DNA from: Candidatus Desulforudis audaxviator MP104C
Lineage (GTDB): Bacteria > Bacillota > Desulfotomaculia > Desulfotomaculales > Desulforudaceae
Reading direction: 5' to 3'
Assembly (NCBI RefSeq): GCF_000018425.1
Contig: NC_010424.1
Location: 744,001 to 808,000, forward strand
DNA length: 64,000 bases
The position numbers and the translations under genes are program-made. The notes under the pieces were generated by a model that was given only the letters and a program-made list of their open reading frames with translations, was not told the DNA's origin and did not search any database. This document shows, in pieces, positions 1 through 64,000 of this stretch. How positions within the stretch are numbered: position 1 is the first letter of the stretch; each line of letters starts with the position of its first letter.

Positions 1-772
1 TATTACTGTCAAGGGTCGGATCTGGAACGGTACCAATGTGATCCGATCCACTTAGGTCAGCAGCAGTTTCTTCCTGAAATAGGCCTTGACTCACAATTTC
101 GAGTAAGGCGAGCGAAATAGATTTCTTTACAATAGGCCGGAAACGGTCGATAACATTACTTGTAATTCGCATATCGCTAAAATCTTTAATCAGGTAGCGA
201 ATAAACTCGTCCGGAGGATTCTTGAAAAGTTCCTTGAGCTTGGCATTGATATTAGATGTGTAAATGAGTTCTTCGGCGTACTTCACGAGGGTGTCGGTTT
301 CAAAGAGGTCTTTTCTAAAACTCCCGAGCACTTCAATGTCGGCGTCAGTTAGGTTAGTGACATCTACTGTAAGGAAGGGCGCCGAATCCATGATGTTCGG
401 CGAATTTAGATCGGTGAAAAACTTGTACTCCACTCCGTTAGTCAGGATAGCAAAACGAACCTGGGGTGTCGTGTTAAAATATCGTGCCAGTTGGGCATCA
501 TGATTGACTAGATCCTCAGATAAGGACTTCACTTCAATGAAGACTACCGGCGTACCTTCTTTGAATACGGCATAGTCAACCTTTTCGCCCTTCTTTTTGC
601 CGAAGTCTGCAGTGTACTCTGGCCGGACTTCGAGCGGGTTAAAGACGTCAAATCCTAATACCTTAAGAAAGGGCATCACCAATACCTGTCTCACCATTTC
701 CTCGTTTGCCACATGATCCTTACGCTCCCTAATCTGAGCCGACAGCCTCTGGATATCTTCTTTGAATCCCAT
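1..772 (-). CDS. HsdR_N-type PD-(D/E)XK nuclease-like protein (partial)
   Basis: The frame starts at ATG 772 and stays open for 257 codons to the window edge, so the C-terminus is outside. About 60 residues in, the pattern VDYAVF...VVFIEVKS gives the Asp and Glu-x-Lys of a PD-(D/E)XK fold, as in the N-terminal domain of type I restriction HsdR subunits and in stand-alone 'type I restriction enzyme HsdR N-terminal domain' proteins. The motif is seen directly; the family is recognised from it. Without the C-terminus I cannot say whether a helicase follows. No hsdM or hsdS gene lies on the visible side; only a short hsdM-like scrap exists, at 56.7 kb. A stand-alone nuclease-like protein is at least as likely as a full HsdR. 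Confidence 0.75.
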   Translation of the reverse strand, partial: MGFKEDIQRLSAQIRERKDHVANEEMVRQVLVMPFLKVLGFDVFNPLEVRPEYTADFGKKKGEKVDYAVFKEGTPVVFIEVKSLSEDLVNHDAQLARYFNTTPQVRFAILTNGVEYKFFTDLNSPNIMDSAPFLTVDVTNLTDADIEVLGSFRKDLFETDTLVKYAEELIYTSNINAKLKELFKNPPDEFIRYLIKDFSDMRITSNVIDRFRPIVKKSISLALLEIVSQGLFQEETAADLSGSDHIGTVPDPTLDSN

Positions 773-857
773 CGAACTAACCCCTCTCCGAAGTAAAAAG
801 ATCAGCGAGCCGGTACCCGGATCTAAGAAGCTTCTTGAGCCCGTCCTGATCGGCTGC

Positions 858-1595
858 TCAGTTATCCTTCACCTGCCTTGGCACCTTTGCCATCATCTTG
901 ACCAAGGTCTCAATCTCCTGTGGACTCCACCCGAGAGAATGCGCGGTTGTCGCGAGTGAACCCCAGTCTTCAGAGAGACCGGTGGCAATAGTAATCCATG
1001 TCTCAGTCTCGGCAAGAGAAGGTGGGGGTTGCTTCAGTATTGCTACTACGGTTCCGACGATCCGGGCATTGGAAGGCATTATCCGGTCCTTGTACTCCGG
1101 ATTCGCAGACCGCAACAGGTAATGCTTGCCGTTGTTCACATAGTATTTGATTGTACCACCCCAGTCGTTGTTCTCGATAGCGGCGACCACCATTTGTCCG
1201 TTGTGGGCCACTTCTGACCTGCGGCATAATGCAAAATCTCCCTCATTGATTCCAGCCCACACCATGCTATCTCCACTAACCTGGACAGCAAAGTCCGCCC
1301 GACATTTCTTGTCCAGTTCCAGGAAGCCTTCGTAGTAGTCCTCCGTTCTTATGGGTATTCTGGCCTTCACTACGCCGGCAACGACGGGTACTGGCTGAAC
1401 ATCCGATCCGAAAAACTCGGCAAGCGTGACCCCCATTGACTCACAAATGCGCATCAATGCTTCAAGCGAAGGAGATGTGTCACCAGACTCGATTTTAGAG
1501 ATGTGTGACCGATCCAAAGCGGCAAGTTCCGCCAGCTTCTTCTGTGACATGCCGGCACGCTCCCTGAATCGAGCAATACGTGGACCAATATCCAT
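858..1595 (-). CDS. LexA/CI-like repressor: XRE HTH plus S24 peptidase domain
   Basis: A phage-type repressor that would bind DNA through an N-terminal XRE helix-turn-helix (residues 8-60) and be inactivated by self-cleavage. The C-terminal S24 domain shows Ser110 in GDSM and Lys150 in GTIKYY, the expected Ser-Lys dyad, and Ala73-Gly74 in PVVAGVV is a plausible cleavage bond. I use the ATG at 1595 because GGAGG lies 9-10 bases upstream; an upstream run of ATGs at 1634-1628 is possible. It is divergent from the truncated HTH gene at 1733, with an inverted repeat between them, an arrangement typical of a lysogeny or ICE switch. The C-terminal 60 residues after the peptidase domain are not recognised. 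Its HTH is similar to that of the truncated gene (both carry DRSHISK). Confidence 0.85.
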   Translation of the reverse strand: MDIGPRIARFRERAGMSQKKLAELAALDRSHISKIESGDTSPSLEALMRICESMGVTLAEFFGSDVQPVPVVAGVVKARIPIRTEDYYEGFLELDKKCRADFAVQVSGDSMVWAGINEGDFALCRRSEVAHNGQMVVAAIENNDWGGTIKYYVNNGKHYLLRSANPEYKDRIMPSNARIVGTVVAILKQPPPSLAETETWITIATGLSEDWGSLATTAHSLGWSPQEIETLVKMMAKVPRQVKDN

Positions 1596-1659
1596 GGATA
1601 CGGCCTCCAGGTGAATATCATTCAACATCATCATACCTAAAATCCCCCAACAAAAAAGA

Positions 1660-1676
1660 TGTGGGTTTTAGCCACA
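1660..1676. promoter_or_regulatory. Possible operator in a divergent intergenic region
   Basis: TGTGG and CCACA form an inverted repeat separated by seven bases, between the LexA-like repressor gene and the divergent truncated HTH gene. Position and symmetry suggest an operator; the repeat is short and binding is inferred only. Confidence 0.35.
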
Positions 1677-1732
1677 CTACCTCTTGGCACGGTGAATACC
1701 AGCCACTATACTGGGACCAGGAGGGTGTGAAT

Positions 1733-1840
1733 GTGAACCACCTAGGAAGTAGAATCAGGGCCACACGGAAGCGTATTGGCCTGACTCAAAGCGTGCTTGC
1801 CGAAAAAGTCGGGGTAGATCGTTCGCACATCAGCAAGTAG
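1733..1840 (+). pseudogene. XRE-family HTH protein, truncated inside the recognition helix
   Basis: From GTG 1733, with GGAGG about five bases upstream, the frame reads a normal XRE start (LGSRIRATRKRIGLTQSVL) and stops after DRSHISK, only 35 residues. Intact relatives continue with I-E-x-G and several helices. The break at 1840 is exactly where the oppositely oriented NERD gene also loses similarity, so one rearrangement probably removed the ends of both. The protein is unlikely to fold. It would have been the Cro-like partner of the repressor at 858-1595. Confidence 0.7.
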
Positions 1841-2299
1841 GTGCCGCAGGCTCTGCCTGGTGGGGCTCTCGCACCGCACCCAGCGGTTTCCCTGCTTGCG
1901 CTTCCAGTTGTCCTTGTGGGCCAGGAAGGCGCCGTCCCAGGCTTTGGTTTCCACCAGATAGATGCCGGGCGGGCCGATAAGAACGTGGTCCAGTTGGATG
2001 AACTCGTCGGGCTTGGGTTCCAGCACCACGTCGTTGAGGACGATCCAGTCCCTCGGCAGCATCAGCCAAAGGTTCAGAAAGGCGCTGTCCTCGCCGCCTT
2101 CGCCCTTCGCGTTGTCGCCGGCCCGCTGGACGTCGAACATCACGCCAGCTATGGGCTTTAAGGCCCAGGCGGCCCAGGAGGGCAGCTCCTCGTCGATCCG
2201 GTCCTTCATCTTGTCCTTCTCCCGGGCAACCTTTTCCTTGATCAACTGGCGGAAGCGTTCTTTGTTTTCGGAATTCTGGCGCATTCTACGGGCGGGCAT
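1742..2299 (-). pseudogene. NERD (nuclease-related) domain protein, C-terminally truncated
   Basis: The start at ATG 2299 follows a good ribosome site (GGAGTAGAGGTG); an ATG at 2323 is possible. After a charged helical N-terminus the NERD core is clear: IQLDHVLIGPPGIYLVETKA, then a KQGNRWV segment. Similarity ends near 1845; the last 30 residues are the antisense of the HTH gene and are not NERD-like. NERD domains are predicted nucleases related to the PD-(D/E)XK fold and are usually longer or fused to other domains. It follows a small membrane-protein gene with about 38 bases between them, so the two were probably one transcript. Confidence 0.7.
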
Positions 2300-2337
2300 C
2301 CTATCACCTCTACTCCTATCCATAACGGCCGAGCTAC

Positions 2338-2493
2338 TTACCTAACAAGCTTTTCGCTCAGGCCCGTTACCGCCTTGACCACCGCGGACTTTGCCAGGGC
2401 TGCTGCCACCACTATCCCGATCATTAGTACCAAACCGATCAGATAGGCAATAAGCATCCTAAATGGCCGTGGTCTGGTCTTCCTTCTAGCCAT
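2338..2493 (-). CDS. Small single-span membrane protein, 51 residues
   Basis: ATG 2493 opens a 51-residue frame: a basic start (MARRKTRPRPF), one hydrophobic segment of about 24 residues (LIAYLIGLVLMIGIVVAAAL) and a short amphipathic end (VVKAVTGLSEKLVR). The topology is a classic inner-membrane microprotein with a positive cytoplasmic N-terminus. A weak AGGGTGA ribosome site precedes it. It lies 11 bases after the gene that ends at 2505 and shortly before the NERD gene, all on the same strand. The function is unknown; an operon with the NERD protein is inferred from spacing. Confidence 0.55.
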   Translation of the reverse strand: MARRKTRPRPFRMLIAYLIGLVLMIGIVVAAALAKSAVVKAVTGLSEKLVR

Positions 2494-2504
2494 TAGAACT
2501 CACC

Positions 2505-2756
2505 CTACGGTCTTATTGTGTTGTCTTGGTTCCCTGCGGACTCATCTCGGCGGCGCACACACCCGCACAGCTTAAACTCCCACGCCTTCACGTCAAAATG
2601 TGTCGTTGCCTGTCGAACCTCCATAAGACACTGAAACCGCCTCTCAGCGGTCGCCCAGGTTACCCTTTGCGTCTTGTGGACTGTCATTCGATACGATGTC
2701 CAAAACTCCTGCGCAGAGAGGCGCTTCCGCGCAAAACTGGCAGGATTCGACGGCAT
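2505..2756 (-). CDS. Hypothetical protein, 83 residues
   Basis: I do not recognise this reading frame. It is basic and contains several aromatic residues and two cysteines, with no obvious signal or membrane segment. The main support is context: it ends 11 bases before the small membrane-protein gene and runs in the same direction as that gene and the NERD gene. GGAG lies only three bases before the ATG, a poor spacing. It could be a chance open frame in GC-rich DNA. Confidence 0.35.
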   Translation of the reverse strand: MPSNPASFARKRLSAQEFWTSYRMTVHKTQRVTWATAERRFQCLMEVRQATTHFDVKAWEFKLCGCVRRRDESAGNQDNTIRP

Positions 2757-2820
2757 TCTCCGAAGGAAAACTGTCTCTGCCGCCGAACCAAGACAAAAAT
2801 CCTCCGGAGGTTAAGAACAG

Positions 2821-3327
2821 GTGTCCCCGATGCGCAGATCCCTTTGGATTCTTGCTTTGGCTTTAATCTTGGCCTTCGCCCTCGTCCTGCCGGCCGCGGC
2901 CCAACCCACGGTCACCGTAGACGGCCAGGCGCTTGCCTTCGACGTGCCGCCGGCGGTTGAGCAGGGCCGCACGCTGGTTCCATTGCGGGCCATCTTCGAG
3001 GCCCTGGGCGCAGACGTGGCGTGGGACGCCGCCACGCAAACGGTCACCGGCACGAAGGGTGCCACGACCGTCAGGTTGACCATCGGCTCCAGGACCGCCT
3101 TTGTCTCTGGCCAGGCTGTGACCCTGGACGTGCCAGGGAAGATCATGGGCGGCCGCACGTTGGTGCCGCTGCGCTTCGTCGGCGAGAGCCTCGGCGCGGA
3201 GGTCGTGTACGACAGCGGGCGGATCACCATCCGGTCCGGTGATGCAGCACCCGCGCCCTCCGCTCCGACGGCCGGGGCCAAGGTGCACTTCATCGACATT
3301 GGCCAAAGCGACGCCATCTACATTGAG
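2821..3327 (+). pseudogene. 5' part of a split stalk-ComEC-ComEA-like gene
   Basis: GTG 2821 follows GGAGG by 10 bases. A signal peptide (about residues 5-28) is followed by a copper amine oxidase N-terminal-like stalk domain with two GRTLVPLR units, then by KVHFIDIGQSDAIYIE, the first strand of the ComEC/Rec2-type metallo-beta-lactamase domain. The host frame ends at 3327, where an IS605 element begins, and resumes at 5024 in exact register. The full protein would be exported, anchored at the wall by the stalk domain, with nuclease-like MBL and DNA-binding HhH modules. That suggests DNA uptake or extracellular DNA processing, by inference from domain identity. Confidence 0.8.
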
Positions 3328-5023
3328 AAATTAGCCGCCGCATCCTTCCCATTTTAATGGGGAGTCAAGGCGGCCAGACTTTAGGAGCACTTGTTTTTGC
3401 AATTACTGCCATGGTACAATGAAGCCATGGCAGGTGAAGAAAATGCCCGTGCTCAAAAACGTAATCTCAAGCAAACAACGCATTAAGAGATTTATCACCG
3501 GCACCCCGGAGATGATCCGGCAGACGGAAGAAATCTACCGGGCAGTTTTGGGTTTTTACCTGAACGTCATTCACGACAACCTCGATAAGCTGCCCGAATG
3601 GAACAGGAATTCCGGCACGAGGGCGCTGGAAAAACTGACCGTCAGGACCGAACCCCGCACGAACAGGAAGACCGGGGAAAAATTCGGCGGCAACCCCAAC
3701 CCGCCTTACCCGATAGACACCGTTTGGCCCAAGTTTCCCGCATATTTGCGCCGGGCAATTATTGCCAAGGCTATCGGGATGGCACAGAGCTGGTATTCCA
3801 ACTACCGGCGGTGGCTCAGGAAAAAAGAAAGGATGCAGGCCAGGAACGAAAGGCGTGTCGCCGAAGGCAAAAAGCCGATACCTTTCGACGAGCACCCGCC
3901 AAAGTACCCTACGGCGGGGAACGTTGGTATGACCTTCTACAAGGGTGACTTTAAAAACCTTTCGCTGAAAACCAACACCATCCAGCTGAAAGTCTGGGAC
4001 GGCTATGACTGGCGGTTCATCACCGTGGAGGTTGAGCCCACCAGTCACTCTAGAAAGCTCCATCTGGATGATTCCTGGGAGATGACCGTGCCCTCCATTT
4101 ACGAAAAAGAGGGCCTCTTCTGCCTGGTGACCGCTTTCGAGAAGAAGTCCAACGTCATCAAGTTCGCCGACTACTACCTGTCTAAGAACCCGAAAGTGCT
4201 TGCCGTGGACTTGAACCTGGGTCGCAGGAACCGGGCGGTGTGCGCCCTGGTGGGCAAGGGCGGTACGGTTCACAAAGTCAGACACATCAGCCTGGCGGCG
4301 TGTAACACGACGGACGTCCACCGTCTGCTGGGGCTCATTGCCCGGGACGTGAGCGGTCTGGGGATAGTCCCGAAGGGCCACCGGCCCTGCAAGAGGCTCT
4401 GGCGCAAGGTCCGCGCGGTGAATGACAATTATGCCCACCATTTAAGCAAACAGTTGGTTGACCTTGCCGTGGAGTGGGGTGCAAGGGTCATCGTCTTCGA
4501 GAACCTGAAACGCTTCAGGCCGGACAGGGACAAGCACGGTTCGGCCAGGATGCGCCGGAGGATTGGTTACTGGTTGCACCGGAGGGTGATTAAGCATACC
4601 GCGTACAAGGCAAAAGTGCGGGGCATACTGGTTGCTCTTATCCCTCCGAAGGACACCAGCAACCGGTGTTCGTTGTGCGGCTCGCTGGATACTTCAAGAG
4701 ACGGCAACGTTTTGAAGTGCAGGAACTGTAGCATTGTTCACAACAGCCACATCAACGCTGCCATTAACACTGGGACGGCCTGGTTCGTTCGGGAGGAAAA
4801 GCGGTTGCGACAAAAAACCGCTTGACCGTTTTGCGAAAGCCTGCGACTCCCGAAAGGGAGGGGTCGCCGCCGGGACGACGTTCCCGGTTGGTGTCCGGGA
4901 ATCCAGGAACCCGTCCAGCCTAAGGGGTCAGGCAGGTCTGGGTGGCAGCCCCGCTGCCGCATGCCGAGACTTCGCCCGTGCCTATGGATGGATGCCCTCC
5001 ACTTCAGTGGAGGGAGGATTCAC
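3328..5023 (+). mobile_element. IS200/IS605-type element 1 (tnpB only, no tnpA)
   Basis: The boundaries come from the interrupted gene: host codons end ...ATTGAG at 3327 and resume TTGCCGGAC at 5024 in frame. The left end holds a nested hairpin, outer GCCGCC/GGCGGC and inner CTTCCCAT/ATGGGGAG (about 3333-3373). The right end has a hairpin CCCTCCACT/AGTGGAGGG with TTCAG at its tip, followed by GAGGATTCAC. Both hairpins are typical of single-strand transposition by a TnpA. No tnpA is present, so it moves only in trans. The sequence just before the right end would hold the guide-RNA scaffold of TnpB (inference). Confidence 0.8.
3443..4825 (+). CDS. tnpB: TnpB-like protein with altered RuvC-III site
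   Basis: A TnpB-family RNA-guided nuclease homologue of 460 residues. RuvC-I is intact (LAVDLNLG, Asp256 counting from ATG 3443), RuvC-II is intact (VIVFENL, Glu353) and the zinc ribbon is intact (CSLC...CRNC). In RuvC-III the usual Asp before x-Asn-Ala-Ala is replaced: NSHINAAIN has His436 (codon CAC at 4748-4750). The third catalytic acid is thus missing and the enzyme may not cut. The start is uncertain: ATG 3419 overlaps a TACAAT promoter-like motif, whereas ATG 3443 follows AGGTGA. It is the only gene of IS605 element 1. Nuclease-dead TnpB relatives that act as RNA-guided repressors are known, but nothing here proves that role. Confidence 0.85.
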   Translation: MPVLKNVISSKQRIKRFITGTPEMIRQTEEIYRAVLGFYLNVIHDNLDKLPEWNRNSGTRALEKLTVRTEPRTNRKTGEKFGGNPNPPYPIDTVWPKFPAYLRRAIIAKAIGMAQSWYSNYRRWLRKKERMQARNERRVAEGKKPIPFDEHPPKYPTAGNVGMTFYKGDFKNLSLKTNTIQLKVWDGYDWRFITVEVEPTSHSRKLHLDDSWEMTVPSIYEKEGLFCLVTAFEKKSNVIKFADYYLSKNPKVLAVDLNLGRRNRAVCALVGKGGTVHKVRHISLAACNTTDVHRLLGLIARDVSGLGIVPKGHRPCKRLWRKVRAVNDNYAHHLSKQLVDLAVEWGARVIVFENLKRFRPDRDKHGSARMRRRIGYWLHRRVIKHTAYKAKVRGILVALIPPKDTSNRCSLCGSLDTSRDGNVLKCRNCSIVHNSHINAAINTGTAWFVREEKRLRQKTA

Positions 5024-5071
5024 TTGCCGGACAACGTGGACATTCTGATCGACGCTGGCGACACTGGTTAC
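5024..5071 (+). pseudogene. Middle scrap of the stalk-ComEC-ComEA-like gene
   Basis: Sixteen codons of host gene remain between the two IS605 elements: LPDNVDILIDAGDTGY, the second strand of the ComEC-type MBL fold (consensus xxVLIDAG). It joins in frame to codon GAG at 3327. The next MBL part, which should carry the HxHxDH metal site, is found nowhere in the window. About 200 bases were therefore lost when or after element 2 arrived. Confidence 0.8.
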
Positions 5072-6488
5072 AAACCGCCGCGGGAAGGCCCGCCTCCTTC
5101 AGGGGGGGCGGGATGAAAGCGGCTGTTTGCCAAAAACATTGGTTTGTGGCACAATATGGTTAGAAACCAACAAGGGCAGGAAACTGCATGCGCGTCATCC
5201 GGGGATACAAGTTCAAACTAAAAACCACGCCAGAACTGCAACGGGCCTTCGCTACCATGGCCGGACACGCCCGCTTTGTATGGAATAAAGCCCTGCGGTT
5301 GAATTTGGATCGGCTGGAGCGCAAAGCCCCGATCATGTGGTACTCTGATCTCTGCGGGCTCCTGCGGCTCTGGAAACAATCCGAAGAATACGGCTTTCTG
5401 GCCGAAGCGCACTCCCAAGTCCTTCAGCAAAAGCTCAAGGACTTGGACCGGGCCTTCGCAGACACTTTCGACAAAAACCAACCGCTCAAAAAACAGCCCC
5501 GCTTCAAAAAGAAGGGCCGGGACGACAGCTTCCGGTTCCCGCAAGGCGTGAAGATCGACAACCGCCGCGTCTGCCTACCCAAAATCGGATGGGTCGGGTT
5601 CTTCAAAAGCCAAGAAGTGCCCGGCACGATCAAGCAGGCCACCGTCACCCGCGAAGCCGACGGGTGGTACGTCTCCTTCCAGGTCGAAATAGAGCTGCCC
5701 GATCCCGTTTCGCATACAGAGTCCATGATCGGGCTGGACCGGGGCGTAGACGTCTTCGCCGCCACGTCCGAAGGCGAACTGGTAACGCCGGTGAATGCAT
5801 TGAAAAACGCTCTGGACAAGCTGGCACGGCTGCAGCGGAAACTGGCCCGCCAAAAAAAGTTCTCCGAAAACTGGCGAAAGACCAGAAACCGGATCGCCAA
5901 ACTGCACCAGAAGATCGCCCGGACGCGTCACGACTTCCTGCACAAGCTCTCCAGCAAGATCAGCAAGAGCCACGCTGTAGTCGCGCTGGAAGACCTGCCG
6001 GTCGGGAACATGACGCGCTCGGCGAAGGGCACCCTGGAAAACCCCGGCCGCAACGTCAGGGCCAAGTCTGGCTTGAACCGCGCCATCCTGGATCAGGGCT
6101 GGAGCATGTTCGAACGCATGCTGGAGTACAAACTGAACGAACATGGCGGACAAGTTGTACCTGTACCCGCGCCAGGAACCAGCCACACCTGCTCGGCATG
6201 CGGGCACACCGATCCGGAAAGCCGCACCAGCCGCAACCTGTTCCGATGCGTGAAGTGCGGGCACACGGAACACGCCGACGTCAACGCCGCCAAGGTAATC
6301 CTCCAAAGAGCGAAAGTCAAGCTGGCGGCATAAACCTTAAAACGCCGCGGGGCACGCGGTGTCTGCCTGTAGAGGGTTAGAGCGAAGGCTCCCCAACGAA
6401 GCAGGAACCAGCGGGAAATCGCAAGAAAATACCGCCCCTGGTTACCCAGGGAATCCCACCCCCTTCAGGGGGTCGGGAGGATGTCAAC
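5072..6488 (+). mobile_element. IS200/IS605-type element 2 (tnpB only)
   Basis: The left end begins right after GGTTAC with AAACCGCCGCGGG and a nested hairpin (outer CCGC/GCGG, inner CCCGCCTCC with a TTCA tip and GGGGGGGCGGG, about 5072-5125). The right end has ACCCCC TTCA GGGGGT then CGGGAGGATGTCAAC, ending at about 6488. The same left-end design recurs at 47.48 kb and, inverted, at 8.87 kb, so these belong to one family. There is no tnpA gene. The element sits inside the competence-like gene, next to element 1. Confidence 0.8.
5188..6333 (+). CDS. tnpB: TnpB RNA-guided endonuclease, catalytic triad intact
   Basis: A 381-residue TnpB with all expected parts: the N-terminal TnpB helix-turn-helix region, RuvC-I Asp184 (MIGLDRG), RuvC-II Glu268 (VVALEDL), a zinc ribbon CSACG...CVKCG, and RuvC-III Asp364 (EHADVNAAKVIL). 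TnpB uses a guide RNA made from the element right end to cut sites that lost the element, which keeps the transposon in the population. The 155 bases after the stop, up to 6488, would encode that scaffold, and bases from 6489 would be the native guide. Start ATG 5188 has a weak AGGAAA ribosome site. It makes a useful internal comparison with the two altered TnpBs in this window. Confidence 0.9.
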   Translation: MRVIRGYKFKLKTTPELQRAFATMAGHARFVWNKALRLNLDRLERKAPIMWYSDLCGLLRLWKQSEEYGFLAEAHSQVLQQKLKDLDRAFADTFDKNQPLKKQPRFKKKGRDDSFRFPQGVKIDNRRVCLPKIGWVGFFKSQEVPGTIKQATVTREADGWYVSFQVEIELPDPVSHTESMIGLDRGVDVFAATSEGELVTPVNALKNALDKLARLQRKLARQKKFSENWRKTRNRIAKLHQKIARTRHDFLHKLSSKISKSHAVVALEDLPVGNMTRSAKGTLENPGRNVRAKSGLNRAILDQGWSMFERMLEYKLNEHGGQVVPVPAPGTSHTCSACGHTDPESRTSRNLFRCVKCGHTEHADVNAAKVILQRAKVKLAA

Positions 6489-7183
6489 AGCGCTACTGGG
6501 CCGCGGTCCGGGCGGAGAGCGCGGACTACATGAAGGTGGCCGGCCAGTCCTGGACCTTCGGAAACTGCACCTTCGATATTCTCGGGCCCACTCACACGCA
6601 CCGAGACTTAAACGACAATTCGGTGGTTGCCAGACTCTCTTGTCCCGGCGGCTCGTTCATCTTCACCGGCGACGCGGAGAAGGACGGGGAGGGGGCCATC
6701 CTTCACAGGAACCTGGACGCCAACATATTGAAGGTCGGCCACCACGGGAGCAGGACCTCGACCACGGATGCATTCCTGGCCAAGGTGAGCCCGGATGTCG
6801 CCGTGATCATGGTCGGGGATGGGAACCGTTACGGCCACCCGCACGAAGAAACTCTGGCCAAGCTGGCGGCCGCCGGAATCGAGATTTACCGGACCGACCT
6901 CCACGGCAACATCGTGGTTTCGTTGACCGACCGCGGTTATTCCGTCAGCACCCAGAGGACGGCGGCCGTTCAGCCGATGCCGTCGCCGTCTCCCCGCAAA
7001 GTGAACATCAACACGGCTACGCTGGAAGAACTTCAGCAGATCGTCCACATCGGGCAGAGCAGGGCCGAGGAGATCATCCGCCTGCGCCCGTTTGCCTCGC
7101 TGGACGACCTGAGCAGGGTGAGCGGCATCGGACCAAGCAGGTTGGCTGACATTAAAGAACAGGGTGTGGCTTACGTAAAATAA
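6489..7183 (+). pseudogene. 3' part of the stalk-ComEC-ComEA-like gene
   Basis: The frame (open from 6359 through the element end) encodes the second half of a ComEC/Rec2-type MBL domain: DLNDNSVVARL, FIFTGDAEKDGEG, ILKVGHHGSRTST and GHPHEETL, followed by a linker of Pro/Ser and a ComEA-like helix-hairpin-helix domain (KVNINTATLEELQQI, SRVSGIGPSRLADIK). ComEC MBL domains are thought to degrade or process incoming DNA, and ComEA HhH domains bind DNA; both in one exported protein with a stalk is an unusual combination. The first metal-binding motif is missing because of the deletion at element 2. Without a start codon and signal it should be inactive. Confidence 0.85.
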
Positions 7184-7215
7184 TCAGCCAGCCAACCCTG
7201 GGGCATACAAAAGCC

Positions 7216-8091
7216 TTGTGGTATCGTTATCTCGGGTGGCCAAAAACCGGTTTGGGGTTGATTACGTTGGATTGTTGCCGGGGAAGAAACGTTATTGATC
7301 AGGAAGCGTTGCGCCGATACCTGGAAAAGTGGACACAGCGAGACCTTAAGCTGTACTTCTTCCATCGCCACATAGACGAGTGGCTTTCCACTCAGTGGCC
7401 CATCTTTTTTGAAGAAGGCACATTGGCTTTTCATGCTCCGGTAGGCAACGCGGCCCTGCTGATGCGGAACAAGATCAAGGCGGACTACGTCATCTCCGGA
7501 TTCTGCGTTGCGGGGGAGGCGGGCCTAAAGCATGTTAAGAGCTTGCTGGAAAGAAATGTATCCGACGACCCGGTCGAGGCCGCCAAGTCAGCTTTTGATA
7601 CCTATTGGATGAGAAAGGGCACCATTGCGATTATTGACGAATTCGGTTTGCATCGGGATATGGGGATTTCCTCAGCGGAAAAGGCCTTTGATCTGGCCAG
7701 GAGAGGTGAAATTCCCCTTGTGCTGACCCAAGCCCTCTGTCCCATTGTTGCAAACTATACTGTCCGCTCACCCCATATCTGGCGGGTTCTGATGAAGCGA
7801 CCTGCGCTCAGGACTTTTGCTGCCCGGAGTCTTTCAAACTGGTGGAGATTCTTGAACGAAGGCGGGAGCGACAACACTCAGCTTATTCTCATGGGCAAAA
7901 GAAAAAAGCAGAAAGCCGAACTCGAAAGGCTGTTGACATGCAGTCGAACCGGGCCGGACAATACGGTTCTGATCTTGGATCACGATCAAGGAGATGATTC
8001 CCTGCTTGTGCAGCTAAGAGAACGGTTTTCCGGCAGGGTCCTCTTCACTCGGCACGCCTCTCACCGGGCGCGGGGCTTCAGTGCGACCTAG
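7216..8091 (+). CDS. Hypothetical protein, 291 residues
   Basis: I do not recognise this protein. It is soluble, has no signal or membrane segment, and mixes acidic and aromatic stretches (YFFHRHIDEW, GTIAIIDEFGLH, NTVLILDHDQGDD). Repeated hydrophobic strand-acidic patterns suggest an alpha/beta fold. The GTG start has no ribosome site, and the gene begins 33 bases after the stop of the competence-like gene, so its 5' end may be missing. It lies between two copies of the HhH tail (7.1 kb and 8.17-8.25 kb), implying that it arrived with, or was trapped by, a local duplication. Confidence 0.55.
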   Translation: MWYRYLGWPKTGLGLITLDCCRGRNVIDQEALRRYLEKWTQRDLKLYFFHRHIDEWLSTQWPIFFEEGTLAFHAPVGNAALLMRNKIKADYVISGFCVAGEAGLKHVKSLLERNVSDDPVEAAKSAFDTYWMRKGTIAIIDEFGLHRDMGISSAEKAFDLARRGEIPLVLTQALCPIVANYTVRSPHIWRVLMKRPALRTFAARSLSNWWRFLNEGGSDNTQLILMGKRKKQKAELERLLTCSRTGPDNTVLILDHDQGDDSLLVQLRERFSGRVLFTRHASHRARGFSAT

Positions 8092-8166
8092 CGTGAGGCG
8101 TTGGGCTTGGGACAGTGTCCAGTACTGTTTGGCAGGGCAAGTAGCACCAAGGCCGCCGTGTCGCGG

Positions 8167-8247
8167 GACAACTTAAGCAGGGTGAGCGGCATCGGGCCGT
8201 CCAGGCTGGCGGACATCAAGGCGCAGGGCGTGGCTTGTGTGGAATAG
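8167..8247 (+). pseudogene. Second copy of the ComEA-like HhH tail
   Basis: Twenty-six codons (DNLSRVSGIGPSRLADIKAQ...) ending at TAG 8245-8247 nearly duplicate the end of the gene that stops at 7183. Only the last HhH motif is left. It marks the end of a duplicated copy of that gene whose upstream part is gone. Confidence 0.75.
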
Positions 8248-8295
8248 GATGCGAGGCTGCTGCCCTTGGCTTGGGGTTTTCTTATTCTTTCGTGA

Positions 8296-8868
8296 GAGGA
8301 GTTAGTTTTTGTCAGGAGCAACCAAAGGGTAACTGCCGGAGAAATCGAAATCAAAGCGGTTTACGAGTCCTATCGCTGGCCGGCCCGGTTAAACGCCCTC
8401 AACCCGCTCTTCAACGCTCTGGATGCGGTGAAAATCAATCCCGGCAGGGTAAAGAAGGCCCGTGTTAAGCTGAGCCTGGGCAAAGAGCACTGGGCCGACG
8501 CGGCCGCCCTGGTCTATGCGGCCTTCGGCGTGAAGCCGGACTTAACAGACCTGCCGCCTTTTCTTCAGGGCCGCTTCGTCCGCACCAAGAATCGCCAGCT
8601 CCACCGGGCCAACCCCTTCAAGGGCGGCAAGCGTGCGAAGGCCCAGAGCAACCGCTATCTGATCAGCAAGAACGGCGTCCGGTTTATGAGGAACGGCCTG
8701 GTGGAATACAAGGCCGGAGGCGCAAAAGTCGTCGGCTACATCAACACCCTTCGTTCTTCCGGCTCTGTTCGGGTAGCCGACTGGCAGGGAAAAGAGCTTG
8801 TCAACGTATCAGTCAACAAGCTGAAAAAACTACAGAACCGCGATTCAATTGTTTGGGAGGTGTCTTAG
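8296..8868 (+). pseudogene. IscB-like protein, 5'-truncated
   Basis: An open frame after TGA 8293 encodes about 190 residues that match the layout of the C-terminal part of IscB-type RNA-guided nucleases: a stretch ending KEHWADAAALV, fitting RuvC-III (His-x-x-Asp-Ala), then a basic C-terminal domain (RFVRTKNRQLHRANPFKGG...) ending LQNRDSIVWE. The N-terminal RuvC-I part and the HNH core are missing. An inverted IS605 left-end hairpin follows directly at 8871. That is the expected geometry, because iscB lies antiparallel to tnpB relative to element ends. The identification rests on motif layout; a different RuvC-type family is possible. Confidence 0.5.
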
Positions 8869-8870
8869 CG

Positions 8871-8927
8871 GCCTTTCCTCCCGCCCCCTGAAGGAGGCGG
8901 GTTCCCAAGCCGCGGTTTTTATGGGCC
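8871..8927 (-). repeat. IS605 left-end hairpin, inverted copy
   Basis: Read on the minus strand this is AAAAACCGCGGCTTGGGA, a CCCGCCTCC-TTCA-GGGGGCGGG hairpin, and AGGAAAGGCCGC. It is nearly the same as the left ends at 5072 and 47.48 kb. It bounds the IscB-like remnant on its 3' side. Confidence 0.7.
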
Positions 8928-8948
8928 GCACCACGAATTGCTCCAAAT

Positions 8949-9128
8949 ACTTTCCGTGTTGTAAATAACACAAGGTCTCAGCATACGTTGTTGCTGCAAA
9001 ACGGTGTACACAGGGTTCATATTGGTACTGATAGATTTGGTCGGCATGTGGGTTGGGGGACTAATACTAAAAACCATGCACGTTATCATATCTACCAGAA
9101 CAATCCTTGGCGAATCAATCCATACTAA
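8949..9128 (+). pseudogene. Orphan C-terminal fragment, toxin-tip-like
   Basis: A 59-codon open frame without a start begins just after the IS605 end and stops at TAA 9126. It reads HRVHIGTDRFGRHVGWGT followed by KNHARYHIYQNNPWRIN. Short Gly/His/aromatic-rich C-terminal tails of this type, directly upstream of a small immunity-like gene, are common as displaced tips of polymorphic toxins. That assignment is inference from layout; I do not know the catalytic class. Confidence 0.4.
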
Positions 9129-9191
9129 ACATCAAACAATCGGACAAGGGCGGGTTCACGCCCTTGTCCGGGTACGGAGTTGGAGGGCTGT

Positions 9192-9662
9192 ATGATGGCG
9201 GTGATTCTTAAAATACCAAGTTCATTTCCTGAGTGGGATGCAAATGATCAGGCTGTATATGATAAATTACTAGTAATTGGTGAGCCCTTTGCTTTTTGCA
9301 CGACCCCACTGAATATGTTGAATCGGGGGCAGAAAAATATTATCAAAGAGTCTTTTCGGGGGCGTATATTGTTTATCGGCGAAAAAAAGTTTCCAGTACT
9401 TTCATTATCGGGCAATGAGAGATGGCCGTTTGAATTTACAGGACAGCGTTATTTTTCTGGTAGTTTGATAATATTTTTCTCGCAAGAATTGGCAGTAAGA
9501 GACATACTTATGGTAGAGACCTTGTTGCACGAAGACACGGGCAAGTGGCTTGATTCTATGCCAAGTGTTGGAGCTATTATGCAGAAGGTGTATGATAGTG
9601 GCGAAGGTTATGATTATACAGAGATTGCTTGCCGTGAATTATACAGAGATTGCTTGTCGTGA
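9192..9662 (+). CDS. Hypothetical protein, immunity-like position
   Basis: ATG 9192 follows GGAGGG by about five bases; 156 residues. No signal, no membrane span and no family that I recognise. The AT content is clearly higher than in flanking genes, a sign of transfer. A 17-base direct repeat near the end (GAATTATACAGAGATTG-like units at about 9617 and 9637) duplicates ACRELYRDC-like coding sequence. It stands right after a toxin-tip-like fragment, which is where an immunity gene would be. Confidence 0.6.
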   Translation: MMAVILKIPSSFPEWDANDQAVYDKLLVIGEPFAFCTTPLNMLNRGQKNIIKESFRGRILFIGEKKFPVLSLSGNERWPFEFTGQRYFSGSLIIFFSQELAVRDILMVETLLHEDTGKWLDSMPSVGAIMQKVYDSGEGYDYTEIACRELYRDCLS

Positions 9663-9851
9663 ATCTTGCATTATATGAATCAAAGGTGTGAATTAAAGAG
9701 CCAGGCTCGCATTGTTTTCAGAATTCAACATCACAACCCCATTCCTTCTTTCCCCGGAATTAATGTGAGCTTAGCTCTTTTATCTTCTGTAGCACCATCT
9801 TCTGTAGCATCCATGGCTGCCTTCACCAAGAACAAAGGAGCGGGTGGTAAA

Positions 9852-10238
9852 ATGCTCATACGAAATATTGCAATAACACCCAATGAGCCAGTTATTGAAG
9901 TCTGGGTAGATGACAAGAACCTCGATTTGCATAACAATGCTGATTTCATGGGATACCGTTATTCTATTGCCGATCGTGAGTTAGAAATGATTTGGAACTG
10001 TCGTTTGGGAACAGATCAGGAAGCTTATTTGACGTTGACATTCCGTAATGTACACTTTTTGCGCATCGAGGGTCGTGATCCAGAGATGCCTTTTGAAGAA
10101 GATAAAACCTTAACCCATTTGTTCCTTTATCTTAATGATACCAACGTGGATGCTGTGGAATTCACTTTCTGGGGGGGAGTGAGGATCCTCATCAAAGCGG
10201 CAGAGCTTTCTGCGCACTTAGAGAAATCCGAAGGATAG
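9852..10238 (+). CDS. Hypothetical protein, immunity-like, 128 residues
   Basis: The start ATG 9852 is chosen because AAGGAG and GGTGG precede it; the open frame extends upstream to 9666 without a ribosome site. The product is acidic and soluble, with beta-rich alternating segments (EPVIEVWVDDKNL, EAYLTLTFRNVHFLRIEG). Small acidic beta proteins in tandem after a toxin tip are typical of immunity genes, but I see no named family. Base composition is AT-rich like its neighbour and unlike the GC-rich genes beyond 10.4 kb. Confidence 0.55.
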   Translation: MLIRNIAITPNEPVIEVWVDDKNLDLHNNADFMGYRYSIADRELEMIWNCRLGTDQEAYLTLTFRNVHFLRIEGRDPEMPFEEDKTLTHLFLYLNDTNVDAVEFTFWGGVRILIKAAELSAHLEKSEG

Positions 10239-10381
10239 CCGGAGGTTCACCTTATCCAGATTGGTAAGCACCCCGTCTTGCCGCCAGGCCTTGTATTCAA
10301 GCGGAACAGCTTGATAAATGCACTGGAAGAGGGTCAGCAGAAGATATTCCTGCTTACGGAACCGAAGAACCAAAGGAGTAT

Positions 10382-10921
10382 ATGGAATCTCTTTCCCAGG
10401 TGCAGCCTCTCCCTTTAAGACAGCTTGACGAAGCCGGTGTCGAGAGCGGCGACGCCGTCCGGAGTGTTGAACCCGCCGCCAGTGCAAGTGCCGCTGCCGG
10501 GCAGCTAACCGCCGAAGAGATGGAGGCCGTGCGTGGGAATGGCATGGCGGGGAACATCGGCAGGTACGCGGGGAACATCAATAGGTACGCCAGCTATGTG
10601 GGTGGAGTGGCTGCAACTGCGGCTTTTGTCCTGGCTGCAGCGTCAGTGGCTCCGGTCGCTGTAGGATTCCTTAGTTTCGTTTCGATGGGTGCCGCCGGCA
10701 CAAGTGCAATTGCCACCGTCGTCCAATGGAGAAGGGGCGAGATAAGCAGAGCCGACGCGGTCCTTTCGATCGCGGTCAACACCAGGGGTATTGCATTCGG
10801 GGTCGCGGCGCGTTCGGTGACCAGCCTCACGAGGGCTTCTGGTGGGCAGGCCTTAAGTTTTATCAGGGCGAGAACGTTGTCGGTGGCAGGGGCTCTGGCC
10901 TCCTCAACCGGCCGCAGGTGA
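10382..10921 (+). CDS. Hydrophobic Ala/Gly-rich protein, possible toxin-associated
   Basis: AAGGAG lies five bases before ATG 10382. The 179-residue product has a soluble Ala/Ser/Glu-rich first 55 residues, then about 70 residues of strongly hydrophobic Ala/Val/Gly sequence (VGGVAATAAFVLAAASVAP, VAVGFLSFVSMGAAGTSAI) and a basic end. The pattern resembles the hydrophobic pretoxin segments of polymorphic toxins and also small bacteriocin-like peptides; I cannot decide. A perfect 12-bp hairpin follows the stop. The next gene encodes a small membrane protein that could be its immunity or export partner (inference). Confidence 0.55.
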   Translation: MESLSQVQPLPLRQLDEAGVESGDAVRSVEPAASASAAAGQLTAEEMEAVRGNGMAGNIGRYAGNINRYASYVGGVAATAAFVLAAASVAPVAVGFLSFVSMGAAGTSAIATVVQWRRGEISRADAVLSIAVNTRGIAFGVAARSVTSLTRASGGQALSFIRARTLSVAGALASSTGRR

Positions 10922-10931
10922 AGCAACGAAC

Positions 10932-10960
10932 GGGGACCGGGCCTGCGCGGCCCGGTCCCC
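10932..10960 (+). terminator. Perfect 12-bp hairpin after the hydrophobic gene
   Basis: GGGGACCGGGCC, loop TGCGC, GGCCCGGTCCCC. There is no T-run after it, so it is either a terminator of the strong-stem type or an mRNA 3' stabiliser between 10921 and the next gene. Confidence 0.55.
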
Positions 10961-10995
10961 ATGTTCACCCCTGCCAATAAGGAGGTCGACTTGAC

Positions 10996-11358
10996 GTGGA
11001 TGACGATGTTTTAATGATGCGCTTCTGGATCACTGCGGGACTCGCGCTCGCAGCCCTTGTGTGGATGCTAGTTTGGGGAACGATCAAGCGCTGGTCAATG
11101 GAGAAGGTCAGGTTGTTTGGCGTAGTAGTAGTGACGATCTACTTACCTGTTTTCACTGTGTGGGTTTTGCAGACGCCGTGGTGGTGGGGAGTTATTGCGG
11201 CTGTTATTGTTCCTCCTGTTGGCTGGCTTTACCTCGGAGGACTTCAATCCCTGTACGAAGCCGATATTTTGGGTTTGAGGAAGGCGCGTGAGGAAAAGAA
11301 GAAGCGTGAGGAAGAGAGGAAGAGGCGTGAGGAAAACGAGCGACAGCAAGAGAAATAA
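10996..11358 (+). CDS. Small membrane protein with charged coiled-coil tail
   Basis: A strong AAGGAGG at 10979-10985 precedes either TTG 10991 or GTG 10996. Two to three hydrophobic segments (FWITAGLALAALVWMLVWG; VRLFGVVVVTIYLPVFTVWV; WGVIAAVIVPPVGWLYLGG) are followed by a 30-residue Lys/Glu/Arg helix (REEKKKREEERKRREENE). The charged tail would lie in the cytoplasm. It follows the hydrophobic toxin-like gene and a hairpin. The function is unknown; an immunity or accessory role is only a guess from position. Confidence 0.6.
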   Translation: MDDDVLMMRFWITAGLALAALVWMLVWGTIKRWSMEKVRLFGVVVVTIYLPVFTVWVLQTPWWWGVIAAVIVPPVGWLYLGGLQSLYEADILGLRKAREEKKKREEERKRREENERQQEK

Positions 11359-11481
11359 AACGGTTCTGCTCTCTGATATGCCGGTCAAGCTCCCTCCAAC
11401 CTGCTCCTTTGCCCCGGATTTAAGGGCTTGAGGTCGGCTCTCGAAGCCGGCACGACCGGATTTGGCAAGAGGATTGCAACC

Positions 11482-11555
11482 CGAGCAATTTGCGTTGCAA
11501 ACAGTTTTGCCCCTGGCCGGGTGACGCCCACGCTCAACGCGGGTATTTCCCAAGC
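11482..11555 (+). repeat. 74-bp structured repeat, copy A (omega-RNA-like)
   Basis: Shared with 58499-58572: CGAGCAATTTGCG(T/C)TGCAAACA, GCCCCTGGCCGGGT(G/A)ACGCCCACGC and GGGTATTTCCC. Three small stems persist in both copies (TTTGC/GCAAA, GGGT-ACGCCC, GGG/CCC) while loops differ. The ending GGG-ATTT-CCC resembles what I recall of IscB omega RNAs (HEARO). No intact iscB follows. Confidence 0.45.
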
Positions 11556-11680
11556 TGCACAACAAGCGACAATGGTGGTGCGCTTTTTATACGTCGTTTC
11601 CCATTTGTAGCTGGACCGCGCCAGCGGGGTGAAGACCCGATGGGTCAGGATCGGTTAACCATTATGGAAGGGAGGCGTTT

Positions 11681-11887
11681 ATGGCACACACCAATGAACA
11701 GGTTCTGGCCAGAGTACAGCAGTTGTATGATACGCTCTTCCGTCACGATGGATATGGGGAGATGAGGATTGAGATGCGGATTTTGAAGAAGGGCCAGAAG
11801 GAGGTTATCATCCACTGCGGCAAGCAGTACCGCTACGTGGTGGACTTCCTCCCGCGCCCGGATGAGGACGCCAAGGTCGTCGGCTAG
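11681..11887 (+). CDS. Small conserved-looking protein, 68 residues
   Basis: GGGAGG lies seven bases before ATG 11681. The product is MAHTNEQVLARVQQL..., mixed charge, with a basic central strand region (RIEMRILKKGQKEVIIHCG) and an end of acidic and proline residues. There is no signal or membrane segment and I do not recognise a family. The good ribosome site and codon use support a real gene. It stands alone between the structured repeat and an IS1634-type element. Confidence 0.55.
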   Translation: MAHTNEQVLARVQQLYDTLFRHDGYGEMRIEMRILKKGQKEVIIHCGKQYRYVVDFLPRPDEDAKVVG

Positions 11888-12141
11888 GCTTGGAAGGCGC
11901 GGGGCCTTTGAGATAGCTGAAATCGTCCCGGGAGGCCCCCTGGGGAGATCCCGGGAGAAAGGGAGGTGGTGCGCCAAAGCAAGGTAATGCGGCGCCGGGG
12001 CGGATTCGCCCGGCAAGAAGCGGCGGGCGCGGGGTCCGTGATGGAATAAATTTTATCAACTAACTGATGAAGGCGGTTCTGTGGGTGAACCCTTCTGAGA
12101 AGTATCAAGTTTTCTTGGAAGGGATTTTTGTTTCTGTAGCA

Positions 12142-14082
12142 CCCGAGTTCGACAGTTCCGGGCCATTTTCTAGGCATTCGGAAAACTAAAACCCAGTAAT
12201 ATCAATACTTTGCGGGCTCAGGCATTGCGTAAATCCAAAAAGGCATAGATATACGTTTTGATAAGTTGGGTATTGTCGAATCACTGGTACACGTGCTACA
12301 ATATAGATATGTATATCCGCACTACCGTCCGCAAGAACAAAAACGGAACCCAAACCTGCTACGTGCAACTGGCCCACAATACTTGGAACCCTGAAACACG
12401 TCGTTCCGAGGTCCAGGTGCTCTACAACTTCGGCCGTGCAGAAAACGTGGACCGCGCGGGCCTGGAGCGCCTGGCCCGGAGTATTTGCCGCTACCTGGGG
12501 CCGGATGAGTTGCTGCGCTTTGAAGCCCGCCGCGACTACGGTACGGAATTCGGGTTTGAAAGTTCCAAGCCCTTCGGTGGCGCCTGGGTACTGCAAGGAC
12601 TATGGAAACACCTGGGTGTGGACCGGATTCTTACGCAACTGTTCAAAGAACGCAAGTTCCAGAGCCCGGTGGAACGGACCATTTTCGCCCTGGTGGCCAA
12701 CCGGGCCCTGGCTCCCATGAGCAAGCGCGCCGTGGAAGAGTGGGTGGCCCAGGACGTATACATCCCGGACTTGCCGGAGATCCCGCTCCACCACCTCTAC
12801 CGGGCCATGGACTTCTTGCTGGAGGCCGAGGAATCCTTGCAGTACCAAGTCTTTTGTCAAGTCAGCCATCTCTTTAATCTGGAGGTGGACCTTTTGTACT
12901 TTGACACCACCTCCACTTACTTCGAGATCGAAACCGAAGATGACGAGGGTTTAAGGCGTAAGGGTCACTCCAAGGACTCCCGGCCGGATCTGCCCCAAGC
13001 GGTGATCGGTCTCGCGGTGACCAGGGACGGTATCCCGGTACGCTGCTGGGTATGGCCGGGCAACACCGCCGATATGTCCGTGGTCCAGGAGGTCAAAAAA
13101 GACCTCGTGGGCTGGAAGCTTGGCCGGGTGATCACCGTCCTGGACCGCGGCATGGCTTCCGAGGAGAACCTGCGCTATCTGCAAAGGGCCGGCGGCCACT
13201 ACATTGCCGGCGAGCGCATGCGGGCCGGCAAGAACACGGTGGAAAAGGCGCTTTCCCACCCGGGCCGCTTCAAGACCGTGCGCGACAACCTGGAGGTCAA
13301 GGAGATCGTCATCGGCGACGGCGAGGCCCGCACCCGCTACGTCCTGGTCCGCAACCCCGAGGAGGCCGAGTGGGACAAGGCCAAGCGCGAAGAGACCCTG
13401 GACAAACTCAAGCTTGAGTTGGCCCGTATCGGCGAACTAAACGGTGCGCCCCACACCAAGGCGGTCTGCAGTATCATCGCTCACCCCACCTACGGCCGCT
13501 ACCTCAAGACCGACAAGCGCGGCCAACCCCGGATCGACAAGGACAAGATCAAGGCCGAGGAACGCCTGGACGGCAAGTACCTCCTGCGTACTTCAGATGA
13601 CACCCTCGCCCCGGAGGACGTGGCCCTCGGCTACAAGCAGTTGCTGCAGGTGGAGGATGCCTTCCGCACCCTGAAGAGCACCCTGGAGCTGCGGCCCGAC
13701 CACCCTTCGGGTGGTACCCGCCACCGGCTGGAGGACCGCATCCGTGCCCACGTGCTGCTCTGCTGGTTGGCCCTGCTCCTGGTCCGGATAGCGGAGAACC
13801 AAACTGGACAGACCTGGCGCACCATCCGTGCACACCTGCAGCGAATGCACGTGGGTGAGTTCCAGTTCCCCACGGCACGTGTGCATCAGCGCACTGAAAC
13901 AGAACCTGATCAACACCAATTGTTCAAAGCCCTGAAAATCCCCCAACCCCCGAAAATACTGAACATCACTACTTCTGACTGCCGGATAACCTAGATAAAC
14001 ACCTATAATTTTCCCATTCCCCGGAGCCCTTGGGGGAAGCCTTGTTGTGCCGTTGGTTTATCTAGCAGCTGTCGAACCCGGG
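12142..14082 (+). mobile_element. IS1634-family insertion sequence, complete
   Basis: Terminal inverted repeats CCCGAGTTCGACAG (12142-12155) and CTGTCGAACCCGGG (14069-14082) differ at one base. Both ends are flanked by the same 5-bp target duplication TAGCA (12137-12141 and 14083-14087). The element is 1941 bp with one transposase gene. The intact duplication shows a fairly recent insertion without later end deletion. Confidence 0.9.
12309..13994 (+). CDS. IS1634 family DDE transposase
   Basis: ATG 12309 opens 561 residues. The DDE triad is visible as Asp199 (LLYFDTTSTYFE), Asp279 (VITVLDRGMAS) and the Glu of QVEDAFRTLKS in the C-terminal third; a Y-x2-R-x3-E-like helix surrounds it. The family is IS4-superfamily IS1634, usually 500-600 residues, and this copy is full length without frameshift. 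A promoter-like run TATAGATAT precedes the start. It is the only gene between the inverted repeats and is probably active or recently active. Confidence 0.9.
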   Translation: MYIRTTVRKNKNGTQTCYVQLAHNTWNPETRRSEVQVLYNFGRAENVDRAGLERLARSICRYLGPDELLRFEARRDYGTEFGFESSKPFGGAWVLQGLWKHLGVDRILTQLFKERKFQSPVERTIFALVANRALAPMSKRAVEEWVAQDVYIPDLPEIPLHHLYRAMDFLLEAEESLQYQVFCQVSHLFNLEVDLLYFDTTSTYFEIETEDDEGLRRKGHSKDSRPDLPQAVIGLAVTRDGIPVRCWVWPGNTADMSVVQEVKKDLVGWKLGRVITVLDRGMASEENLRYLQRAGGHYIAGERMRAGKNTVEKALSHPGRFKTVRDNLEVKEIVIGDGEARTRYVLVRNPEEAEWDKAKREETLDKLKLELARIGELNGAPHTKAVCSIIAHPTYGRYLKTDKRGQPRIDKDKIKAEERLDGKYLLRTSDDTLAPEDVALGYKQLLQVEDAFRTLKSTLELRPDHPSGGTRHRLEDRIRAHVLLCWLALLLVRIAENQTGQTWRTIRAHLQRMHVGEFQFPTARVHQRTETEPDQHQLFKALKIPQPPKILNITTSDCRIT

Positions 14083-14164
14083 TAGCATGGGGCAAGTCAA
14101 TCACACTCACTCGTAACCGGCGGGTTCCTGACAGCTCCACATCCGGTTTGAACGTGGTTTTTAG

Positions 14165-14863
14165 GTGGTGAAGAGAATTACGGCATTCATTTCGTTCAGC
14201 CTAACACTGGTTTTGGCCTGGCAGATCTTTTTGTCGGGGAAAAGCGGTCTGTTCACGAGCTGGAAACGGTCGCTGGTCGCGGGATTGGGGGCAGGCTTCT
14301 GTTTCTACGGGGGTTACCTCTTTCCCGGTCCTCTGGAACACATAATCAGGTTGGGTGAGAAATATCCGGCGGAAGGGTTTTTCGCAGCCGGTTTGCTGAT
14401 CCTGGTGCTGGGAGTCCTGACGGATGGCGGAAATAACAGAAGGAAGCTATACGGGTTATTAGCACTGTTATTCCTCTCCGCAGGCGCGGTTGGCGGCAGT
14501 TTGGCAATTCATGCCGCCCAATCGGGCTTGGAATTAGGTATCGCGTGGCGTTTGGGCTTCGGGTTAGGATTGGGGGTACTGGTGTCGGGGTTGGGTTTAT
14601 TAGGGCTGCCGCAGCGGCTGACTCAGGGCGGCAGGGCCGGCTCCATCGCCTCACCCCTACGGTCGGCCGGCGCACCGCTGCTGGTCATGGGGATCCTCAC
14701 CCCCGGCTATTGAAAAGATCTCCTTGGACATCTTTCAGCCCTTTTTATTGCCGTCGGTTCCCGCACCCATGGCCTGGGGTTTGTTGTTGGCCGTTTTCAG
14801 CTTTCTGTTGCTGGGTTACCGTGCAACCGGCAAAGGGCGCATTCATTCCAATAAGGAGAGGAT
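14165..14863 (+). pseudogene. DUF2162-like membrane protein, frameshifted
   Basis: From GTG 14165/14168 a polytopic membrane protein with five or so spans reads to TGA 14711 (ILTPGY). Reading through the C5 run at about 14696-14700 with one base less continues ILTPAIEKISLDIFQPF and a further span (APMAWGLLLAVFSFLLLG) until the next gene. The order membrane protein, MotA/ExbB channel, DUF2149, large secreted gene matches clusters I know from methanogenic archaea, where the first gene is DUF2162. The frameshift may be real decay or a sequencing error in the homopolymer. Confidence 0.6.
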
Positions 14864-14868
14864 AGATT

Positions 14869-15549
14869 TTGACTGTTTTTGGCTCCCAGTACCTGGGAAT
14901 TGGACTGCGCGTCCTGGCTCAAAGCCTGCTGATCCCTGTTATTATCGGTCTTTTATTCTTCTTTGTCAGAGTGTTGCTGGAACTGGGGGGCCTGATGGGG
15001 GAGTGGAAAGAACGGCGGGAACAGAAACCGGCCGGCTTTGAGCTGTTTAAGGAGATGGCCGAAGCGTCCTGTTATGGATCTACTCCGGGAACGCCGGCAG
15101 CGGTAAACAACCTGCCGGATGCGCTTGGACGGGTAATGGAATCACTGAAAGACATCAAAACCACGGACCCTGAGGTCCGCCGGATCTTGACCCAAAAGTT
15201 CCTGGAACAAGAGGAAGAAAAGGCGCTGAGCACTTTGGACAAGACGGATGCCATCGCCAGATTAGGGCCTATGCTGGGGCTGATGGGAACCCTGATCCCA
15301 TTGGGACCAGGGCTGGCGGCGCTGGGGAAAGGAGACCTCACCACTTTGGCAGCAGCGATTATTATCGCTTTTGACACCACGGTGGCCGGTTTGGCGGCGA
15401 GAGGCCTGGCGTTTTGGATTTCAAAAACCCGGCGGCGTTGGTACGCTAGGGATTTGACCATTTTGGAAGGGGCCACGGAACTATGGTTGCAGGGGGTGAA
15501 TACCGATGCTGCGCCAGCAGCGCCTGAGGCAGCGTCTTTCCCGCGCTGA
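14869..15549 (+). CDS. MotA/TolQ/ExbB family proton channel protein
   Basis: TTG 14869 follows GGAGAGG by seven bases. The 226-residue product has an N-terminal span, a cytoplasmic helical part, and the two conserved spans of the MotA/TolQ/ExbB family (LGPMLGLMGTLIPLGPGL and IIIAFDTTVAGLAARG). These proteins use the proton gradient to drive a partner. Here the partner should be the DUF2149 protein encoded next, with a 44-base overlap. The family and the pairing are known from archaeal clusters with a CobN-like protein; the transported substrate is not established. Confidence 0.85.
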   Translation: MTVFGSQYLGIGLRVLAQSLLIPVIIGLLFFFVRVLLELGGLMGEWKERREQKPAGFELFKEMAEASCYGSTPGTPAAVNNLPDALGRVMESLKDIKTTDPEVRRILTQKFLEQEEEKALSTLDKTDAIARLGPMLGLMGTLIPLGPGLAALGKGDLTTLAAAIIIAFDTTVAGLAARGLAFWISKTRRRWYARDLTILEGATELWLQGVNTDAAPAAPEAASFPR

Positions 15550-15856
15550 AGAAAATGACCCGATGGCCGGCCTGGCCAACATGTTGGACGTAATGCTGGT
15601 GTTTTGTTGCGGTCTGCTGGTGATCTTGGTTCTGTCCTGGAATCTACAGAGCGTGTTCTTCAGCGAACTAACCCCGGAGGAAAAACAGCGTCTGCTCCAG
15701 ACAATTCAAAAAGTAATCCAGGTGGAGCAGGCCCGGGAGTTGGAAGAAATTCCGGAAATTCAAGCTACGGGCGGCGGCGGCAGTGGTTACCGGGAAATGG
15801 GCAAGGTTTACCAGGATCCGGAGACCGGTAAGCTCATCATGATTCAAACCGAATAA
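15506..15856 (+). CDS. DUF2149 protein, ExbD-like partner
   Basis: ATG 15506 follows GGGGGTG and overlaps the channel gene. The 116-residue product starts basic, has the DUF2149 signature DPMAGLANMLDVMLVF, one span (FCCGLLVILVLSWNL) and a periplasm-facing or wall-facing tail with GGGGSGYREMGKVYQDPETGKL. The Asp within the span start resembles the proton-relay Asp of ExbD/MotB. With the preceding channel it would form an energised complex; this is inference from topology and family context. Confidence 0.8.
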   Translation: MLRQQRLRQRLSRAEENDPMAGLANMLDVMLVFCCGLLVILVLSWNLQSVFFSELTPEEKQRLLQTIQKVIQVEQARELEEIPEIQATGGGGSGYREMGKVYQDPETGKLIMIQTE

Positions 15857-15872
15857 GGGGAGTGAGGTTTTC

Positions 15873-16136
15873 TTGGCTTTTCGTAATCGAAGTTTCGTTG
15901 CCCTAATCCTGATCGCCGTTTTTGTCCTGGGATCGGTGTTAGCATTGTTGGATCCTACAATTCCTGAAGTGGAAGCGAATGCAAATGAGTCGACTTCGGA
16001 TGGTGTTTATTCGGACACGGAAGAAGAAGCCGTATTGAACGCTGTTTATGAAACCGAGAAAATCGTCATCCTTACCGGGCGTGCCGGGTTTGACCTGCTC
16101 TTCAGTATCGGTCGGGATTTGGCGGCTTATCCTTTT
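15873..16136 (+). pseudogene. N-terminal stub of a secreted gene (CobN-like position)
   Basis: TTG 15873 has GGGGAGTGAGG upstream. A signal peptide (VALILIAVFVLGSVLALL) is followed by an acidic segment and IVILTGRAGFDLLFSIGRDLAAY, a Rossmann-like start. In comparable clusters the gene after DUF2149 encodes a large CobN-like chelatase-type protein. Here the frame is lost near 16136, where it joins a different lipoprotein remnant. The CobN assignment comes from gene order, not from a diagnostic motif. Confidence 0.5.
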
Positions 16137-16694
16137 GAACGGTCCTGTGCGTTCTGGGGTTGCTGGCGGCGGGCTGCGGCAACGCGGCGAAGGCCAGGGA
16201 AGCGGTTGCCAGAGGGGACGCGGCGATGGAGAAGGGCGATTTTGATGCCGCTGCCCGCGCCTACGAGGAGGCCCTCCGGCTAGACCTGGACAACGCGGCG
16301 GCCCGGACCGGGGCGGAAAAGGCGAAGAAGGCCGGAAACCTGGATGGCTACCTGAAGAGTGTGGTACCGATCATCGACGAGACGGAAAAACTCGCCAGGC
16401 AGTGGGACGAACTGCGCCAGTAGTCGGCCGCCGGCCTGATCAGCGATTTCGAGTTCGGCGAGCGGGTTCTTAACGACTTCATGCCCCTTCCACAAGCTTA
16501 TGCCCTACGGGAAGAATCCCGGGCTGGAGAAGGTGCTGCTGTGCGACGGGCCAGGTTATTTTGTTTTCCCCTCGCCCGACCAACTGCCGGAAATGAAGGG
16601 ACAGGCCTGCCTGGTGGTGAAATACCCACGACGGGTGATCATCGGGCGGGAAAGGTACAACTATTTTATCCTGTTTTATCCTTTACGCCGATAA
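16137..16694 (+). pseudogene. TPR lipoprotein remnant
   Basis: The frame enters at a lipobox (LLAAGC) without its charged N-terminus, then a TPR-like repeat (ARGDAAMEKGDFDAAARAYEEA). TAG at 16421-16423 interrupts an apparently continuing frame (SAAGLISDFEFGERVLNDF). A further in-part related frame lies at 16500-16694. The 5' end was cut by the junction with the preceding stub. Confidence 0.5.
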
Positions 16695-16748
16695 ATACCA
16701 TATCAGGGAAATTGCCGCCTCGCTGCGGTTTGTGGGTGGAGAGGGACG

Positions 16749-18026
16749 ATGGCAATAAGACTCACAGCAACCGGTTTGCTTCTGCTTGTGCTGGCGGCGC
16801 TGGTGGCCGGCTGCGGTTCGGCGCCGCTGGAGTTCTCTTTCGAGGCGGACCGCGGGTGCGTCGCCGGTCTGCGGCTCTGGGAAGATGGACCCCGCGGGCC
16901 GCGGGTCGTGGCGGAGGTGAACGACCCCGCGCTAGTCGCGTTTTTCGTGCGCCAACTCGGCGCGGCGAAGCCGGCCGCCCCGCCCGACCCGCCGCCGAAG
17001 AGGCACTACCTTTCCTTCCGGATCGGCGCGGGAAAAGCCGCCGGGGAAACGAGGCGCTACCCCTACCTGTGCAACGCGTGGGACCCCGAAGGGCCGGGCT
17101 ACGTGGAGCTCGACGGCCGGTGGGTGGAATTGTCGCCCGCTTTCAACGGGCTTCTTTTCAGCCTCGCGGATTACCGGCGCCCCTCCGGCGCGGTAGACAA
17201 GGCAGACGCCGCCTTCCTGAAGCGGTACGGGTGGACGCCGCTCTTCAGGATAAACTCCGGCGCCGTAAAGCTTCCCGACCGGTTCGTCCACCGGGCGGGC
17301 GAGTTCCCCGTAGTGCTCTACTGGGCGTACAACAACGAGCTGAACAGGGACATCGGCCTTGACCTGGCGCCTTACCTGGGCCGCGAAGCGGAGGTCGCCC
17401 TGTACAAGGTGGTCGAACCCCTGCCGGCTTTCATGGATCCGCGCCGGTGGACCGGGCGGGCGGTGGTGGTGAAGGTCGGGGGCCGCGTCGTCGGTGCCTG
17501 GCTCGACGCCGGCCGCCACTACGGGTTTGCCTGTTCGCTCAAGGGCCGGCGCCTGGAAGAGATCACCGGCCGCACCTTCGCGCAGTGGGTGGCCGGGGTG
17601 ATCGATTACGATGACGCGACGGAGCGCAGGCTGGCCGCGCTGGGGCCGGAAGAAGTAATCCGCACCTACTACGCGGCGATAAACCGGCGCGACTACCGCC
17701 TAGCCCGCGCCTGCGAGACCAGGGAGAGTCTCACGGGGTACCTCTTTGCGAACATGGACAACAACTGGCTTTACAACACGTCTTACGAGAGCGGCAGTCT
17801 CGACGGGATGGAGAACATCCGGCGGGCCAAGGTGTTGACCATCAAAGAGCTGAAAGAACCTCTTGAACCGGTAGCGCCAGAGACGCGGCGGTACGCGGTG
17901 GAAGTGGACCTGCGGTTTAGAAAGGCCGTCACCATGGAGAGCGGCCGTCACGTGCTCTTTTTCAACCTGAAGAGAGAAACGGAACAGACTGGTTGGCGGC
18001 TCGCGTACATCGGCACGGGGCCATAG
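16749..18026 (+). CDS. Lipoprotein with C-terminal DUF4829/NTF2-like domain
   Basis: GGAGAGGGACG precedes ATG 16749. The product of 425 residues has a lipoprotein signal with lipobox LVAGC (Cys22). The first 280 residues form an unrecognised, probably beta-rich domain; residues 298-420 (EEVIRTYYAAINRRDYRLA ... GWRLAYIGTG) match the SnoaL/NTF2-like fold of DUF4829, often seen in Firmicute lipoproteins. It would sit on the outer face of the membrane. The gene looks intact and is very GC-rich. It ends inside the start of the next, truncated frame. Confidence 0.75.
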   Translation: MAIRLTATGLLLLVLAALVAGCGSAPLEFSFEADRGCVAGLRLWEDGPRGPRVVAEVNDPALVAFFVRQLGAAKPAAPPDPPPKRHYLSFRIGAGKAAGETRRYPYLCNAWDPEGPGYVELDGRWVELSPAFNGLLFSLADYRRPSGAVDKADAAFLKRYGWTPLFRINSGAVKLPDRFVHRAGEFPVVLYWAYNNELNRDIGLDLAPYLGREAEVALYKVVEPLPAFMDPRRWTGRAVVVKVGGRVVGAWLDAGRHYGFACSLKGRRLEEITGRTFAQWVAGVIDYDDATERRLAALGPEEVIRTYYAAINRRDYRLARACETRESLTGYLFANMDNNWLYNTSYESGSLDGMENIRRAKVLTIKELKEPLEPVAPETRRYAVEVDLRFRKAVTMESGRHVLFFNLKRETEQTGWRLAYIGTGP

Positions 18027-18460
18027 GCGAAGCAGACCTGCGCCACGCCAGGATTTCAAAACGCGAAGACGGCAGGACGTGTTACTGGGTGGGTGACCGC
18101 TTGCAGGAGGTATATCCCACCGGCTGGCATATTTATCATGTGGGCAGCAAGATACCGGATGACCCGGTTGGGTTCGGCCGGGAGGAAGCGGTCGCCCGGG
18201 CGGAAAAGTTCCTTGAAGACAGAGGAATAGATGTAAACAGGCTGGCGGTTCAAAAGGTATGGACGCTTCACGAAACCAGGCTGGACCTTTCCGGCGAGGG
18301 CGGGGACGAAACCGGCTTCCTGGCCTACCAGGTGGGATTCGGGCGCACGCTTAACGGGCTGCCGCTGGCGAACGGCGACCGGATCACCGTCCAGTTGAGC
18401 AACACGGGCATTAGCATTCAGAACCTCCAATCCCAAAGTCAAAATGTTATGCTTTTTTAG
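18024..18460 (+). pseudogene. 5'-truncated secreted protein remnant
   Basis: A frame open from 17993 carries what looks like the C-terminal 140 residues of a larger extracytoplasmic protein (GWHIYHVGSKIPDD, EEAVARAEKFLEDRGIDV, FLAYQVGFGRTLNGLPL). The alternating pattern resembles PepSY/YycH-like regulatory domains, but I am not sure. It overlaps the end of the lipoprotein gene and has no start or signal of its own, so the 5' half is missing. Confidence 0.45.
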
Positions 18461-18513
18461 CTTTACCTTCCGCATAAAAACAGGTTAAAAATAACCAGTA
18501 AAGGAGGGGTATG

Positions 18514-19794
18514 ATGATGAAGCGGTCAATATTTGTAACAGCAACAACGCTTTTACTCACTGTTACTGTTTTGTTTGCCGCTCCGCCATACCGGCAGGCA
18601 GGAGCCGGTTCCCCAGAGATTATCGTTTTGCTGGACGGCCTGCCTGTCCACTTTGACGTGCCCCCGCAAATTATCAACGGACGGACGCTGGTTCCTTTTC
18701 GCTTAATCGCGGAGGCTCTAAACATAAGCGTAAGCTGGGACGGCACTACTCGCACCGTGTCCGCGAGCGAGGGCGGAAAACAGGTTATATTGCAAATTGA
18801 CAACAATACCGGCATAGTTAACGGCTCAGCGATTATCCTTGATACTGCCCCTGTCATTATAGACAGTCGGACCCTGATCCCGCTGCGGTTTTTTAGCGAA
18901 ACTTTTGGCTGCCGGGTGGAGTGGGCCGGAGAAACCCGCACCATCAAAATCGCTTCTCCGCCCTGTTCCATGAATGTTATTGGCTTTTACGCCCTGGGGG
19001 ATGCTAGAACCAGCAGCTGGACCAACCTTTTTGGCGTGCCCTTTCCAGCCACTGGTATTGGCAACACGGACATAGTAAGAGAGCTGGCCCTGGGCTGGTA
19101 TACAATCGATGCTGAAGGCAACCTTTTGACTCGCAGCCCGCGGACAGCCTGGCAGCGGCCTGCCGGCTGGGAAACGGTGCTTGCGACAGCCAGGGAGTTC
19201 GGGTTCAGAACGGAAATGGTCATCCATGAAACTAACCGTGGCGGGCTGCTCACCGCTTTTCTTAACGATGAACAGGCCATGTCGCGTGCTGTCGACGCAA
19301 TTGTACAAGAAGCAAGCCTCTTTGACGGCGTAAATTTGAACCTGGAGGAACTTGGGCCTTACGCGACCGGCGAAACCCAGCAAAAAATTCGCGATAGTTT
19401 TACCAACTTTGTTGCTTTGTTGTCTCCGCCGCTGCGGGAGGCTAGCAAGACCATAACACTTACCATCCACCCCCCAAACAGCTCCTTCCGTGGATATGAC
19501 TATCAGGCCCTCAGCCAATTGGCTGACCGCATTATTGTCATGGCACATGATTACGGCCCAAAGCCCGAACCGCTTAACCGGGTGGTGCAGGCTGTGGAAA
19601 TGGCGTTAACCGTTGTTCCCCGGGAAAAGCTCGTCCTGGCCATTTCCGCTCCGAGCGAAACAGCGGAGAGCATTACTGCCAAGGTCGGGATTGCTAAGCG
19701 CTACCGCTTGCAGGGCGTCTCGCTCTGGCGGCTGGGTCTGGTAACTGAAGGAATGTGGGCATCCCTAAGGCAAACGATTAAAACAAGGAGGTAA
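18514..19794 (+). CDS. Stalk-domain GH18-like wall protein
   Basis: AAGGAGG precedes the ATG cluster at 18511-18516. After a signal peptide there is a copper amine oxidase N-terminal-like stalk domain (residues 35-148; GRTLVPFR, SRTLIPLR), then a glycoside hydrolase 18 barrel similar to spore-cortex/wall enzymes of the YaaH/SleL type. The catalytic stretch is DGVNLNLEE: Glu279 (counted from 18511) is present, but the second Asp of the usual DxxDxDxE is Asn277. That Asp normally positions the substrate acetamido group, so activity may be low or binding only. Likely exported and held at the wall. Confidence 0.8.
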   Translation: MMKRSIFVTATTLLLTVTVLFAAPPYRQAGAGSPEIIVLLDGLPVHFDVPPQIINGRTLVPFRLIAEALNISVSWDGTTRTVSASEGGKQVILQIDNNTGIVNGSAIILDTAPVIIDSRTLIPLRFFSETFGCRVEWAGETRTIKIASPPCSMNVIGFYALGDARTSSWTNLFGVPFPATGIGNTDIVRELALGWYTIDAEGNLLTRSPRTAWQRPAGWETVLATAREFGFRTEMVIHETNRGGLLTAFLNDEQAMSRAVDAIVQEASLFDGVNLNLEELGPYATGETQQKIRDSFTNFVALLSPPLREASKTITLTIHPPNSSFRGYDYQALSQLADRIIVMAHDYGPKPEPLNRVVQAVEMALTVVPREKLVLAISAPSETAESITAKVGIAKRYRLQGVSLWRLGLVTEGMWASLRQTIKTRR

Positions 19795-19960
19795 TAAACA
19801 GTGATAGAAGCAAAAGTACTATCTATCTCTTAGGAGGCATTTCCCGGGGGGCAGAAGAAGCGCACTAATGGATCTTGCCGGGACGGGCAGAACAGTTACA
19901 CCTACTACATGCTGTTCCGGCTGCCCACCACGAAGGACAGGCAGACGACGTGATGGCGGG

Positions 19961-20271
19961 GTGCAGGTGTTGAAAAACGGCACAAGGGGTGGGAGCAACA
20001 GGTTGATTGCAACTCTGCTGATTGTTGGGGGTTCGCCGGATGGATTGCCTGGGAGACCCCGCCCTCTCCGTGGAGTACGTGGAGATACCCATCGACGGAT
20101 TGCCGCGGGAGTTCGACGGCTTTCGCATTGCCCAGGTGAGCGACATACACGGGTATCGGTTCGACCCGGATGGGCGGGAAATGAAGGCTATCGCCAGGGC
20201 AGGAGTGGACCTGATCGCCGCTGCTGGCGATTTCGTTCACCGGCGGCAAGTCGAGGGAATGGAGCGGATCC
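19961..20271 (+). pseudogene. Calcineurin-like phosphoesterase, N-terminal fragment
   Basis: GTG 19961 gives a basic start and one span (NRLIATLLIVG). A one-base excess in GGGGG at about 20028-20032 breaks the frame; past it the metal-binding motifs of membrane-anchored phosphoesterases follow (FRIAQVSDIHG with Asp-x-His, and VDLIAAAGDFVHRR with Gly-Asp). Similarity stops near 20271, at the edge of an ISLre2 scrap, so the catalytic C-terminal part is gone. Confidence 0.65.
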
Positions 20272-20437
20272 TCTTACCAGTTCAAGGTGTTAAGTTACAT
20301 CGAGGAACACTACGACCTATCTTCTGTGGAGCGGATTTACCTCTGCGGCGATGGAGACGTTGACACGATCCCGTGTTACATTTTGCTGGCGGAAGGGCTT
20401 ATTATTGAAATTGAAAAAGAAATAACGGGAAGGAAAA
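20272..20437 (+). pseudogene. ISLre2-family transposase fragment
   Basis: The frame reads FKVLSYIEEHYDLSSVERIYLCGDGD, the short motif that surrounds the first Asp of ISLre2/UPF0236 transposases; compare DLSRVERIRIGGDGAEW in the full ISLre2 gene at 52.4 kb. About 45 residues remain. It truncates the phosphoesterase gene. Confidence 0.6.
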
Positions 20438-20439
20438 GC

Positions 20440-21108
20440 GTGGCCGACACAATGGGACGCAAACTGGTCGTTCTGGTTTTATTAACCGTCATCGTGGCTC
20501 TGGCCGTCCTTCAGGGCGGTTGTAAGAGCGGGGAAACCCGCACGCTCGAAAGCGAGAACGCTAGGCTCAGACAAAAAGTGGCTGCTTTGGAAGAGAAGGT
20601 GCAGCGTCTGGAGGCCGAACTCGCGCCGCTGCAGAGGCCGCTAACCATTAACCACAGAACTTATCCTGCCAAGCTAAGGTTTGTGGAAAAAGAGACGCCG
20701 CTTCTGGCCATGCCGCGGGAGGGTTCTGTTGTCCTCAGGAACATCCCGCCGCGCTCCGTGGTCAAGGTACTGAACGCGGCCGACAGCGACGGGGAACTGT
20801 GGCTGTATGTCGAGGTGCCGGTTTACGATACTCCGAGCAATATGATGGGGTGGATACGGGAGGCCGACAGCGTGCCTTTAACAGAAGAAAACCGGAAGCT
20901 CGTGCAGGACGTCACCGTACGGGCCGGGACCCGGGTTTACGAGGTGTTCGAATTCGCAAAAATCGCCTCGACCCAGCCTGTTAAGCTCTTGCGCGACGAG
21001 AGGGGGAGGCTGGAGGAGAAACGGGACGGCTACGCGCGAATTTTTTGCCCCGGCGGGCGGGGCTTCTGGGTGGAAGAGCGGTTTGTGGTCTACCCGGCGG
21101 TGGACTGA
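20440..21108 (+). CDS. Coiled-coil lipoprotein with SH3-like repeats
   Basis: GTG 20440 is chosen because GGAAGG stands six bases upstream; ATG 20452 is an alternative. The 222-residue product has a lipoprotein signal with lipobox VLQGGC, a coiled coil (ESENARLRQKVAALEEKVQR), and two beta-rich segments resembling bacterial SH3 units (TPLLAMPREGSVVLRNIPP; RVYEVFEFAKIASTQPVKL). SH3b units of this kind bind cell wall. It is followed by a propeller protein gene 95 bases later in the same direction. Confidence 0.7.
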   Translation: MADTMGRKLVVLVLLTVIVALAVLQGGCKSGETRTLESENARLRQKVAALEEKVQRLEAELAPLQRPLTINHRTYPAKLRFVEKETPLLAMPREGSVVLRNIPPRSVVKVLNAADSDGELWLYVEVPVYDTPSNMMGWIREADSVPLTEENRKLVQDVTVRAGTRVYEVFEFAKIASTQPVKLLRDERGRLEEKRDGYARIFCPGGRGFWVEERFVVYPAVD

Positions 21109-21203
21109 AGCGAAGCGGGGAGGGTCGGACAGAGGTCGCCGTCCGGGCCTGCGGCCGGCCGGCGGCCCGGCAAGGAGCTTTTTGCAATTGGGGGAGAGAA
21201 GTC

Positions 21204-22916
21204 GTGCGAAGCGTCTGGAAAAACCCAGGTTTTCTGGCGGCTTTAATTTTGGTCCTCGGGGCACCGTTATTAGGCGTCCTGGCGGTACAGGAGAGGATTT
21301 CCGACCTCGGCGCGGGCAAGGCGCTCGCTGCCGGCAGAGTGGCCTGGGTTGCCGAGGGAAAGCTCTGGGTTAAAGATTTGCCCGACGGGAAGGCGAGGCA
21401 GCTGGCCGCCGGGGAGGATATTTCCCGCCCCACCTGGTCGCCGACGAGCAGGTGGCTGCTCTTCCGCCGGGGCGAGGACCTGTGGCTGGTCGGGGTCGGT
21501 AGGGGTGAGGCCCGCTGCATGGCGCAAGGGGTAGATGAGTTCGCCTGGTCTCCGGCGACGGACGTCTTCGCCTTTACTGCAGGCGGGGAACTCTGCGCGG
21601 GCGAGCCGGCGAAGGATGGGCTCCGCACCCTGGTGAAGTGGGAGCCCGGTGTCGACATCGGGCGCATCGCCTGGTCGCCGGACGGTAAGTGGGTGGCCCT
21701 AGAGAGGCAGAAGATAGAGCCGGGTGTGCCGGGTTACGCCGGCATCTGGAAGGTAGACGCCACCTCAGGCGCCGTGAAGAGGGTGTACACCTCGCGCCTG
21801 CACTTCGACCGGGAAAGTGGCGTGGTGGGCGAGGTGCCGCGGCTGGCGGGCTGGTCGCCCGACGGGGAGCAGATCCTGTTCTGGCTGGGACCGCTGTCCG
21901 CCTCTCTCGAGGCCGACGGTCTGCCCTTCTACACAGTCAACGCAGCTGGAGGGGAGGCCGTGCGCTGCGCAGATGTTCTGGTGGGCGAGAGGGGACTGGA
22001 ACCGGTCAACGACGTTATCCTGGTGCGGCCGGGCTCCTTCATAACCAGCCATCACTTCAACCAGATGGCCGTAATCGTCGGCGGGGGCCGGGAAACGTGG
22101 ACCAACAAGCGTCTCGGCATACTTTATCTCCAAACGAACAAGCTTGGCTTCGTCTCCCCGGAAAGCCAAGCGGTAGTGGACGCCGCCTTTTCCCCTAACA
22201 GCAAGCTCCTGGTTTACAGTGCCGGCCCGGTGCTTGAAGACGCAGGTGGAGACGAGGCGGCGGTGCGCCGCGCTTTGGCCGGCCGGAAGCTCTGGGCGGT
22301 GGGCACCGACGGCGGGAAACCGCGCCGGCTTACGAACGACCCGGCTTACCGCGACGAGTGGCCCCTGTTCACAACGGACGGACAGCAGATTCTCTTTGTG
22401 CGCCTGGACGCTGAGGACCGCGCCAGCCTGTGGCTGGTCCGGCCCGACGGTAGCGGCCTTGAGCGAGTGGTGGAAGAGATCGGGCCCCTGACCGAGGAAT
22501 TCGCCTTCGGCTATTACGGTGCCGTGGCCTGGGACGAGCTTTTCGCCTACTGGCCGGGCGTTGCCGACGCCGCGCTCATCAACGCGGCGAAGGGCACGCC
22601 GGAAGCGAAGAAGCTCCTGGCCAGATACCCCTGGGCGCAAGTTCTTGTTGACCGGAGCGGGAAGCTGGCGGTGGATTTCCGGGTGGATAAGCTTGAAAGC
22701 GGCGATGAGCCCGGGCCCTACCTTCGGCTGCGGGTTTTCATCGATCCGGCAACGAACACCTCTGCGGATCGGTTCCTTGACTTAAACGGCAGGGTGATCA
22801 GGACGGAGATTTTGCGCCACCTGGACGAGGAGACGGTTTTTGGGACAAAGGTGTCTTATGTGTCCAGGCCTGGCGGCCGCGCGAGGAGCGGTGGCAAATC
22901 GGCTTTTTATACCTAA
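21204..22916 (+). CDS. TolB-like beta-propeller, membrane-anchored
   Basis: GTG 21204 follows GGGGGAGAG; the frame extends upstream but without a ribosome site. One N-terminal span (FLAALILVLGAPLLGVLAV) anchors about 530 residues of PD40/WD40-type repeats (PTWSPTSRWLLF, FAWSPATDVFAF, IAWSPDGKWVAL, AGWSPDGEQILF, PLFTTDGQQILF), as in TolB C-terminal domains. Such propellers in Gram-positives usually bind ligands or partners outside the membrane. It pairs with the preceding lipoprotein; a second such propeller lies at 41.4 kb. Confidence 0.8.
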   Translation: MRSVWKNPGFLAALILVLGAPLLGVLAVQERISDLGAGKALAAGRVAWVAEGKLWVKDLPDGKARQLAAGEDISRPTWSPTSRWLLFRRGEDLWLVGVGRGEARCMAQGVDEFAWSPATDVFAFTAGGELCAGEPAKDGLRTLVKWEPGVDIGRIAWSPDGKWVALERQKIEPGVPGYAGIWKVDATSGAVKRVYTSRLHFDRESGVVGEVPRLAGWSPDGEQILFWLGPLSASLEADGLPFYTVNAAGGEAVRCADVLVGERGLEPVNDVILVRPGSFITSHHFNQMAVIVGGGRETWTNKRLGILYLQTNKLGFVSPESQAVVDAAFSPNSKLLVYSAGPVLEDAGGDEAAVRRALAGRKLWAVGTDGGKPRRLTNDPAYRDEWPLFTTDGQQILFVRLDAEDRASLWLVRPDGSGLERVVEEIGPLTEEFAFGYYGAVAWDELFAYWPGVADAALINAAKGTPEAKKLLARYPWAQVLVDRSGKLAVDFRVDKLESGDEPGPYLRLRVFIDPATNTSADRFLDLNGRVIRTEILRHLDEETVFGTKVSYVSRPGGRARSGGKSAFYT

Positions 22917-22929
22917 GCTACTGGGTAGC

Positions 22930-23170
22930 ACCGTTCGCTTACGTGAGAATTACCGCCGTCCGTCGGGAACGGCTGGACGACATCACGGATGATGACGCCC
23001 GGAAGGAAGGCTACCCGTCAGTGGAGGCGTACCGGGAGGCGTTCGAGAGGATATACGGGTTCTGGGACACGGACGCCGAAGCGTGGTGCTGGAGTTCGAG
23101 TTGGGTGTAAGGCTTACGGTTAGTATTTCAAACGTCCGTGTCCGGGTAAATTTTCTGACCCTGTTTGTTG
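22930..23170 (+). pseudogene. ASCH-domain protein fragment, frameshifted
   Basis: The reading VRITAVRRERLDDITDDDAR...EAFERIYGF is typical of ASCH-domain proteins (RNA-binding, ASC-1 homology). It has no start, and the continuation VVLEFELGVRLTV lies one frame over after about 23080. Both the 5' end and the register are lost. Confidence 0.6.
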
Positions 23171-23535
23171 GACAGTTCGACAAAAATCTGCAAAAAGTAC
23201 CCGTTGCTTTTTTTGCCATATGTTACTTTACAGGAGGAATCGGCGGGTAGCGGAAGAATAAGGAAGCCGGGGAGGTGGCACGGGTTAAGACTAGGCGATA
23301 AGGGTCACCGAAAAGGGAGCCGGAGCAGGAGCCAGGTGATATTCAGGTGCAGAGCGCTGCCGGGTGCCAGAAATACGATCCCGTCGAGACTTTGAAAGCC
23401 ACGGTTAAAGTTAGCGTTTACTTTTTCCCTTGGCCCACATGGCCCCTTCTATGATTGGTATAAAGGTCTATTATACGGAGCTTTAAGGCTGAATATGATC
23501 GGACGTTGAGAAACGGCAAGGAAGAGGACTGAAAA
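23171..23535. other. Intergenic, no gene supported
   Basis: No frame with a credible start, ribosome site or family match. AT content rises toward 23.4 kb, marking entry into an AT-richer island. Confidence 0.5.
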
Positions 23536-24645
23536 ATGAAGAAATTATTGGCCATCATAATTATTTTTGTGTGTCTTGTCGTGGCAGTCCACCGCGATTT
23601 CATAGTGAGTGTTATTATCGGTGATGTGGACCGGTTTGAAGGAAGGCAGGAAAGAATAGCCAGAGAGTACCTGGCATATCGGAAGGGCATTGCTGCTGAA
23701 GACATACCTATGGGAAGGCCTAATTACGAAGAGGGTCATAGTAGTCTTGCTCTTTATGGAGATTTTGCCTTTGATTTTGATTTAGACGGTCGAATATATA
23801 CAGTTATTCACGATGGTAACTGGTGGCGCAACGCTTTGAGGAATAGAGGACCAATGAGTATGCGGGTGCGGTTGAATATAATACAACCGCACGACGTTGT
23901 TATTGACGAAAGCATACAGCCTCAAACCCGGAATCCGAAATCAATTGATGAAGCCGTAAGCTTTGCAATTAAAACACAGAACCTGGATGCGTATTATATA
24001 AGGAGAAATTGCCACAGAGGGACACATCATCCTTGATGTGGAGGAAATTGATGGAATTATTAAGGTGTATACAATAGCAAGTTTTGGATATTTTGGTTTT
24101 GAAATGGTATATTTACTAAGATCAGCGGAAGTGGGGCTATTCCAACGGTTATAACCTTTTCCAAAAACGAAAAAGGTGAGTATTCTTTGCTTGAATATAA
24201 GGAGCCGATGGATGGAGCGCTTTATATAGACTCACTAAAGAAGATGTTTCCTAAAAAGCTTTACGATACAGTGCTTTCTGCTGATAAATATTATCCAGAC
24301 CTTGTAAGGCAGGAGGAAGCAGAAGCAGCAGAGTATTTAAAAAGCATTGGGAGAGCGGCAAAGGTAAGTGGAGCTTATGTAGAAAAGAAGCTTGTAAATA
24401 TAAATGTACAGGCGTCCAACAGATTATTTGGCGGAACAGAATTTCCTTTTCTGAATGAATATCCGTTCTGGATTGGAACAAGAGAACGGATTGAAAATGG
24501 TGTTAGATATATTTATGAGACTTCCCAAAGTAAAACTAGTGATGGTTACGCCCTTGTAATTTTTAGGAAGACAAAGGAAGATGGAACTATAGTTGAAGAA
24601 TATAAATTTAAAATTGTGGAAAGTGAGCCGCAGCTTATAGAATAG
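23536..24645 (+). pseudogene. BlaR1-type C-terminal region protein, two frameshifts
   Basis: AAGGAAGAGG precedes ATG 23536 and a signal or anchor segment follows. The sequence resembles the extracellular C-terminal region of clostridial M56/BlaR1-type sensor proteins. The frame breaks near 24003 and near 24106: GEIATEGHIILDVEEIDG and then TKISGSGAIPTVITF continue across. Each break needs a single base (for example GAAATGG for GAAAATGG). From about 24157 the frame is open to TAG 24643. The protease half is absent. The region is AT-rich relative to its neighbours. Confidence 0.6.
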
Positions 24646-24677
24646 ACAAAGCCCTCTCAAAAAATGGAGGAAGGAGA

Positions 24678-25925
24678 ATGCGTGGCCGAACCTGTCTCAT
24701 CATTCTTCTTTTTATTGTTCTGGCCGCTTTTTTGGGTGGCTGTCAGAGAGGCCAACCAAGCGTGGCGAAAACAGAGATACCTTTGCTTATATTTCAGCAG
24801 GTACCGGAAGGACAGGCAGCTTTTCGAGGAATATGGAATCCGGAAGCTGGCACCCTCGAAGTAGATGCAAATCCTTCTTTTGCCCTGAAAGGTGCGGAAG
24901 GAACGGATATCTCGCCGCTTTACTGGGACGGCGGGCCACAAGTTTATCTCTTTACAGAACACGAAGGGAAAGCGGCGGTCACAAGCCACGGTTCTACCCT
25001 GCAGGCTTCCGTGGTGCAGCACACCGGGCTTCCGCCCGAGGCAGTGGCGCCGGTTTTTTATGCCAGCGGTGACCGCTGGTATGTCGCCTACGGGCTGAGG
25101 AATAACCTGGGCATAGTAGAAACCGGGCCAAACGGCACAAAAAAGTGGCTCTTCTCCGCTCAGGAGGCCCCTTCCAACAAATCCCAGAATCCAAACTCTA
25201 AAGCAGGCGTGTTTACCGACCCCAAAACCGGGCTGCTTGTTGACATCGTCACCCCAGACCCGAAAGGTCCACAACCGCCAGATCCAGACTCCCTGCCCGA
25301 AAAAGGAATGAAAAATTTGCCGTCTCCGGGCAATGGCGAGGTGGTACCGCTTTTCCTGGCCGAGCGGGAAGACCGGTTGGTGGTGCTGGCGGTGCTGAAC
25401 AGGCCTACCGGGTCGGAAGAGCTTTTCCTGGTCAGGATAGATGGTGCCGGTAAAGCGGTCTGGGTTCCGGTAGCGAGGAAAGGCGGACCGCAATGTTCTT
25501 TTATAGCCGGTGCCGGAGTTAAGGTGGGCCTTTGCGGTCAGCACCTTTACCTGGACTCCCCCTGCGGGGAGGAGATTCAGAGCTTATCCCTGGATGAGGA
25601 AAAGCCGCGGCTGGTAGGCAAAGAGGGCCTCACGCGGGAACTGAGGGCGCTTAAGGCGGAAAATGCGCCGACCGAAGGGCAGGTCCGTCCCGGTTTCGGG
25701 GCTTACCGGGGCCTTTTGCTGGTCAGCACCCTGACCGGCGGGGCGCAGGGCCGGGGAGACGAAACCGAATGGCTGCTCGCTTTCAAAGAAAAAGAAGGGC
25801 GGCTCCTGGGGAAGATGGCCGTAAGGCTGGAGACCGGAGAAGCAGCGGTTTATGCGAACGGTGCAACGAAACGTCACCAGCTTCCTTCGCCGGTAGCGCG
25901 GCTCCTTTACCCGGCGGGGTGGTGA
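24678..25925 (+). CDS. Lipoprotein, propeller-like, function unknown
   Basis: GGAAGGAG lies seven bases before ATG 24678. The product of 415 residues has a lipoprotein signal with lipobox FLGGC (Cys22). The rest is beta-strand-rich with repeated W/Y-G-x-x motifs (DRWYVAYGLRNNL, EELFLVRIDGAGKAVWVPV, WLLAFKEKEGRLLGKMAVR), consistent with a beta-propeller but without a named family. It is followed within six bases by a small lipoprotein gene and then by the gene at 26099, so these three probably form one operon. Confidence 0.65.
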   Translation: MRGRTCLIILLFIVLAAFLGGCQRGQPSVAKTEIPLLIFQQVPEGQAAFRGIWNPEAGTLEVDANPSFALKGAEGTDISPLYWDGGPQVYLFTEHEGKAAVTSHGSTLQASVVQHTGLPPEAVAPVFYASGDRWYVAYGLRNNLGIVETGPNGTKKWLFSAQEAPSNKSQNPNSKAGVFTDPKTGLLVDIVTPDPKGPQPPDPDSLPEKGMKNLPSPGNGEVVPLFLAEREDRLVVLAVLNRPTGSEELFLVRIDGAGKAVWVPVARKGGPQCSFIAGAGVKVGLCGQHLYLDSPCGEEIQSLSLDEEKPRLVGKEGLTRELRALKAENAPTEGQVRPGFGAYRGLLLVSTLTGGAQGRGDETEWLLAFKEKEGRLLGKMAVRLETGEAAVYANGATKRHQLPSPVARLLYPAGW

Positions 25926-25930
25926 AGGTT

Positions 25931-26102
25931 ATGAACTCCTTTACGAGGCGGTTTTTGCCTGCGGGTTGCCGCGGTTTCGTTAGCCGTCGTATTTCTCGTT
26001 TTGTTCGCAGGATGTCAGGCTTCACCTTCGAGCACTCAATCTGACGGAGGCAAGGTTGAAGACCGCGGGAGCGACCGTGATCTGGGGGTGTTGACACGGT
26101 GA
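25931..26102 (+). pseudogene. Small lipoprotein gene with frameshift in T5
   Basis: ATG 25931 (MNSFTRRF) runs out of frame at TTTTT (25954-25958). With one T less the protein becomes a textbook lipoprotein: a basic start, hydrophobic core (AAVSLAVVFLVLFAGC) and a short Ser/Asp/Gly-rich tail of about 28 residues, ending at TGA 26100-26102. The end overlaps GTG 26099 of the next gene as GTGA, a sign of coupled translation. The break may be biological or a homopolymer error. Confidence 0.6.
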
Positions 26103-26410
26103 GAAAAAAGCTGGTCCTGGGGATGAGTTTATTGCTGGCCGCAGCCGGAATCGTGCTGGCGACCCTCTTCCTGCCGGTGGCGGTGGGGACGGGGACGGAT
26201 GAACTGCGCGCGGTGCGGTTGGGGCGCCCTTTCTGGTTCGTGGTGCAGGACCAGAGTTGCTACAGCCCGCCGGGGGACGTGTGGACCACCCGCTTTCTCT
26301 CCCCGTGGGAGTGCCCCTTCGCGGTGGTGTGGTGGCGTTTCGTTCTGATGCAACATCCTGTTGGGCTGGAGGGGGAACATTCCCAGCATCGTTTGTTAGG
26401 ACTTAAATAG
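26099..26410 (+). CDS. Small exported or anchored protein
   Basis: GTG 26099 overlaps the upstream stop by four bases. A basic start and one long hydrophobic segment (LVLGMSLLLAAAGIVLATLF) precede about 75 residues rich in Trp, Phe and Pro (RLGRPFWFVVQDQS, WWRFVLM). The last 25 residues look unlike the rest, so the 3' end may have been replaced. No family is recognised. Coupled translation places it in an operon with the two lipoproteins before it. Confidence 0.5.
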   Translation: MRKKLVLGMSLLLAAAGIVLATLFLPVAVGTGTDELRAVRLGRPFWFVVQDQSCYSPPGDVWTTRFLSPWECPFAVVWWRFVLMQHPVGLEGEHSQHRLLGLK

Positions 26411-26438
26411 TAAACTGGTGGTAAGGAGGTAAAGCGAA

Positions 26439-26728
26439 ATGAAAAGAAAAGGCTAATTATTATTACCCTGTTTGTTTCACTGTTAGCGGTTTCTGGAGTG
26501 GGATTTGCTATTGCACAGGGTGATAATCCCTGGAACTGGCTTGGCAAGGAACAGGCTAAAATAGACGCAGTAGCCGAAAAAGACGTAATAATTGCCTATA
26601 TTAATGGAGAAGCGGTAACCAAAGGTGAACTGTCTTTTTGGCAACTAATGGTTGAGTTTGGAAACCGGTTAGGCGGTATTGAGGAACCAACCGATGTCAA
26701 AACCGTGTTCTACGAACATATAGTACCT
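26439..26728 (+). pseudogene. SurA/PrsA-type foldase N-terminus, frameshifted and cut
   Basis: AAGGAGGT precedes ATG 26439, but the frame hits TAA after five codons. One extra A in the AAAA run at about 26446 restores MKRKRLIIITLF, a signal peptide, and then the SurA N-terminal domain (VIIAYINGEAVTKGELSFWQ). The gene ends abruptly where the 527-bp mobile element begins at 26727. The peptidyl-prolyl isomerase domain is absent. Confidence 0.7.
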
Positions 26729-27253
26729 AGATCCTGCTGAAAAAGTCAGCAAAAAGATCTTTGAAAATGCAGATAAGACAAGGGATTCCGGTCTCCATGG
26801 CGAATTATGTAAGTGAGCAAACAAACACAATACCAGGAGGGAATCCCTATGCTGATCATGGTTCAACGTACAGATTTGGTTTCCTGCGGAGGTGAGAAAT
26901 AATGTTGCGCCTCCGTCAGGAAGAGTGCCACCAAGTATCGTTCCTGGATCAGCTGGACGCACTGAAAATGAACGCCAATCCTAGTTCCGGTTCCTGGTTC
27001 CGGTGCGCCCGCTGGCGATCCGGCCAGGAAGGAACCATCAGCGTGCTGAAACAACGCTTCTAACTCGGCCGGACGTTGTACCGGGGATTGGACGGCGCCC
27101 GCCGCTGGGTGGGCGGGGCGATCTGGGGGTACAACCTGAACCGGATCGCCGAACTGACCTGAACCAGGCGGTAACGCCAAACCATGATCAGGTTGTCAAG
27201 GATCAACTTGCCGAAAGGTAATCGGCAAAACTGCTTTTTTCAGCAGAATCTAG
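26727..27253. mobile_element. 527-bp deleted transposon, copy 1
   Basis: The ends are inverted repeats: CTAGATCCTGCTGAAAAA and TTTTTTCAGCAGAATCTAG. Inside is the tail of a DDE transposase (TISVLKQRF, stop, LGRTLYRGLDGARRWVGGAI, GYNLNRIAEL) whose in-frame TAA is shared with copy 2 at 29925, so both derive from one already defective parent. It interrupts the foldase gene. It must have moved with a transposase supplied elsewhere. Confidence 0.8.
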
Positions 27254-27375
27254 CTACAAATTGGCCCACACCGGATGAAGTGGTGCCAGAGATAGTAGTA
27301 GCCAAAATTGCTGCTGTTGTAGTAATTGTAGCGGCTGTGGCGTACCTGTGGGTTAAGGTGACCCCCCCAGGGTAG
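27254..27375 (+). pseudogene. C-terminal membrane-tail fragment
   Basis: Right of the mobile element an open frame reads NWPTPDEVVPEIVVAKIAAV and a span ending VAYLWVKVTPPG before TAG 27373. It has no start and does not continue the foldase gene. It is the tail of an unknown membrane protein. Confidence 0.4.
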
Positions 27376-27537
27376 AGGGTCCTTAAGACCTACTCCGAAA
27401 ACCTAGAATCTCGATGTCAGCTGATTCTCATCCTAAGTGGTGTCGCGCGCGGTATGGTTGTCTAAAATGAAATCAGGTTGGGGTGGTGTGTGAAACTACC
27501 ATTACCCCAACCAACGCCTTTTTAGGAGTGGGAGTGG

Positions 27538-28080
27538 GTGAAGACGAAAAAAGTCTTTAAAATGGCTCCGTGGGATATTTGGGTGAAATTTTCAACTGGG
27601 TTACTCATCCTTCTGTTTCTGTATTTTCTGTATTTATTGGGCCAATCAGTTTTGCACCTCACTCATTTTGGTCGTGAGCTACACCCGATGGATTTTACTG
27701 CTGCTGGGATCGTAGGTGGGGTATTATTGCTCCTTTATGTTTTTAGCCCGCGCAGATATATTGTCGATGCGGAACAACTAGTTATAAAAAGAGCGGTATG
27801 GTCAATCTCTATTCCTTACAATAACATCCTTGTTATAGAAGCAACGGACAATGCAGGGATTTTGTGGTGGTGGTGGGTTGTTTTGGGTAACAACGGCTTT
27901 ACAAGTTATTGGGGATTATTTCTTGGAGTAGGCGAGGGTGAAATGAGGTGGGTGAGAGTGTATGCCACAAATCTTAAACGAATGGTTCGGGTTAAGACTG
28001 CCGACGGCAAAAAAACATACTATCTTTCCCCCGCCGATCCGGAAAAATTTGTCGTCGCCATTAAAGAACACCTGCGCTGA
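27538..28080 (+). CDS. Two-span membrane protein with bacterial PH-like domain
   Basis: GTG 27538 after GGAGTGGG. The 180-residue product starts KVFKMAPWDIWVKF, has two spans (LLILLFLYFLYLLGQSVL; AAGIVGGVLLLLYVF) and then a domain of PH-like type (RRYIVDAEQLVIKRAVWSIS, IPYNNILVIEATD, KRMVRVKTADGKKTYYLSP, DPEKFVVAIKEHL). This layout matches bPH_1/bPH_2 proteins such as the YdbS/YdbT group, some of which protect cells from antimicrobial peptides. Close paralogues are at 28131 (internally deleted) and 38552. The sequence is AT-richer than the 38.5-kb copy. Confidence 0.7.
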   Translation: MKTKKVFKMAPWDIWVKFSTGLLILLFLYFLYLLGQSVLHLTHFGRELHPMDFTAAGIVGGVLLLLYVFSPRRYIVDAEQLVIKRAVWSISIPYNNILVIEATDNAGILWWWWVVLGNNGFTSYWGLFLGVGEGEMRWVRVYATNLKRMVRVKTADGKKTYYLSPADPEKFVVAIKEHLR

Positions 28081-28130
28081 TGGTTTCATCTGGGTTCTTA
28101 TGCTCTTAGAGAAGAGGAGCGAAGGATTTC

Positions 28131-28292
28131 TTGAGCAAAACCTTTAAAATGGCCCCTTGGGGTGCTGGCGTGAAGATTATTACTTGTTTCGTTGGGTGTC
28201 TGCTTCAGATAGTACTTATTGTCCCCCCTTGCTACCCAACTCCAGTCGAACCGGAGGACTTCGTCAAAACTGTAAAGCAACATTTGGCCTGA
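28131..28292 (+). pseudogene. Internally deleted PH-like paralogue, 53 residues
   Basis: TTG 28131 has GGAGCGAAGGA upstream. It begins SKTFKMAPWGAGVKI, like the genes at 27538 and 38552, and ends PEDFVKTVKQHLA, again like them, but everything between the first span and the last helix is missing. The frame itself is open, so a 53-residue membrane peptide could still be made. It is best read as a deleted duplicate. Confidence 0.65.
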
Positions 28293-28301
28293 GCGGTTCA
28301 T

Positions 28302-29259
28302 ATGCTTGATTTTGGCGTGATTCCACACAGTTTAGCTTTTCTTCTGACCTACAATTGTAACTTTTTGTGTGATCATTGTTCTGTTTCCGTCGGGCCGGAT
28401 CGCCGGGAAGTGCTGGCAGCGGATGATATGTGGCAGGTCATAGAACAGGCTTATATTCTGCCGTCTATTCGGGTGGCGGTTTTCACGGGCGGCGAGCCCA
28501 CTCTTCACCCGGATCTCCTGCAGGAGGGGATAAAACTGGCGCGAGAAAAAGGATTAATTACCCGCTTGGTGACCAACGCCTGGTGGGCCGAAACCGGAAA
28601 AGGCGTATGATTTCCTGCAAAATCTCCGGGCGGCGGGTCTGGATGATTTTCACCTGCCGTATCTTGAGGTATTCGGCGGTGAGCAAAACGTGCTCAACGC
28701 CGTGCAGGCGGCAACCGAAATGGGTATGACCGTGCTGGTGGGTACGGTACTCTATCCCGGCGCAAAAATCAGGGCCGGTTATCTGCGTCGGGTCTTTCAG
28801 AACGCTGGCATTCAACAAGAGGTTCAATTCCTGGAAGATTTCGTCTTTCCTTTGGGCCGCGCCCGACGGAAGCTGCCGGCCCGCCTTTTTGTTTCCGATC
28901 CGAAGGAAAAAGAACAAAGCGCCTGCCGGGATGCCGGGCAGACCCTGGCGATTTTACCGGACGGCAGGGTGCTGTTTTGCTGCGGGCACATCATCAACAG
29001 CAGGGCGCAGGAGATTTTCACCGTAGACGGTTTGGCTTCCGGAACACCTTTGTCTGAGATCGTCGCGCGCATGCAGCGTAACGTGCTTTACTGGTGGCTG
29101 CACCTGGAAGGACCGGAGGCGGTGCTGACCGAATTGGGAGTGGAAAAGAAATTCTACCGGAAGTGTGAAGCCTGCTTCTATCTGGGCACGGCCTGCCGGG
29201 AGAAACTGTACACTCTGGCCGCACGCAAAGAGGAAATCTTTTCCCGGTGGGGGGGGTGA
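28302..29259 (+). pseudogene. Radical SAM protein with SPASM-like end, one frameshift
   Basis: ATG 28302 starts an enzyme with the radical SAM motif CNFLCDHC (Cys-x3-Cys-x2-Cys) and the GGEP motif (VFTGGEPTLHPDLL). TGA near 28608 arises from GGAAAAGG; with one A less the frame continues KAYDFLQNLRAAGLDDFHLP to TGA 29257. The C-terminal part holds extra cysteines (VLFCCGH; KCEACFYLGTAC) like auxiliary-cluster SPASM/twitch domains. Such enzymes often modify ribosomal peptides or proteins. No obvious precursor peptide is visible nearby. It is embedded between PH-like membrane genes. Confidence 0.75.
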
Positions 29260-29264
29260 AAAAG

Positions 29265-29825
29265 TTGGCTTACCAGCTTGACTTTTTGGCGGCGATGAAA
29301 GCAATTTTCGTGCCGGTGGATCCTCTGTTTCATTTCATAATCTTTATAATCTTTGCAGTTGTCATCAGTGGTCCGCTGTATTTGGTGTACCAGCTGAAAA
29401 AGAGGGTGTCTTTACAGACCTGGTTGCTGTTTATCGGAATGGCAGTAATTCCGGTAGCGGGTTTGCTGGGCGTAAGTCTTTTGCACACCGGTTCGGGCTG
29501 GCAGCTGGAGAACGGGCGATTACAGATAAAAACCGCTGTTTGGGCAAAAGAGACCATCGAGTTGGAGAAAGCCAGAGTGGCGCTCGTGGAAAGCACCGGG
29601 CCGTGGCAGGCAGAGTGGCGCACGGGCGGGCTCGGCCTGCCCGGGTTGGCCGCTGGCCGATTCGTGTTTCAAAACGGCGAAACGGCACTATATTTCCGGC
29701 ACCTCGGCTCGCCCCGGAGGGTGGTGCTGGCGGTTGACAACCGTTACTATGTGCTGGTCCATCCCGGTGTAGAAGAACTTTACGAGGAGCTTATCGCCCG
29801 GGGCGCGCAACCGGCGGAATTATGA
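29265..29825 (+). CDS. Membrane protein, paralogue of the 38.0-kb gene
   Basis: TTG 29265 is six bases after the radical SAM stop and follows GGGGGGGTGA; MxYQLDFLAAMKAIFVP aligns with the start of the protein at 38008. Two spans (FHFIIFIIFAVVISGPLYLV; LLFIGMAVIPVAGLLGV) are followed by a PH-like beta domain (GSGWQLENGRLQIKTAVWAK, GLGLPGLAAGRFVF) and an end VHPGVEELYEELIARG shared with the paralogue. The pair suggests one duplicated module. The function is unknown. Confidence 0.7.
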   Translation: MAYQLDFLAAMKAIFVPVDPLFHFIIFIIFAVVISGPLYLVYQLKKRVSLQTWLLFIGMAVIPVAGLLGVSLLHTGSGWQLENGRLQIKTAVWAKETIELEKARVALVESTGPWQAEWRTGGLGLPGLAAGRFVFQNGETALYFRHLGSPRRVVLAVDNRYYVLVHPGVEELYEELIARGAQPAEL

Positions 29826-29924
29826 TTCCAGCGCCCGGCGCCAAAGCAAACCACACTCGGCCTGTTTGGAGCATGCACTATGTAGAAAGACCTGGTTGCT
29901 TTGTGGAAACTGACCAAAACTTAT

Positions 29925-30452
29925 CTAGATCCTGCTGAAAAAGTCAGCAAAAAGATCTTTGAAAATGCAGATAAGACAAGGGATTCCGGTCTCCAAGGCG
30001 AATCATGTAAGTGAGCAGACAAACACAATGCCAGGAGGGAATCCCTATGCTGATCATAGTTCGACGTACAAACTCAGGTTCCTGCGGAGGTGAGAAATAA
30101 TGTTGCGCCTCCGTCAGGAAGAGTGCCACCAAGTATCGTTCCTGGATCAGCTGGACGCACTGAAAATGAACGCCAATCCTAGTTCCGGTTCCTGGTTCCG
30201 GTGCGCCCGCTGGCGATCCGGCCAGGAAGGAACCATCAGCGTGCTGAAACAACGCTTCTAACTCGGCCGGACGTTGTACCGGGGATTGGACGGCGCCCGC
30301 CGCTGGGTGGGCGGGGCGATCTGGGGATACAACCTGAACCGGATCGCCGAACTGACCTGAACCAGGCGGTAACGCCAAACCATGATCAGGTTGTCAAGGA
30401 TCAACTTGCCGAAAGGTAATCGGCAAAACTGCTTTTTTTCAGCAGGATCTAG
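29925..30452. mobile_element. 528-bp deleted transposon, copy 2
   Basis: It begins CTAGATCCTGCTGAAAAA and ends TTTTTTTCAGCAGGATCTAG, and is nearly identical to copy 1 (26727) including the in-frame TAA in the transposase tail. Differences are scattered single bases plus one extra T near the right end. The two copies flank 2.7 kb with the PH-like genes and the radical SAM gene in the same orientation, so they could act as a composite unit or as sites of deletion. Confidence 0.8.
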
Positions 30453-30494
30453 CTAGCCCAAGCCTAACCATAGCTTAGGTGTCCCTGCCAGGAT

Positions 30495-30655
30495 TATTTG
30501 TCACTGATTGACGGAGAAGTTCAGGAAACGACGGGGCTGGCTTCGACAGGTTCTCCGTGGTAAACTGGACCGGAACAAATACCTCCACGGCTCCCGGTGC
30601 CATCCACTCCCGGCAATGACGAGTGCCATTGGCACGCGTCAATCAGTGACAAATA
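30495..30655. mobile_element. 161-bp MITE-like element
   Basis: Perfect 19-bp terminal inverted repeats TATTTGTCACTGATTGACG and CGTCAATCAGTGACAAATA enclose 123 bp without coding capacity, with smaller internal hairpins (AGTGCCATTGGCAC). It lies at the 5' edge of the IS256 relic and may have cut it. Confidence 0.75.
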
Positions 30656-30679
30656 GCTCCGGCAGCAACAGGGGATCAG

Positions 30680-31308
30680 GATCGCCAACAGCGAGTCGTA
30701 CACCAGTTGGTCCGAGCTGTTTGTCTGGCTGAAGCGCCGCGGTCTACAAGGCGTGGACCTGGTGGTCTCGGACCATCACGAAGGCTTGGTGGAGGCTATC
30801 CAGCGCCACTTTCAAGGTGCGTTTATGAGCAGCATTGTCAGACTCACTTGACCCGCAATGTGCTGGACGGATGCCCCAAGCAGTTACGTGGGGAGCTGAA
30901 GCACCGGTTGCACGGACTGTTTAACGCCCCCGACCTGGAGACGGCCCGCACCTTACTGGACGGGATGATTGCGGACTATGAGGGGCGCGCCCCGCGGGCA
31001 CTTGAGCCACCCTGGAGAACGGGTTTGAAGACGCCTTGGCGGTGCTGGCCTTTCCGGAGCCTTACCGCAAGCTATTACGCACGACCAACGGGCTCGAGCG
31101 GCTGAACGCGGAGATCCGCCGCCGCGAGCGCGTGATCCGGATTTTCCCCAACCCGGCCTCGGCCGTACGTTTGCTGGGAGCGGTACTGATGGAGCAACAT
31201 GAAGAATGGGCTACCGGCCGCAAGTACTTTGATATGGCTCTTTACCGGGAGTGGAAAGATCGAGAAAAGAGTAGCACAGAAATCAGACAAGTTCTGCCGG
31301 CCTGCTAA
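30680..31308 (+). pseudogene. IS256-family transposase, decayed
   Basis: The IS256/Mutator pattern is spread over several frames: YTSWSELFVWLKRRGLQGVD LVVSDHHEGL with the second Asp, then CQTHLTRNVLDGCPKQL, then GFEDALAVLAFPEPYRKLL, RTTNGLERLNAEIRRRERV with the catalytic Glu, and an end at TAA 31306. The first third with the first Asp is gone, and frames change near 30820 and 31010. Confidence 0.8.
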
Positions 31309-31659
31309 CGATATCTGTCGGCTCTTGAAGGGTTGGTGGTGATAAAGCGGAGAACCGGTCCGAGATCTCTCTGGTTCCATGGGAGTCAGGGGCAGGTATT
31401 ACTATGCCATTCTTGCCTGCACCGCGCTTAAACAGGCCTCCCATCATGGGTCGCGCAGAGGTCAAGGGTCCGCGAAGCGGAGGCGGCAACTCTTGCTTTT
31501 GACCTCTGTCGGGTCGTGATGGACAGCAGTCCGGGCGCGGCATGACCAGAAAACGGTTGATTGCCCCTGATAAATAGCACGCATGCTAGACAATCTGCCA
31601 GACAGGCCTTTTTACAGAAAAATTTGGACTTGACCCTACCCACACTCGTCCTTTAACTT
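31309..31659. other. Intergenic, no gene supported
   Basis: Only short overlapping frames with no start signals. It follows the IS256 relic and precedes the convergent end of the RCC1-like gene. Confidence 0.5.
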
Positions 31660-33303
31660 TTAGCGGCGGACGATGATTGTTTCAACGTCCGTCCAACTGA
31701 CCTTTGCGCCGAGGTTCTCTGAAACGAAGCGCAGAGGGACTACCGTCCGGCCCCGTACCGCTCTGGCCGGAGCATCCAGCGGAACCGTCCTGGGGGCGGC
31801 CCCCTCTTCATGGATATGCGCTTTACTTTCGCCAAGGCGCATCCGTATCGTAACCGTTTCTTTGGTAAAGGTAACTTCCTTCTTTATCGGTTCCCACCGG
31901 AAAACAGCGCCCAGCCACTCGCCAAGAAATCGCAGCGGGACCAGTGTACGGCCGTTCTCAATAAAGGGAGCCGCTTCAGAATTAGCGGGGGTCCCGTTTT
32001 GTTGCCTGGGATAGAGCTTAATCATTTCGGATGTTCCCGGCGCAACCGGTGCAAACGTAACGATTGTTGGCGAATTTCTGGAGATAATGTTCCCTCCGCC
32101 AAGTTGTCCGTGCAAGTTCCATCCCCAGGTCCAGAGCGTACCGTCCGCCTTTAATGCTGCGGTGTGGTTACTTCCAACAGATACAGTCGCCCAGTCGCGG
32201 TCTCTGCCGACTTGCATCGGCCACCCTGTTCCGGTAGTATTGGGACGCCCCGGGACTGGATCAATCCCAATGCCAAGTTTTCCAAAGTCGTTAACGCCCC
32301 AGGCCCATAGTGTGCCATCTGTCTTTACTGCCACAGCATGGTTGTTCCCCAGAGAAATAACTGCCCAGTCGGTATCTTGCCCGACACGTAGTGGCCGCAC
32401 CTGCACTCTGTCAACTCCTGTTGCAACAATTCCATGCATCCCCCAGACCCAAAGGGTGCCGTCCGACTTGATAGCCGCGGTGCGGCCTGATCCGGCGGAA
32501 ACGGCCACCCAGTCACGGTCTTTGCCGACCTGCACCGGTGTATGCTCGTCAGCATAAGTCGGCGGAATAGATGTATGTGAAGCAAATGCCTTAGGATCGC
32601 CGCCGGTACCAATTCCAAGTTGCCCGTACAGGTTCCAGCCCCAGGCCCAGAGGGTACCGTTCCTCTTTAGCGCCACAGTGTGGCTGGCCCCGGCGGAAAC
32701 GTTTGTCCAGTCGGTATCTCTGCCAACCTGCACCGGGACATTCCTTGGTGTTGTTGTGCCGTCGCCTAGTTGCCCGTGCCGGTTGGCCCCCCACGCCCAG
32801 AGCGTGCCGTCTGTCTTTAATGCCACGAAGTGGGCGCCGCCAACGGAAACTGCCGCCCAATCAGTATCTCTGCCGACTTGCATTGGTGCTTTGGAAGTAA
32901 TTGGTCTGTCGCCAGGATATCTGTCTAAGTCCCATCTCAGAGGCCACCCCCAGGTCCAGAGCGTGCCGTCCGTCTTTAGCGCCGCGCTTAATGCTGCGAT
33001 TTGGTCGCCTCCGCCAGAAACTGCTGACCAGTTGATATCTCTGCCAACTTGCTCCGGTCTGAGCGCATTAATTCCAAGCTGTGCCACACGCTGGTCATAT
33101 CCCCAGGTCCAGAGAGTGCCGTCCGCCCTCACCGCTGCGGTGAAAGCACTCCCTGCAGAAACCTGCGTCTTTGCCGGCCAGCCACGTTCGGCCGATATCC
33201 CTGTGGCAGCAACTGTACCCGGAAGGAGGCCGACGGCCGGCAAAAATAAGAGTAAAAAAGCTATAACCGCAGAAAGCAAGCAAAAAAACCCCTTCTTCCT
33301 CAT
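31660..33303 (-). CDS. Secreted RCC1-repeat protein with stalk domain
   Basis: AAAGGAGAAAGG precedes ATG 33303. The product has 547 residues: signal peptide ([20 protein letters not shown]), about seven RCC1-type repeats (units such as [22 protein letters not shown]) forming a seven-bladed propeller, residues 45-400, then a copper amine oxidase N-terminal-like stalk domain (GRTLVPLR at two places) to the end. RCC1 propellers in bacteria bind partners or ligands. The stalk domain probably mediates wall attachment. It is the third stalk protein in the window, a hallmark of some thermophilic Clostridia. Confidence 0.85.
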
Positions 33304-33843
33304 TGTTACCTTTCTCCTTTCAGAGCCAGGTTGAAAACACTTTTTAATTTCAAATTTCCCTGGAGAGCGAATCGAGAGTTTTTCTGTTATAAATTTGATT
33401 TGACTTTTTCACCGTTTCCAGATTTTGAATTTTGGAAGCATGGAGAAAGGAATTTCCCACTCATTCCAATAGGCTATTGCGTACGACAGAGTATTGCCAC
33501 CGGTGTATTGGTGGAACCAGCATTAGAAATTATTAGGTTAACATTTTATATTACCATTAACAGGGACATCTCTTGTTGCTATTAATACACCTTGTGTAAA
33601 GGGCTGAAGGATCGGCACTCCATTTGTTGCGCCACTATCGATGTAGTGGCTCCCGTTGTCAAGACATTTTTTCAAAAAAGTTAAGCTACATGTTCCCCCT
33701 TTCTGTGGTTGATTTTTAGCTTCATCCTTGCACCGCTTTCCAGATTTTACAGTCTCCGGTCTTTTGAATTTCAAGGGTTCGCAAGCTGGGCTAACGCCCG
33801 CCCTTGAAATTCAGACCTCCGACTGTCTTTGGCAATCAAGCGG
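33304..33843. other. Upstream region of the RCC1 gene and IS3 edge
   Basis: AT-rich, with no supported gene. It should hold the promoter of the RCC1 gene (minus strand) and the left end of the IS3 element, whose exact terminus I could not place. An inverted repeat TTTCAAGGG near 33771 and CCCTTGAAATTC near 33802 flanks about 20 bp. Confidence 0.4.
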
Positions 33844-34597
33844 TTAAGGCTGATTCTCCAGGCTTGTCCTGGCCATAATACAAGTCTGCGGTTTCCGGTA
33901 GTTTATGGCCTGGTGAGGTCGCTCATAATTGTATTCGTCAATATAGGTCCGTACAGCCCGGTATACTTCCCGGGGTACCCGATACTCCTCATAATAGATT
34001 TTCTCCCACTTCAGGTTCCTGAAAAATCTACGGCTTCCTTGTAGCCAACGCCCTTTTCAGCGCACGAATTACAAATGACTGCTCCAGCGTCTCGGAAAGT
34101 TCCCATCTCAATATATACCGCGAGTACCAGTCGATGATTGCCACGAGGTACATAAAACGACCTTTCATCCTGATATAGGTAATGTCGATTCCCCAAACGT
34201 GGTCAGGACTTTCAGGCTTAACTCCCCGTGGCAGGTAGGGGTAAACGTGGTGCTGATGATTGCGTTTGCTCAGATTGGGACCCGGGCAAAGGCCGGCAAT
34301 CCCCATCCGCCGCATTAGCCGCAGCACCCGCTTTTTATTTACCACGCAACCCCTATCCCTTAACACTACCCGGATCCGCCTGTAGCCGTAATGCGGCCAG
34401 CGAGTGTAAATCTCGTCGATCAGGTGCATCAACTCAATGTCTTTGTCTTCTTGATCCGATGGCTTGCAGTAGATGCTGGCCCGGTTAACACCCAATAGTT
34501 CCGCCTGCCTCTTTACGGACATCTGGAGATGGTTCCGCTCGACCATTTCACGTCTTTCTCTGGCGCTGGTTGATTTCAGCAGATTTTTTTCAACCAA
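33844..34597 (-). pseudogene. IS3 OrfB integrase with internal deletion
   Basis: The start region (LLKSTSARERREMVERNHL) and first part of the rve domain (DHVWGIDITYIRMKGRFMYL, first Asp) are present up to RALKRALATRKP and TAG near 34028. The C-terminal part, out of frame, reads LKWEKIYYEEYRVPREVY with the catalytic Glu and ends at TAA 33844. About 40 residues in between, including the second Asp (usually NSDQGSQ), are deleted. A run of seven A (near 34583) just inside the start is a typical -1 frameshift site for IS3. Confidence 0.8.
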
Positions 34598-34642
34598 TTG
34601 ACCTCTATGGCCAACTGACCGATTTGCTTGGTTAGTTCCTCC

Positions 34643-34870
34643 TTATTCAGTTTCATACCGTCTTCTCATCTTCTCCGTTTCGCTTGCGCCGCGAGTGAAC
34701 AGAGACGGCAAGTTTTCAATTGCTTCGGCCTTCCATCGGTGCAACTGGGTGGGGTAGACCTCATATTCGGAAGCGATCTCGGCCACCGTCCTTTCCCCAC
34801 GCAGCAACTCCAACACGATCTTTGCCTTTTGTTCCGAGGTGAGTTGTTTTCTCTTGTCCATGAGCTCCAT
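34643..34870 (-). CDS. IS3 OrfA HTH protein
   Basis: A 75-residue helix-turn-helix protein (KRKQLTSEQKAKIVLELLRG, VAEIASEYEVYPTQLHRWK) typical of IS3 OrfA. ATG 34870. The normal continuation into a leucine-zipper segment (LNKEELTKQIGQLAIEVNWL) is in another frame because of a shift near the stop, so the OrfAB fusion cannot form. Confidence 0.8.
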   Translation of the reverse strand: MELMDKRKQLTSEQKAKIVLELLRGERTVAEIASEYEVYPTQLHRWKAEAIENLPSLFTRGASETEKMRRRYETE

Positions 34871-34917
34871 TGTAGCTTATTTTTTTGGTTTTAGTGTCTC
34901 AGCCTGTGGGTCCATTA

Positions 34918-34944
34918 TAGTAATCGATATACACTGCGTCATCT
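34918..34944 (-). repeat. Relic of a ParE toxin gene 3' end
   Basis: GTAATCGATATACACTGCGTCATC here is identical to bases 39240-39263 inside the ParE-like gene (codons DDAVYIDY). The IS3 end abuts it. It is a scrap of a second, lost copy of that toxin gene. Confidence 0.6.
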
Positions 34945-35145
34945 GGCGCCATCCCGGACCACAAGGTCGTTGAGGGCAGCCATCACCCGACTCTTGAACG
35001 AGTGTCGTCCTCTGATTTCCGCGAGAAGCCCTACACTCATCCCTATCACCGGCTGCAGCCCAAGAAGGGGAAAGGTGGTGTCTGAGCGAAAAACAAGCGC
35101 TAACAGTAACGGAAATGTGCCTCGATAGGGGGTATCCCGCTGAAC

Positions 35146-36528
35146 TTGATGGCTCTACTCGAGTTCCTGATCGTGGCCTTCCCGGAGGCGGTGCTGATGG
35201 CGGCTCTGGGCTTGGTGTTGGCGGGGGTTCGGCCCCTCTGGACACAACTGGCGGTCATCGGGGCTCTCCAGGCGGGGACGGTTTATCTGGCGCGCTGGTT
35301 GCCGGCTGCTTTCGGGCTGGACGTCTTCTTGCCGGCGGCTGCTTTCGTCATTGCCATCCGCCTGGTTTTGCGTGTGGAATGGAAACCGGCGGCGGTAGCC
35401 GGACTCCTGGCGTTGACCATGCTGATGGCCACTGAGTCCGTCTTGGCTGCGTCTTTGCTTTATTTCAAGAGTTACCCCCTGATCTATTTGTTGGAGGTTC
35501 TCCCCCTGCGCTTTTTCTTCTTTCTCCCGCAAGCGGCTCTGTTGGGGCTGTTGATCTGGCTCTGCCTGCGCTTTGATTTCCGGTTACTCGGGCCGTCTCC
35601 GGGAGATGCAAACACCGCTGAGGACTGGCGTACTTTGAATAAAACCTATTTTCCCTTGGTCCTCCTGGCCTCACTGCCCGTCCTGTTTCTCGGTGTGCTG
35701 GGCCTGGCCTTCCTGGCCGTCCGTAACCTTGTGTTTCCCTTCGAATACCTGCACGTCTTCGTGGCGGGTATTGTACTGGCGCTCCTGGTTTTCGCCGCTT
35801 TTCTTCCCGGCAACATCCGGATCTCCGGCCGCGCGCTGGCAGATTCGTACACGGCCCGGAAAACCGCCGAAACACTGGCGCGTGTCGGAGAACTGCTGCG
35901 CTCCACGCGTCGCCGGCAGCATGACTTCCGCCATCAGCTCCAAACCGTTTACGGTCTGCTGGAGACCGGGCATTACGAGGAAGCACGACAGTACATCCGG
36001 AAGACGTACGACGCCATATCCACGCCTCTGGAACTGATCCGCACCGACTTGCCTCACGCTACGGCACTGCTGTACACCAAACTGGGGCTGGCCGAAGCCA
36101 GACAGATCCGCTTGGAAGCAGCGATCGAGTGTTCACTGCAACACCTGCCCCTGAATCCCCTGGAAACCGGCACGGTGTTCGGTAATCTCATTGACAACGC
36201 CTTGGAGGCGGTGGAAAACCTGCCGCCGCCGGAAAGGGTGGTGCGCCTGGGAATCAGGCGTGACCCGGAAGGCTACGTGATCAGCGTGGCGAACCGGGGC
36301 CGGCCTGCCGCTTCCCACCCGTTCCGGTTTTTCCAGGTCGGCTTCACCACCAAAAGCGGTCACGCCGGATTGGGCCTGGCCACCGTCCGGGAGACCGTGG
36401 CCCGGTATGGTGGAACCGTCACCGTAACGGCCGCCGATGCCGAAACCGTTTTTACCGTGCGGCTGCCGCCGGGTACGGGCTTGAGCACCGGCGAGTGGAC
36501 CCCGAAAAAGGCCGCTTCAAAAGGGTAG
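35146..36528 (+). CDS. Membrane sensor histidine kinase, Spo0B/AgrC-like
   Basis: A TTG/ATG start at 35146-35149 with AGGGGG upstream. The first 230 residues form about seven spans without a PAS or other soluble sensor domain. Then come a Spo0B-like dimerisation helix with the phospho-accepting His (RRQHDFRHQLQTVYGLLETG, near residue 259) and a GHKL ATPase domain with N box (FGNLIDNALEAVENL) and GLGLATV. This layout matches AgrC-type peptide sensors that detect a ligand within the membrane. The cognate LytTR regulator starts 23 bases downstream. The signal is unknown; no AgrB or AgrD-like gene is visible. Confidence 0.88.
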   Translation: MMALLEFLIVAFPEAVLMAALGLVLAGVRPLWTQLAVIGALQAGTVYLARWLPAAFGLDVFLPAAAFVIAIRLVLRVEWKPAAVAGLLALTMLMATESVLAASLLYFKSYPLIYLLEVLPLRFFFFLPQAALLGLLIWLCLRFDFRLLGPSPGDANTAEDWRTLNKTYFPLVLLASLPVLFLGVLGLAFLAVRNLVFPFEYLHVFVAGIVLALLVFAAFLPGNIRISGRALADSYTARKTAETLARVGELLRSTRRRQHDFRHQLQTVYGLLETGHYEEARQYIRKTYDAISTPLELIRTDLPHATALLYTKLGLAEARQIRLEAAIECSLQHLPLNPLETGTVFGNLIDNALEAVENLPPPERVVRLGIRRDPEGYVISVANRGRPAASHPFRFFQVGFTTKSGHAGLGLATVRETVARYGGTVTVTAADAETVFTVRLPPGTGLSTGEWTPKKAASKG

Positions 36529-36550
36529 AACCGTCGGAGGGGAGTCAGCC

Positions 36551-37333
36551 TTGTCGTTCACTGTTTTGATTGCCGAAGACGATCCGGCGATGCGCCGGGT
36601 GCTGAAAAAGATAGCCGAAGAAGACGGCCGCCTGCGGGTGGTGGGTGAGGCGGGAAACGGAACCGAGGCGCTGGCGTTGTTCGAAAAGCTCCGGCCCCGC
36701 ATTGTTTTTGTGGACATCGACCTGCCCCTCAAGGACGGGGTCTCCCTGGCCCGGGACATCTTTGCCCGTGAGCCCCGAACCCATTTTGTTTTCATTACCG
36801 CATCCGACGACTACCGGGAAGCCGCTTTCGAGGTTTACGCCTGCGACTACCTGGTGAAGCCTTTCCGCCTGGAACGTCTCCGGCAAACTTTGACCCGCCT
36901 GGCTGACGTCTTGGCCGGATCCGCCGGCGACTACCGGGCCGGGCCGGATCTTTCCGTTTCAGCGGGCGGTCCGGCCGGCGACACCCTGTTTCTGCTCCGC
37001 ACCGATTCCCGGACGGCGGTATTGGACCGGAAGGAGATTCTCTTCGTCACCCGGGAGGGACGTCAGACCGTGGTCTATCACGTGCACGGCCGGCTGGAAA
37101 CCGGAGACAATTTGAAGACTTTGGCCGATAAACTGGGCGGCTACCCCTTCTTCCGAACCCACAAGGGCTTTATCGTCAACCTGCGGATGGTACGTGAGAT
37201 CGTTCCTGCCGGCCGCGGCACCTATGAACTCATCATGGCCCACACCAACCGGAGACCCTTGATGACCGCCAGGAAGTTCCGGGAAATGGAGCGCGTATTG
37301 GCAGCCGGAAAAAACACCGATACGGTAATTTGA
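36551..37333 (+). CDS. LytTR-family response regulator
   Basis: GGAGGGGAG lies seven bases before TTG 36551. The receiver domain (residues 3-120) has the acidic pocket Asp10/Asp11, phospho-acceptor Asp55 (IVFVDIDLPL) and Lys103 (YLVKPF). The C-terminal LytTR domain (about 148-255) shows KEILFVTREGRQTVVYHV and FFRTHKGFIVNLRMV, the DNA-binding fold of AgrA/LytR/ComE regulators. With the AgrC-like kinase it forms a two-component system. A fitting direct repeat lies directly downstream, in front of the lipoprotein gene, so that operon is the likely target. Confidence 0.92.
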   Translation: MSFTVLIAEDDPAMRRVLKKIAEEDGRLRVVGEAGNGTEALALFEKLRPRIVFVDIDLPLKDGVSLARDIFAREPRTHFVFITASDDYREAAFEVYACDYLVKPFRLERLRQTLTRLADVLAGSAGDYRAGPDLSVSAGGPAGDTLFLLRTDSRTAVLDRKEILFVTREGRQTVVYHVHGRLETGDNLKTLADKLGGYPFFRTHKGFIVNLRMVREIVPAGRGTYELIMAHTNRRPLMTARKFREMERVLAAGKNTDTVI

Positions 37334-37344
37334 AACATTGATTG

Positions 37345-37378
37345 GCAGTCTTTAGACTAGTGTTTGCAGTTTTCAGAC
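37345..37378 (+). promoter_or_regulatory. Predicted LytTR operator, 21-bp-period direct repeat
   Basis: GCAGTCTTTAGAC (37345-37357) and GCAGTTTTCAGAC (37366-37378) are 13-bp direct repeats whose starts are 21 bp apart, two helical turns. This is the arrangement bound by AgrA/ComE-type LytTR regulators. A CATAAT -10-like hexamer follows at 37413-37418, without a good -35, as expected for an activated promoter in front of the gene at 37500. Confidence 0.7.
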
Positions 37379-37499
37379 ACGAGTGGTAGACGAACGCGGA
37401 CCGTCCCTCTACCATAATGATGAGAGGCACGGGCTTTCGGCGCCTGCTCCGGAACGGCGGCGCCGTCCCGAAAAACTGTAAACGAGGGGGATTCAGTGT

Positions 37500-37943
37500 A
37501 TGGGCGGTTTTGGCCACGTGATCCGGGTTTTGTTGGTGATGGTGCTGGCGCTGGCATTGTTAGCCGGTTGCGGGCGGGGAGAGACAGTAGACGTGGATCA
37601 GGTGCGGTCCTATGCGGATCCAATGGCGGAGAATATCCTGCAAGCTTTTAACGATGACGACTATGACCGGTTCTTCAAGGATTTCAGCCAAACAGAAAAA
37701 CGTGCTGCACCTCCGGAACCTGAGTTCTTGGAAACCAATGAGCAAATCAAGAATAGGATCGGGGATTACGTTTCCAAGGAATACTGGCAGAACGAAGCCA
37801 AAGACGGGTTGGTCACCGTCTTCTACCGGGCGAAATTCACGGGAGAGGACGACGTATTGGTCCGGGCCATCTTCCGCGAAGTAGACGGGGAAATGAAGGT
37901 GGCGGGCTTCTGGCTTGACTCGCCTAAGCTGCGGCAGCCCTAA
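37500..37943 (+). CDS. Lipoprotein with NTF2-like (DUF3887-type) domain
   Basis: ATG 37500 after a moderate GAGGGGGA site. The product of 147 residues has a lipoprotein signal (VLLVMVLALALLAGC) and a soluble domain (QAFNDDDYDRFFKDF, VTVFYRAKFTGEDDVLVRAI) with the alpha+beta pattern of NTF2-like DUF3887 proteins. It is the first gene after the LytTR operator and is followed by two membrane protein genes in the same direction. It probably binds a small ligand or peptide outside the membrane (inference from class and place). Confidence 0.75.
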   Translation: MGGFGHVIRVLLVMVLALALLAGCGRGETVDVDQVRSYADPMAENILQAFNDDDYDRFFKDFSQTEKRAAPPEPEFLETNEQIKNRIGDYVSKEYWQNEAKDGLVTVFYRAKFTGEDDVLVRAIFREVDGEMKVAGFWLDSPKLRQP

Positions 37944-38007
37944 CGGCGCGTGATTGATCTCGTTATTGCAGGCACCGCGGTGCTCTGGCATTCGGGGGTG
38001 CGATGAT

Positions 38008-38562
38008 TTGTCTTACCAGGTGACTTATGCGGAGGTCTTAAAGGCGACCTTCGTCCCGCCGGAATTCTTACTGTACTTGGCGGTAATCGGTGTGCCGCTC
38101 TTCTTGATCATTGTACTGTTATGGCTGTGGAGACAGGGTGGCGTGAACCGCAGACACCTGTGGCCCCTGGCACTGGCCCTGGTCATCGCCGTTGCGGCTC
38201 CCCTTGGGGCAAGTGTGCCAACAACCGGGGCGGGCTGGCAGTTGAGCGGTGATGGGCAGTTAAGCATTAAAGCCCCGCCGGTCACGGCGACGCTGGACCT
38301 GGCAGAAACGAAAGCGGCTCTTACGGAGTACTCAGGACCCTGGCGGCCGGTGCGGCGGACCAACGGGTTCGGCGTGCCGGGAATGACCACGGGCTGGTGC
38401 CGGCTGGCCAACGGTGAAAAGGCGGTGGTCTTCCGCCACCAGAGAACGGCCCGGATGCTGGTGCTGGAGTCGGAAGGCCGGTATTATGTGCTGGCCCATC
38501 CTGGCGTGGAGGAGTTGTATAAGCATTTGGTGTCCCGGGGGGTGCGGCCGGGTGACTTCTGA
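38008..38562 (+). CDS. Membrane protein of the LytTR-linked operon
   Basis: TTG 38008 is preferred over an upstream ATG because SYQVTYAEVLKATFVPP aligns with the paralogue at 29265. It has two spans (FLLYLAVIGVPLFLIIVLLW; LWPLALALVIAVAAPLGA) and a beta-rich PH-like domain (GAGWQLSGDGQLSIKAPPVT, GFGVPGMTTGWCRLANGEK), ending AHPGVEELYKHLVSRGVRPG. Its stop overlaps the GTG of the next gene, so the two are translationally coupled and their products probably work together. Confidence 0.72.
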   Translation: MSYQVTYAEVLKATFVPPEFLLYLAVIGVPLFLIIVLLWLWRQGGVNRRHLWPLALALVIAVAAPLGASVPTTGAGWQLSGDGQLSIKAPPVTATLDLAETKAALTEYSGPWRPVRRTNGFGVPGMTTGWCRLANGEKAVVFRHQRTARMLVLESEGRYYVLAHPGVEELYKHLVSRGVRPGDF

Positions 38563-39058
38563 TTTCAAAATGGCGCCCTGGGACCGATTAACACGTGTTT
38601 TTACCCCGGGGGCTTTTATCCTGGTGGGCGTCATATCATATGATCTCTTGTTCCGAAACGAATCGGGGGTATGGTTCACCCTGGCTATTCTCTCTCCGGT
38701 CTGGATCATGTTTGGCCTGACTTACCTGTTCGCACCGCGTGGATTCCGGGTATCCCCCGAGGGCGTAATCATACGTCGCCCAATCGGGCCGATAGTCATC
38801 CCCTATGCGGACATCGGGGCCGTGGAGGTGGTGGAGCAGGTCAAGCCGGGTCTCAGGCTGTTCGGCTCCGGCGGGCTTTTCGGCTGGATCGGGCTTTTTG
38901 CCATCCGGGGCGGGGGTTCGGCCAAGGTGTACGCCACCCGCTGGGACCGGATGGTGCGGGTGAAAACCCGGCAAGAGATTTACCTCTTGTCTCCGGCGGA
39001 CCCGGAGGCATTCCTGGAAGCAGTGCGTCAACACCAGAAGCTCACTACTTACGGCTGA
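38552..39058 (+). CDS. PH-like membrane protein, coupled to the preceding gene
   Basis: GTG 38552 overlaps the previous gene by 11 bases. The 168-residue product starts SDFKMAPWDRLTRVF, has two spans and a PH-like domain (GFRVSPEGVIIRRPIGPIVI, IPYADIGAVEVVE, RMVRVKTRQEIYLLSPADPE), ending PEAFLEAVRQHQ. It is a paralogue of the genes at 27538 and 28131. bPH proteins of this layout are linked in Bacillus to resistance against membrane-active peptides; a role in envelope defence under the LytTR system is inferred. Confidence 0.72.
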   Translation: MTSDFKMAPWDRLTRVFTPGAFILVGVISYDLLFRNESGVWFTLAILSPVWIMFGLTYLFAPRGFRVSPEGVIIRRPIGPIVIPYADIGAVEVVEQVKPGLRLFGSGGLFGWIGLFAIRGGGSAKVYATRWDRMVRVKTRQEIYLLSPADPEAFLEAVRQHQKLTTYG

Positions 39059-39201
39059 GCCTGTAAGAGCATAAAAAAGGCCAACCTTACCTCGATAGAA
39101 TCGAAAGGCGCATTAAAGAAATCCTGAAACACGGGATCGAGACAATCTGACCGGGGGCTGCCTATGCCTTTTAAAGCTCAGTATCACTGGAGCTGAATCG
39201 A

Positions 39202-39519
39202 CTATACAAGCCAGCCGTAATCTTGACGGCAATCTACGATGTAATCGATATACACTGCGTCATCCTTGATCTGATAGATGAGCAAATACCGCTTGTCCAC
39301 AAGCAGCTTTCTGTACTTATTTGCGAGCAACAGTGGATCTGTGAGCCAAGAACCACGCTCTGGGAACTCCTGCAGGGATTTTGCGGCCTCGACGATGTCT
39401 GTCCTGAGCTTGTCAGCCGCTTGGGCGCTGACCTGCGCCAAAAAGCGGACGTGCTGCACGAGCGCTTCTCCAGCCCGTTCTGAGATTATGACGTGATACC
39501 GCTTATCCACGTTGTTCAT
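39202..39519 (-). CDS. ParE/RelE-type toxin
   Basis: The start ATG 39519 lies inside the end of the antitoxin gene (overlap of 17 bases), giving 105 residues; upstream ATGs are possible. The fold signature is clear: an N-terminal strand YHVIISERA, two helices, then PERGSWLTDPLLLANKYRKL, KRYLLIYQIKDDAVYIDYI and the end DCRQDYGWL. RelE relatives cleave mRNA on ribosomes and ParE relatives block gyrase; I cannot separate the two by eye, although the missing C-terminal Tyr/His of RelE favours ParE. It pairs with the Phd-like antitoxin. Confidence 0.85.
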   Translation of the reverse strand: MNNVDKRYHVIISERAGEALVQHVRFLAQVSAQAADKLRTDIVEAAKSLQEFPERGSWLTDPLLLANKYRKLLVDKRYLLIYQIKDDAVYIDYIVDCRQDYGWLV

Positions 39520-39787
39520 TGGCAGCATCTTCAATTGCTTTTTTCATTATCTCGTCCAATTGGCCGATTGAAAAGCCCCTTTTCCCTGATAATCTGTCCT
39601 CCTCAACGGCAACAAGCTGCTCCCGCAGTCTCAGCATGCTTTCACGCCGGGAAAACGTGGCAATGTCCATCACCACTAAATCCCCCTCCCCGTTCTTCGT
39701 GAGGAAGACAGGCTCTTTCGTGCTCTTGCAAAGCGCGGCTATTTCGTTGTAGTTCTTGCGTATTGCCGCAGACGGCTTGATAATCAT
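39503..39787 (-). CDS. Phd/YefM-type antitoxin
   Basis: AGAGGTGGG lies about nine bases before ATG 39787 (GTG 39790 and TTG 39793 are alternatives). The N-terminal Phd/YefM DNA-binding fold is visible (IKPSAAIRKNYNEIAALCKS, EPVFLTKNGEGDLVVMDIAT), followed by an acidic toxin-neutralising helix (QLDEIMKKAIEDAANEQ). Antitoxin first, toxin overlapping, is the standard order. It would bind and silence the toxin and repress the operon. Confidence 0.88.
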   Translation of the reverse strand: MIIKPSAAIRKNYNEIAALCKSTKEPVFLTKNGEGDLVVMDIATFSRRESMLRLREQLVAVEEDRLSGKRGFSIGQLDEIMKKAIEDAANEQRG

Positions 39788-39839
39788 CACCAACGACCCA
39801 CCTCTTGTAGCATCATATTATGCTTATCATATGTTTACT

Positions 39840-40075
39840 TTACTACATCTATTCCCTGGAATCAAGTCACGCGGCTGGAAGGTGGCGGGCGCCAAACTGG
39901 CCGCCGTTCTGGCCGGGCTCTCCGCGCTGCTGGTCTTCAGTCTGGCCAGTTACTGGCTGTTTTTCGGGAGACACTTCTTGGGAATGATCGCCGAAGTATC
40001 GGTCATTCCGCTGCAGTGGCTCGTGGTGACCGGTTTGCTGCTGATCGCCTACTGGGCGGTCACGGAACCCCAAAG
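39840..40075 (+). pseudogene. Fragment of a polytopic membrane protein
   Basis: The plus frame reads two good spans (VAGAKLAAVLAGLSALLVFSL and IPLQWLVVTGLLLIAYWAV) within an open frame from 39756, but there is no proper start or continuation. The hydrophobic pattern is much better than in the antisense frame. It meets the convergent lipoprotein remnant at about 40.08 kb, so both lost their ends. Confidence 0.4.
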
Positions 40076-40143
40076 AACCGCCGCCCGGACCGGAGATCCG
40101 CAGCCACAGCCTGTTGCCGGGGGCCGGGAACAACTGGGGTATC

Positions 40144-41310
40144 TCATAACCCAGGGGCTGTTTCAGGTGTACCTGCCCCTCCCGGTCCAGGGCGAACAGG
40201 GTTCCCCACTGGCCGAGATAGACCAGCGACATCAAGGGCCAAAAGCGCCCTCCGGTGCCTGGAATCAAGGACGTAGGTCTGCCCTTCCGCCCCTTTCAGC
40301 CACCTCTGCAAGCTCACATATTTGTTTTCCGGCCAACTCTCTCCGAGTCGCCCCGAGAGGAAGCCGTCCATACTGAGATCGAGATCGGCCACTTCCCTGC
40401 CGCCGGCGGCAAAAATCGTGGCGCCCCTGGAAGTATAGACCCTCAGGGTGCCGTCCCGCTCCGGCACCATGCCCGGTGATGTAACGGGCACGGGCCGCGA
40501 CCAGCGCACGGCTCCGGCAGGGGAAAGGCTGAACACGGCCTGTTCGGTGCCCAGATAGACGCCGCCCGTAGCGGCGGGGGCTGGCGGCACAACCACGGGA
40601 TGGGGAGCCGGAAAGACCCATGCCACTTCACCCTGAGGGGTAATGGACCACAGTTGTTCCCCGGTGGTGACAAAGAGTTCCCCCGCCGCCCCCAGGGCCA
40701 TTCGCGGCTGATCCCCGCCGGACGGCAGCCGGAGCCGCCAGGCCAGACCTCCCTCGTTGTCCACCGCCAGCAGCGTCCCTCCCCGTTCAAGGACGAAGGC
40801 GTTCCCTTCCGGAGCAGGCAGCAGCTCCAAGACAGGGGAGGAAAGAGGCAAGGCGGCGGTCCAAAGCACCCGCCCGTTGCCGTCCAGCCGGGATAGGCCG
40901 CCGCCGGCCAGGCGGAAAAAGCTGCTCCCGTCAATGGGATAAATGCGCTCAGGCCCCGCAACCACCAACAGGTTCGGGTCCTTTGACAACCAGGCCGGCT
41001 GTACCTGGGGAATAGGCCAGGCCAGCTCCACCCGGCTGTTTGCAGCCGACCACTTGACCTCCACGCCCAGGGTCACCAGCTGCTCCTACAGCACGGCGAG
41101 GATCTGCGGTTCCTTGACGTTCAGGGGCTTGCGGTAAACTCCGTCTTGCGCATCACTCTTTTCCAGCCCGGCGATTCCCGCCGCCACCTCACTGAAACAC
41201 ACCTCGACGCGCTCGCCGCCGGGTTCGGCCCCGCATCCGGCACTCAAAAGAAGACCCAGGACACAGACCAAAACCGCCAACGGCTTCCAGGGAGAGTATT
41301 TCACCACCAC
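40144..41310 (-). pseudogene. PQQ-repeat propeller lipoprotein, in-frame TAG and frameshift
   Basis: GTG 41310 has GGAGG upstream. A lipoprotein signal (LAVLVCVLGLLLSAGC) and about 50 residues lead to TAG at 41086-41088, after which the same frame continues EQLVTLGVEVKWSAANSRV and a PQQ-like propeller (DGNGRVLWTAALPL, DNEGGLAWRLRL, TPQGEVAWVFPA). Near 40270 the better continuation (WPLMSLVYLGQWGTLFALD) moves to another frame. At least two lesions are therefore needed. It was probably part of an operon with the propeller lipoprotein whose gene ends at 41354. Confidence 0.7.
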
Positions 41311-41353
41311 TATCGACCTCCAGGGAAAGTACTTCGCCATTGTCATCAAACTC

Positions 41354-42916
41354 CTATCTCCACTGGTTGATAACCTGCCAAGCGAGCCAGCCGAAAAAGG
41401 CCGCATAGGGCGCGAGCAGCGCCAAGGCCAGCCGCGGCCTTTGCCGGGACATCGCCAACGCTGCAAGGACCAGGAAGAGGGGCAGAAAGACGGCAACGTT
41501 GCGGAAACGGGGTGTAGCCAGCAAGTAGAGGGCAAACGGTACTGTCAGCAGCGCGCCTAGAAGCAACCATAAGGGCCGACGTCTGGCAATCCCGTAGACG
41601 GAGGCGGCCACGGCGATCACAATGGCCGGCCAGAATAGATACCCAATCAGATAGTTCGGGAAGAGTATGTCCGCGATGATTTCCGCAGCCGCCCTTGGCG
41701 GTCCCGGCGGCTTTCTAAGGTCAAGGGTATGGACTGTACCTTCGGGGCTTTGCACTTCCAAGACGTGCTCGTTCAACCACCGGTATTGACGGCTCCTGGC
41801 ATAGTCTTCTTCGGTAGTGCCGAAGGACCCACCCCTAGATTGCGCATCAATTACGTTAAACTCATCCCCGTCGCTGAAAGCCAGCATCCCGCCGTCAGGA
41901 CTCACCGCCACGGGCCCCAACAGCGCCGGAGTGTCAAAACCGGTCTGCCACAGCACCTTCCTATCGCCGGTATCCAGTTCGATCCGGTACAGGGTGTTCT
42001 GCACGGCACCGTGATAGCCAGGATCATCCGTGACCACCGCCGGCACCATCCGTTCCAAGAAGACCGTGCGCCCGAAACCGGCTTTGTAGGCTTCCACAGA
42101 CAGCAGCCCGGGGTCGGGGGTGAAAAGCGGATAGTGGTGGCGCTGTTCCAGCTCGAACACGCGGACCTGCGGCTCCACAGACCAGTCAAGATCGTACGGC
42201 CGGTCGCCAGCCTGATACAGGAGGGTCCGGCCATCCCAGTAAAGGAAGTGTTGGAAAAGCGGCACGTCCGCGGCGAGCAGCCTGGGAATTTGGTCTCTCA
42301 GGTCAACCAGATAGAAATTGCCGCGGTAACAGTAGACGAGCCGTCCGCCGTCGCCGGCCCAGAGGAGGTGGAAGCCGGGAATCCAACCCACCAGGTCTTC
42401 CTGGGAGTATTCACGGTATGCTTCATTGTCTTTGACGAGCACGGTGGCAGTTCCAGTATCCGCGTCGACCAGAACCAGGTTCAGCCCGGAATCCACCGGT
42501 GTCTGGTCGGCAAGCGCAATGTGACGGCCGTCCGGCGACCAAAATCCGGCCAGTTCCCCGCAGGCCAGCTCAGGCCTGGTCCACTCGGACCACGACCCGG
42601 CGACCAGGTCCACGCCGAAGACGCGGCGCTGGTTGGAGACAACAGTCTGACCGTCAAAGAACTCAAGGACTACCAAGACTCTTCTCCCGTCGGTGCTGGG
42701 TAACTCAAAACCACCCCGTGCCGCCTCGCCGAGGATAAGCCGGTATTCATCACCCCGGCGCAGGGCGAGCTTTCCGTCTTCCCGGTTCAGCTCCCACCGG
42801 GGTCCGGATGACGGAGCACGGTAAGAAATCCCCTCGCCATCCCGTGCCACGGCACAGCCGCCGGCCAGGATTGCCAGGCAGATAATGGCAACCAGCATCC
42901 TGAGGAGTCTAGGCAC
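41354..42916 (-). CDS. TolB-like propeller lipoprotein with C-terminal spans
   Basis: GTG 42916 follows AGGTGG; the open frame extends upstream without a signal. The product of 520 residues has a lipobox ILAGGC, PD40-type propeller repeats (FWSPDGRHIALA, LLWAGDGGRLVYC, AVSPDGGMLAFSDG) and, unusually, four or more membrane spans at the C-terminus (YLFWPAIVIAVAASVYGIA; LLLGALLTVPFALYLLATP; AVFLPLFLVLAALAM; LALLAPYAAFFGWLAW). A lipid-anchored propeller tethered again by spans is an uncommon layout. No close partner is known to me. Confidence 0.75.
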   Translation of the reverse strand: MPRLLRMLVAIICLAILAGGCAVARDGEGISYRAPSSGPRWELNREDGKLALRRGDEYRLILGEAARGGFELPSTDGRRVLVVLEFFDGQTVVSNQRRVFGVDLVAGSWSEWTRPELACGELAGFWSPDGRHIALADQTPVDSGLNLVLVDADTGTATVLVKDNEAYREYSQEDLVGWIPGFHLLWAGDGGRLVYCYRGNFYLVDLRDQIPRLLAADVPLFQHFLYWDGRTLLYQAGDRPYDLDWSVEPQVRVFELEQRHHYPLFTPDPGLLSVEAYKAGFGRTVFLERMVPAVVTDDPGYHGAVQNTLYRIELDTGDRKVLWQTGFDTPALLGPVAVSPDGGMLAFSDGDEFNVIDAQSRGGSFGTTEEDYARSRQYRWLNEHVLEVQSPEGTVHTLDLRKPPGPPRAAAEIIADILFPNYLIGYLFWPAIVIAVAASVYGIARRRPLWLLLGALLTVPFALYLLATPRFRNVAVFLPLFLVLAALAMSRQRPRLALALLAPYAAFFGWLAWQVINQWR

Positions 42917-43043
42917 GCGTATTCCACCACCTGCCAGGAGCAAGACCGACTCCACACACGATATAGAACCAATCAAACGGTGTAACCAAAAGAGAAGTGA
43001 CCGGTGTTCCTCCGAAAGCCACCCAGGCAATATTCCCGCGGCC

Positions 43044-43180
43044 CTAATACTCCGGGACCAGCTCCCGGTTCTTTCGTCTATACACGCTCAGGACAAGTCC
43101 CAGGGCCGTCATGTTGACCACAAACAGGGAGCCGCCGTAGCTGATAAAGGGCAGGCTTACTCCACTGATCGGCGCCAGTC
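43044..43180 (-). pseudogene. FtsW/RodA/SpoVE C-terminal scrap
   Basis: The minus frame gives [19 protein letters not shown], a span and the end [12 protein letters not shown] before TAG 43044. [10 protein letters not shown] is the hallmark of SEDS peptidoglycan polymerases (FtsW, RodA, SpoVE). Only about 45 residues remain. Confidence 0.8.
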
Positions 43181-43263
43181 AAGTGTCAAGGGGTCGGGCA
43201 AAAAAGACAGGCTTCTATATGACTGGACTCTCTCCCAAAGCCAACGGTTTTCAAAGATTGATC

Positions 43264-43767
43264 TTAAATGCCGCCGCAACGGAAGACCCCAATGGGGTTT
43301 TTGTGGTATTCAACCAACTGCAGAACCTCGCGCCTTTCCTTGCCGTCTTCGGTCCAAGTCACGACTACCTCCCCCTGCCGCAGGCATTCTTCGAGTCGGG
43401 AAATGCCCACCTGGTAAAGCCCTTGCCAACTTCTACCCCAAGAGGAAAACGGCGCGATACTTTCTTTGCCGCTGTTCAGGTGCAGCGGCTCGGGGAAAGC
43501 GCATCCCAGATGGGCTTCCTCCCGAATCTCTTCGCGAAGCGGGTCCTTCACCCGTGGGTAGGCAGTCAGTCTAAGATCGTAAATGTCATCAATACCATAT
43601 ACGGGTGCGTGTTTGACTGTAATGCAGAAGGTCACCCGCCAGTGGTCGCTTTCGAAAACGGCCCGCACCCGCCCTTCGTCTTTGAGACATCCCGAAAGAA
43701 ACGGCACCAGCGCCAGGATGCCCATAACAACCGCAACGGCTTTCATCTTTGAAAGTGCCGTGTTCAT
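43264..43767 (-). CDS. Lipoprotein, function unknown
   Basis: AGGGAGGG precedes ATG 43767. A product of 167 residues with lipoprotein signal (VVMGILALVPFLSGC) and a beta-rich body (WRVTFCITVKHAPVYGIDD, DLRLTAYPRVKD, GEVVVTWTEDGKERREVLQ). No family is recognised. It stands alone between a SEDS scrap and an IS3 scrap. Confidence 0.6.
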   Translation of the reverse strand: MNTALSKMKAVAVVMGILALVPFLSGCLKDEGRVRAVFESDHWRVTFCITVKHAPVYGIDDIYDLRLTAYPRVKDPLREEIREEAHLGCAFPEPLHLNSGKESIAPFSSWGRSWQGLYQVGISRLEECLRQGEVVVTWTEDGKERREVLQLVEYHKNPIGVFRCGGI

Positions 43768-43795
43768 TTTAACCCTCCCTATCCAACCGGCACGG

Positions 43796-44169
43796 CCGGC
43801 ACCCGGACTAATCCACCACTCCGATCACGGCAGCCAGTACACCTCGCTGGCGTTCAGCCAGCGGCTCCAAGAGGCCGGGATCCTGGGGTCAATGGGTTCG
43901 GTCGGGGACGCGCTTGATAACGCCATTGCCGAAAGCTTTTTTGCCACGTTTACAGACCGAGTTGCTAAACCAAAGATACTGGCCGACCCGTCAAATGCTG
44001 CGCTCGGCGATCTTTGAATACGAGGTTTTCTATAACCGCCACCGTCTACACTCTCGGCACTCGGATACTTGAGCCCGGCGGAGTTCGAAAGGAGGTGGCA
44101 TTTGCAGCAACAGGTTGCAGCAGCTTGAAACCAAGCGGTAAAACTGTCCACAAAACCGGGGCAACTCCA
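43796..44169 (+). pseudogene. IS3-family transposase end fragment
   Basis: The reading LIHHSDHGSQYTSLAFSQRL carries the second Asp of the IS3 integrase, and NAIAESFFATF carries the Glu. It then shifts frame (SAIFEYEVFYNRHRLHS, then GYLSPAEFERR). The segment TGTCCACAAAACCGGGGCAA at 44145 onward matches IS3-type terminal repeats, so the right end is present while the left two thirds are gone. Confidence 0.75.
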
Positions 44170-44234
44170 CTTTAAGGCCTGGTGGGAAACATCAAAAGAT
44201 TCACGCTGACACGATGTAGCTCTCTGCCTGGCAC

Positions 44235-44272
44235 CAAACGCCTGTTTCCTACAGAAAATTTGGTGTTATAAT
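44235..44272 (+). promoter_or_regulatory. lexA promoter with degenerate SOS box
   Basis: CAAACGCCTGTTTC (44235-44248) keeps the AAAC-N4-GTTT symmetry of the Gram-positive LexA box, and TATAAT follows at 44267-44272, 20 bases before the lexA start. It fits autorepression of lexA by a weaker box than the dinB one. Confidence 0.6.
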
Positions 44273-44292
44273 CTGCCCAGGGGGTCGAGCTT

Positions 44293-44883
44293 ATGGAGCT
44301 GACGCCGCGGGAATCCCAGATTCTGGACTGCATACTGAAGCACCTCGAGGACAAAGGCTACCCTCCGTCCGTCCGGGAAATCGGCAAAGCCACAGGGCTT
44401 AGGTCCCCGGCCACCGTGCTCTCCTACCTGCGCCGCCTGGAAGACAGGGGTTTCCTGCGCCGGGACCAGACAGCTTCGCGCGCGGTGAGCGTGGGCCCGC
44501 GGCTCAGGGCGGTGGCCGTGCCTCTCCTGGGCAGGATAGCCGCCGGTCAGCCGCACCCCGCGGTCGAGTACCGCGAGGATGTGCTCCTCCTGCCGGCCGA
44601 ACTCACTGGGAGCGGGGAATGCTTCGCCCTCCGCGTCCGGGGCGAGAGCATGGTGGAGGCGGGCATACTGGACGGCGACCTGGTTGTCGTCCGCAGGCAG
44701 CCCACGGCGGAGAACGGCGACATCGTGGCCGCGCTCGTCGCGGGGGAGGCAACAGTCAAGCGTTTCTACCGGGAGGACGGGCGCATCCGCCTTCAGCCGG
44801 AAAACAGAACTATGCGGCCGATTTTCACCGACGAGGCCGCCATTCTCGGCAAGGTCGTTGCCCTGATCCGGAAGTGCTCTTGA
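44293..44883 (+). CDS. lexA: LexA repressor
   Basis: A 196-residue LexA of normal length. The winged helix (residues 1-65, LTPRESQILDCIL; SPATVLSYLRRLEDRGFL) binds SOS boxes. The cleavage bond is Ala84-Gly85 (RIAAGQP), with catalytic Ser119 (GESMVEAG) and Lys156 (ATVKRFY). RecA filaments on single-stranded DNA trigger self-cleavage and derepress the SOS genes. GGGGGTCGAGCTT before ATG 44293 is a moderate ribosome site. It is followed by dinB under its own LexA-boxed promoter. Confidence 0.96.
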   Translation: MELTPRESQILDCILKHLEDKGYPPSVREIGKATGLRSPATVLSYLRRLEDRGFLRRDQTASRAVSVGPRLRAVAVPLLGRIAAGQPHPAVEYREDVLLLPAELTGSGECFALRVRGESMVEAGILDGDLVVVRRQPTAENGDIVAALVAGEATVKRFYREDGRIRLQPENRTMRPIFTDEAAILGKVVALIRKCS

Positions 44884-44927
44884 CACGAACACCTGTTCGG
44901 GTTATCCTGAGACCAAACACCTGTTCG
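44880..44927 (+). promoter_or_regulatory. dinB SOS promoter with two LexA boxes
   Basis: TTGACA (44880-44885), 17-bp spacer, TATCCT (44903-44908). A perfect LexA box CGAACACCTGTTCG (44886-44899) fills the spacer and a second, CAAACACCTGTTCG (44914-44927), lies 28 bp on. Repressor on either site would block RNA polymerase. Confidence 0.88.
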
Positions 44928-44943
44928 GTCAGGAGGGCTTCCC

Positions 44944-46131
44944 GTGGAGAGGGCGATTCTTTTAGCGGACGTGGACGCCTTCTACGCCAGCGTCCACCAG
45001 GCGCTGGACCCCGGCCTGAAAGGCAGGCCGGTCGTCGTGGCCGGCGACCCCGCAGCGCGCCGCGGCGTCGTCCTGGCGGCCAGCTACGAGGCCAAGGGCA
45101 GGGGCGTGAAGACGGGCATGCCGGTGCGCGAGGCGCGGCGGCTGTGCCCTGACGGGGTCTTCCTCAAACCGCAGCACCACCTCTACCTGCACTTTTCCAC
45201 CCGCATCCTGGGCATCATGCGCGACTTCACCCCGCTGGTAGAGCCGTTCTCCATCGACGAGGCCTTCCTCGACGTCACCGGGTGCCGAAACCTCTTCGGC
45301 CCCCCGGAAGAAATCGCCCTGGCCCTCAAAAGGCGCATCCGCCGCGAGGTGGGCGTAACCTGCAGTGTCGGGATAGGACCGAACAAGCTCCTGGCCAAGA
45401 TGGCCGCGGGGCTCCGAAAGCCGGACGGCCTCACGGTCCTGCGGCACGAGGACGTGCCCGCGCGGCTCTGGCCCCTGCCGGTGAGGGAACTCTTCGGCGT
45501 CGGCCCCCGGTACGAGGAGCACCTGCGAAGGCTTGGCATCCGCACCATCGGCGACCTGGCCAGCTTCCCGGTGAGGGTTCTCAAGATGCGCTTCGGGGTT
45601 TACGGCGAGCTCCTCTGGCGGTGCGCCAACGGCGTGGACGAGAGCCCCGTCGACCCCCGTTCGCTCGACAGGTGCAAGAGCGCCGGCCACCAGATAACCC
45701 TGCCCAGGGACTACCGCCGTCACGGGGAGATAAGGGTGGTCATCCTGGAGCTGGCCGACCAGGTGGCCGCGCGGGTCAGGGCCGGCGGTTACGCGGGCAG
45801 GACGGTGGTCCTCTCCCTGAAGGACGCCGGCTTCAGGTACCTGTCGCGCCTGAAGACCCTTCCGGCGCCCACCGACCTGGCGGCGGACATCTACCGGGCG
45901 GCGGCAAGTCTTCTGGAGCGGCACTGGCCGGAAGGGTGGCCGGTGCGCATGGTGGGGGTGGCCCTGGCCGGGCTCGTCGCCAGGCCGCCGGTGCAGGCGA
46001 CCCTCTTCGGGGAGAGGGAGAGGCTGGAGGCGGCCGAGCGGGCCTGCGACCACATCCGGGAGAGGTTCGGGGCGCGGGCGGTCTTCCGGGCGTCCTCCCT
46101 CACGGGGGCCGGGGTGTTGTATGCGCGGTAA
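44944..46131 (+). CDS. dinB: DNA polymerase IV (Y family)
   Basis: AGGAGG precedes GTG 44944 by seven bases. The product of 395 residues has the Y-family active site: ILLADVDAFYASV (first metal Asp) and FSIDEAFLDV (Asp-Glu), a helix-hairpin-helix (LFGVGPRYEEHLRRLGI), the little-finger domain and a clamp-binding motif QATLF near the C-terminus. It makes short, error-prone bypass of damaged template. Direct control by LexA is seen in its promoter. The overlapping next gene suggests an SOS operon of at least two genes. Confidence 0.95.
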   Translation: MERAILLADVDAFYASVHQALDPGLKGRPVVVAGDPAARRGVVLAASYEAKGRGVKTGMPVREARRLCPDGVFLKPQHHLYLHFSTRILGIMRDFTPLVEPFSIDEAFLDVTGCRNLFGPPEEIALALKRRIRREVGVTCSVGIGPNKLLAKMAAGLRKPDGLTVLRHEDVPARLWPLPVRELFGVGPRYEEHLRRLGIRTIGDLASFPVRVLKMRFGVYGELLWRCANGVDESPVDPRSLDRCKSAGHQITLPRDYRRHGEIRVVILELADQVAARVRAGGYAGRTVVLSLKDAGFRYLSRLKTLPAPTDLAADIYRAAASLLERHWPEGWPVRMVGVALAGLVARPPVQATLFGERERLEAAERACDHIRERFGARAVFRASSLTGAGVLYAR

Positions 46132-46447
46132 CTCCCTTTGGGAAAGCCACCGGATCGTTCTCCCGGAACTGTGCGAGAGGGCGGCGAAACGCTGTGCGGA
46201 CTGCCGCTTCTTTGTCAGGATCCAGGGAAGGGAAGAGGCGCGGTGGGGCTGCGTGGCCGGCCTGCCCGGCTACGGCGCCCCCGGGAAGCTGATCCCGGAA
46301 AGCCTGCCCGCGGCGGAGGTCATCAGGGTTGCGGGCAAAGACGGCCTCCTCCGGGCGGTCTCCCGCGGCGACCCGAACGCTCAGGCGTGCGGGCTTTTCC
46401 TCCCCAGGTGCAGGAAGCTTGTTCCTTCCGTCCCGGAGTATAGGTAG
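46121..46447 (+). CDS. Cysteine-containing small protein in the dinB operon
   Basis: ATG 46121 overlaps the end of dinB by 11 bases, so it is translated from the same SOS transcript. The 108-residue product has CADCRFF in the first third, a lone Cys in RWGCVAG, and a C-terminal CGLFLPRC, a spacing that could form a zinc site. No signal or span. The family is not recognised. In related Firmicutes small YolD-like or zinc proteins follow Y-family polymerases; this one is not YolD-like. Confidence 0.65.
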
Positions 46448-46536
46448 CACGGAAGGTGTGGTTTTTGTTCCCGTTGCAGGGTTTTAAGCGGGGGTGCGCA
46501 AAAAGGTGTACAAAAACGATGCTAGGAGTGTCTCCT

Positions 46537-46734
46537 ATGGAGTGCCGGAAGGACAAAAACCTTGCCCGCTGTACCTGCACCTACGAGCCGTGCGAGAAAA
46601 AAGGCCTCTGCTGCGAGTGCGTGGTCTACCACAGAAGCCGCGGCGAGCTTCCCGGCTGCTTCTTCCCGCCGGAGGCCGAGCGCACCTACGACCGCTCGGT
46701 GGGCGCCTTCATCCGCGCCTGTCAGAAGCGGTGA
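46537..46734 (+). CDS. DUF6485-like cysteine-rich protein
   Basis: ATG 46537 follows AGGAG by about 10 bases; 65 residues. Eight cysteines are arranged as [20 protein letters not shown] followed by [10 protein letters not shown] and LPGCFF. This matches the DUF6485 family, small cytoplasmic, presumably metal-binding proteins of unknown role found mostly in anaerobes. It lies 89 bases after the dinB operon. Confidence 0.75.
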
Positions 46735-46740
46735 CTTAAG

Positions 46741-46985
46741 GCAACTCTAAAAACCTGCCCGGTCTGCGGGTTCCTCTTAACCCGCAGTGGCGCGTACTGC
46801 TCCGACAGGTGCCGGAAGAAAGCCCTGCGCCGGGAGCACAGGGAGGAATGCCTGTGCGTCGCTTGCGGCGCTCCCTCGCCTGGCGGAACGCGCTGCCCTG
46901 CGTGCGCTGTGAAGCACGCCGCCAGGGTGCGAAAGCGCAAGGCAAAACTGCAGGAAGAGGGGTGCTGCCGTGACTGCGGGTACGG
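46741..46985 (+). pseudogene. Zinc-ribbon protein remnant without start
   Basis: Directly after the DUF6485 stop and in the same frame, without an ATG/GTG/TTG, the sequence reads TCPVCGFLLTRSGAYCSDRC, then CVACGAPSPGGTRCPACAV, then GCCRDCG: several CxxC knuckles of a treble-clef or HNH-associated zinc protein. It runs into a PIN gene remnant. A missing start codon and a fused end mark it as broken. Confidence 0.5.
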
Positions 46986-47413
46986 TAGTAGTACCGGAGG
47001 CCGTGTACCGCGAAGTAGCGAACGATTTACCCGGGGGCAAGGAGGTCGTCGATGCGGTCAAGTCGGGTTGGCTCCAGGTCAAGGGTGTTAAAACACCGGA
47101 GACTGTTCACCTGCTCTAGGTGCAAGGTCTGAAGGGGAGGGGTGAGTGCGAGTGCATCGTCCTCGCGAAGGAAATCGGTGCAAAGGCGATTCCCCTCGAT
47201 GACAAGAGAGCGCGAAAAACGGCGCAGGCAACCGGTATTGAGGCAGTGGGTACTTTAGCCCTACTGGTGTACGCTACAAAAGAAGAGCTTTTGACAAAAA
47301 AGGATGCCGGTGCCGCTGTCAAATCGCTGATGGAAACGGGATTTCGGATTTCCAAATATCAGGGTTACTTTCCGTTTTACCCAGGCCAGTCGGCCTGGGC
47401 TATTCTAGTCTAG
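46970..47413 (+). pseudogene. DUF3368 PIN-like toxin, N-truncated, in-frame TAG
   Basis: From GTG 46970 the frame reads VVVPEAVYREVANDLPGG and AVKSGWLQVKGVK, halts at TAG 47117-47119, and continues GECECIVLAKEIGAKAIPLD, DDKRARKTAQATGIEAVGTL and a GFRIS end, the usual pattern of DUF3368 PIN-fold RNases. The first strand with the catalytic Asp (SDTSPLI-like) is missing, replaced by the zinc-ribbon scrap. No antitoxin of the usual UPF0175 type is seen next to it. Confidence 0.75.
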
Positions 47414-47451
47414 TATCTCGAAATGGTTTGGTAGAGGTCATAGGGTCGAAT

Positions 47452-47477
47452 CCCGGGGTGAAAACCCCGGGGCTTTT
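47452..47477 (+). terminator. Intrinsic terminator with GNRA-type loop
   Basis: CCCGGGGT, loop GAAA, ACCCCGGG, then GCTTTTAT. It lies after the PIN remnant and immediately before IS605 element 3. Confidence 0.75.
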
Positions 47478-47479
47478 AT

Positions 47480-49091
47480 AAGATAGCCGCGGGAAGACCC
47501 GTCTTCTTCAGGGGGCGGGATGAAAGCGGCCCTTACGATAGGGAGTGAATTGCCGTGGGTTGGGCAAAGAAAAAAGGCAAGAAGCAGGAAAACCGGCTGT
47601 ACCTGACCAGGGTAGCGCCGCTTCCGCTGGATAAATGGCTGCCCGTCTTCGAGATACCCATGCTTGCTGGGACGAAGCTGTGGAACTCCTGCGTGTGGGA
47701 GAGCCGGGAAGCCTGCAAAAACGGCACAAAGTACCCGACTGAAAGCGAGATGAAGGAAAAGTTCAAGGGCTACGAGTCCTGGAAACGGCTCCACTCCCAG
47801 AGTTCCCAGTCTGTGGTGGAAGAGTATTTCGAGGCGGTGCGCTCCTACGTCAAACATAAAGACAACGGACGCGACGAGATGCGCCCGCCCGGATTCAAGC
47901 CCAAAGCTACCTTGCGCACTATAACCTGGAAGCGGCAGGGCTTCGAGTGCCGGGAAGGCCTTTTGACCCTGAAGCTCTCCCGCAAGCTGGACGACATCGG
48001 AGTGTCACTTCCCGAGGGCTTTGACACCCTGGAATTGCCCGACGGCACAGTTTTGAAGGGGACGCCTGTCGAGGTCAAGGTGAAAGCGGTTTACCGCAAG
48101 GGGAAAGTGGTTGGTTTAGAGATGCACGTCACCTGGGACTTCGGCGTGGTGCCGATGGTGCTGGCCGGCAAGGTGTCGGCCTACGATTTAAACGCCGCCC
48201 TGGTCGCCAGGGGTTCCACCGAAGGCAGCCAGCAGTTACTCGTCTGCCGGGAACTGCTCTCTTTAATTCAGTACCGGAACAAAGTAATCGCTGAGTTCCA
48301 GCAGAAAATGTCGCGCTTGAAGGAGGGTTCCCGGAAATGGAAAGCATTACTTGCGGCCAAACGCGACAGGCTCAAAAAGCTTGGCCGCCGGATTAAGCAG
48401 TTGACCAACGCCTTGACCAAACTGATGGCCGAGCTGGATCGGGCGGAGGATATAGCATTTTCCGTGCTGGGCGATTTAACTGATATCAGGCGGAAAGCTC
48501 GTACAGGCGACAAAAATAAGAAAGCCAGCCAGAAGATTAACCAGTTACCTTACGCTCAAATCGAGCGGCAGCATAGCTACAAGTCTCTGCTCAGGCAGGT
48601 ATATCCAGACAAAGCGAGCGAGAGGTACAGCTCTCAGACGTGCAGTCATTGCGGGGCGAGGAACAAGTCTTACCGGGTCCACCGGGGCCTTTGGCGCTGC
48701 GAGAAGTGCCGTGTGACGATGCATGCCGATTTAAACGGTGTTAACGGCGTCATGAAGAATTACCTGTTCGGGCGTTGTGGTATGGAGCAGCCTTTCCTGC
48801 TTAAGCCGCTGGAAGTGTACCGGTGGGACAAAAGGTTTAACCGTTTTGTGAAAGTATCTCTAAGGGCTGTGGCGTAGTGCCGGGCACCTGGAGTAGTTGT
48901 GGCGTTAGTGACCGCCCCCTTTGGGAGCCGAAAGGCGTCTGTACCAGAGTTACCCGCATGTATCTATCCAATTCGTAACACGGGAAAAACATCCGATTCG
49001 CAATACCCAATGCGCCAGGTAAACCGATGATCCCGGGAGTACGGGTAAGGTTTGTAGAAGCCTTACCCCTTCAGGGGTAGGGAGTAGTCAC
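47480..49091 (+). mobile_element. IS200/IS605-type element 3 (tnpB only)
   Basis: The left end AGCCGCGGGAAG with CCCGTCTTC-TTCA-GGGGGCGGG and ATGAAAGCGGC (47485-47531) is nearly the same as in element 2. The right end has TACCCC-TTCA-GGGGTA then GGGAGTAGTCAC, ending at 49091. The last bases form the stop codon of the higA-like gene on the other strand. There is no tnpA. Bases from 49092 would be the guide region of the omega RNA. Confidence 0.78.
47555..48877 (+). CDS. tnpB: TnpB-like protein lacking the RuvC-II Glu
   Basis: GTG 47555 after GGGAGTGA. The 440-residue product has RuvC-I Asp211 (VSAYDLNAAL), a zinc ribbon (CSHCG...CEKC) and RuvC-III Asp392 (MHADLNGVNG). Where RuvC-II should read hydrophobic-Glu-Asp-Leu, this protein has SVLGDLTDIR, with Gly306 (codon GGC at 48470-48472) in place of the catalytic Glu. 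An acid elsewhere, such as Glu337 in AQIERQHS, might substitute, since TnpB clades with relocated catalytic residues have been reported; otherwise it is nuclease-dead. It is diverged from the other two TnpBs, although its element ends match element 2. Confidence 0.85.
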   Translation: MGWAKKKGKKQENRLYLTRVAPLPLDKWLPVFEIPMLAGTKLWNSCVWESREACKNGTKYPTESEMKEKFKGYESWKRLHSQSSQSVVEEYFEAVRSYVKHKDNGRDEMRPPGFKPKATLRTITWKRQGFECREGLLTLKLSRKLDDIGVSLPEGFDTLELPDGTVLKGTPVEVKVKAVYRKGKVVGLEMHVTWDFGVVPMVLAGKVSAYDLNAALVARGSTEGSQQLLVCRELLSLIQYRNKVIAEFQQKMSRLKEGSRKWKALLAAKRDRLKKLGRRIKQLTNALTKLMAELDRAEDIAFSVLGDLTDIRRKARTGDKNKKASQKINQLPYAQIERQHSYKSLLRQVYPDKASERYSSQTCSHCGARNKSYRVHRGLWRCEKCRVTMHADLNGVNGVMKNYLFGRCGMEQPFLLKPLEVYRWDKRFNRFVKVSLRAVA

Positions 49092-49363
49092 CGCGGACGA
49101 ATACTAACATCCAAATCCGCATCCAGAGCATTCGCTATCTTTTTGAGAAAGGCGATGGACGGGTTCGCCCGGCCGCTTTCGAGGCGGGCGATGACGGATT
49201 GAGTGGTGCCGATACGTGCGGCCAGGGCGGCCTGGGTAACGCCCATTTTGACGCGCCGCTCAATAATCGCCCTCAAGAGGCGGTATTCGGGCTCCAAAGC
49301 GTAGTACTCGTTTTTGAAGTCTGGGTTTTTCAACAATTCGGCTTTAAGGTCGCGCCACTTCAC
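49088..49363 (-). CDS. HigA-like XRE antitoxin
   Basis: A 91-residue protein with one XRE helix-turn-helix (RRVKMGVTQAALAARIGTTQ, SVIARLESGRANPSIAFLKK) at residues 33-85. It overlaps the toxin gene upstream by four bases (ATGA), the reverse order usual for HigBA. The stop codon TGA (49088-49090) is made entirely by the right end of IS605 element 3, so the natural C-terminus may be shortened or changed. It should bind the toxin and repress the pair. Confidence 0.85.
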   Translation of the reverse strand: MKWRDLKAELLKNPDFKNEYYALEPEYRLLRAIIERRVKMGVTQAALAARIGTTQSVIARLESGRANPSIAFLKKIANALDADLDVSIRPR

Positions 49364-49713
49364 CGGGGATTCCTCCTCTGCAGATAGTCTTTCATCCGGG
49401 ACACCGCAATGTTCAACTCTTTTCGCGGCAGTTTATGGGTCTTTTTAGCGAACCCGTGCACCAGAACCAATGAATTTCCGTCGCTGAAGAAAAGCAACCG
49501 GTAAGCCTGGCCGCCGAAGGGGACGCGAAGTTCCCGCAGGCCGCCGGTATCTGGCAAGGGCCTGATGTGAGGCATCCCAAGGCCGGGACCGTACTCTTCC
49601 AGTAAATCAAGCGCACGGGCGGTCTTGGCTTGACTCTTCGCGTCCAGCGCAGCGATAAAATCGGCTACCGGGCAGGCTCCGCTTGGCGTCTCGTAGAGGA
49701 CGATCTCCCACAT
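49360..49713 (-). CDS. HigB/Gp49-family toxin
   Basis: ATG 49713; 117 residues. The Gp49/HigB-like RelE fold is visible: WEIVLYETPSGACPVADFIA, then LPDTGGLRELRVPFGGQAYR, LLFFSDGNSLVLVHGFAKK and THKLPRKELNIAVSRMKDYL. These toxins are mRNA interferases. It is the first gene of the pair and is likely repressed by the HigA-like partner. AATTAATTTC/TATAGC-rich DNA upstream (49725-49745) should carry the promoter on the minus strand. Confidence 0.87.
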   Translation of the reverse strand: MWEIVLYETPSGACPVADFIAALDAKSQAKTARALDLLEEYGPGLGMPHIRPLPDTGGLRELRVPFGGQAYRLLFFSDGNSLVLVHGFAKKTHKLPRKELNIAVSRMKDYLQRRNPR

Positions 49714-49859
49714 TCAGTTCATCCTTTATAGCTTATATGCTATATTATGGCGCAAAACCAATCTGGCGTCAATTAAAACCTTACCCGGGCGGGCGGAGCG
49801 GTTCCACGTCCCGCACCACCGTCCCGCGCGGGCACTGCGGGCACCACGACGCACGACGT

Positions 49860-50105
49860 TCGTATGCTCAGCAAAGAAGTTGAACAGCAGTTCGGCGCCC
49901 GACCGGGAAAACGGGACGAAACCTACTTCATCAACAATGATCAGGTGATACTTGGACCACTGTTTCAGGTAGCGGCCCAGACGGTGCTCCTGCTGAGCGG
50001 CCAGGAGCTCGTCGACCAGCTGCATCGCGATGGTGAATCGCGTGCGGTAGCCGCGCTGACATAGGGCCACCGCGATAGCGGTGCACAAGTGGCTTTTCCC
50101 CTTAT
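49860..50105 (-). pseudogene. IS21 IstB ATPase fragment
   Basis: Minus-strand frame with GKSHLCTAIAVALCQRGYRT (Walker A end), LVDELLAAQQEHRLGRYLKQ and YHLIIVDEVGFVPFSRSGAE (Walker B, IIVDE). This is the central part of the IS21 helper ATPase. The N-terminus, arginine finger region and IstA are missing, and the flanks are unrelated. Confidence 0.85.
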
Positions 50106-50148
50106 GTAAAGCTTTACATAACGGCAAGACACTACCAGGTGTTATAAT
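50102..50148 (+). promoter_or_regulatory. 20-bp palindrome and promoter of small-gene cluster
   Basis: TTATGTAAAGCTTTACATAA (50102-50121) is a perfect palindrome. TATAAT follows at 50143-50148, about 14 bases before the first small gene. It may be the operator of an autoregulated pair. Confidence 0.5.
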
Positions 50149-50161
50149 GTTTCCGAGGTGA

Positions 50162-50410
50162 TTGATGATGTCAGCAGACCATCTGGCCCAGGAAATCGAA
50201 AAGCTGTCCCCGAATGAATTGCACCGGTTGTACCGGGTTATAGTTGCCAAACTGGCGATACCGCTCCAGGAACCGGAGTCGTTTTACGATGACTGGGGCG
50301 ATCCGGAAGTTGATAAGACCTATGCTAAAACCTGGCAATTCGGGGTGATCGAGCATGAAAGCCAGAAGAACTGCTTGCCAACCATCAAAACAGGTGCTGA
50401 CTGGACCTGA
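50162..50410 (+). CDS. Small hypothetical protein, 82 residues
   Basis: A short ATG run at 50165-50170 follows CCGAGGTGATTG. The product begins MSADHLAQEIEKLSPNELHR, helical and acidic, then SFYDDWGDPEVDKTYAKTW, a pattern seen in short antitoxin-like proteins. The last 20 residues overlap the start of the next frame. There is no toxin of a known type beside it. The palindrome upstream suggests autoregulation. Confidence 0.5.
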   Translation: MMMSADHLAQEIEKLSPNELHRLYRVIVAKLAIPLQEPESFYDDWGDPEVDKTYAKTWQFGVIEHESQKNCLPTIKTGADWT

Positions 50411-50534
50411 GGCCCGCCTAGAAAAACAGATCGTGGCCTTTAAGTCTGACATGCTCTGGTGTCTGTTTGTTTCTTCGGTTGCCCAGGTAATGGTGTTCGT
50501 CGGAATGTTTGCAGTGATTTTCCAGCGGGTCTGA
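50355..50534 (+). CDS. Small coiled-coil membrane protein (DUF1640-like end)
   Basis: ATG 50355 lies inside the previous gene, with no strong ribosome site, and opens 59 codons: a basic start (MKARRTACQPSKQ), a short helix (PEARLEKQIVAFKSDML) and one span (WCLFVSSVAQVMVFVGMFAV) ending IFQRV. The helix-span end resembles DUF1640-type coiled-coil membrane proteins, which are usually longer. It may be a truncated relative. Overlap with the preceding gene is 56 bases in another frame. Confidence 0.45.
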   Translation: MKARRTACQPSKQVLTGPEARLEKQIVAFKSDMLWCLFVSSVAQVMVFVGMFAVIFQRV

Positions 50535-50558
50535 GCTAAAGACAAGGGGGAGTTTGGG

Positions 50559-50768
50559 ATGTCCATCAAAAAGAACTGCCTGAAAGCCCTTGTCGACCGG
50601 CTGTCCGATCGGCAGGTAGACGAACTGTGGGAAATCGTGACGTCCATGGTCTGGCCTGAGGAAGAAATAACCCCCGAAGAAGCCCGGGAACTGGACGAAG
50701 CGATCAAGGAACTGGACGCCGGCAAGAGGATCCGGGCCGAAGACGTTTGGCGCGAACTGGGCATTTAA
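50559..50768 (+). CDS. Antitoxin-like small protein, 69 residues
   Basis: GGGGGAG precedes ATG 50559. The product MSIKKNCLKALVDRLSDRQV is followed by acidic helices (EEEITPEEARELDEAIKELD) and ends RIRAEDVWRELGI. The end motif A-E-D-V-W-R-E-L is common in antitoxin-like proteins upstream of RelE/ParE genes, but no toxin follows. A terminator lies 125 bases later. Possibly an orphan antitoxin. Confidence 0.6.
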   Translation: MSIKKNCLKALVDRLSDRQVDELWEIVTSMVWPEEEITPEEARELDEAIKELDAGKRIRAEDVWRELGI

Positions 50769-50892
50769 AGCAAGCTGCTGCAGGAAAATACTCTGGTAAA
50801 GGGGTTTGTGTTAAGACAAGCGCGGATAGGTCTATTGGCGACCGGAAGTGCTGAAAAAGCTCAATTCTTGGTTACCTGGGGTGGTTACGAAG

Positions 50893-50926
50893 TAGCCCAA
50901 TATCGGATTGGGCTATTTTTCGTTTT
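50893..50926 (+). terminator. Intrinsic terminator
   Basis: TAGCCCAAT, loop ATCGG, ATTGGGCTA, then TTTTTCGTTTT. It ends the small-gene cluster at 50.1-50.8 kb. Confidence 0.85.
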
Positions 50927-51032
50927 GCGGGGCCAACCAGGTTGGATCATCCCTGCCTGGATGTAAGTGACCAGAGATGCCCCGGTTTTTTTGCAGGACT
51001 TTTGACACAGGAGGGGAGCAAATTGGCGAAAG

Positions 51033-51300
51033 GTGTGTGTTGTTCCTACACAACGTAGGCAGTAATACCTAACCAAAAGTAGGCATCAGGTGCAAACTTG
51101 ACGAACTGTGTTCCCGAATCGCCGGGTGAAACTCCCGTACGCGCGGAAGGTTGGCCGCGTGGAAAGGCTAATACTCCGACGTGCTGCGAGGAAACGGTCA
51201 AGGGGCGATCTTTTATGCCAAGACTGGTGCCATCCGTAGCGGAAAAAGAGAGAAGGGATGCGGCGTGAGGGGCCGGATTCAAACCCGGCCCTCCCCGGCC
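51033..51300 (+). ncRNA. Structured RNA, possibly group II intron domain I relic
   Basis: No coding frame fits, but the DNA is full of short paired segments and GNRA-type tips: CGCCGGGTGAAACTCCCGTACG, then GGTTGGCCGCGTGGAAAGGC, then GAGGAAACGG. The start GTGTGTG and the CCTAACC...AGTAGG and GGTGAAACTCC patterns resemble what I recall of domain I (D1C part) of bacterial group II introns. Neither domain V nor a reverse transcriptase follows; the region ends at a terminator. It could instead be an independent small RNA with its own terminator. Confidence 0.4.
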
Positions 51301-51304
51301 GCAG

Positions 51305-51332
51305 AAAACCGCTGGAAAAGCGGGTTTTTTTT
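51305..51332 (+). terminator. Intrinsic terminator before the HicBA pair
   Basis: AAACCGCT, loop GGAAA, AGCGGG, then TTTTTTTTC. It separates the structured RNA from the hicB gene. Confidence 0.8.
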
Positions 51333-51364
51333 CAAGGTACAATAGTGCCGGGAGGGGATAATCA

Positions 51365-51616
51365 ATGATGCCCATTTTGACTGCTTTTACAGAAGCGGCA
51401 ATGCGCGAGGCTAAATACAAAATTCTTGAGGACGGCACGTTTTACGGGGAGATACCGCCCTGCCCCGGCGTATGGGCCAATGAAGAGACCCTGGAGAAGT
51501 GCCGCGAAGTGCTGCAGGAGGTTCTTGAAGAGTGGCTTATCCTGAAGCTCCGTGACCGCGACCCGCTTCCCAGGTTCGGCGAAATCGACCTTAACGCAGT
51601 GGTGGCCGACGCATGA
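51365..51616 (+). CDS. hicB: HicB antitoxin
   Basis: GGAGGGG lies nine bases before the ATG pair at 51365. The 83-residue product has the partial RNase H-like HicB fold: YKILEDGTFYGEIPPCPGVW, NEETLEKCREVLQEVLEEWL. No DNA-binding helix-turn-helix is attached, so this is the short form. The stop overlaps the hicA start (ATGA). It neutralises HicA; the order antitoxin-toxin is less common than hicA-hicB but is well known. Confidence 0.92.
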   Translation: MMPILTAFTEAAMREAKYKILEDGTFYGEIPPCPGVWANEETLEKCREVLQEVLEEWLILKLRDRDPLPRFGEIDLNAVVADA

Positions 51617-51801
51617 AGCCGGTGAGCAGGCGCGAGTTAATCCGGCGTCTGCGGTCTTTCGGCTTTGAGGGCCCCTTTTCAGGCGGGCATCATTCCTTTA
51701 TGAAGCGCGGAAAGCTGAAACTGCGGATTCCCAACCCTCACGGAAAAGATATCGGCGTTCCGCTGCTCAGGAGAGATATTAAGGCAGGCAGGCATTTCTG
51801 A
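51613..51801 (+). CDS. hicA: HicA mRNA interferase toxin
   Basis: ATG 51613 overlaps hicB by four bases. A 62-residue dsRNA-binding-like toxin with the catalytic His in GGHHSFMKRG and the typical N-terminus SRRELIRRLRSFGFE. The end LLRRDIKAGRHF completes the family pattern. HicA cleaves mRNA and tmRNA until HicB binds it. A terminator follows at 51884. Confidence 0.93.
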   Translation: MKPVSRRELIRRLRSFGFEGPFSGGHHSFMKRGKLKLRIPNPHGKDIGVPLLRRDIKAGRHF

Positions 51802-51883
51802 AAATGACTGGGAAAAACAGGGTGGTTAAACACTGGTAGATTACCAGACACTTTTACGGCAATTTACCGGCAATAGCAAAGAG

Positions 51884-51918
51884 AGGCCGGAGGCTAACGG
51901 AAGCTTCCGGCCTTTTTC
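51884..51918 (+). terminator. Intrinsic terminator after hicBA
   Basis: AGGCCGGA, 14-base loop containing GGCTAACGGAAGCT, TCCGGCCT, then TTTTCG. Confidence 0.8.
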
Positions 51919-51953
51919 GTTTTCCAGGAGAAATTTGTGGAAAGCTTGACCAC

Positions 51954-52088
51954 GTGAGCGTAACGCAAATCCGCATGTACCTGCGCTGCCCGGTGCAGTA
52001 TTACTTCCGCTACGTTTTGGGCTTAGTGGAACGCGGCGTTCTGCTTACGGTGCGCTGTGGAACGTTTCAAGAGGGGAGGCTGAAATGA
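51954..52088 (+). pseudogene. RecB/Cas4-type PD-(D/E)XK protein, N-terminal stub
   Basis: GTG 51954 starts SVTQIRMYLRCPVQYYFRYV, the N-terminal signature of PD-(D/E)XK exonuclease-family proteins, where the first Cys often helps bind an iron-sulphur cluster. The frame stops after 44 residues and the nuclease core is missing. Confidence 0.7.
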
Positions 52089-52321
52089 GGAGTGCCCGGA
52101 GTGGTGCGGGCGGACGTGAGAGAGGGCCGGGAGAGATCCCGGCCCCCGGTAAAACAACCAAAGAGGAGGGAGGCGATCTTTTGCAAGACCCCAAAGACTT
52201 GGATCTAAAGCCATACGGCCGGTTGCTTGAGGGCCACCCCGGCATCTCGGCGTCCAGAATGGCCGATATATTGGGCGTTACTGTCGCCACGGTGAGGAAG
52301 GTGGGTGAGTGTAAGGTTTAA
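52085..52321 (+). CDS. Small HTH-end protein, doubtful
   Basis: ATG 52085 overlaps the stub and follows GAGGGGAGG. The first 40 residues are low-complexity; residues 42-75 (KPYGRLLEGHPGISASRMAD, ILGVTVATVRKVGE) look like a winged-helix/HTH half. It runs into the left flank of ISLre2, where it may be cut. It could be the N-terminal part of a larger regulator. Confidence 0.4.
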   Translation: MRSARSGAGGRERGPGEIPAPGKTTKEEGGDLLQDPKDLDLKPYGRLLEGHPGISASRMADILGVTVATVRKVGECKV

Positions 52322-52324
52322 GTA

Positions 52325-53850
52325 GGAGATGTGAGGTCGGAAATAGAAGTGAGACCTCAAAACGGCTTCCCCTGAGGGGAAGCCCTCCCCGCCAAAGGAG
52401 TGAGGTCTCATGTTCAAGATTCGCTTTCTGCTTGAGGTAGTCCTGTTTCTGGCCAAGGGAATTTTTGAGGTGTTCAGGTCGGTGCGCGATGTGGATGAGT
52501 TGGAAGAGCGGGTGCAGCGGTTGGTTCAACAGGCAGGCGGCAAAATGCTGGAGGAGGCGCTGGCACACATTGACCTTGAGTTAAGCGGCAAGCGGGATCC
52601 AGCCCTCAAGAACGTGGGACAGCGGTCGCGGACCCTGGTCACCAGCTTCGGTGAGATTACGGTTAAGCGCCGACTGTACCGTAACCAGAAGACCGGCGCG
52701 TACCGGTTCCTTCTGGACGAAGCCTTGGGAATCCCTGAACGCCAACGGGTGACACCGCGGATGACCCGTATGATCCTGGAGCTAGGCACGGAGATGCCCT
52801 TCAGGCGCGCGGCCCGGGTTATGGGTTTTCTAGTACCGGGGATTCACTGGATGACCGTCTGGTCTAAGGTTCAGGATGCTGGAGAAAAGGCCGCCCGGGA
52901 TGCTGAGGCACTACGCGAGGCCGTCTTTGAAGACGGTGTGGTTCCTGAAGGCGGCAAGGAGGTTCGGGAGTTATCCATTGAAGCCGATGGTGTAGTAATA
53001 CCCTTGCAGCGGTCGCCCAAGGCGTTTGGTGAGATCAAGCTGTTTATCGGCTACGAGGGCAGGGAACAAAAGACCCGGAAACTGGTGAACCGTTACACGG
53101 TGGCCACCGCCAGGGGCAGCCGGGTGGCTTGGGAAGACACCGGGGCGGCCTTCGGCCACAAGTGGGACCTTAGCAGGGTAGAGCGGATCCGCATTGGTGG
53201 GGACGGCGCCGAGTGGATCAAACAAGGCCTGGAGATGTTCCCCGGGGCGACTTACCACCTTGACCCCTTCCACCTGCGCCGGCGTTTAACCGAGGCTTTA
53301 AGTTACAGCAGCAACGTCTATGAAACTGTCACCGAAGGGTTAGCCGAGCTAAACCAAGATGCGGTAGTTTCCGCCTTGGACCAGGCGATTCGGGTCAACC
53401 GGGGTGCACGCCGTAACGGGATCATGCGGCTTAAGGAGTATCTCCTGGCTAACTGGCAAGGTATCGCCGCCTTGCCGGAGGGAGACCGTTTAGGTGCGAT
53501 CGAGGGCCAGGTCCGTCACACCATCGCCAGGCGAACAAAGCGGATTGGGGCGCGTTGGAGCCCGGCCGGTGCGGAACGGATGGGACGCCTGTTAGCGGTA
53601 CGGGCTAATGATGAGCTGGACAGATACGCGGTACACTCGGAACCCCGGTTCGACCTACTGAAAAAGGCTGTCGGAGCCGAGGCAATCCAACTGCCCAAAC
53701 GCTTCGGCAAAGATCCCGAGGCCTGGCTTCAAGCCAACGTGCCCGCCCTTGAAGGACCGCACGCCGGAAAACACTGGGTCAAGCACATAGTAAGAGAGAT
53801 TAGTTCACCGAGGTGGTCTACGGTCTAATTCAAATTAAATCGGCTGGGAG
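52325..53850 (+). mobile_element. ISLre2-family insertion sequence
   Basis: Contains one full transposase gene. A leader hairpin GGCTTCCCC-TGA-GGGGAAGCC (52364-52384) lies between the probable left end and the start, and GAGGTC/GACCTC and GTGAGGTC motifs surround it. I could not define exact terminal repeats, so both limits are approximate. Confidence 0.65.
52410..53828 (+). CDS. ISLre2 family (UPF0236) transposase
   Basis: AAAGGAG lies eight bases before ATG 52410. The 472-residue product matches UPF0236: an N-terminal helical part, the conserved RSRTLVTSFGEITVKRRLYR, PRMTRMILELGTEMPFRRAA, and the catalytic-type region DLSRVERIRIGGDGAEWIKQ with YHLDPFHLRRRL. Length and motifs are normal; it looks intact. 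A scrap of the same family lies at 20.3 kb. Confidence 0.9.
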   Translation: MFKIRFLLEVVLFLAKGIFEVFRSVRDVDELEERVQRLVQQAGGKMLEEALAHIDLELSGKRDPALKNVGQRSRTLVTSFGEITVKRRLYRNQKTGAYRFLLDEALGIPERQRVTPRMTRMILELGTEMPFRRAARVMGFLVPGIHWMTVWSKVQDAGEKAARDAEALREAVFEDGVVPEGGKEVRELSIEADGVVIPLQRSPKAFGEIKLFIGYEGREQKTRKLVNRYTVATARGSRVAWEDTGAAFGHKWDLSRVERIRIGGDGAEWIKQGLEMFPGATYHLDPFHLRRRLTEALSYSSNVYETVTEGLAELNQDAVVSALDQAIRVNRGARRNGIMRLKEYLLANWQGIAALPEGDRLGAIEGQVRHTIARRTKRIGARWSPAGAERMGRLLAVRANDELDRYAVHSEPRFDLLKKAVGAEAIQLPKRFGKDPEAWLQANVPALEGPHAGKHWVKHIVREISSPRWSTV

Positions 53851-53858
53851 ATCGCCTA

Positions 53859-54050
53859 CTAAGTCTTGACACGGACCTTTTCAATTTCTCTTTTTGTCAA
53901 CCGGTCCATGTTGAGGTATGCTTTCAGTATGGAGAACAGCCTCTCAATGGAACTGCGGTTGCTGTAAAGTTCTTTCCAGGTCCGGCTGCCCACGGTGCGG
54001 GCTGCAAAACAGCCTGGGGTTTTCCTTAATGGAGATTCTTTTTGGGGCAA
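53859..54050 (-). pseudogene. DDE transposase C-terminal fragment
   Basis: The minus frame gives FAARTVGSRTWKELYSNRSS and IERLFSILKAYLNMDRLTKR, the region around the catalytic Glu of IS4/IS1182-like DDE transposases. About 60 residues remain. Its outer end overlaps the putative start of the c-di-GMP enzyme gene. Confidence 0.7.
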
Positions 54051-56684
54051 CGGGTGGTGGATAGCGTGAACTCAGGACGGCGAACGGAAAAGACAGAGTG
54101 GGGACTGGGCTTTCTCGAGAGGATCGTCGACTCCCTCCCGGATGGCGTCCTTGCCGTCGACCGCGAAGGCAGGGCGATCGTGTGGAACCGGGCCGCGGAA
54201 GAAATGACGGGAGTCAGGAAGGAAGAAGTGCTGGGCAGGGGCGAATACGCCTATGCCGTCCCGTTTTACGGGGAACCCAGGCCCATCCTCGTAAACATCC
54301 TGCTGGGCAACGGTAGGGAGTGGGAGCGGAAGTACGAGAAAATCGAGCGGAAGGGCCAGGTTCTTGTCGGCGAAGGTTTTGCCCCTTACGCTTACGGCGG
54401 CAGAGGCCTTCATTTCTGGACCATTGCGGCGCCAATCTATGATGAAGCGGGAAACTTGCTCGGGGCGGTCCAGTGCATCCGCGACATCGGCGAGCGCAAG
54501 CAGATGGAGGATAAACTGAGGCACTGGAGCACCCATGACGCTCTCACCGGGCTTTACAACCGCGCCTTCTTCGAGGAGGAACTGCGGCGGCTGGAGAAAG
54601 GTCGCTCCTTTCCTGTAAGTCTCATCCTCTGCGACATCGACGACCTGAAGGTGGTTAACGACACCTTGGGCCACGCGCGGGGCGACGAGCTCTTACGCCG
54701 CGCCGCCAGGGTGATCGCCAGCTGCGTCCGGGGGTCCGACCTGGTGGCCCGGGTCGGCGGAGATGAATTTGCCGCGGTGCTGCCGCAAACGGACCGGGCG
54801 GCGGCGGAGGAAGTGGCGCGGCGCATAACCCAGGCCGCGGCGGAGGATAATGCGGGGCGCCCCGAGTTCCCCCTGAGCATTTCGGTGGGCACGGCCACGG
54901 CCGAAGATCCGGGGCGTCCGCTGGTCGAGGCATACAAAGAGGCCGACGACGCCATGTACAGGGACAAGCTGGCCCGGGGGGCGGAGCCGCGAGAGGCCTG
55001 GAAGAAAGCGGACGAAATGGCCTTTCTCTACGACTTCTCCCGAACGGTACAAGAAACCCTCGAGGTAAGCGAGGTGGCGCAGCGGGCCCTGGAGGCGGTG
55101 CTGAAGGTGACCGGCGCCACCAGCGGGTCCGTGGTGATGCTGAGCGAGGAGATGCCGGGGGCCCTGGCTGCCGAGACGGCGGCGACCCTGGAGCCCGGCG
55201 ACGAGTTCCGGGTCGTGCCGGCCGGCGAAGTCGTTGCCGCCGTCGAGCGGGAAACGCGCGCCGTGCACTTCGACAGCCGCCCCGGAGCCGGTACGGCCGC
55301 AGAAAGGCGGCCGGCGGTAGCCGTGCCCCTCATGGTAGAGGGCAAGGTGACGGGCGTGCTGACCATCGCGGGCCGGCCGGAAGGCGCGCCCTTCAGCGAG
55401 GAGGAGGCCGCTTTCTTGACCACCCTGGGCACCGGCCTGGGGCTGACGCTGCAAAACGCCCGCCTTTATCGTCAACTCCAGGCGAGGGCGGCCATGCTGG
55501 AACGCCTGATCGAGCTGGGACAGGCGCTGGCCGGCCACCTCGAGGAGAGCAAGGTGCTCGAAGCAGCTCTGGCTGGTGTAGGGGAGGTCCTTGGCGCGCA
55601 GTGGTATGCGCTGTGCCTGCTTGATGAGGAGACGGGCGAACTGGTGCTCAAGGCCAGCTCGGGCATGAGCGCGGAGCTGCAGGGAAGAGCGGCCCGTGTC
55701 CGGCCGGAGGGCAGCCTGCTGGGCGAAGTGCTCCGGAGAGGGGAGCCGGTGGCGGTGGACGATACGGCCGCCGCCGGGCCCGGCATGCAGCTGCCCTATT
55801 ACGCGCCCGAGATGCGGGCGGTGGCTGTGGCGCCGGTAAGAGCGGGGGGCAAGATTCTGGGCACCCTGAAGGTGTACTCTCCAGTACCGCGACGCTGGTC
55901 AGAAGAAGAAGTTGGGTATCTGGCCACCGTGGCGGGCCAGGTGGGCTTGGCGCTGGAAAATGCCCGCCTGTACGCGTCCCTGCGCCAGTACTACCTGAGC
56001 ACCCTGCAGGCGCTGGCAGCGGCCCTGGAGGCCAAGGACAAGTATACGCGGGGGCACTCCGTGCGGGTGGCCCGGCTGGGGCAGGCGTGCGCCCGGGCCC
56101 TGGGCTTAAGCGATGAGGAGCGGGAGCAGCTCTACCTAGCCGCGCTCCTGCACGACATAGGCAAAATCGGCATACCCGAGAGCATTCTTTTAAAGCCCGG
56201 ACCCCTTGAGCCGGCGGAGTGGGAGGAGGTTAGGAGCCACCCTGTGGTGGGAGAAAGGATCGTGGAGCCGGCCGGGTTTCATCCGCAGGTGGTTGCTGCC
56301 ATACGGCACCACCACGAGGACTGGAGTGGGGGTGGCTACCCGGACGGCCTGGCCGGGGAGGAGATACCCCTCCTGGCGCGCATTATCAGCGCGGCTGACG
56401 CTTACGACGCCATGACCTCCGACAGGCCTTACCGCCGCGCACGCACGGCCGAAGAAGCAATCGAGGAGCTGCGCCGGGGAGCAGGGCGGCAGTTCGACCC
56501 GCGTGTGGTGGACGCGTTTCTGCGGATACCCGCTGCAGAAATGGAAGAAATTGGGGGGGGGGGGGGTGCCTTGATCACCCTTCTCACCGAAGTTTTGTGC
56601 AGTTGGCAGTTTAAGGAAATGAACCCGGTGGTGAACCCGGGCCATATCCACGCCGGAGAAAGCAGATGGAGGTCGGAAGCATGA
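54042..56684 (+). CDS. PAS-GGDEF-GAF-GAF-HD-GYP c-di-GMP turnover protein
   Basis: An 880-residue protein carrying both synthesis and breakdown domains for cyclic di-GMP. Order: PAS (about 25-150), GGDEF (165-320) with intact active site GGDEF 239-243 and inhibitory-site RGSD 230-233, two GAF domains (about 330-475 and 485-640), then HD-GYP (655-835) with HDIGKIGIPESIL, HHHEDWSGGGYPDGL and DAYDAMTSDRPYR. No membrane spans are present, so it is cytoplasmic and senses through PAS/GAF. The start is unclear (TTG 54042 or GTG 54054/54066) because an IS fragment abuts it. A G14 run at 56553 changes the last 40 residues depending on its length. Confidence 0.9.
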   Translation: MGQRVVDSVNSGRRTEKTEWGLGFLERIVDSLPDGVLAVDREGRAIVWNRAAEEMTGVRKEEVLGRGEYAYAVPFYGEPRPILVNILLGNGREWERKYEKIERKGQVLVGEGFAPYAYGGRGLHFWTIAAPIYDEAGNLLGAVQCIRDIGERKQMEDKLRHWSTHDALTGLYNRAFFEEELRRLEKGRSFPVSLILCDIDDLKVVNDTLGHARGDELLRRAARVIASCVRGSDLVARVGGDEFAAVLPQTDRAAAEEVARRITQAAAEDNAGRPEFPLSISVGTATAEDPGRPLVEAYKEADDAMYRDKLARGAEPREAWKKADEMAFLYDFSRTVQETLEVSEVAQRALEAVLKVTGATSGSVVMLSEEMPGALAAETAATLEPGDEFRVVPAGEVVAAVERETRAVHFDSRPGAGTAAERRPAVAVPLMVEGKVTGVLTIAGRPEGAPFSEEEAAFLTTLGTGLGLTLQNARLYRQLQARAAMLERLIELGQALAGHLEESKVLEAALAGVGEVLGAQWYALCLLDEETGELVLKASSGMSAELQGRAARVRPEGSLLGEVLRRGEPVAVDDTAAAGPGMQLPYYAPEMRAVAVAPVRAGGKILGTLKVYSPVPRRWSEEEVGYLATVAGQVGLALENARLYASLRQYYLSTLQALAAALEAKDKYTRGHSVRVARLGQACARALGLSDEEREQLYLAALLHDIGKIGIPESILLKPGPLEPAEWEEVRSHPVVGERIVEPAGFHPQVVAAIRHHHEDWSGGGYPDGLAGEEIPLLARIISAADAYDAMTSDRPYRRARTAEEAIEELRRGAGRQFDPRVVDAFLRIPAAEMEEIGGGGGALITLLTEVLCSWQFKEMNPVVNPGHIHAGESRWRSEA
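56553..56566 (+). repeat. G14 homopolymer within the HD-GYP gene end
   Basis: Fourteen G in a row encode a Gly stretch after MEEI, just past the HD-GYP domain. A change of one base shifts the C-terminal tail. It may be a contingency tract or an assembly problem. Confidence 0.8.
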
Positions 56685-56815
56685 ACAACTTCGGCGAGAA
56701 AGTCGCCTTCATCTGGTCGGTGGCAGATCTCCTTCGAGGCCCATACCGGCCGAACCAGTACAAGGACGTCTTACTGCCCATGACCGTCCTCCGGCGTAAC
56801 ACAAGTCCCGAATAA
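56681..56815 (+). pseudogene. HsdM N-terminal fragment
   Basis: GGAGG precedes ATG 56681. The 44 codons (NNFGEKVAFIWSVADLLRG, QYKDVLLPMTVLRR) match the helical N-terminus of type I DNA methyltransferase subunits, then stop at TAA 56813. The 161-bp inverted-repeat element begins 11 bases later and may have caused the loss of the rest. Confidence 0.75.
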
Positions 56816-56825
56816 ATAGCGGAAT

Positions 56826-56986
56826 GGGGGTATCCATTTTACTCAAGTTGCGCCGGAACCGCGTGAACAGGGCGCCACTTCTAGCCACCCAAGGCCGTAT
56901 CGGGGCTGTTCCGTCCCCACTCAAGGGCCGAGAATCCGCAGGAAGTCTCTGCCGTGCTCCCTAACCTGAGTAAAGTGGATACCTCC
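56826..56986. mobile_element. 161-bp MITE-like element before ppcA
   Basis: Terminal inverted repeats GGGGGTATCCATTTTACTCA (56826) and TGAGTAAAGTGGATACCTCC (56967-56986) match at all but about two positions. The interior has no coding sequence. It ends three bases before the first possible ATG of the PEPC gene and so has replaced its promoter region. Confidence 0.7.
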
Positions 56987-57027
56987 ATATGGCAAAATCT
57001 GATTATAGCTTTGGAGGGTTGATTCTC

Positions 57028-58497
57028 TTGAAGACACAACGCAAAATTTCCAGAACAATGAGCACGCAGCACCCCGACAACGTGACGGTACCTTTCTTTG
57101 CCAACAGTCAGGACATGTCCGGTGAGGATGAAATTCAAGAAGCGTATTACGTGATTTCCCACCTGCAGTGTCAGGAGCAAATGTGGGACTGCGAAGGGAA
57201 AGAGGTAGATAATTTTGTTGTCAGGAAGCTCCTGACCCAGTACGAGCATTTTTTTGCTCATAACCGTCTGGGGCGGGACGTTTTCCTGACCCTCCGGGTT
57301 CCCAACCCCACGGTGGAGCACACGGAAGGCAAGGTTCTAATTGAAACCCTACAGTCCATTCCCCGTTCGTTTGATGCGGCGCGATTGGTGTACGGAGAGG
57401 AAATACCCCCTATCTTTGAGGTCATTTTGCCCATGACCACCTCGCACAAGTGCCTGAACCGGGTTTACTACTTCTACAAGGACTTTGTTGCCGGACGCCA
57501 GACCCTGCCCTTTTACCCCGGAGACATCTCAATCGCCGAGTGGGTCGGCGATTTTAAGCCCGAGGAGATCAACGTCATTCCTCTTTTTGAAGACCGGCAC
57601 CACATGCTGGAAGCTGCTGCTATCCTGCGGCGATACCTGGAAAACAAGCCGTTTACCTACCAGCGCGTTTTTCTCGCCCGCTCCGATCCCGCCCTGAACT
57701 ACGGCATGATCAGCGCCGTCTTGTTGAACAAGGTGGCCCTGCAACGGCTGGCCGCTCTCGAAAAGGAAACCGGCGTCGAAATATATCCCATTCTCGGCGT
57801 AGGTTCGGCTCCTTTCCGGGGCAACCTAAAGCCGCACACGGTGGAGAGGGTGCTGGCCGAATACCCGGACGTGCAAACATTCACCATCCAGTCGGCGTTT
57901 AAGTACGACTACCCGGTAACCACGGTTTTGGAGGGTATAAGGAAGATTAACGCGGCGTCCCGCGGGCAAGCCGGGGAAGTCGACGCAGAGCGGTGCATCC
58001 GCATTATCGATAGCGTGTCCCGCGCGTATGCCAGCAAGGTACGCGTCCTGGCACCGGTGGTCAACTACGTGGCCTCAGCCATTCCACCGCGGCGAAAGCG
58101 CAAACTGCACATCGGGTTGTTCGGGTATGCGCGGAAAACCAGCGGCGTGAGCCTACCGCGCGCTATCGGCTTCTGCGCCGCCTGTTACTCGATCGGTCTA
58201 CCGCCGGAATTGCTGGGGTACGCGGGCCTGGACAAGGAGGATGCCCGCTACCTGCAAACCGTATACCACCAGTTAGATCAGGACCTTGAAGATGCTTTGC
58301 CCTTCTTTAATGAGGATGTTTTCAAGCTTGTGCCGGAATTGAGGCATCTTCTGCGAACGGAACTGTTTCCTTTCCGGGCAGATGAAGAACACCGCAAGAT
58401 TACCTCGCGAATCATTAAGGCCGTGCGGGAAGATCGGCGCGAAGGTCTGACACACCTTATACTGGAAGCTGGGTACCTGCGCGGTTTCCTGGGTTAA
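57028..58497 (+). CDS. ppcA: Archaeal-type phosphoenolpyruvate carboxylase
   Basis: TTG 57028 is preferred because GGAGGG lies about 12 bases upstream; an ATG at 56989 adds 13 residues that come from the mobile element flank. The product of 489 residues is the short archaeal-type PEPC (about 480-530 residues), not the 900-residue bacterial enzyme. It begins RKISRTMSTQHPDNV, with TTSHKCLNRVYYFYKDF, RYLENKPFTYQRVFLARSDP and LGVGSAPFRGNL as conserved blocks. It makes oxaloacetate from PEP and bicarbonate, feeding an incomplete or reductive citric acid branch in an anaerobe. The gene looks intact and stands alone. Confidence 0.93.
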   Translation: MKTQRKISRTMSTQHPDNVTVPFFANSQDMSGEDEIQEAYYVISHLQCQEQMWDCEGKEVDNFVVRKLLTQYEHFFAHNRLGRDVFLTLRVPNPTVEHTEGKVLIETLQSIPRSFDAARLVYGEEIPPIFEVILPMTTSHKCLNRVYYFYKDFVAGRQTLPFYPGDISIAEWVGDFKPEEINVIPLFEDRHHMLEAAAILRRYLENKPFTYQRVFLARSDPALNYGMISAVLLNKVALQRLAALEKETGVEIYPILGVGSAPFRGNLKPHTVERVLAEYPDVQTFTIQSAFKYDYPVTTVLEGIRKINAASRGQAGEVDAERCIRIIDSVSRAYASKVRVLAPVVNYVASAIPPRRKRKLHIGLFGYARKTSGVSLPRAIGFCAACYSIGLPPELLGYAGLDKEDARYLQTVYHQLDQDLEDALPFFNEDVFKLVPELRHLLRTELFPFRADEEHRKITSRIIKAVREDRREGLTHLILEAGYLRGFLG

Positions 58498-58498
58498 G

Positions 58499-58572
58499 CG
58501 AGCAATTTGCGCTGCAAACATTTTTGCCCCTGGCCGGGTAACGCCCACGCCCGGCATGGGTATTTCCCCAGG
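58499..58572 (+). repeat. 74-bp structured repeat, copy B (omega-RNA-like)
   Basis: Second copy of the unit at 11482-11555, beginning one base after the ppcA stop: CGAGCAATTTGCGCTGCAAA, GCCCCTGGCCGGGTAACGCC and GGGTATTTCCCC. If it is an IscB-type omega RNA, its 5' flank, the end of ppcA, would be the guide. No iscB follows. Confidence 0.45.
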
Positions 58573-58589
58573 TCGCGAAACAGGGTGAG

Positions 58590-58975
58590 GAACATACTGA
58601 ACGCCCTTGCCTGTAGGGTCGTCGATTTCGCAAAGGATCCTGATGTCGCCCACCTTGCCGTCTTTCCCTCTAACGCCTTCCACTTTTAGACGCTCGTATG
58701 CGTCCTGAGGAGTGCTGATGTACTCCGCAACCACATCGCGATCTCCTCCCGCGCCCTCTCATGGGCGGCCGGCGAAAGTTCCCTTTCGTGTTCCCTGAAC
58801 CACTGTAGCTTTCCCTTCAGCACCGGGACCTCCTCAGGAGATTGGTAATCGAGTGTATACCGCAGGTGAATGTCGTAAACGGCTATAACTTTCGCACCCT
58901 CGGTGTATTCGTCAACGGACCTGTTGCCAAACTCCCGAAAAATCACGGATAAAGAGAGGATTTTGAGCTCAGCAT
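58590..58975 (-). pseudogene. Unknown protein, frameshifted and cut at both ends
   Basis: Minus-strand reading REFGNRSVDEYTEGAKVIAV, TLDYQSPEEVPVLKGKLQWF, ARERAREEIA-like helices, then after a one-base shift near 58735 VVAEYISTPQDAYERLKVEG and GDIRILCEIDDPTGKG. The two halves clearly belong together. I do not recognise the family. The 3' side ends in the structured repeat and the 5' side in an IS1182 scrap. Confidence 0.5.
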
Positions 58976-59007
58976 GTAGAATTAATCCATGAAAACCAGT
59001 ACATGGT

Positions 59008-59241
59008 GTGATAACAATGATGGGATATAAACAGCCACAAGGCAAGCTGTTCTACCAGTTTAGCCTGGATGAGCGCGTCCCGCTCAACCACTTCTTGAGA
59101 AAGGTTGTTAAAACCGTCGATTTCAGCTTTATTTACAGTCTTACACGCCCCTTCTATAGTCACACAGGTACCCTTTCAGTAGATCCGGTCGTGGTTTTCA
59201 AGATGGCACTCCTATCTCAATGTTTTGGAGCCATACTTTAA
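59008..59241 (+). pseudogene. IS1182-family transposase N-terminal fragment
   Basis: KQPQGKLFYQFSLDERVPLN and HFLRKVVKTVDFSFIYSLTR, PFYSHTGTLSVDPVVVFKMA are the standard start of IS1182 transposases. The frame stops after 77 residues and no later part follows. The C-terminal DDE scrap at 53.86 kb could be from a relative. Confidence 0.8.
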
Positions 59242-59250
59242 AAAGCTCAC

Positions 59251-59433
59251 TCACTTAAACAACTTCCCCAGCACCCTGCCCACGGCCTTCTCCGCGGCCC
59301 TGCGGGCCACCCTCTTTGCTACCTGGAGCAAAATCCAAAACCCCAGTAAAATCAACTTCTCTGCGGCCCTACGGGTCACGTTATAAAGACCGCTTCTTAC
59401 CCGCCGGCTTACGCCGCTTTTCTTTCCGGCCAT
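59251..59433 (-). CDS. Small basic amphipathic protein, 60 residues
   Basis: AAGGAGG about eight bases before ATG 59433. The product is very basic (MAGKKSGVSRRVRSG, RRAAEKLILLGFWILLQVAK, RVARRAAEKAVGRVLGKLFK) with two repeats of RRAAEK and an amphipathic or short hydrophobic middle. It lies just downstream of the recombinase gene on the same strand and may belong to the same integrated element. The function is unknown; a nucleic acid- or membrane-binding peptide is possible. Confidence 0.55.
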   Translation of the reverse strand: MAGKKSGVSRRVRSGLYNVTRRAAEKLILLGFWILLQVAKRVARRAAEKAVGRVLGKLFK

Positions 59434-59512
59434 CGGCTGTCCCCTCCTTGTCTATCAGCAGAAAACTTTTAGCCGCGCCTTGTTCAGGGGGCAAGGAAAG
59501 CCCTCCAGTCTT

Positions 59513-60373
59513 TTACTCCCACGCCAGCTTCTCCACGGCTCTCTCCAAATCCTGCACTCCCGGCCGAGTGTACCTGGCCGTGGTGTTCAGGTTGGCATGT
59601 CCGGCCAGCACGGCCACCCGGTCCAGGCTTTCCCCCGCGTCCACCAGCATCTTGCAGAAGGTGTGCCGGAGCTTGTGCGGGGTGACCTCCACGCCGGCCA
59701 GCCGCCCCAGCTTTGCGAACATCTTCTCCGCCGCCCACCGGGTCAGGGGCGCTTCCCCCCGTCCGGGAAAAAGCCACGGGCCGCCGGGGTGGGCGGCAAG
59801 CCAGTCCTGGAGCGCCTTCCTCGCCGTGACGTTCAGCGGCACCTCCCGGTACTTCTCGCCCTTGCCGCGGCGAACAATGACATGCCCCGAACGCTCCCGG
59901 ATCACCGCGTCCTGCGTCTTCAGGCCCACCGCTTCGGATACCCGCAGGCCGGTGTGTAGAAGGAGCGTCACCAACGCCTGGTCGCGCTTGCTCCCGTGCT
60001 TCTGGACCGCCCGCACCAGAGCCCCCACCTCCCGGCGGGTCAGCCACCGGGGCGCGCCCCTCTCCTCCTGCGCCCGCCGCACGCCGTCCGTCGGGTCGGC
60101 CTGGACCAGGCCCGCGTCCTTCGCCCAGGCGAAGAACGACGACAGGGCGTCCAGGGCGTTGTTGACCGTGGCCGGCTTGCGGTCTTTCAAAAGGTGCCGC
60201 CGGTAGTCGGCCACGTCCAGGGACGTCACTGCCGCAACGTCCGCTTCTCCGTGGGTCCCTTCTACCCAGGCCAGAAAGCGGCGCACGTGGCCCAGGTAGA
60301 CGCCAGCCGTCGCGGGGGCAAGCCCCCGGCCCAGGAGATGGTTCTGGAAGTCGTTCAGCGTGCCGGCATGCAT
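59513..60373 (-). CDS. Tyrosine recombinase/integrase (XerC/D-like)
   Basis: AAGGAGG precedes ATG 60373. The 286-residue enzyme has a SAM-like N-terminal DNA-binding domain (1-100) and the full catalytic set: Arg144 (HTGLRVSEA), Lys171/174 (RGKGEKYREVP), His233 and Arg236 (HKLRHTF), His259 (LAGHANLNTT) and Tyr268 (ARYTRP). The short length without an arm-binding domain is more Xer- than phage-integrase-like. It lies near a divergent repressor pair and a small basic protein gene, so it may drive an integrative element. No att site could be identified by eye. Confidence 0.9.
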   Translation of the reverse strand: MHAGTLNDFQNHLLGRGLAPATAGVYLGHVRRFLAWVEGTHGEADVAAVTSLDVADYRRHLLKDRKPATVNNALDALSSFFAWAKDAGLVQADPTDGVRRAQEERGAPRWLTRREVGALVRAVQKHGSKRDQALVTLLLHTGLRVSEAVGLKTQDAVIRERSGHVIVRRGKGEKYREVPLNVTARKALQDWLAAHPGGPWLFPGRGEAPLTRWAAEKMFAKLGRLAGVEVTPHKLRHTFCKMLVDAGESLDRVAVLAGHANLNTTARYTRPGVQDLERAVEKLAWE

Positions 60374-60639
60374 TTGCCGCCTGCCTCCTTTTCCTTTTGT
60401 GGAATTGAAACCGGCCTTTACGGGGTGTCCTTTGCCGCCCTTTTGTGCTTATTTTACCGCATTTATTCCACAAAAGCAACATTTTGAAGAAAATGGCCCG
60501 GGGTTTTTAGGGGCGTTAACTGGCAGACCGGATACCGGCGACTGCCTGCGGTATGAGCCCGTGAAGAAGAGCAACCCCGCATACCCGTCCAATTCTGGGG
60601 TGTGTCGGACACAACCAGGAGGAGGATGAGGTTGCGAAT

Positions 60640-60880
60640 GGCCGCCCATCCCATTGTAACCGTCAAGCGGCGGCGCGGCATCAAGGCATTGAAGGAAGGC
60701 AGGCCGAAAACGAAGATCGCGGCGAGGGAGCAGATCCCCGGAGGACGGTTCGGCGCTGGCAAGCCCGGTACAAGGAGCACGGCGACGACAGGCTCCTGGA
60801 TCGGGTCCCGAACGCGGCAAAAAGTGCGGTCTTGGTCGCAAAAGACACGCTCTTCAATGACCCGGGGAATTTCGTTCCGG
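60640..60880 (+). pseudogene. HTH transposase-like fragment
   Basis: One plus frame contains RRTVRRWQARYKEHGDDRLL DRV, the helix-turn-helix pattern of IS481/IS630-type transposases, without start or catalytic domain; the parts before and after are out of frame. Confidence 0.4.
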
Positions 60881-61468
60881 CCTGCGACACCTGTTCGTCG
60901 GAGATACTGCGGATGTTTTTCCCGACAGGTGTTTCGGAACGGAAAAGGGCAGAGCGGCCGGGCGTTTCAGGAAACCCCGGAACCCCGCAGTCCTTCGCTC
61001 GGAACGAACTCCGGGGCCTGCCTCGGAGCTTATCCCATACCGCGGGATGTCAAAGTATCGGAACACGCCGCAGAACGTTTCCTGGAAAGATTTCTGGAAC
61101 TCAGGGAATTCACGGCCACTCAACTGGCGTGAAGGACGCCAAACGGACAGGGCGTGTCGTCCGGCAAAGTGGATGCCTATATTCAAGGGCACAAGGCGGG
61201 CGAGATTGATTTTAGCAATTTGGACTTGACCGTCGACATTGGCTGGGGAAAACCCGGCCATCCAGCTCCCGCTCCTGCGGTTGCTACTGTCTCTGCGCCA
61301 GGTGCTCGCCTGAGCTTCCCGGCTTGCAGGCTGCGGGGCAAGGGGTGATAGAGTGCAACGGTTCGCGGCGGCCCGCAAGTCTTTGTCGGCACTGCTCGGT
61401 TTCGTGTTCACGGGCCTGCCCCGTGAACACGACCGCCGCAGGGGGTTTGCGGTAAGGCGGGAAAAAGA
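60881..61468. other. Decayed region, no intact gene
   Basis: Several short frames with fragments of possible protein (SEHAAERFLERFLELREF; KVDAYIQGHKAGEIDFSNL) but no start signals. An inverted repeat GTGTTCACGGGCCTGCC/GGCAGGCCCGTGAACAC-like motif (TTCACGGGCC...CCGTGAAC) is seen near 61405-61430. Confidence 0.4.
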
Positions 61469-61840
61469 TCAGAGTTTCTTGGACTGCCGGCACTTTCCGC
61501 AGTTGCTCTCTGGTATCTGGAACGCTGCGATGAAGGCGGCAATGGTTTTTGCCGGGACGCTCGTCCGTTTGGCCAGAAGCACTACGAGGGGATCAGAGGC
61601 CAAAACCTGGTAGTACGCCGGGGGGAGGGGAGCAGTGGGCTGGGCGGCTCCCACTAACTCGTCCAGCGAGACGCCGAAGGTCTCGCTGAGTTTTATCAGG
61701 GTGTCGAGACTCGGCTGCTTCACCCCGCGCTCCCAGTTGGCAACGGTCGAACGTTCCACTCCGAGCATTCCCGCCACGTCGTTCTGCCGAAGGCCCATCC
61801 TGTGCCGCAACCGCTTCAAGGTCTCGCCGAAACGATTCAT
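61469..61840 (-). CDS. XRE-family repressor, switch partner 1
   Basis: ATG 61840 follows GGGGGCGA. The 123-residue product has an N-terminal helix-turn-helix (GLRQNDVAGMLGVERSTVAN, WERGVKQPSLDTLIKLSETF) and an unrecognised C-terminal part with three cysteines or so near the end (ESNCGKCRQSKK). A 25-bp operator lies 13 bases upstream of the start, so it probably represses itself and the divergent gene. Layout is CI-like but without a peptidase domain. Confidence 0.85.
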   Translation of the reverse strand: MNRFGETLKRLRHRMGLRQNDVAGMLGVERSTVANWERGVKQPSLDTLIKLSETFGVSLDELVGAAQPTAPLPPAYYQVLASDPLVVLLAKRTSVPAKTIAAFIAAFQIPESNCGKCRQSKKL

Positions 61841-61852
61841 GCAGTCGCCCCC

Positions 61853-61877
61853 ATAAGGTTTCTATTAGAAACCTTAT
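61853..61877. promoter_or_regulatory. 25-bp palindromic operator O1
   Basis: ATAAGGTTTCTA, central T, TAGAAACCTTAT: perfect 12-bp arms. It lies between the start of the minus-strand repressor and the plus-strand promoter. Confidence 0.85.
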
Positions 61878-61892
61878 CTTGTTTTGGATATC

Positions 61893-61922
61893 TTGACAAG
61901 TTTCTATTAGAACACATACAAT
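61893..61922 (+). promoter_or_regulatory. Promoter with operator O2 in its spacer
   Basis: TTGACA (61893-61898), 18-bp spacer, TACAAT (61917-61922). The spacer contains TTTCTATTAGAA, the core of O1, as a weaker second site. Binding there would block transcription of the plus-strand regulator gene. Confidence 0.8.
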
Positions 61923-61975
61923 GTTTCCAAGTGGCACGTTGAGAGTGTAGCAAGCTTGGATCTGGACAAGGGGCA

Positions 61976-62233
61976 ATGGAGATGACACAAATACGCGTCT
62001 CACTGCGAAGTGTGCGATTGCGTGCCGGCCTAACCCAGGCTGAACTTGCCCGCCGGGTGGGCATCAGTCGCACCGCGTACACCAACATCGAAAAAGGGCA
62101 CAAACACCCGTCACTGGTCACCGCACTCCGCATTGCGCGCGTCTTGAACGAACACGTAGAAGACCTTTTCGCCGACGAGTTTCCTGACGGCCAACTCGTG
62201 AAAGTGGGCACAGGGGTACGGAGTTCGGTGTAA
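61976..62233 (+). CDS. XRE-family regulator, switch partner 2
   Basis: ATG 61976 or 61982 after AAGGGGCAATGGAG. An 85-residue single-domain HTH protein (RAGLTQAELARRVGISRTAY, TNIEKGHKHPSLVTALRIAR) with a short acidic end. It is similar to short Cro-like or YgzD-type regulators. It is divergent from the repressor at 61469-61840, and the promoter with O2 lies directly upstream, which makes a lambda-like two-gene switch. Confidence 0.85.
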   Translation: MEMTQIRVSLRSVRLRAGLTQAELARRVGISRTAYTNIEKGHKHPSLVTALRIARVLNEHVEDLFADEFPDGQLVKVGTGVRSSV

Positions 62234-62443
62234 ACCGGACGCCGCGTCCCGGTACTACCCGGGATAAATATTGCCAGTTTTTCCGGAGGTTATACCTTGC
62301 GTGCGGTGGCTGGACAGGCCGCCCGCGGAGGTGTGAGTTCGGGGAGAGGGGGTGGCGAGACGAGAAGCGGGAAAGCGAATCAGAAACTCGCGGTGGTTAC
62401 CGAACGTTGAGAAAATCGTTAAAAAAGGAGGGTAATTGGTAGC
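62234..62443 (+). other. Leader region of the surface-protein gene
   Basis: A 210-bp GC-rich stretch with small stems (CCGCGTCCCGG/CCGGG; GGCGG/CCGCC). I compared it by eye with the c-di-GMP-I riboswitch pattern and found no match. It should hold the promoter and a long 5' untranslated leader. Confidence 0.4.
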
Positions 62444-64000
62444 ATGAATGTGATTGGACTGAGCAAGTCTGCTAAACGCGCACGCAAGGTGATCTCCATA
62501 CTTGCGGTGTTCTCCCTGCTCCTTACGCTCGTGCCGGCCATGCCGGCGATGGCGGCGGCACAGAGCGTTGGGGTGACAGCGGGCTCCGATAAAGCGGGTG
62601 CTGCCACGAGCTACGTCATCGGCTTCACTTGCACCAGTCAGGTCTACTCAGGCGACCAACTGGCCGTGATCTTTCCCAGTGCGTTCGGGGATGCCAATGC
62701 AGCGGTGGATAAGGTCACGGTTAACGGCACTGTCTACAGCTTTAGCCCCCAGCGCCAGGCTGCAGGCATGTGGATCCTGTACTACACCGGCTCAGCCACC
62801 ATCCCCGCCAGCGTTCAGTATGCGGTCTACTTCAGCAACATCGTCAACCCCACAACCGCCGCAACTTACCAGATCACTGCACGTGCACCGTATCCTGCGG
62901 ATACCGGTACCCAGGGCTCGATCACCATCGGGCCGGCCGATCCGGTGAAGCTGGTAATCAACGGCCTTAGCGATGAAGACCAGCAGACACCGGGGATCCA
63001 GGTTACTGCCGGCAAGGTCCAGAATTTGGTGGTCCGGCTCGCCGACCGTTACGGCAACGTGGGTGCCGTGAACAACATGGGCAAAGGCATCAGTGTGAAG
63101 CTCACCGACACGGACCCACAGGCTAACTTCGGAAACGACGAAGGAGTTACTCTGACCATTGACCAGGGGCAAAGTCAGTCCTCTACGCTCTGGACCCCCA
63201 AGACCGCGGGCACGGTGACCATCACTGCCACCGACGTGACCGAGAATCCGAACCCGCAGATGCAGGCCGCCACGGCGACCGTGCAGGTGCGTGCGGCTGG
63301 TCCGGCCAAGATCCTGCTCGACGGCCCGAGCTACCTGAACAAGGACGCCGAGGGTACCTACACGGTGAGCCTCAAGGATAGTTACGACAACCCCGCCTCG
63401 GTAGCAAACGCGGTATACATCGACCTTACGGCCACCCCCGGCGACGGCGTCACCTTCACACCCAACCAGGTGAGGATTCCCGCGGGCCAGAACACGGGGA
63501 CCTTCAAGTTCAAGAGCAGCCAGGCCAACATGTACACCATAGGGGCCAGTAGCACAGGACTCGCGTTGGCGGAAAAGAAGGTGGCCGTGGGCGTGACCGT
63601 GCTGGCCGAGCTGGCCATCACCGCGCCGCAGACCGGCGAGGTTGGCATCGCCAGCGAGATCGCCATCGCCCTTAAGGACCAGTTCGGCAACGCCTTCGCG
63701 GCTCCCGAGGGCGGCGTGGAGGTGACTCTGCTCAGCGACGAGACGGGCGTGTTCGGCGTGTTCTACGATGCTCCCGCCAACGGCAAACTCATCACCAGCG
63801 TCACCATTCCCAAGGGCCAGAGCAGCGTCAAGGTCTACTACGTGCCGGGCATTGATGCTGTGGGCGCCCACAAGCTGACTTTTACCGCGCCGCAGGTCCT
63901 GAGTGACGGTCGCCCCACGAATACGATCCTGAGGGCCGAAGCCACCATCAACGTGCAAACCGGCGCCGAGCTCTGGCTTGTCGTGACACCGCTCAACTTC
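62444..64000 (+). CDS. Large secreted surface protein with Ig-like domains (partial)
   Basis: AAAGGAGGG stands about 12 bases before ATG 62444, and the frame is open for 519 codons to the window edge. A basic start and signal peptide (ISILAVFSLLLTLVPAMPAMA) lead to tandem beta-sandwich units of about 90-110 residues, each with a motif such as RLADRYGNVG, LKDSYDNPAS, LKDQFGNAF and a GTVTITATD-like strand. That is the Big_1/invasin-like or S-layer-associated repeat style. It probably forms an S-layer or adhesin that ends in SLH or other wall-binding domains outside this window. It is the last gene visible. Confidence 0.85.
   Translation, partial: MNVIGLSKSAKRARKVISILAVFSLLLTLVPAMPAMAAAQSVGVTAGSDKAGAATSYVIGFTCTSQVYSGDQLAVIFPSAFGDANAAVDKVTVNGTVYSFSPQRQAAGMWILYYTGSATIPASVQYAVYFSNIVNPTTAATYQITARAPYPADTGTQGSITIGPADPVKLVINGLSDEDQQTPGIQVTAGKVQNLVVRLADRYGNVGAVNNMGKGISVKLTDTDPQANFGNDEGVTLTIDQGQSQSSTLWTPKTAGTVTITATDVTENPNPQMQAATATVQVRAAGPAKILLDGPSYLNKDAEGTYTVSLKDSYDNPASVANAVYIDLTATPGDGVTFTPNQVRIPAGQNTGTFKFKSSQANMYTIGASSTGLALAEKKVAVGVTVLAELAITAPQTGEVGIASEIAIALKDQFGNAFAAPEGGVEVTLLSDETGVFGVFYDAPANGKLITSVTIPKGQSSVKVYYVPGIDAVGAHKLTFTAPQVLSDGRPTNTILRAEATINVQTGAELWLVVTPLNF

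What the first reader, a model, noticed from the sequence alone, without database searches (positions are those of the whole stretch)
4748..4750. TnpB of IS605 element 1 has His instead of the RuvC-III Asp
RuvC-I Asp256 and RuvC-II Glu353 are present and the zinc ribbon is intact, but the Asp before x-Asn-Ala-Ala is His436 (NSHINAAIN). The long open frame is undisturbed, so selection may keep a non-cutting or altered protein.
Basis: seen in the sequence. Interest (0 to 1): 0.6.

Follow-up and report, generated by a model that had tools for sequence, protein, structure and literature searches.

The report
Transposon TnpB with histidine active site
A jumping gene in a deep-underground bacterium carries an RNA-guided DNA-cutting protein whose third active-site aspartate has been replaced by histidine; every close relative found keeps the histidine and selection preserves the protein, so this is an altered enzyme rather than a one-off broken copy, but whether it still cuts DNA is untested.

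Summary
Confirmed: codon CAC at 4748-4750 is His436 of a 460-aa TnpB (start 3443). Asp256, Glu353 and the zinc ribbon are intact. It is not a lone mutation. All four close homologues found have His: the window copy, a 97% copy elsewhere in the same chromosome, a 90% copy on an IMG/VR contig and a truncated 76% relic in a Bacillota MAG. Relatives at 33-37% identity keep Asp, except one double mutant. The His motif occurs on 1 IMG/VR contig (the Asp motif on at least 120) and in 1 of 398 Bacillota genomes (Asp 25). With His already present the protein stayed under purifying selection (dN/dS 0.125, window versus IMG/VR), equally in the nuclease half. The 198-nt guide-RNA/right-end region is 96.5% conserved, against 79% at third codon positions. 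The element (3328-5023) is a canonical TTGAG-targeted IS605-type tnpB-only insertion, with flank-derived guides that differ between copies, so it is not a domesticated TldR. Best reading: a D-E-H active site giving an attenuated or metal-altered RNA-guided nuclease, since His as third ligand is active in Thermus/Deinococcus RuvC. Main rival: a non-cutting RNA-guided binder. Sequence cannot separate them. The genome is 'Ca. Desulforudis audaxviator' MP104C. New variant of a known kind.

The parts
3323..3327 (+). TTGAG target pentanucleotide left of the element (predicted TAM)
   Evidence: TTGAG abuts the left end in the window, the second genomic copy and the IMG/VR copy
3328..5023 (+). IS605-type, tnpB-only insertion element (1696 bp), no target duplication
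   Evidence: ends conserved among copies with unrelated flanks; joining the flanks restores an open reading frame...AIYIE|LPDNVDILIDAGD...
3334..3374 (+). left-end imperfect palindrome GCCGCC...GGCGGC
   Evidence: seen in the sequence; conserved in three copies
3443..4825 (+). tnpB1, 460 aa
   Evidence: open frame; Pfam Cas12f1-like_TNB above cut-off; NCBIfam guided_TnpB hit below its curated cut-off, 82 versus 100 bits; AlphaFold model matches Cas12f and ISDra2 TnpB structures
4208..4210 (+). RuvC-I Asp256 codon
4499..4501 (+). RuvC-II Glu353 codon
4667..4729 (+). zinc ribbon CxxC...CxxC (Cys409-Cys429)
4748..4750 (+). His436 (CAC) at the RuvC-III Asp position
4826..5023 (+). predicted omegaRNA scaffold and right end
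   Evidence: 96.5% identical to the IMG/VR copy versus 79% at third codon positions; folds at -100 kcal/mol, z = -3.4; no Rfam match
4995..5014 (+). right-end hairpin CCCTCCAC-TTCA-GTGGAGGG
   Evidence: seen in the sequence and in the predicted fold
5024..5043 (+). predicted guide segment taken from the flank
   Evidence: inferred from known TnpB biology; the flanks differ between copies

Best explanation
The element is a mobile, tnpB-only IS605-type insertion sequence whose TnpB belongs to a small lineage that fixed Asp-to-His at the RuvC-III position once, before its members spread. The protein still folds like TnpB/Cas12f, still has its omegaRNA and still takes a guide from whatever lies right of the insertion. 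I think it most likely keeps cutting the vacated donor site (TTGAG plus guide), using Asp256 and Glu353 as before and His436 as a neutral ligand for the first metal. That would give a slower or metal-shifted nuclease, as in Thermus/Deinococcus RuvC. Shown here: the substitution, its conservation, its rarity, purifying selection, copies at different sites, and guide-RNA conservation. Inferred: metal binding by His436, residual cleavage, and any benefit of attenuation.
For: His in all four close homologues; the four form one fully supported clade and one change of label suffices. Asp256 is kept in the three copies that cover it and Glu353 in all four. dN/dS is 0.125 overall, 0.110 for residues 1-249 and 0.143 for 250-460, so the nuclease half is not clearly relaxed. 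The guide-RNA region is more conserved than silent sites. Guides are flank-derived and differ among copies, as expected for homing. Precedent: in Deinococcus-Thermus RuvC the third ligand is His, the enzyme is active, and H143D makes it more active (PMC3834835); D. radiodurans RuvC with that His is active and all four active-site residues are essential (PMC9228767); slicing Argonautes use a DEDH tetrad (PMC10772731). A mutational scan of ISDra2 TnpB suggests nuclease activity may be selected downwards in transposons (PMC11844463).
Against: No activity data. Canonical TnpB/Cas12 nucleases use D-E-D. Cas12m2, with His in its RuvC triad (though at RuvC-I, and with Glu also changed), binds only one Mg and does not cut (PMC10442227). 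In RuvC the His is accompanied by a further Asp on the same helix, which this TnpB lacks. The second genomic copy has lost 79 bp of its guide-RNA scaffold and has an insert behind its left end, so only one copy in this genome looks complete.
Confidence: 0.48

Rival explanations
1. Nuclease-dead RNA-guided DNA binder kept on a mobile element: His436 abolishes cleavage but the complex still binds TTGAG-flanked DNA matching the flank, silencing or marking vacated sites or regulating the element.
For: TldRs and Cas12m show that TnpB-family proteins with broken RuvC sites can be kept for DNA binding (PMC13418256; PMC10442227; PMC11013384). Purifying selection and guide-RNA conservation fit binding as well as cutting.
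Against: Asp256, Glu353 and the rest of RuvC are about as constrained as the rest of the protein. Guides are not fixed and no partner gene is shared between loci, unlike described TldRs. A relative that looks dead (L045) has lost two acids, not one.
Confidence: 0.36
2. The protein is irrelevant and its conservation reflects constraint on DNA or RNA features, or recent spread.
For: The ends and guide-RNA region are very well conserved; all copies are close relatives.
Against: Codon-level constraint over the whole ORF (98 synonymous versus 51 non-synonymous changes, window versus IMG/VR, about 1e-28 under neutrality in a simple binomial) needs selection on the protein.
Confidence: 0.07
3. Lone inactivating mutation or sequencing error in a decaying copy.
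For: Copy 2 and the MAG copy are structurally damaged.
Against: Same residue in four copies from three sources, one with a synonymous change at the His codon; intact frames in three.
Confidence: 0.02
4. Another acidic residue completes the site, so the protein is an ordinary nuclease with a rearranged triad.
For: TnpB active sites can be rearranged: the RuvC-II Glu is moved in pro-Fanzors and Fanzors (PMC10711439).
Against: No acid near His436 is shared by the clade; the conserved Glu451-Glu452 lie about four helix turns along the predicted helix 435-459.
Confidence: 0.07

Closest known systems
TnpB of IS200/IS605 elements (ISDra2 TnpB; structures 8H1J, 8EXA)
   Same: fold, RuvC-I Asp, RuvC-II Glu, zinc ribbon, flank-derived guide position, TTGAG target close to ISDra2's TTGAT (the latter from memory), no target duplication
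   Different: RuvC-III Asp is His; longer protein (460 aa); Pfam OrfB_IS605 model does not match; no tnpA in the element
Cas12f (AsCas12f1; 8DZJ, 7WJU), best structural match
   Same: closest fold (Z about 19) and best profile match in the C-terminal half
   Different: sits in an insertion sequence with flank-derived guides rather than serving a CRISPR array; His in place of the third Asp
TldR, TnpB-like nuclease-dead repressors
   Same: altered RuvC site in a TnpB under selection
   Different: many TldRs are described as tied to non-transposon genes; here each copy sits in a mobile element at an unrelated site with a different flank-derived guide
Cas12m (V-M)
   Same: His in a RuvC triad of a TnpB descendant
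   Different: His is at RuvC-I (H-D-D); CRISPR-associated; shown to bind and not cut
Deinococcus-Thermus RuvC and Argonaute DEDH
   Same: His as the last metal ligand of an RNase H-fold nuclease
   Different: different protein families; RuvC has a further Asp on the same helix

Membership tests
IS200/IS605-type element | insertion 3' to a fixed short target without target duplication | tested here: met
   TTGAG at the left end of three copies; window flanks join cleanly in frame
IS200/IS605-type element | subterminal hairpins at both ends | tested here: met
   left palindrome 3334-3374 and right hairpin 4995-5014
IS200/IS605-type element | Y1 transposase tnpA in the element | tested here: not met
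   no tnpA ORF within 3328-5023; four Y1 genes lie elsewhere in the genome. tnpB-only elements are a known subset, so it is filed as tnpB-only
TnpB family | RuvC plus Cas12f1-like TNB zinc ribbon and TnpB/Cas12f fold | tested here: met
   PF07282 51 bits over cut-off 26; fold match to Cas12f and TnpB, Z 17-19
TnpB family | D-E-D catalytic triad | tested here: not met
   third residue is His436; filed as a variant
TnpB family | RNA-guided DNA cleavage | not testable with these tools
   needs biochemistry
TldR | mutated RuvC nuclease site | tested here: met
   His436; loss of activity itself not tested
TldR | stable association with a non-transposon gene | tested here: not met
   copies lie in unrelated flanks and within element ends
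TldR | RNA-guided repression without cutting | not testable with these tools
   needs experiments

The most novel reading that the evidence does not exclude
A still-mobile insertion sequence is maintained by a TnpB that binds but does not cut (or cuts very slowly) through a fixed D-E-H active site, which would mean that RNA-guided binding or deliberate attenuation, rather than full donor-site cleavage, helps a transposon persist.
Probability: 0.4. Interest if true: 0.7.

Novelty: new variant of a known kind. Interest (0 to 1): 0.5.

Why it matters
Altered TnpB active sites are known mostly from proteins that left their transposon. Here the altered site is in a transposing element with an intact guide RNA and under selection, so it offers a natural test of whether TnpB's benefit to a transposon needs full cleavage. 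It also offers a simple reciprocal mutant pair (H436D here, D361H in ISDra2 TnpB) to learn what the third ligand does.

Tried and rejected
Rfam search of the element: no match. Searches for closer relatives in plasmid and phage records gave only matches under 60% identity. A family-profile scan of IMG/VR gave no new close member. The order and class searches covered the same 113 genomes and gave no further His member. The only cognate-like site in the genome with three or fewer mismatches, other than the occupied one, matched at chance level. Papers most likely to have catalogued this clade (the 2023 PNAS TnpB census and the 2024 TldR paper) are not held, so prior listing cannot be excluded. 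One mutational-scan paper includes a heat map that may hold the value for D361H, but figures are not held.

Full report
What is there. The genome holding the window is 2,349,476 bp in one contig, which is exactly the size published for 'Candidatus Desulforudis audaxviator' MP104C (PMC5385130). The codon at 4748-4750 is CAC, His436 of a 460-aa TnpB that starts at ATG 3443. Asp256 (RuvC-I), Glu353 (RuvC-II) and the CxxC...CxxC ribbon are present. A profile of the clade aligned to solved Cas12f structures puts His opposite the RuvC-III Asp, and so does a 26-sequence alignment. An AlphaFold model (mean pLDDT 80, pTM 0.62) has the complete TnpB/Cas12f fold; the best matches are AsCas12f (Z 19.5) and, among TnpBs, ISDra2 TnpB (Z 17.1), with His436 at the start of the terminal helix.

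The element. Comparison of copies gives exact ends: 3328-5023, preceded by TTGAG (3323-3327), with no target duplication. Joining the flanks restores an open frame (...AIYIE|LPDNVDILIDAGD...) in a gene for an MBL-fold protein. There is no tnpA inside. Four Y1 transposase genes elsewhere in the genome could act in trans; this is inference. The second genomic copy (C1:1531094-1532626, 98% DNA identity) has an insert after the first 51 bp of its left end and a 79-bp deletion in its guide-RNA scaffold. The IMG/VR copy is complete. The MAG copy is a 138-aa 3' remnant.

Is the His peculiar to this copy? No. All four copies have His, in the contexts NSHINAAIN (two), NSHVNAAIN and DSHISAAIN, with one synonymous CAT. 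They form one clade with full support on a long stem (1.47 changes per column). On the tree, His versus Asp needs one change of label. The relatives outside the clade, at about 33-37% identity, have Asp where the motif can be read; L045 instead has Ala, together with Gly at RuvC-I.

How rare is it? A DNA pattern for C-x2-C-x6-His-[hydrophobic]-N-A-A-x-N hits one contig in all of IMG/VR, the copy already in hand. In 398 Bacillota genomes the His form is in one (this genome, two sites) and the Asp form in 25. The pattern is narrow, so His in other sequence contexts would be missed.

Selection. Because all copies share His, parsimony places it before they diverged, so their differences accumulated with His in place. 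Window versus IMG/VR: 98 synonymous and 51 non-synonymous changes, dN/dS 0.125; 0.110 for residues 1-249 and 0.143 for 250-460. Window versus MAG fragment: 0.09, though dS is near saturation. Window versus copy 2: 0.26. These are pairwise Nei-Gojobori values and the binomial test is simple. The 198-nt right end is 96.5% identical between window and IMG/VR copies, whereas third codon positions are 79% identical. It folds more stably than shuffles (z = -3.4). Protein and guide RNA therefore look maintained together.

Mechanism. Two readings survive. First, a D-E-H nuclease: His is the third, metal-A, ligand in Thermus RuvC, where it works but less well than Asp (H143D raises activity; PMC3834835; PMC5389553), and eukaryotic slicing Argonautes use DEDH (PMC10772731). 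Similar constraint on RuvC and on the rest of the protein, and the flank-derived guides of a homing element, favour this. A mutational scan of ISDra2 TnpB proposes that nuclease activity may be under negative selection in transposons (PMC11844463), which would give attenuation a reason. Second, a non-cutting binder: Cas12m2, with H-D-D, binds one Mg, does not cut, and silences by binding (PMC10442227), and TldRs are RNA-guided repressors (PMC13418256). I weigh these at about 0.48 and 0.36. Nothing computed here measures cleavage.

Comparison with the known. It is a TnpB by fold and zinc ribbon, but it fails the D-E-D feature and is filed as a variant. It is not a TldR by genetic setting: copies lie inside element ends at unrelated sites with different guides. 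Earlier censuses that may list this clade could not be read.

Limits. Only two intact independent lineages are in hand (this genome and the IMG/VR contig) plus one relic. The stem is long and no Asp-bearing close sister was found, so the order of changes on the stem is unknown.

Noticed in passing
L045 (G484:C34:113559-114644): An open 438-aa TnpB relative from the same order has Gly at RuvC-I and Ala at RuvC-III but keeps the RuvC-II Glu: a candidate nuclease-dead TnpB.
   Followed up: partly
window 2821-3327, 5024-5066 and about 6481-7183: A gene with a copper-amine-oxidase-like N-terminus and a ComEC-like MBL hydrolase domain is broken by two IS605-type insertions side by side; the middle of the hydrolase domain also seems to be missing.
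   Followed up: partly
window about 5067-6487: The second element encodes a conventional TnpB (381 aa, HADVNAA motif); a 99.7% identical copy lies at about C1:892 kb.
   Followed up: partly
L051, L052, L053: Three near-identical IS605 elements with a 133-aa Y1 TnpA and a 444-aa TnpB of another lineage lie elsewhere in the genome; possible source of transposase in trans.
   Followed up: no
L016 and L017: TnpB relatives that keep the RuvC-III Asp but have lost most zinc-ribbon cysteines.
   Followed up: no
L004 1079-1464: About 386 bp inserted after the left end of the second His-TnpB copy, containing the start of a transposase-like frame.
   Followed up: no
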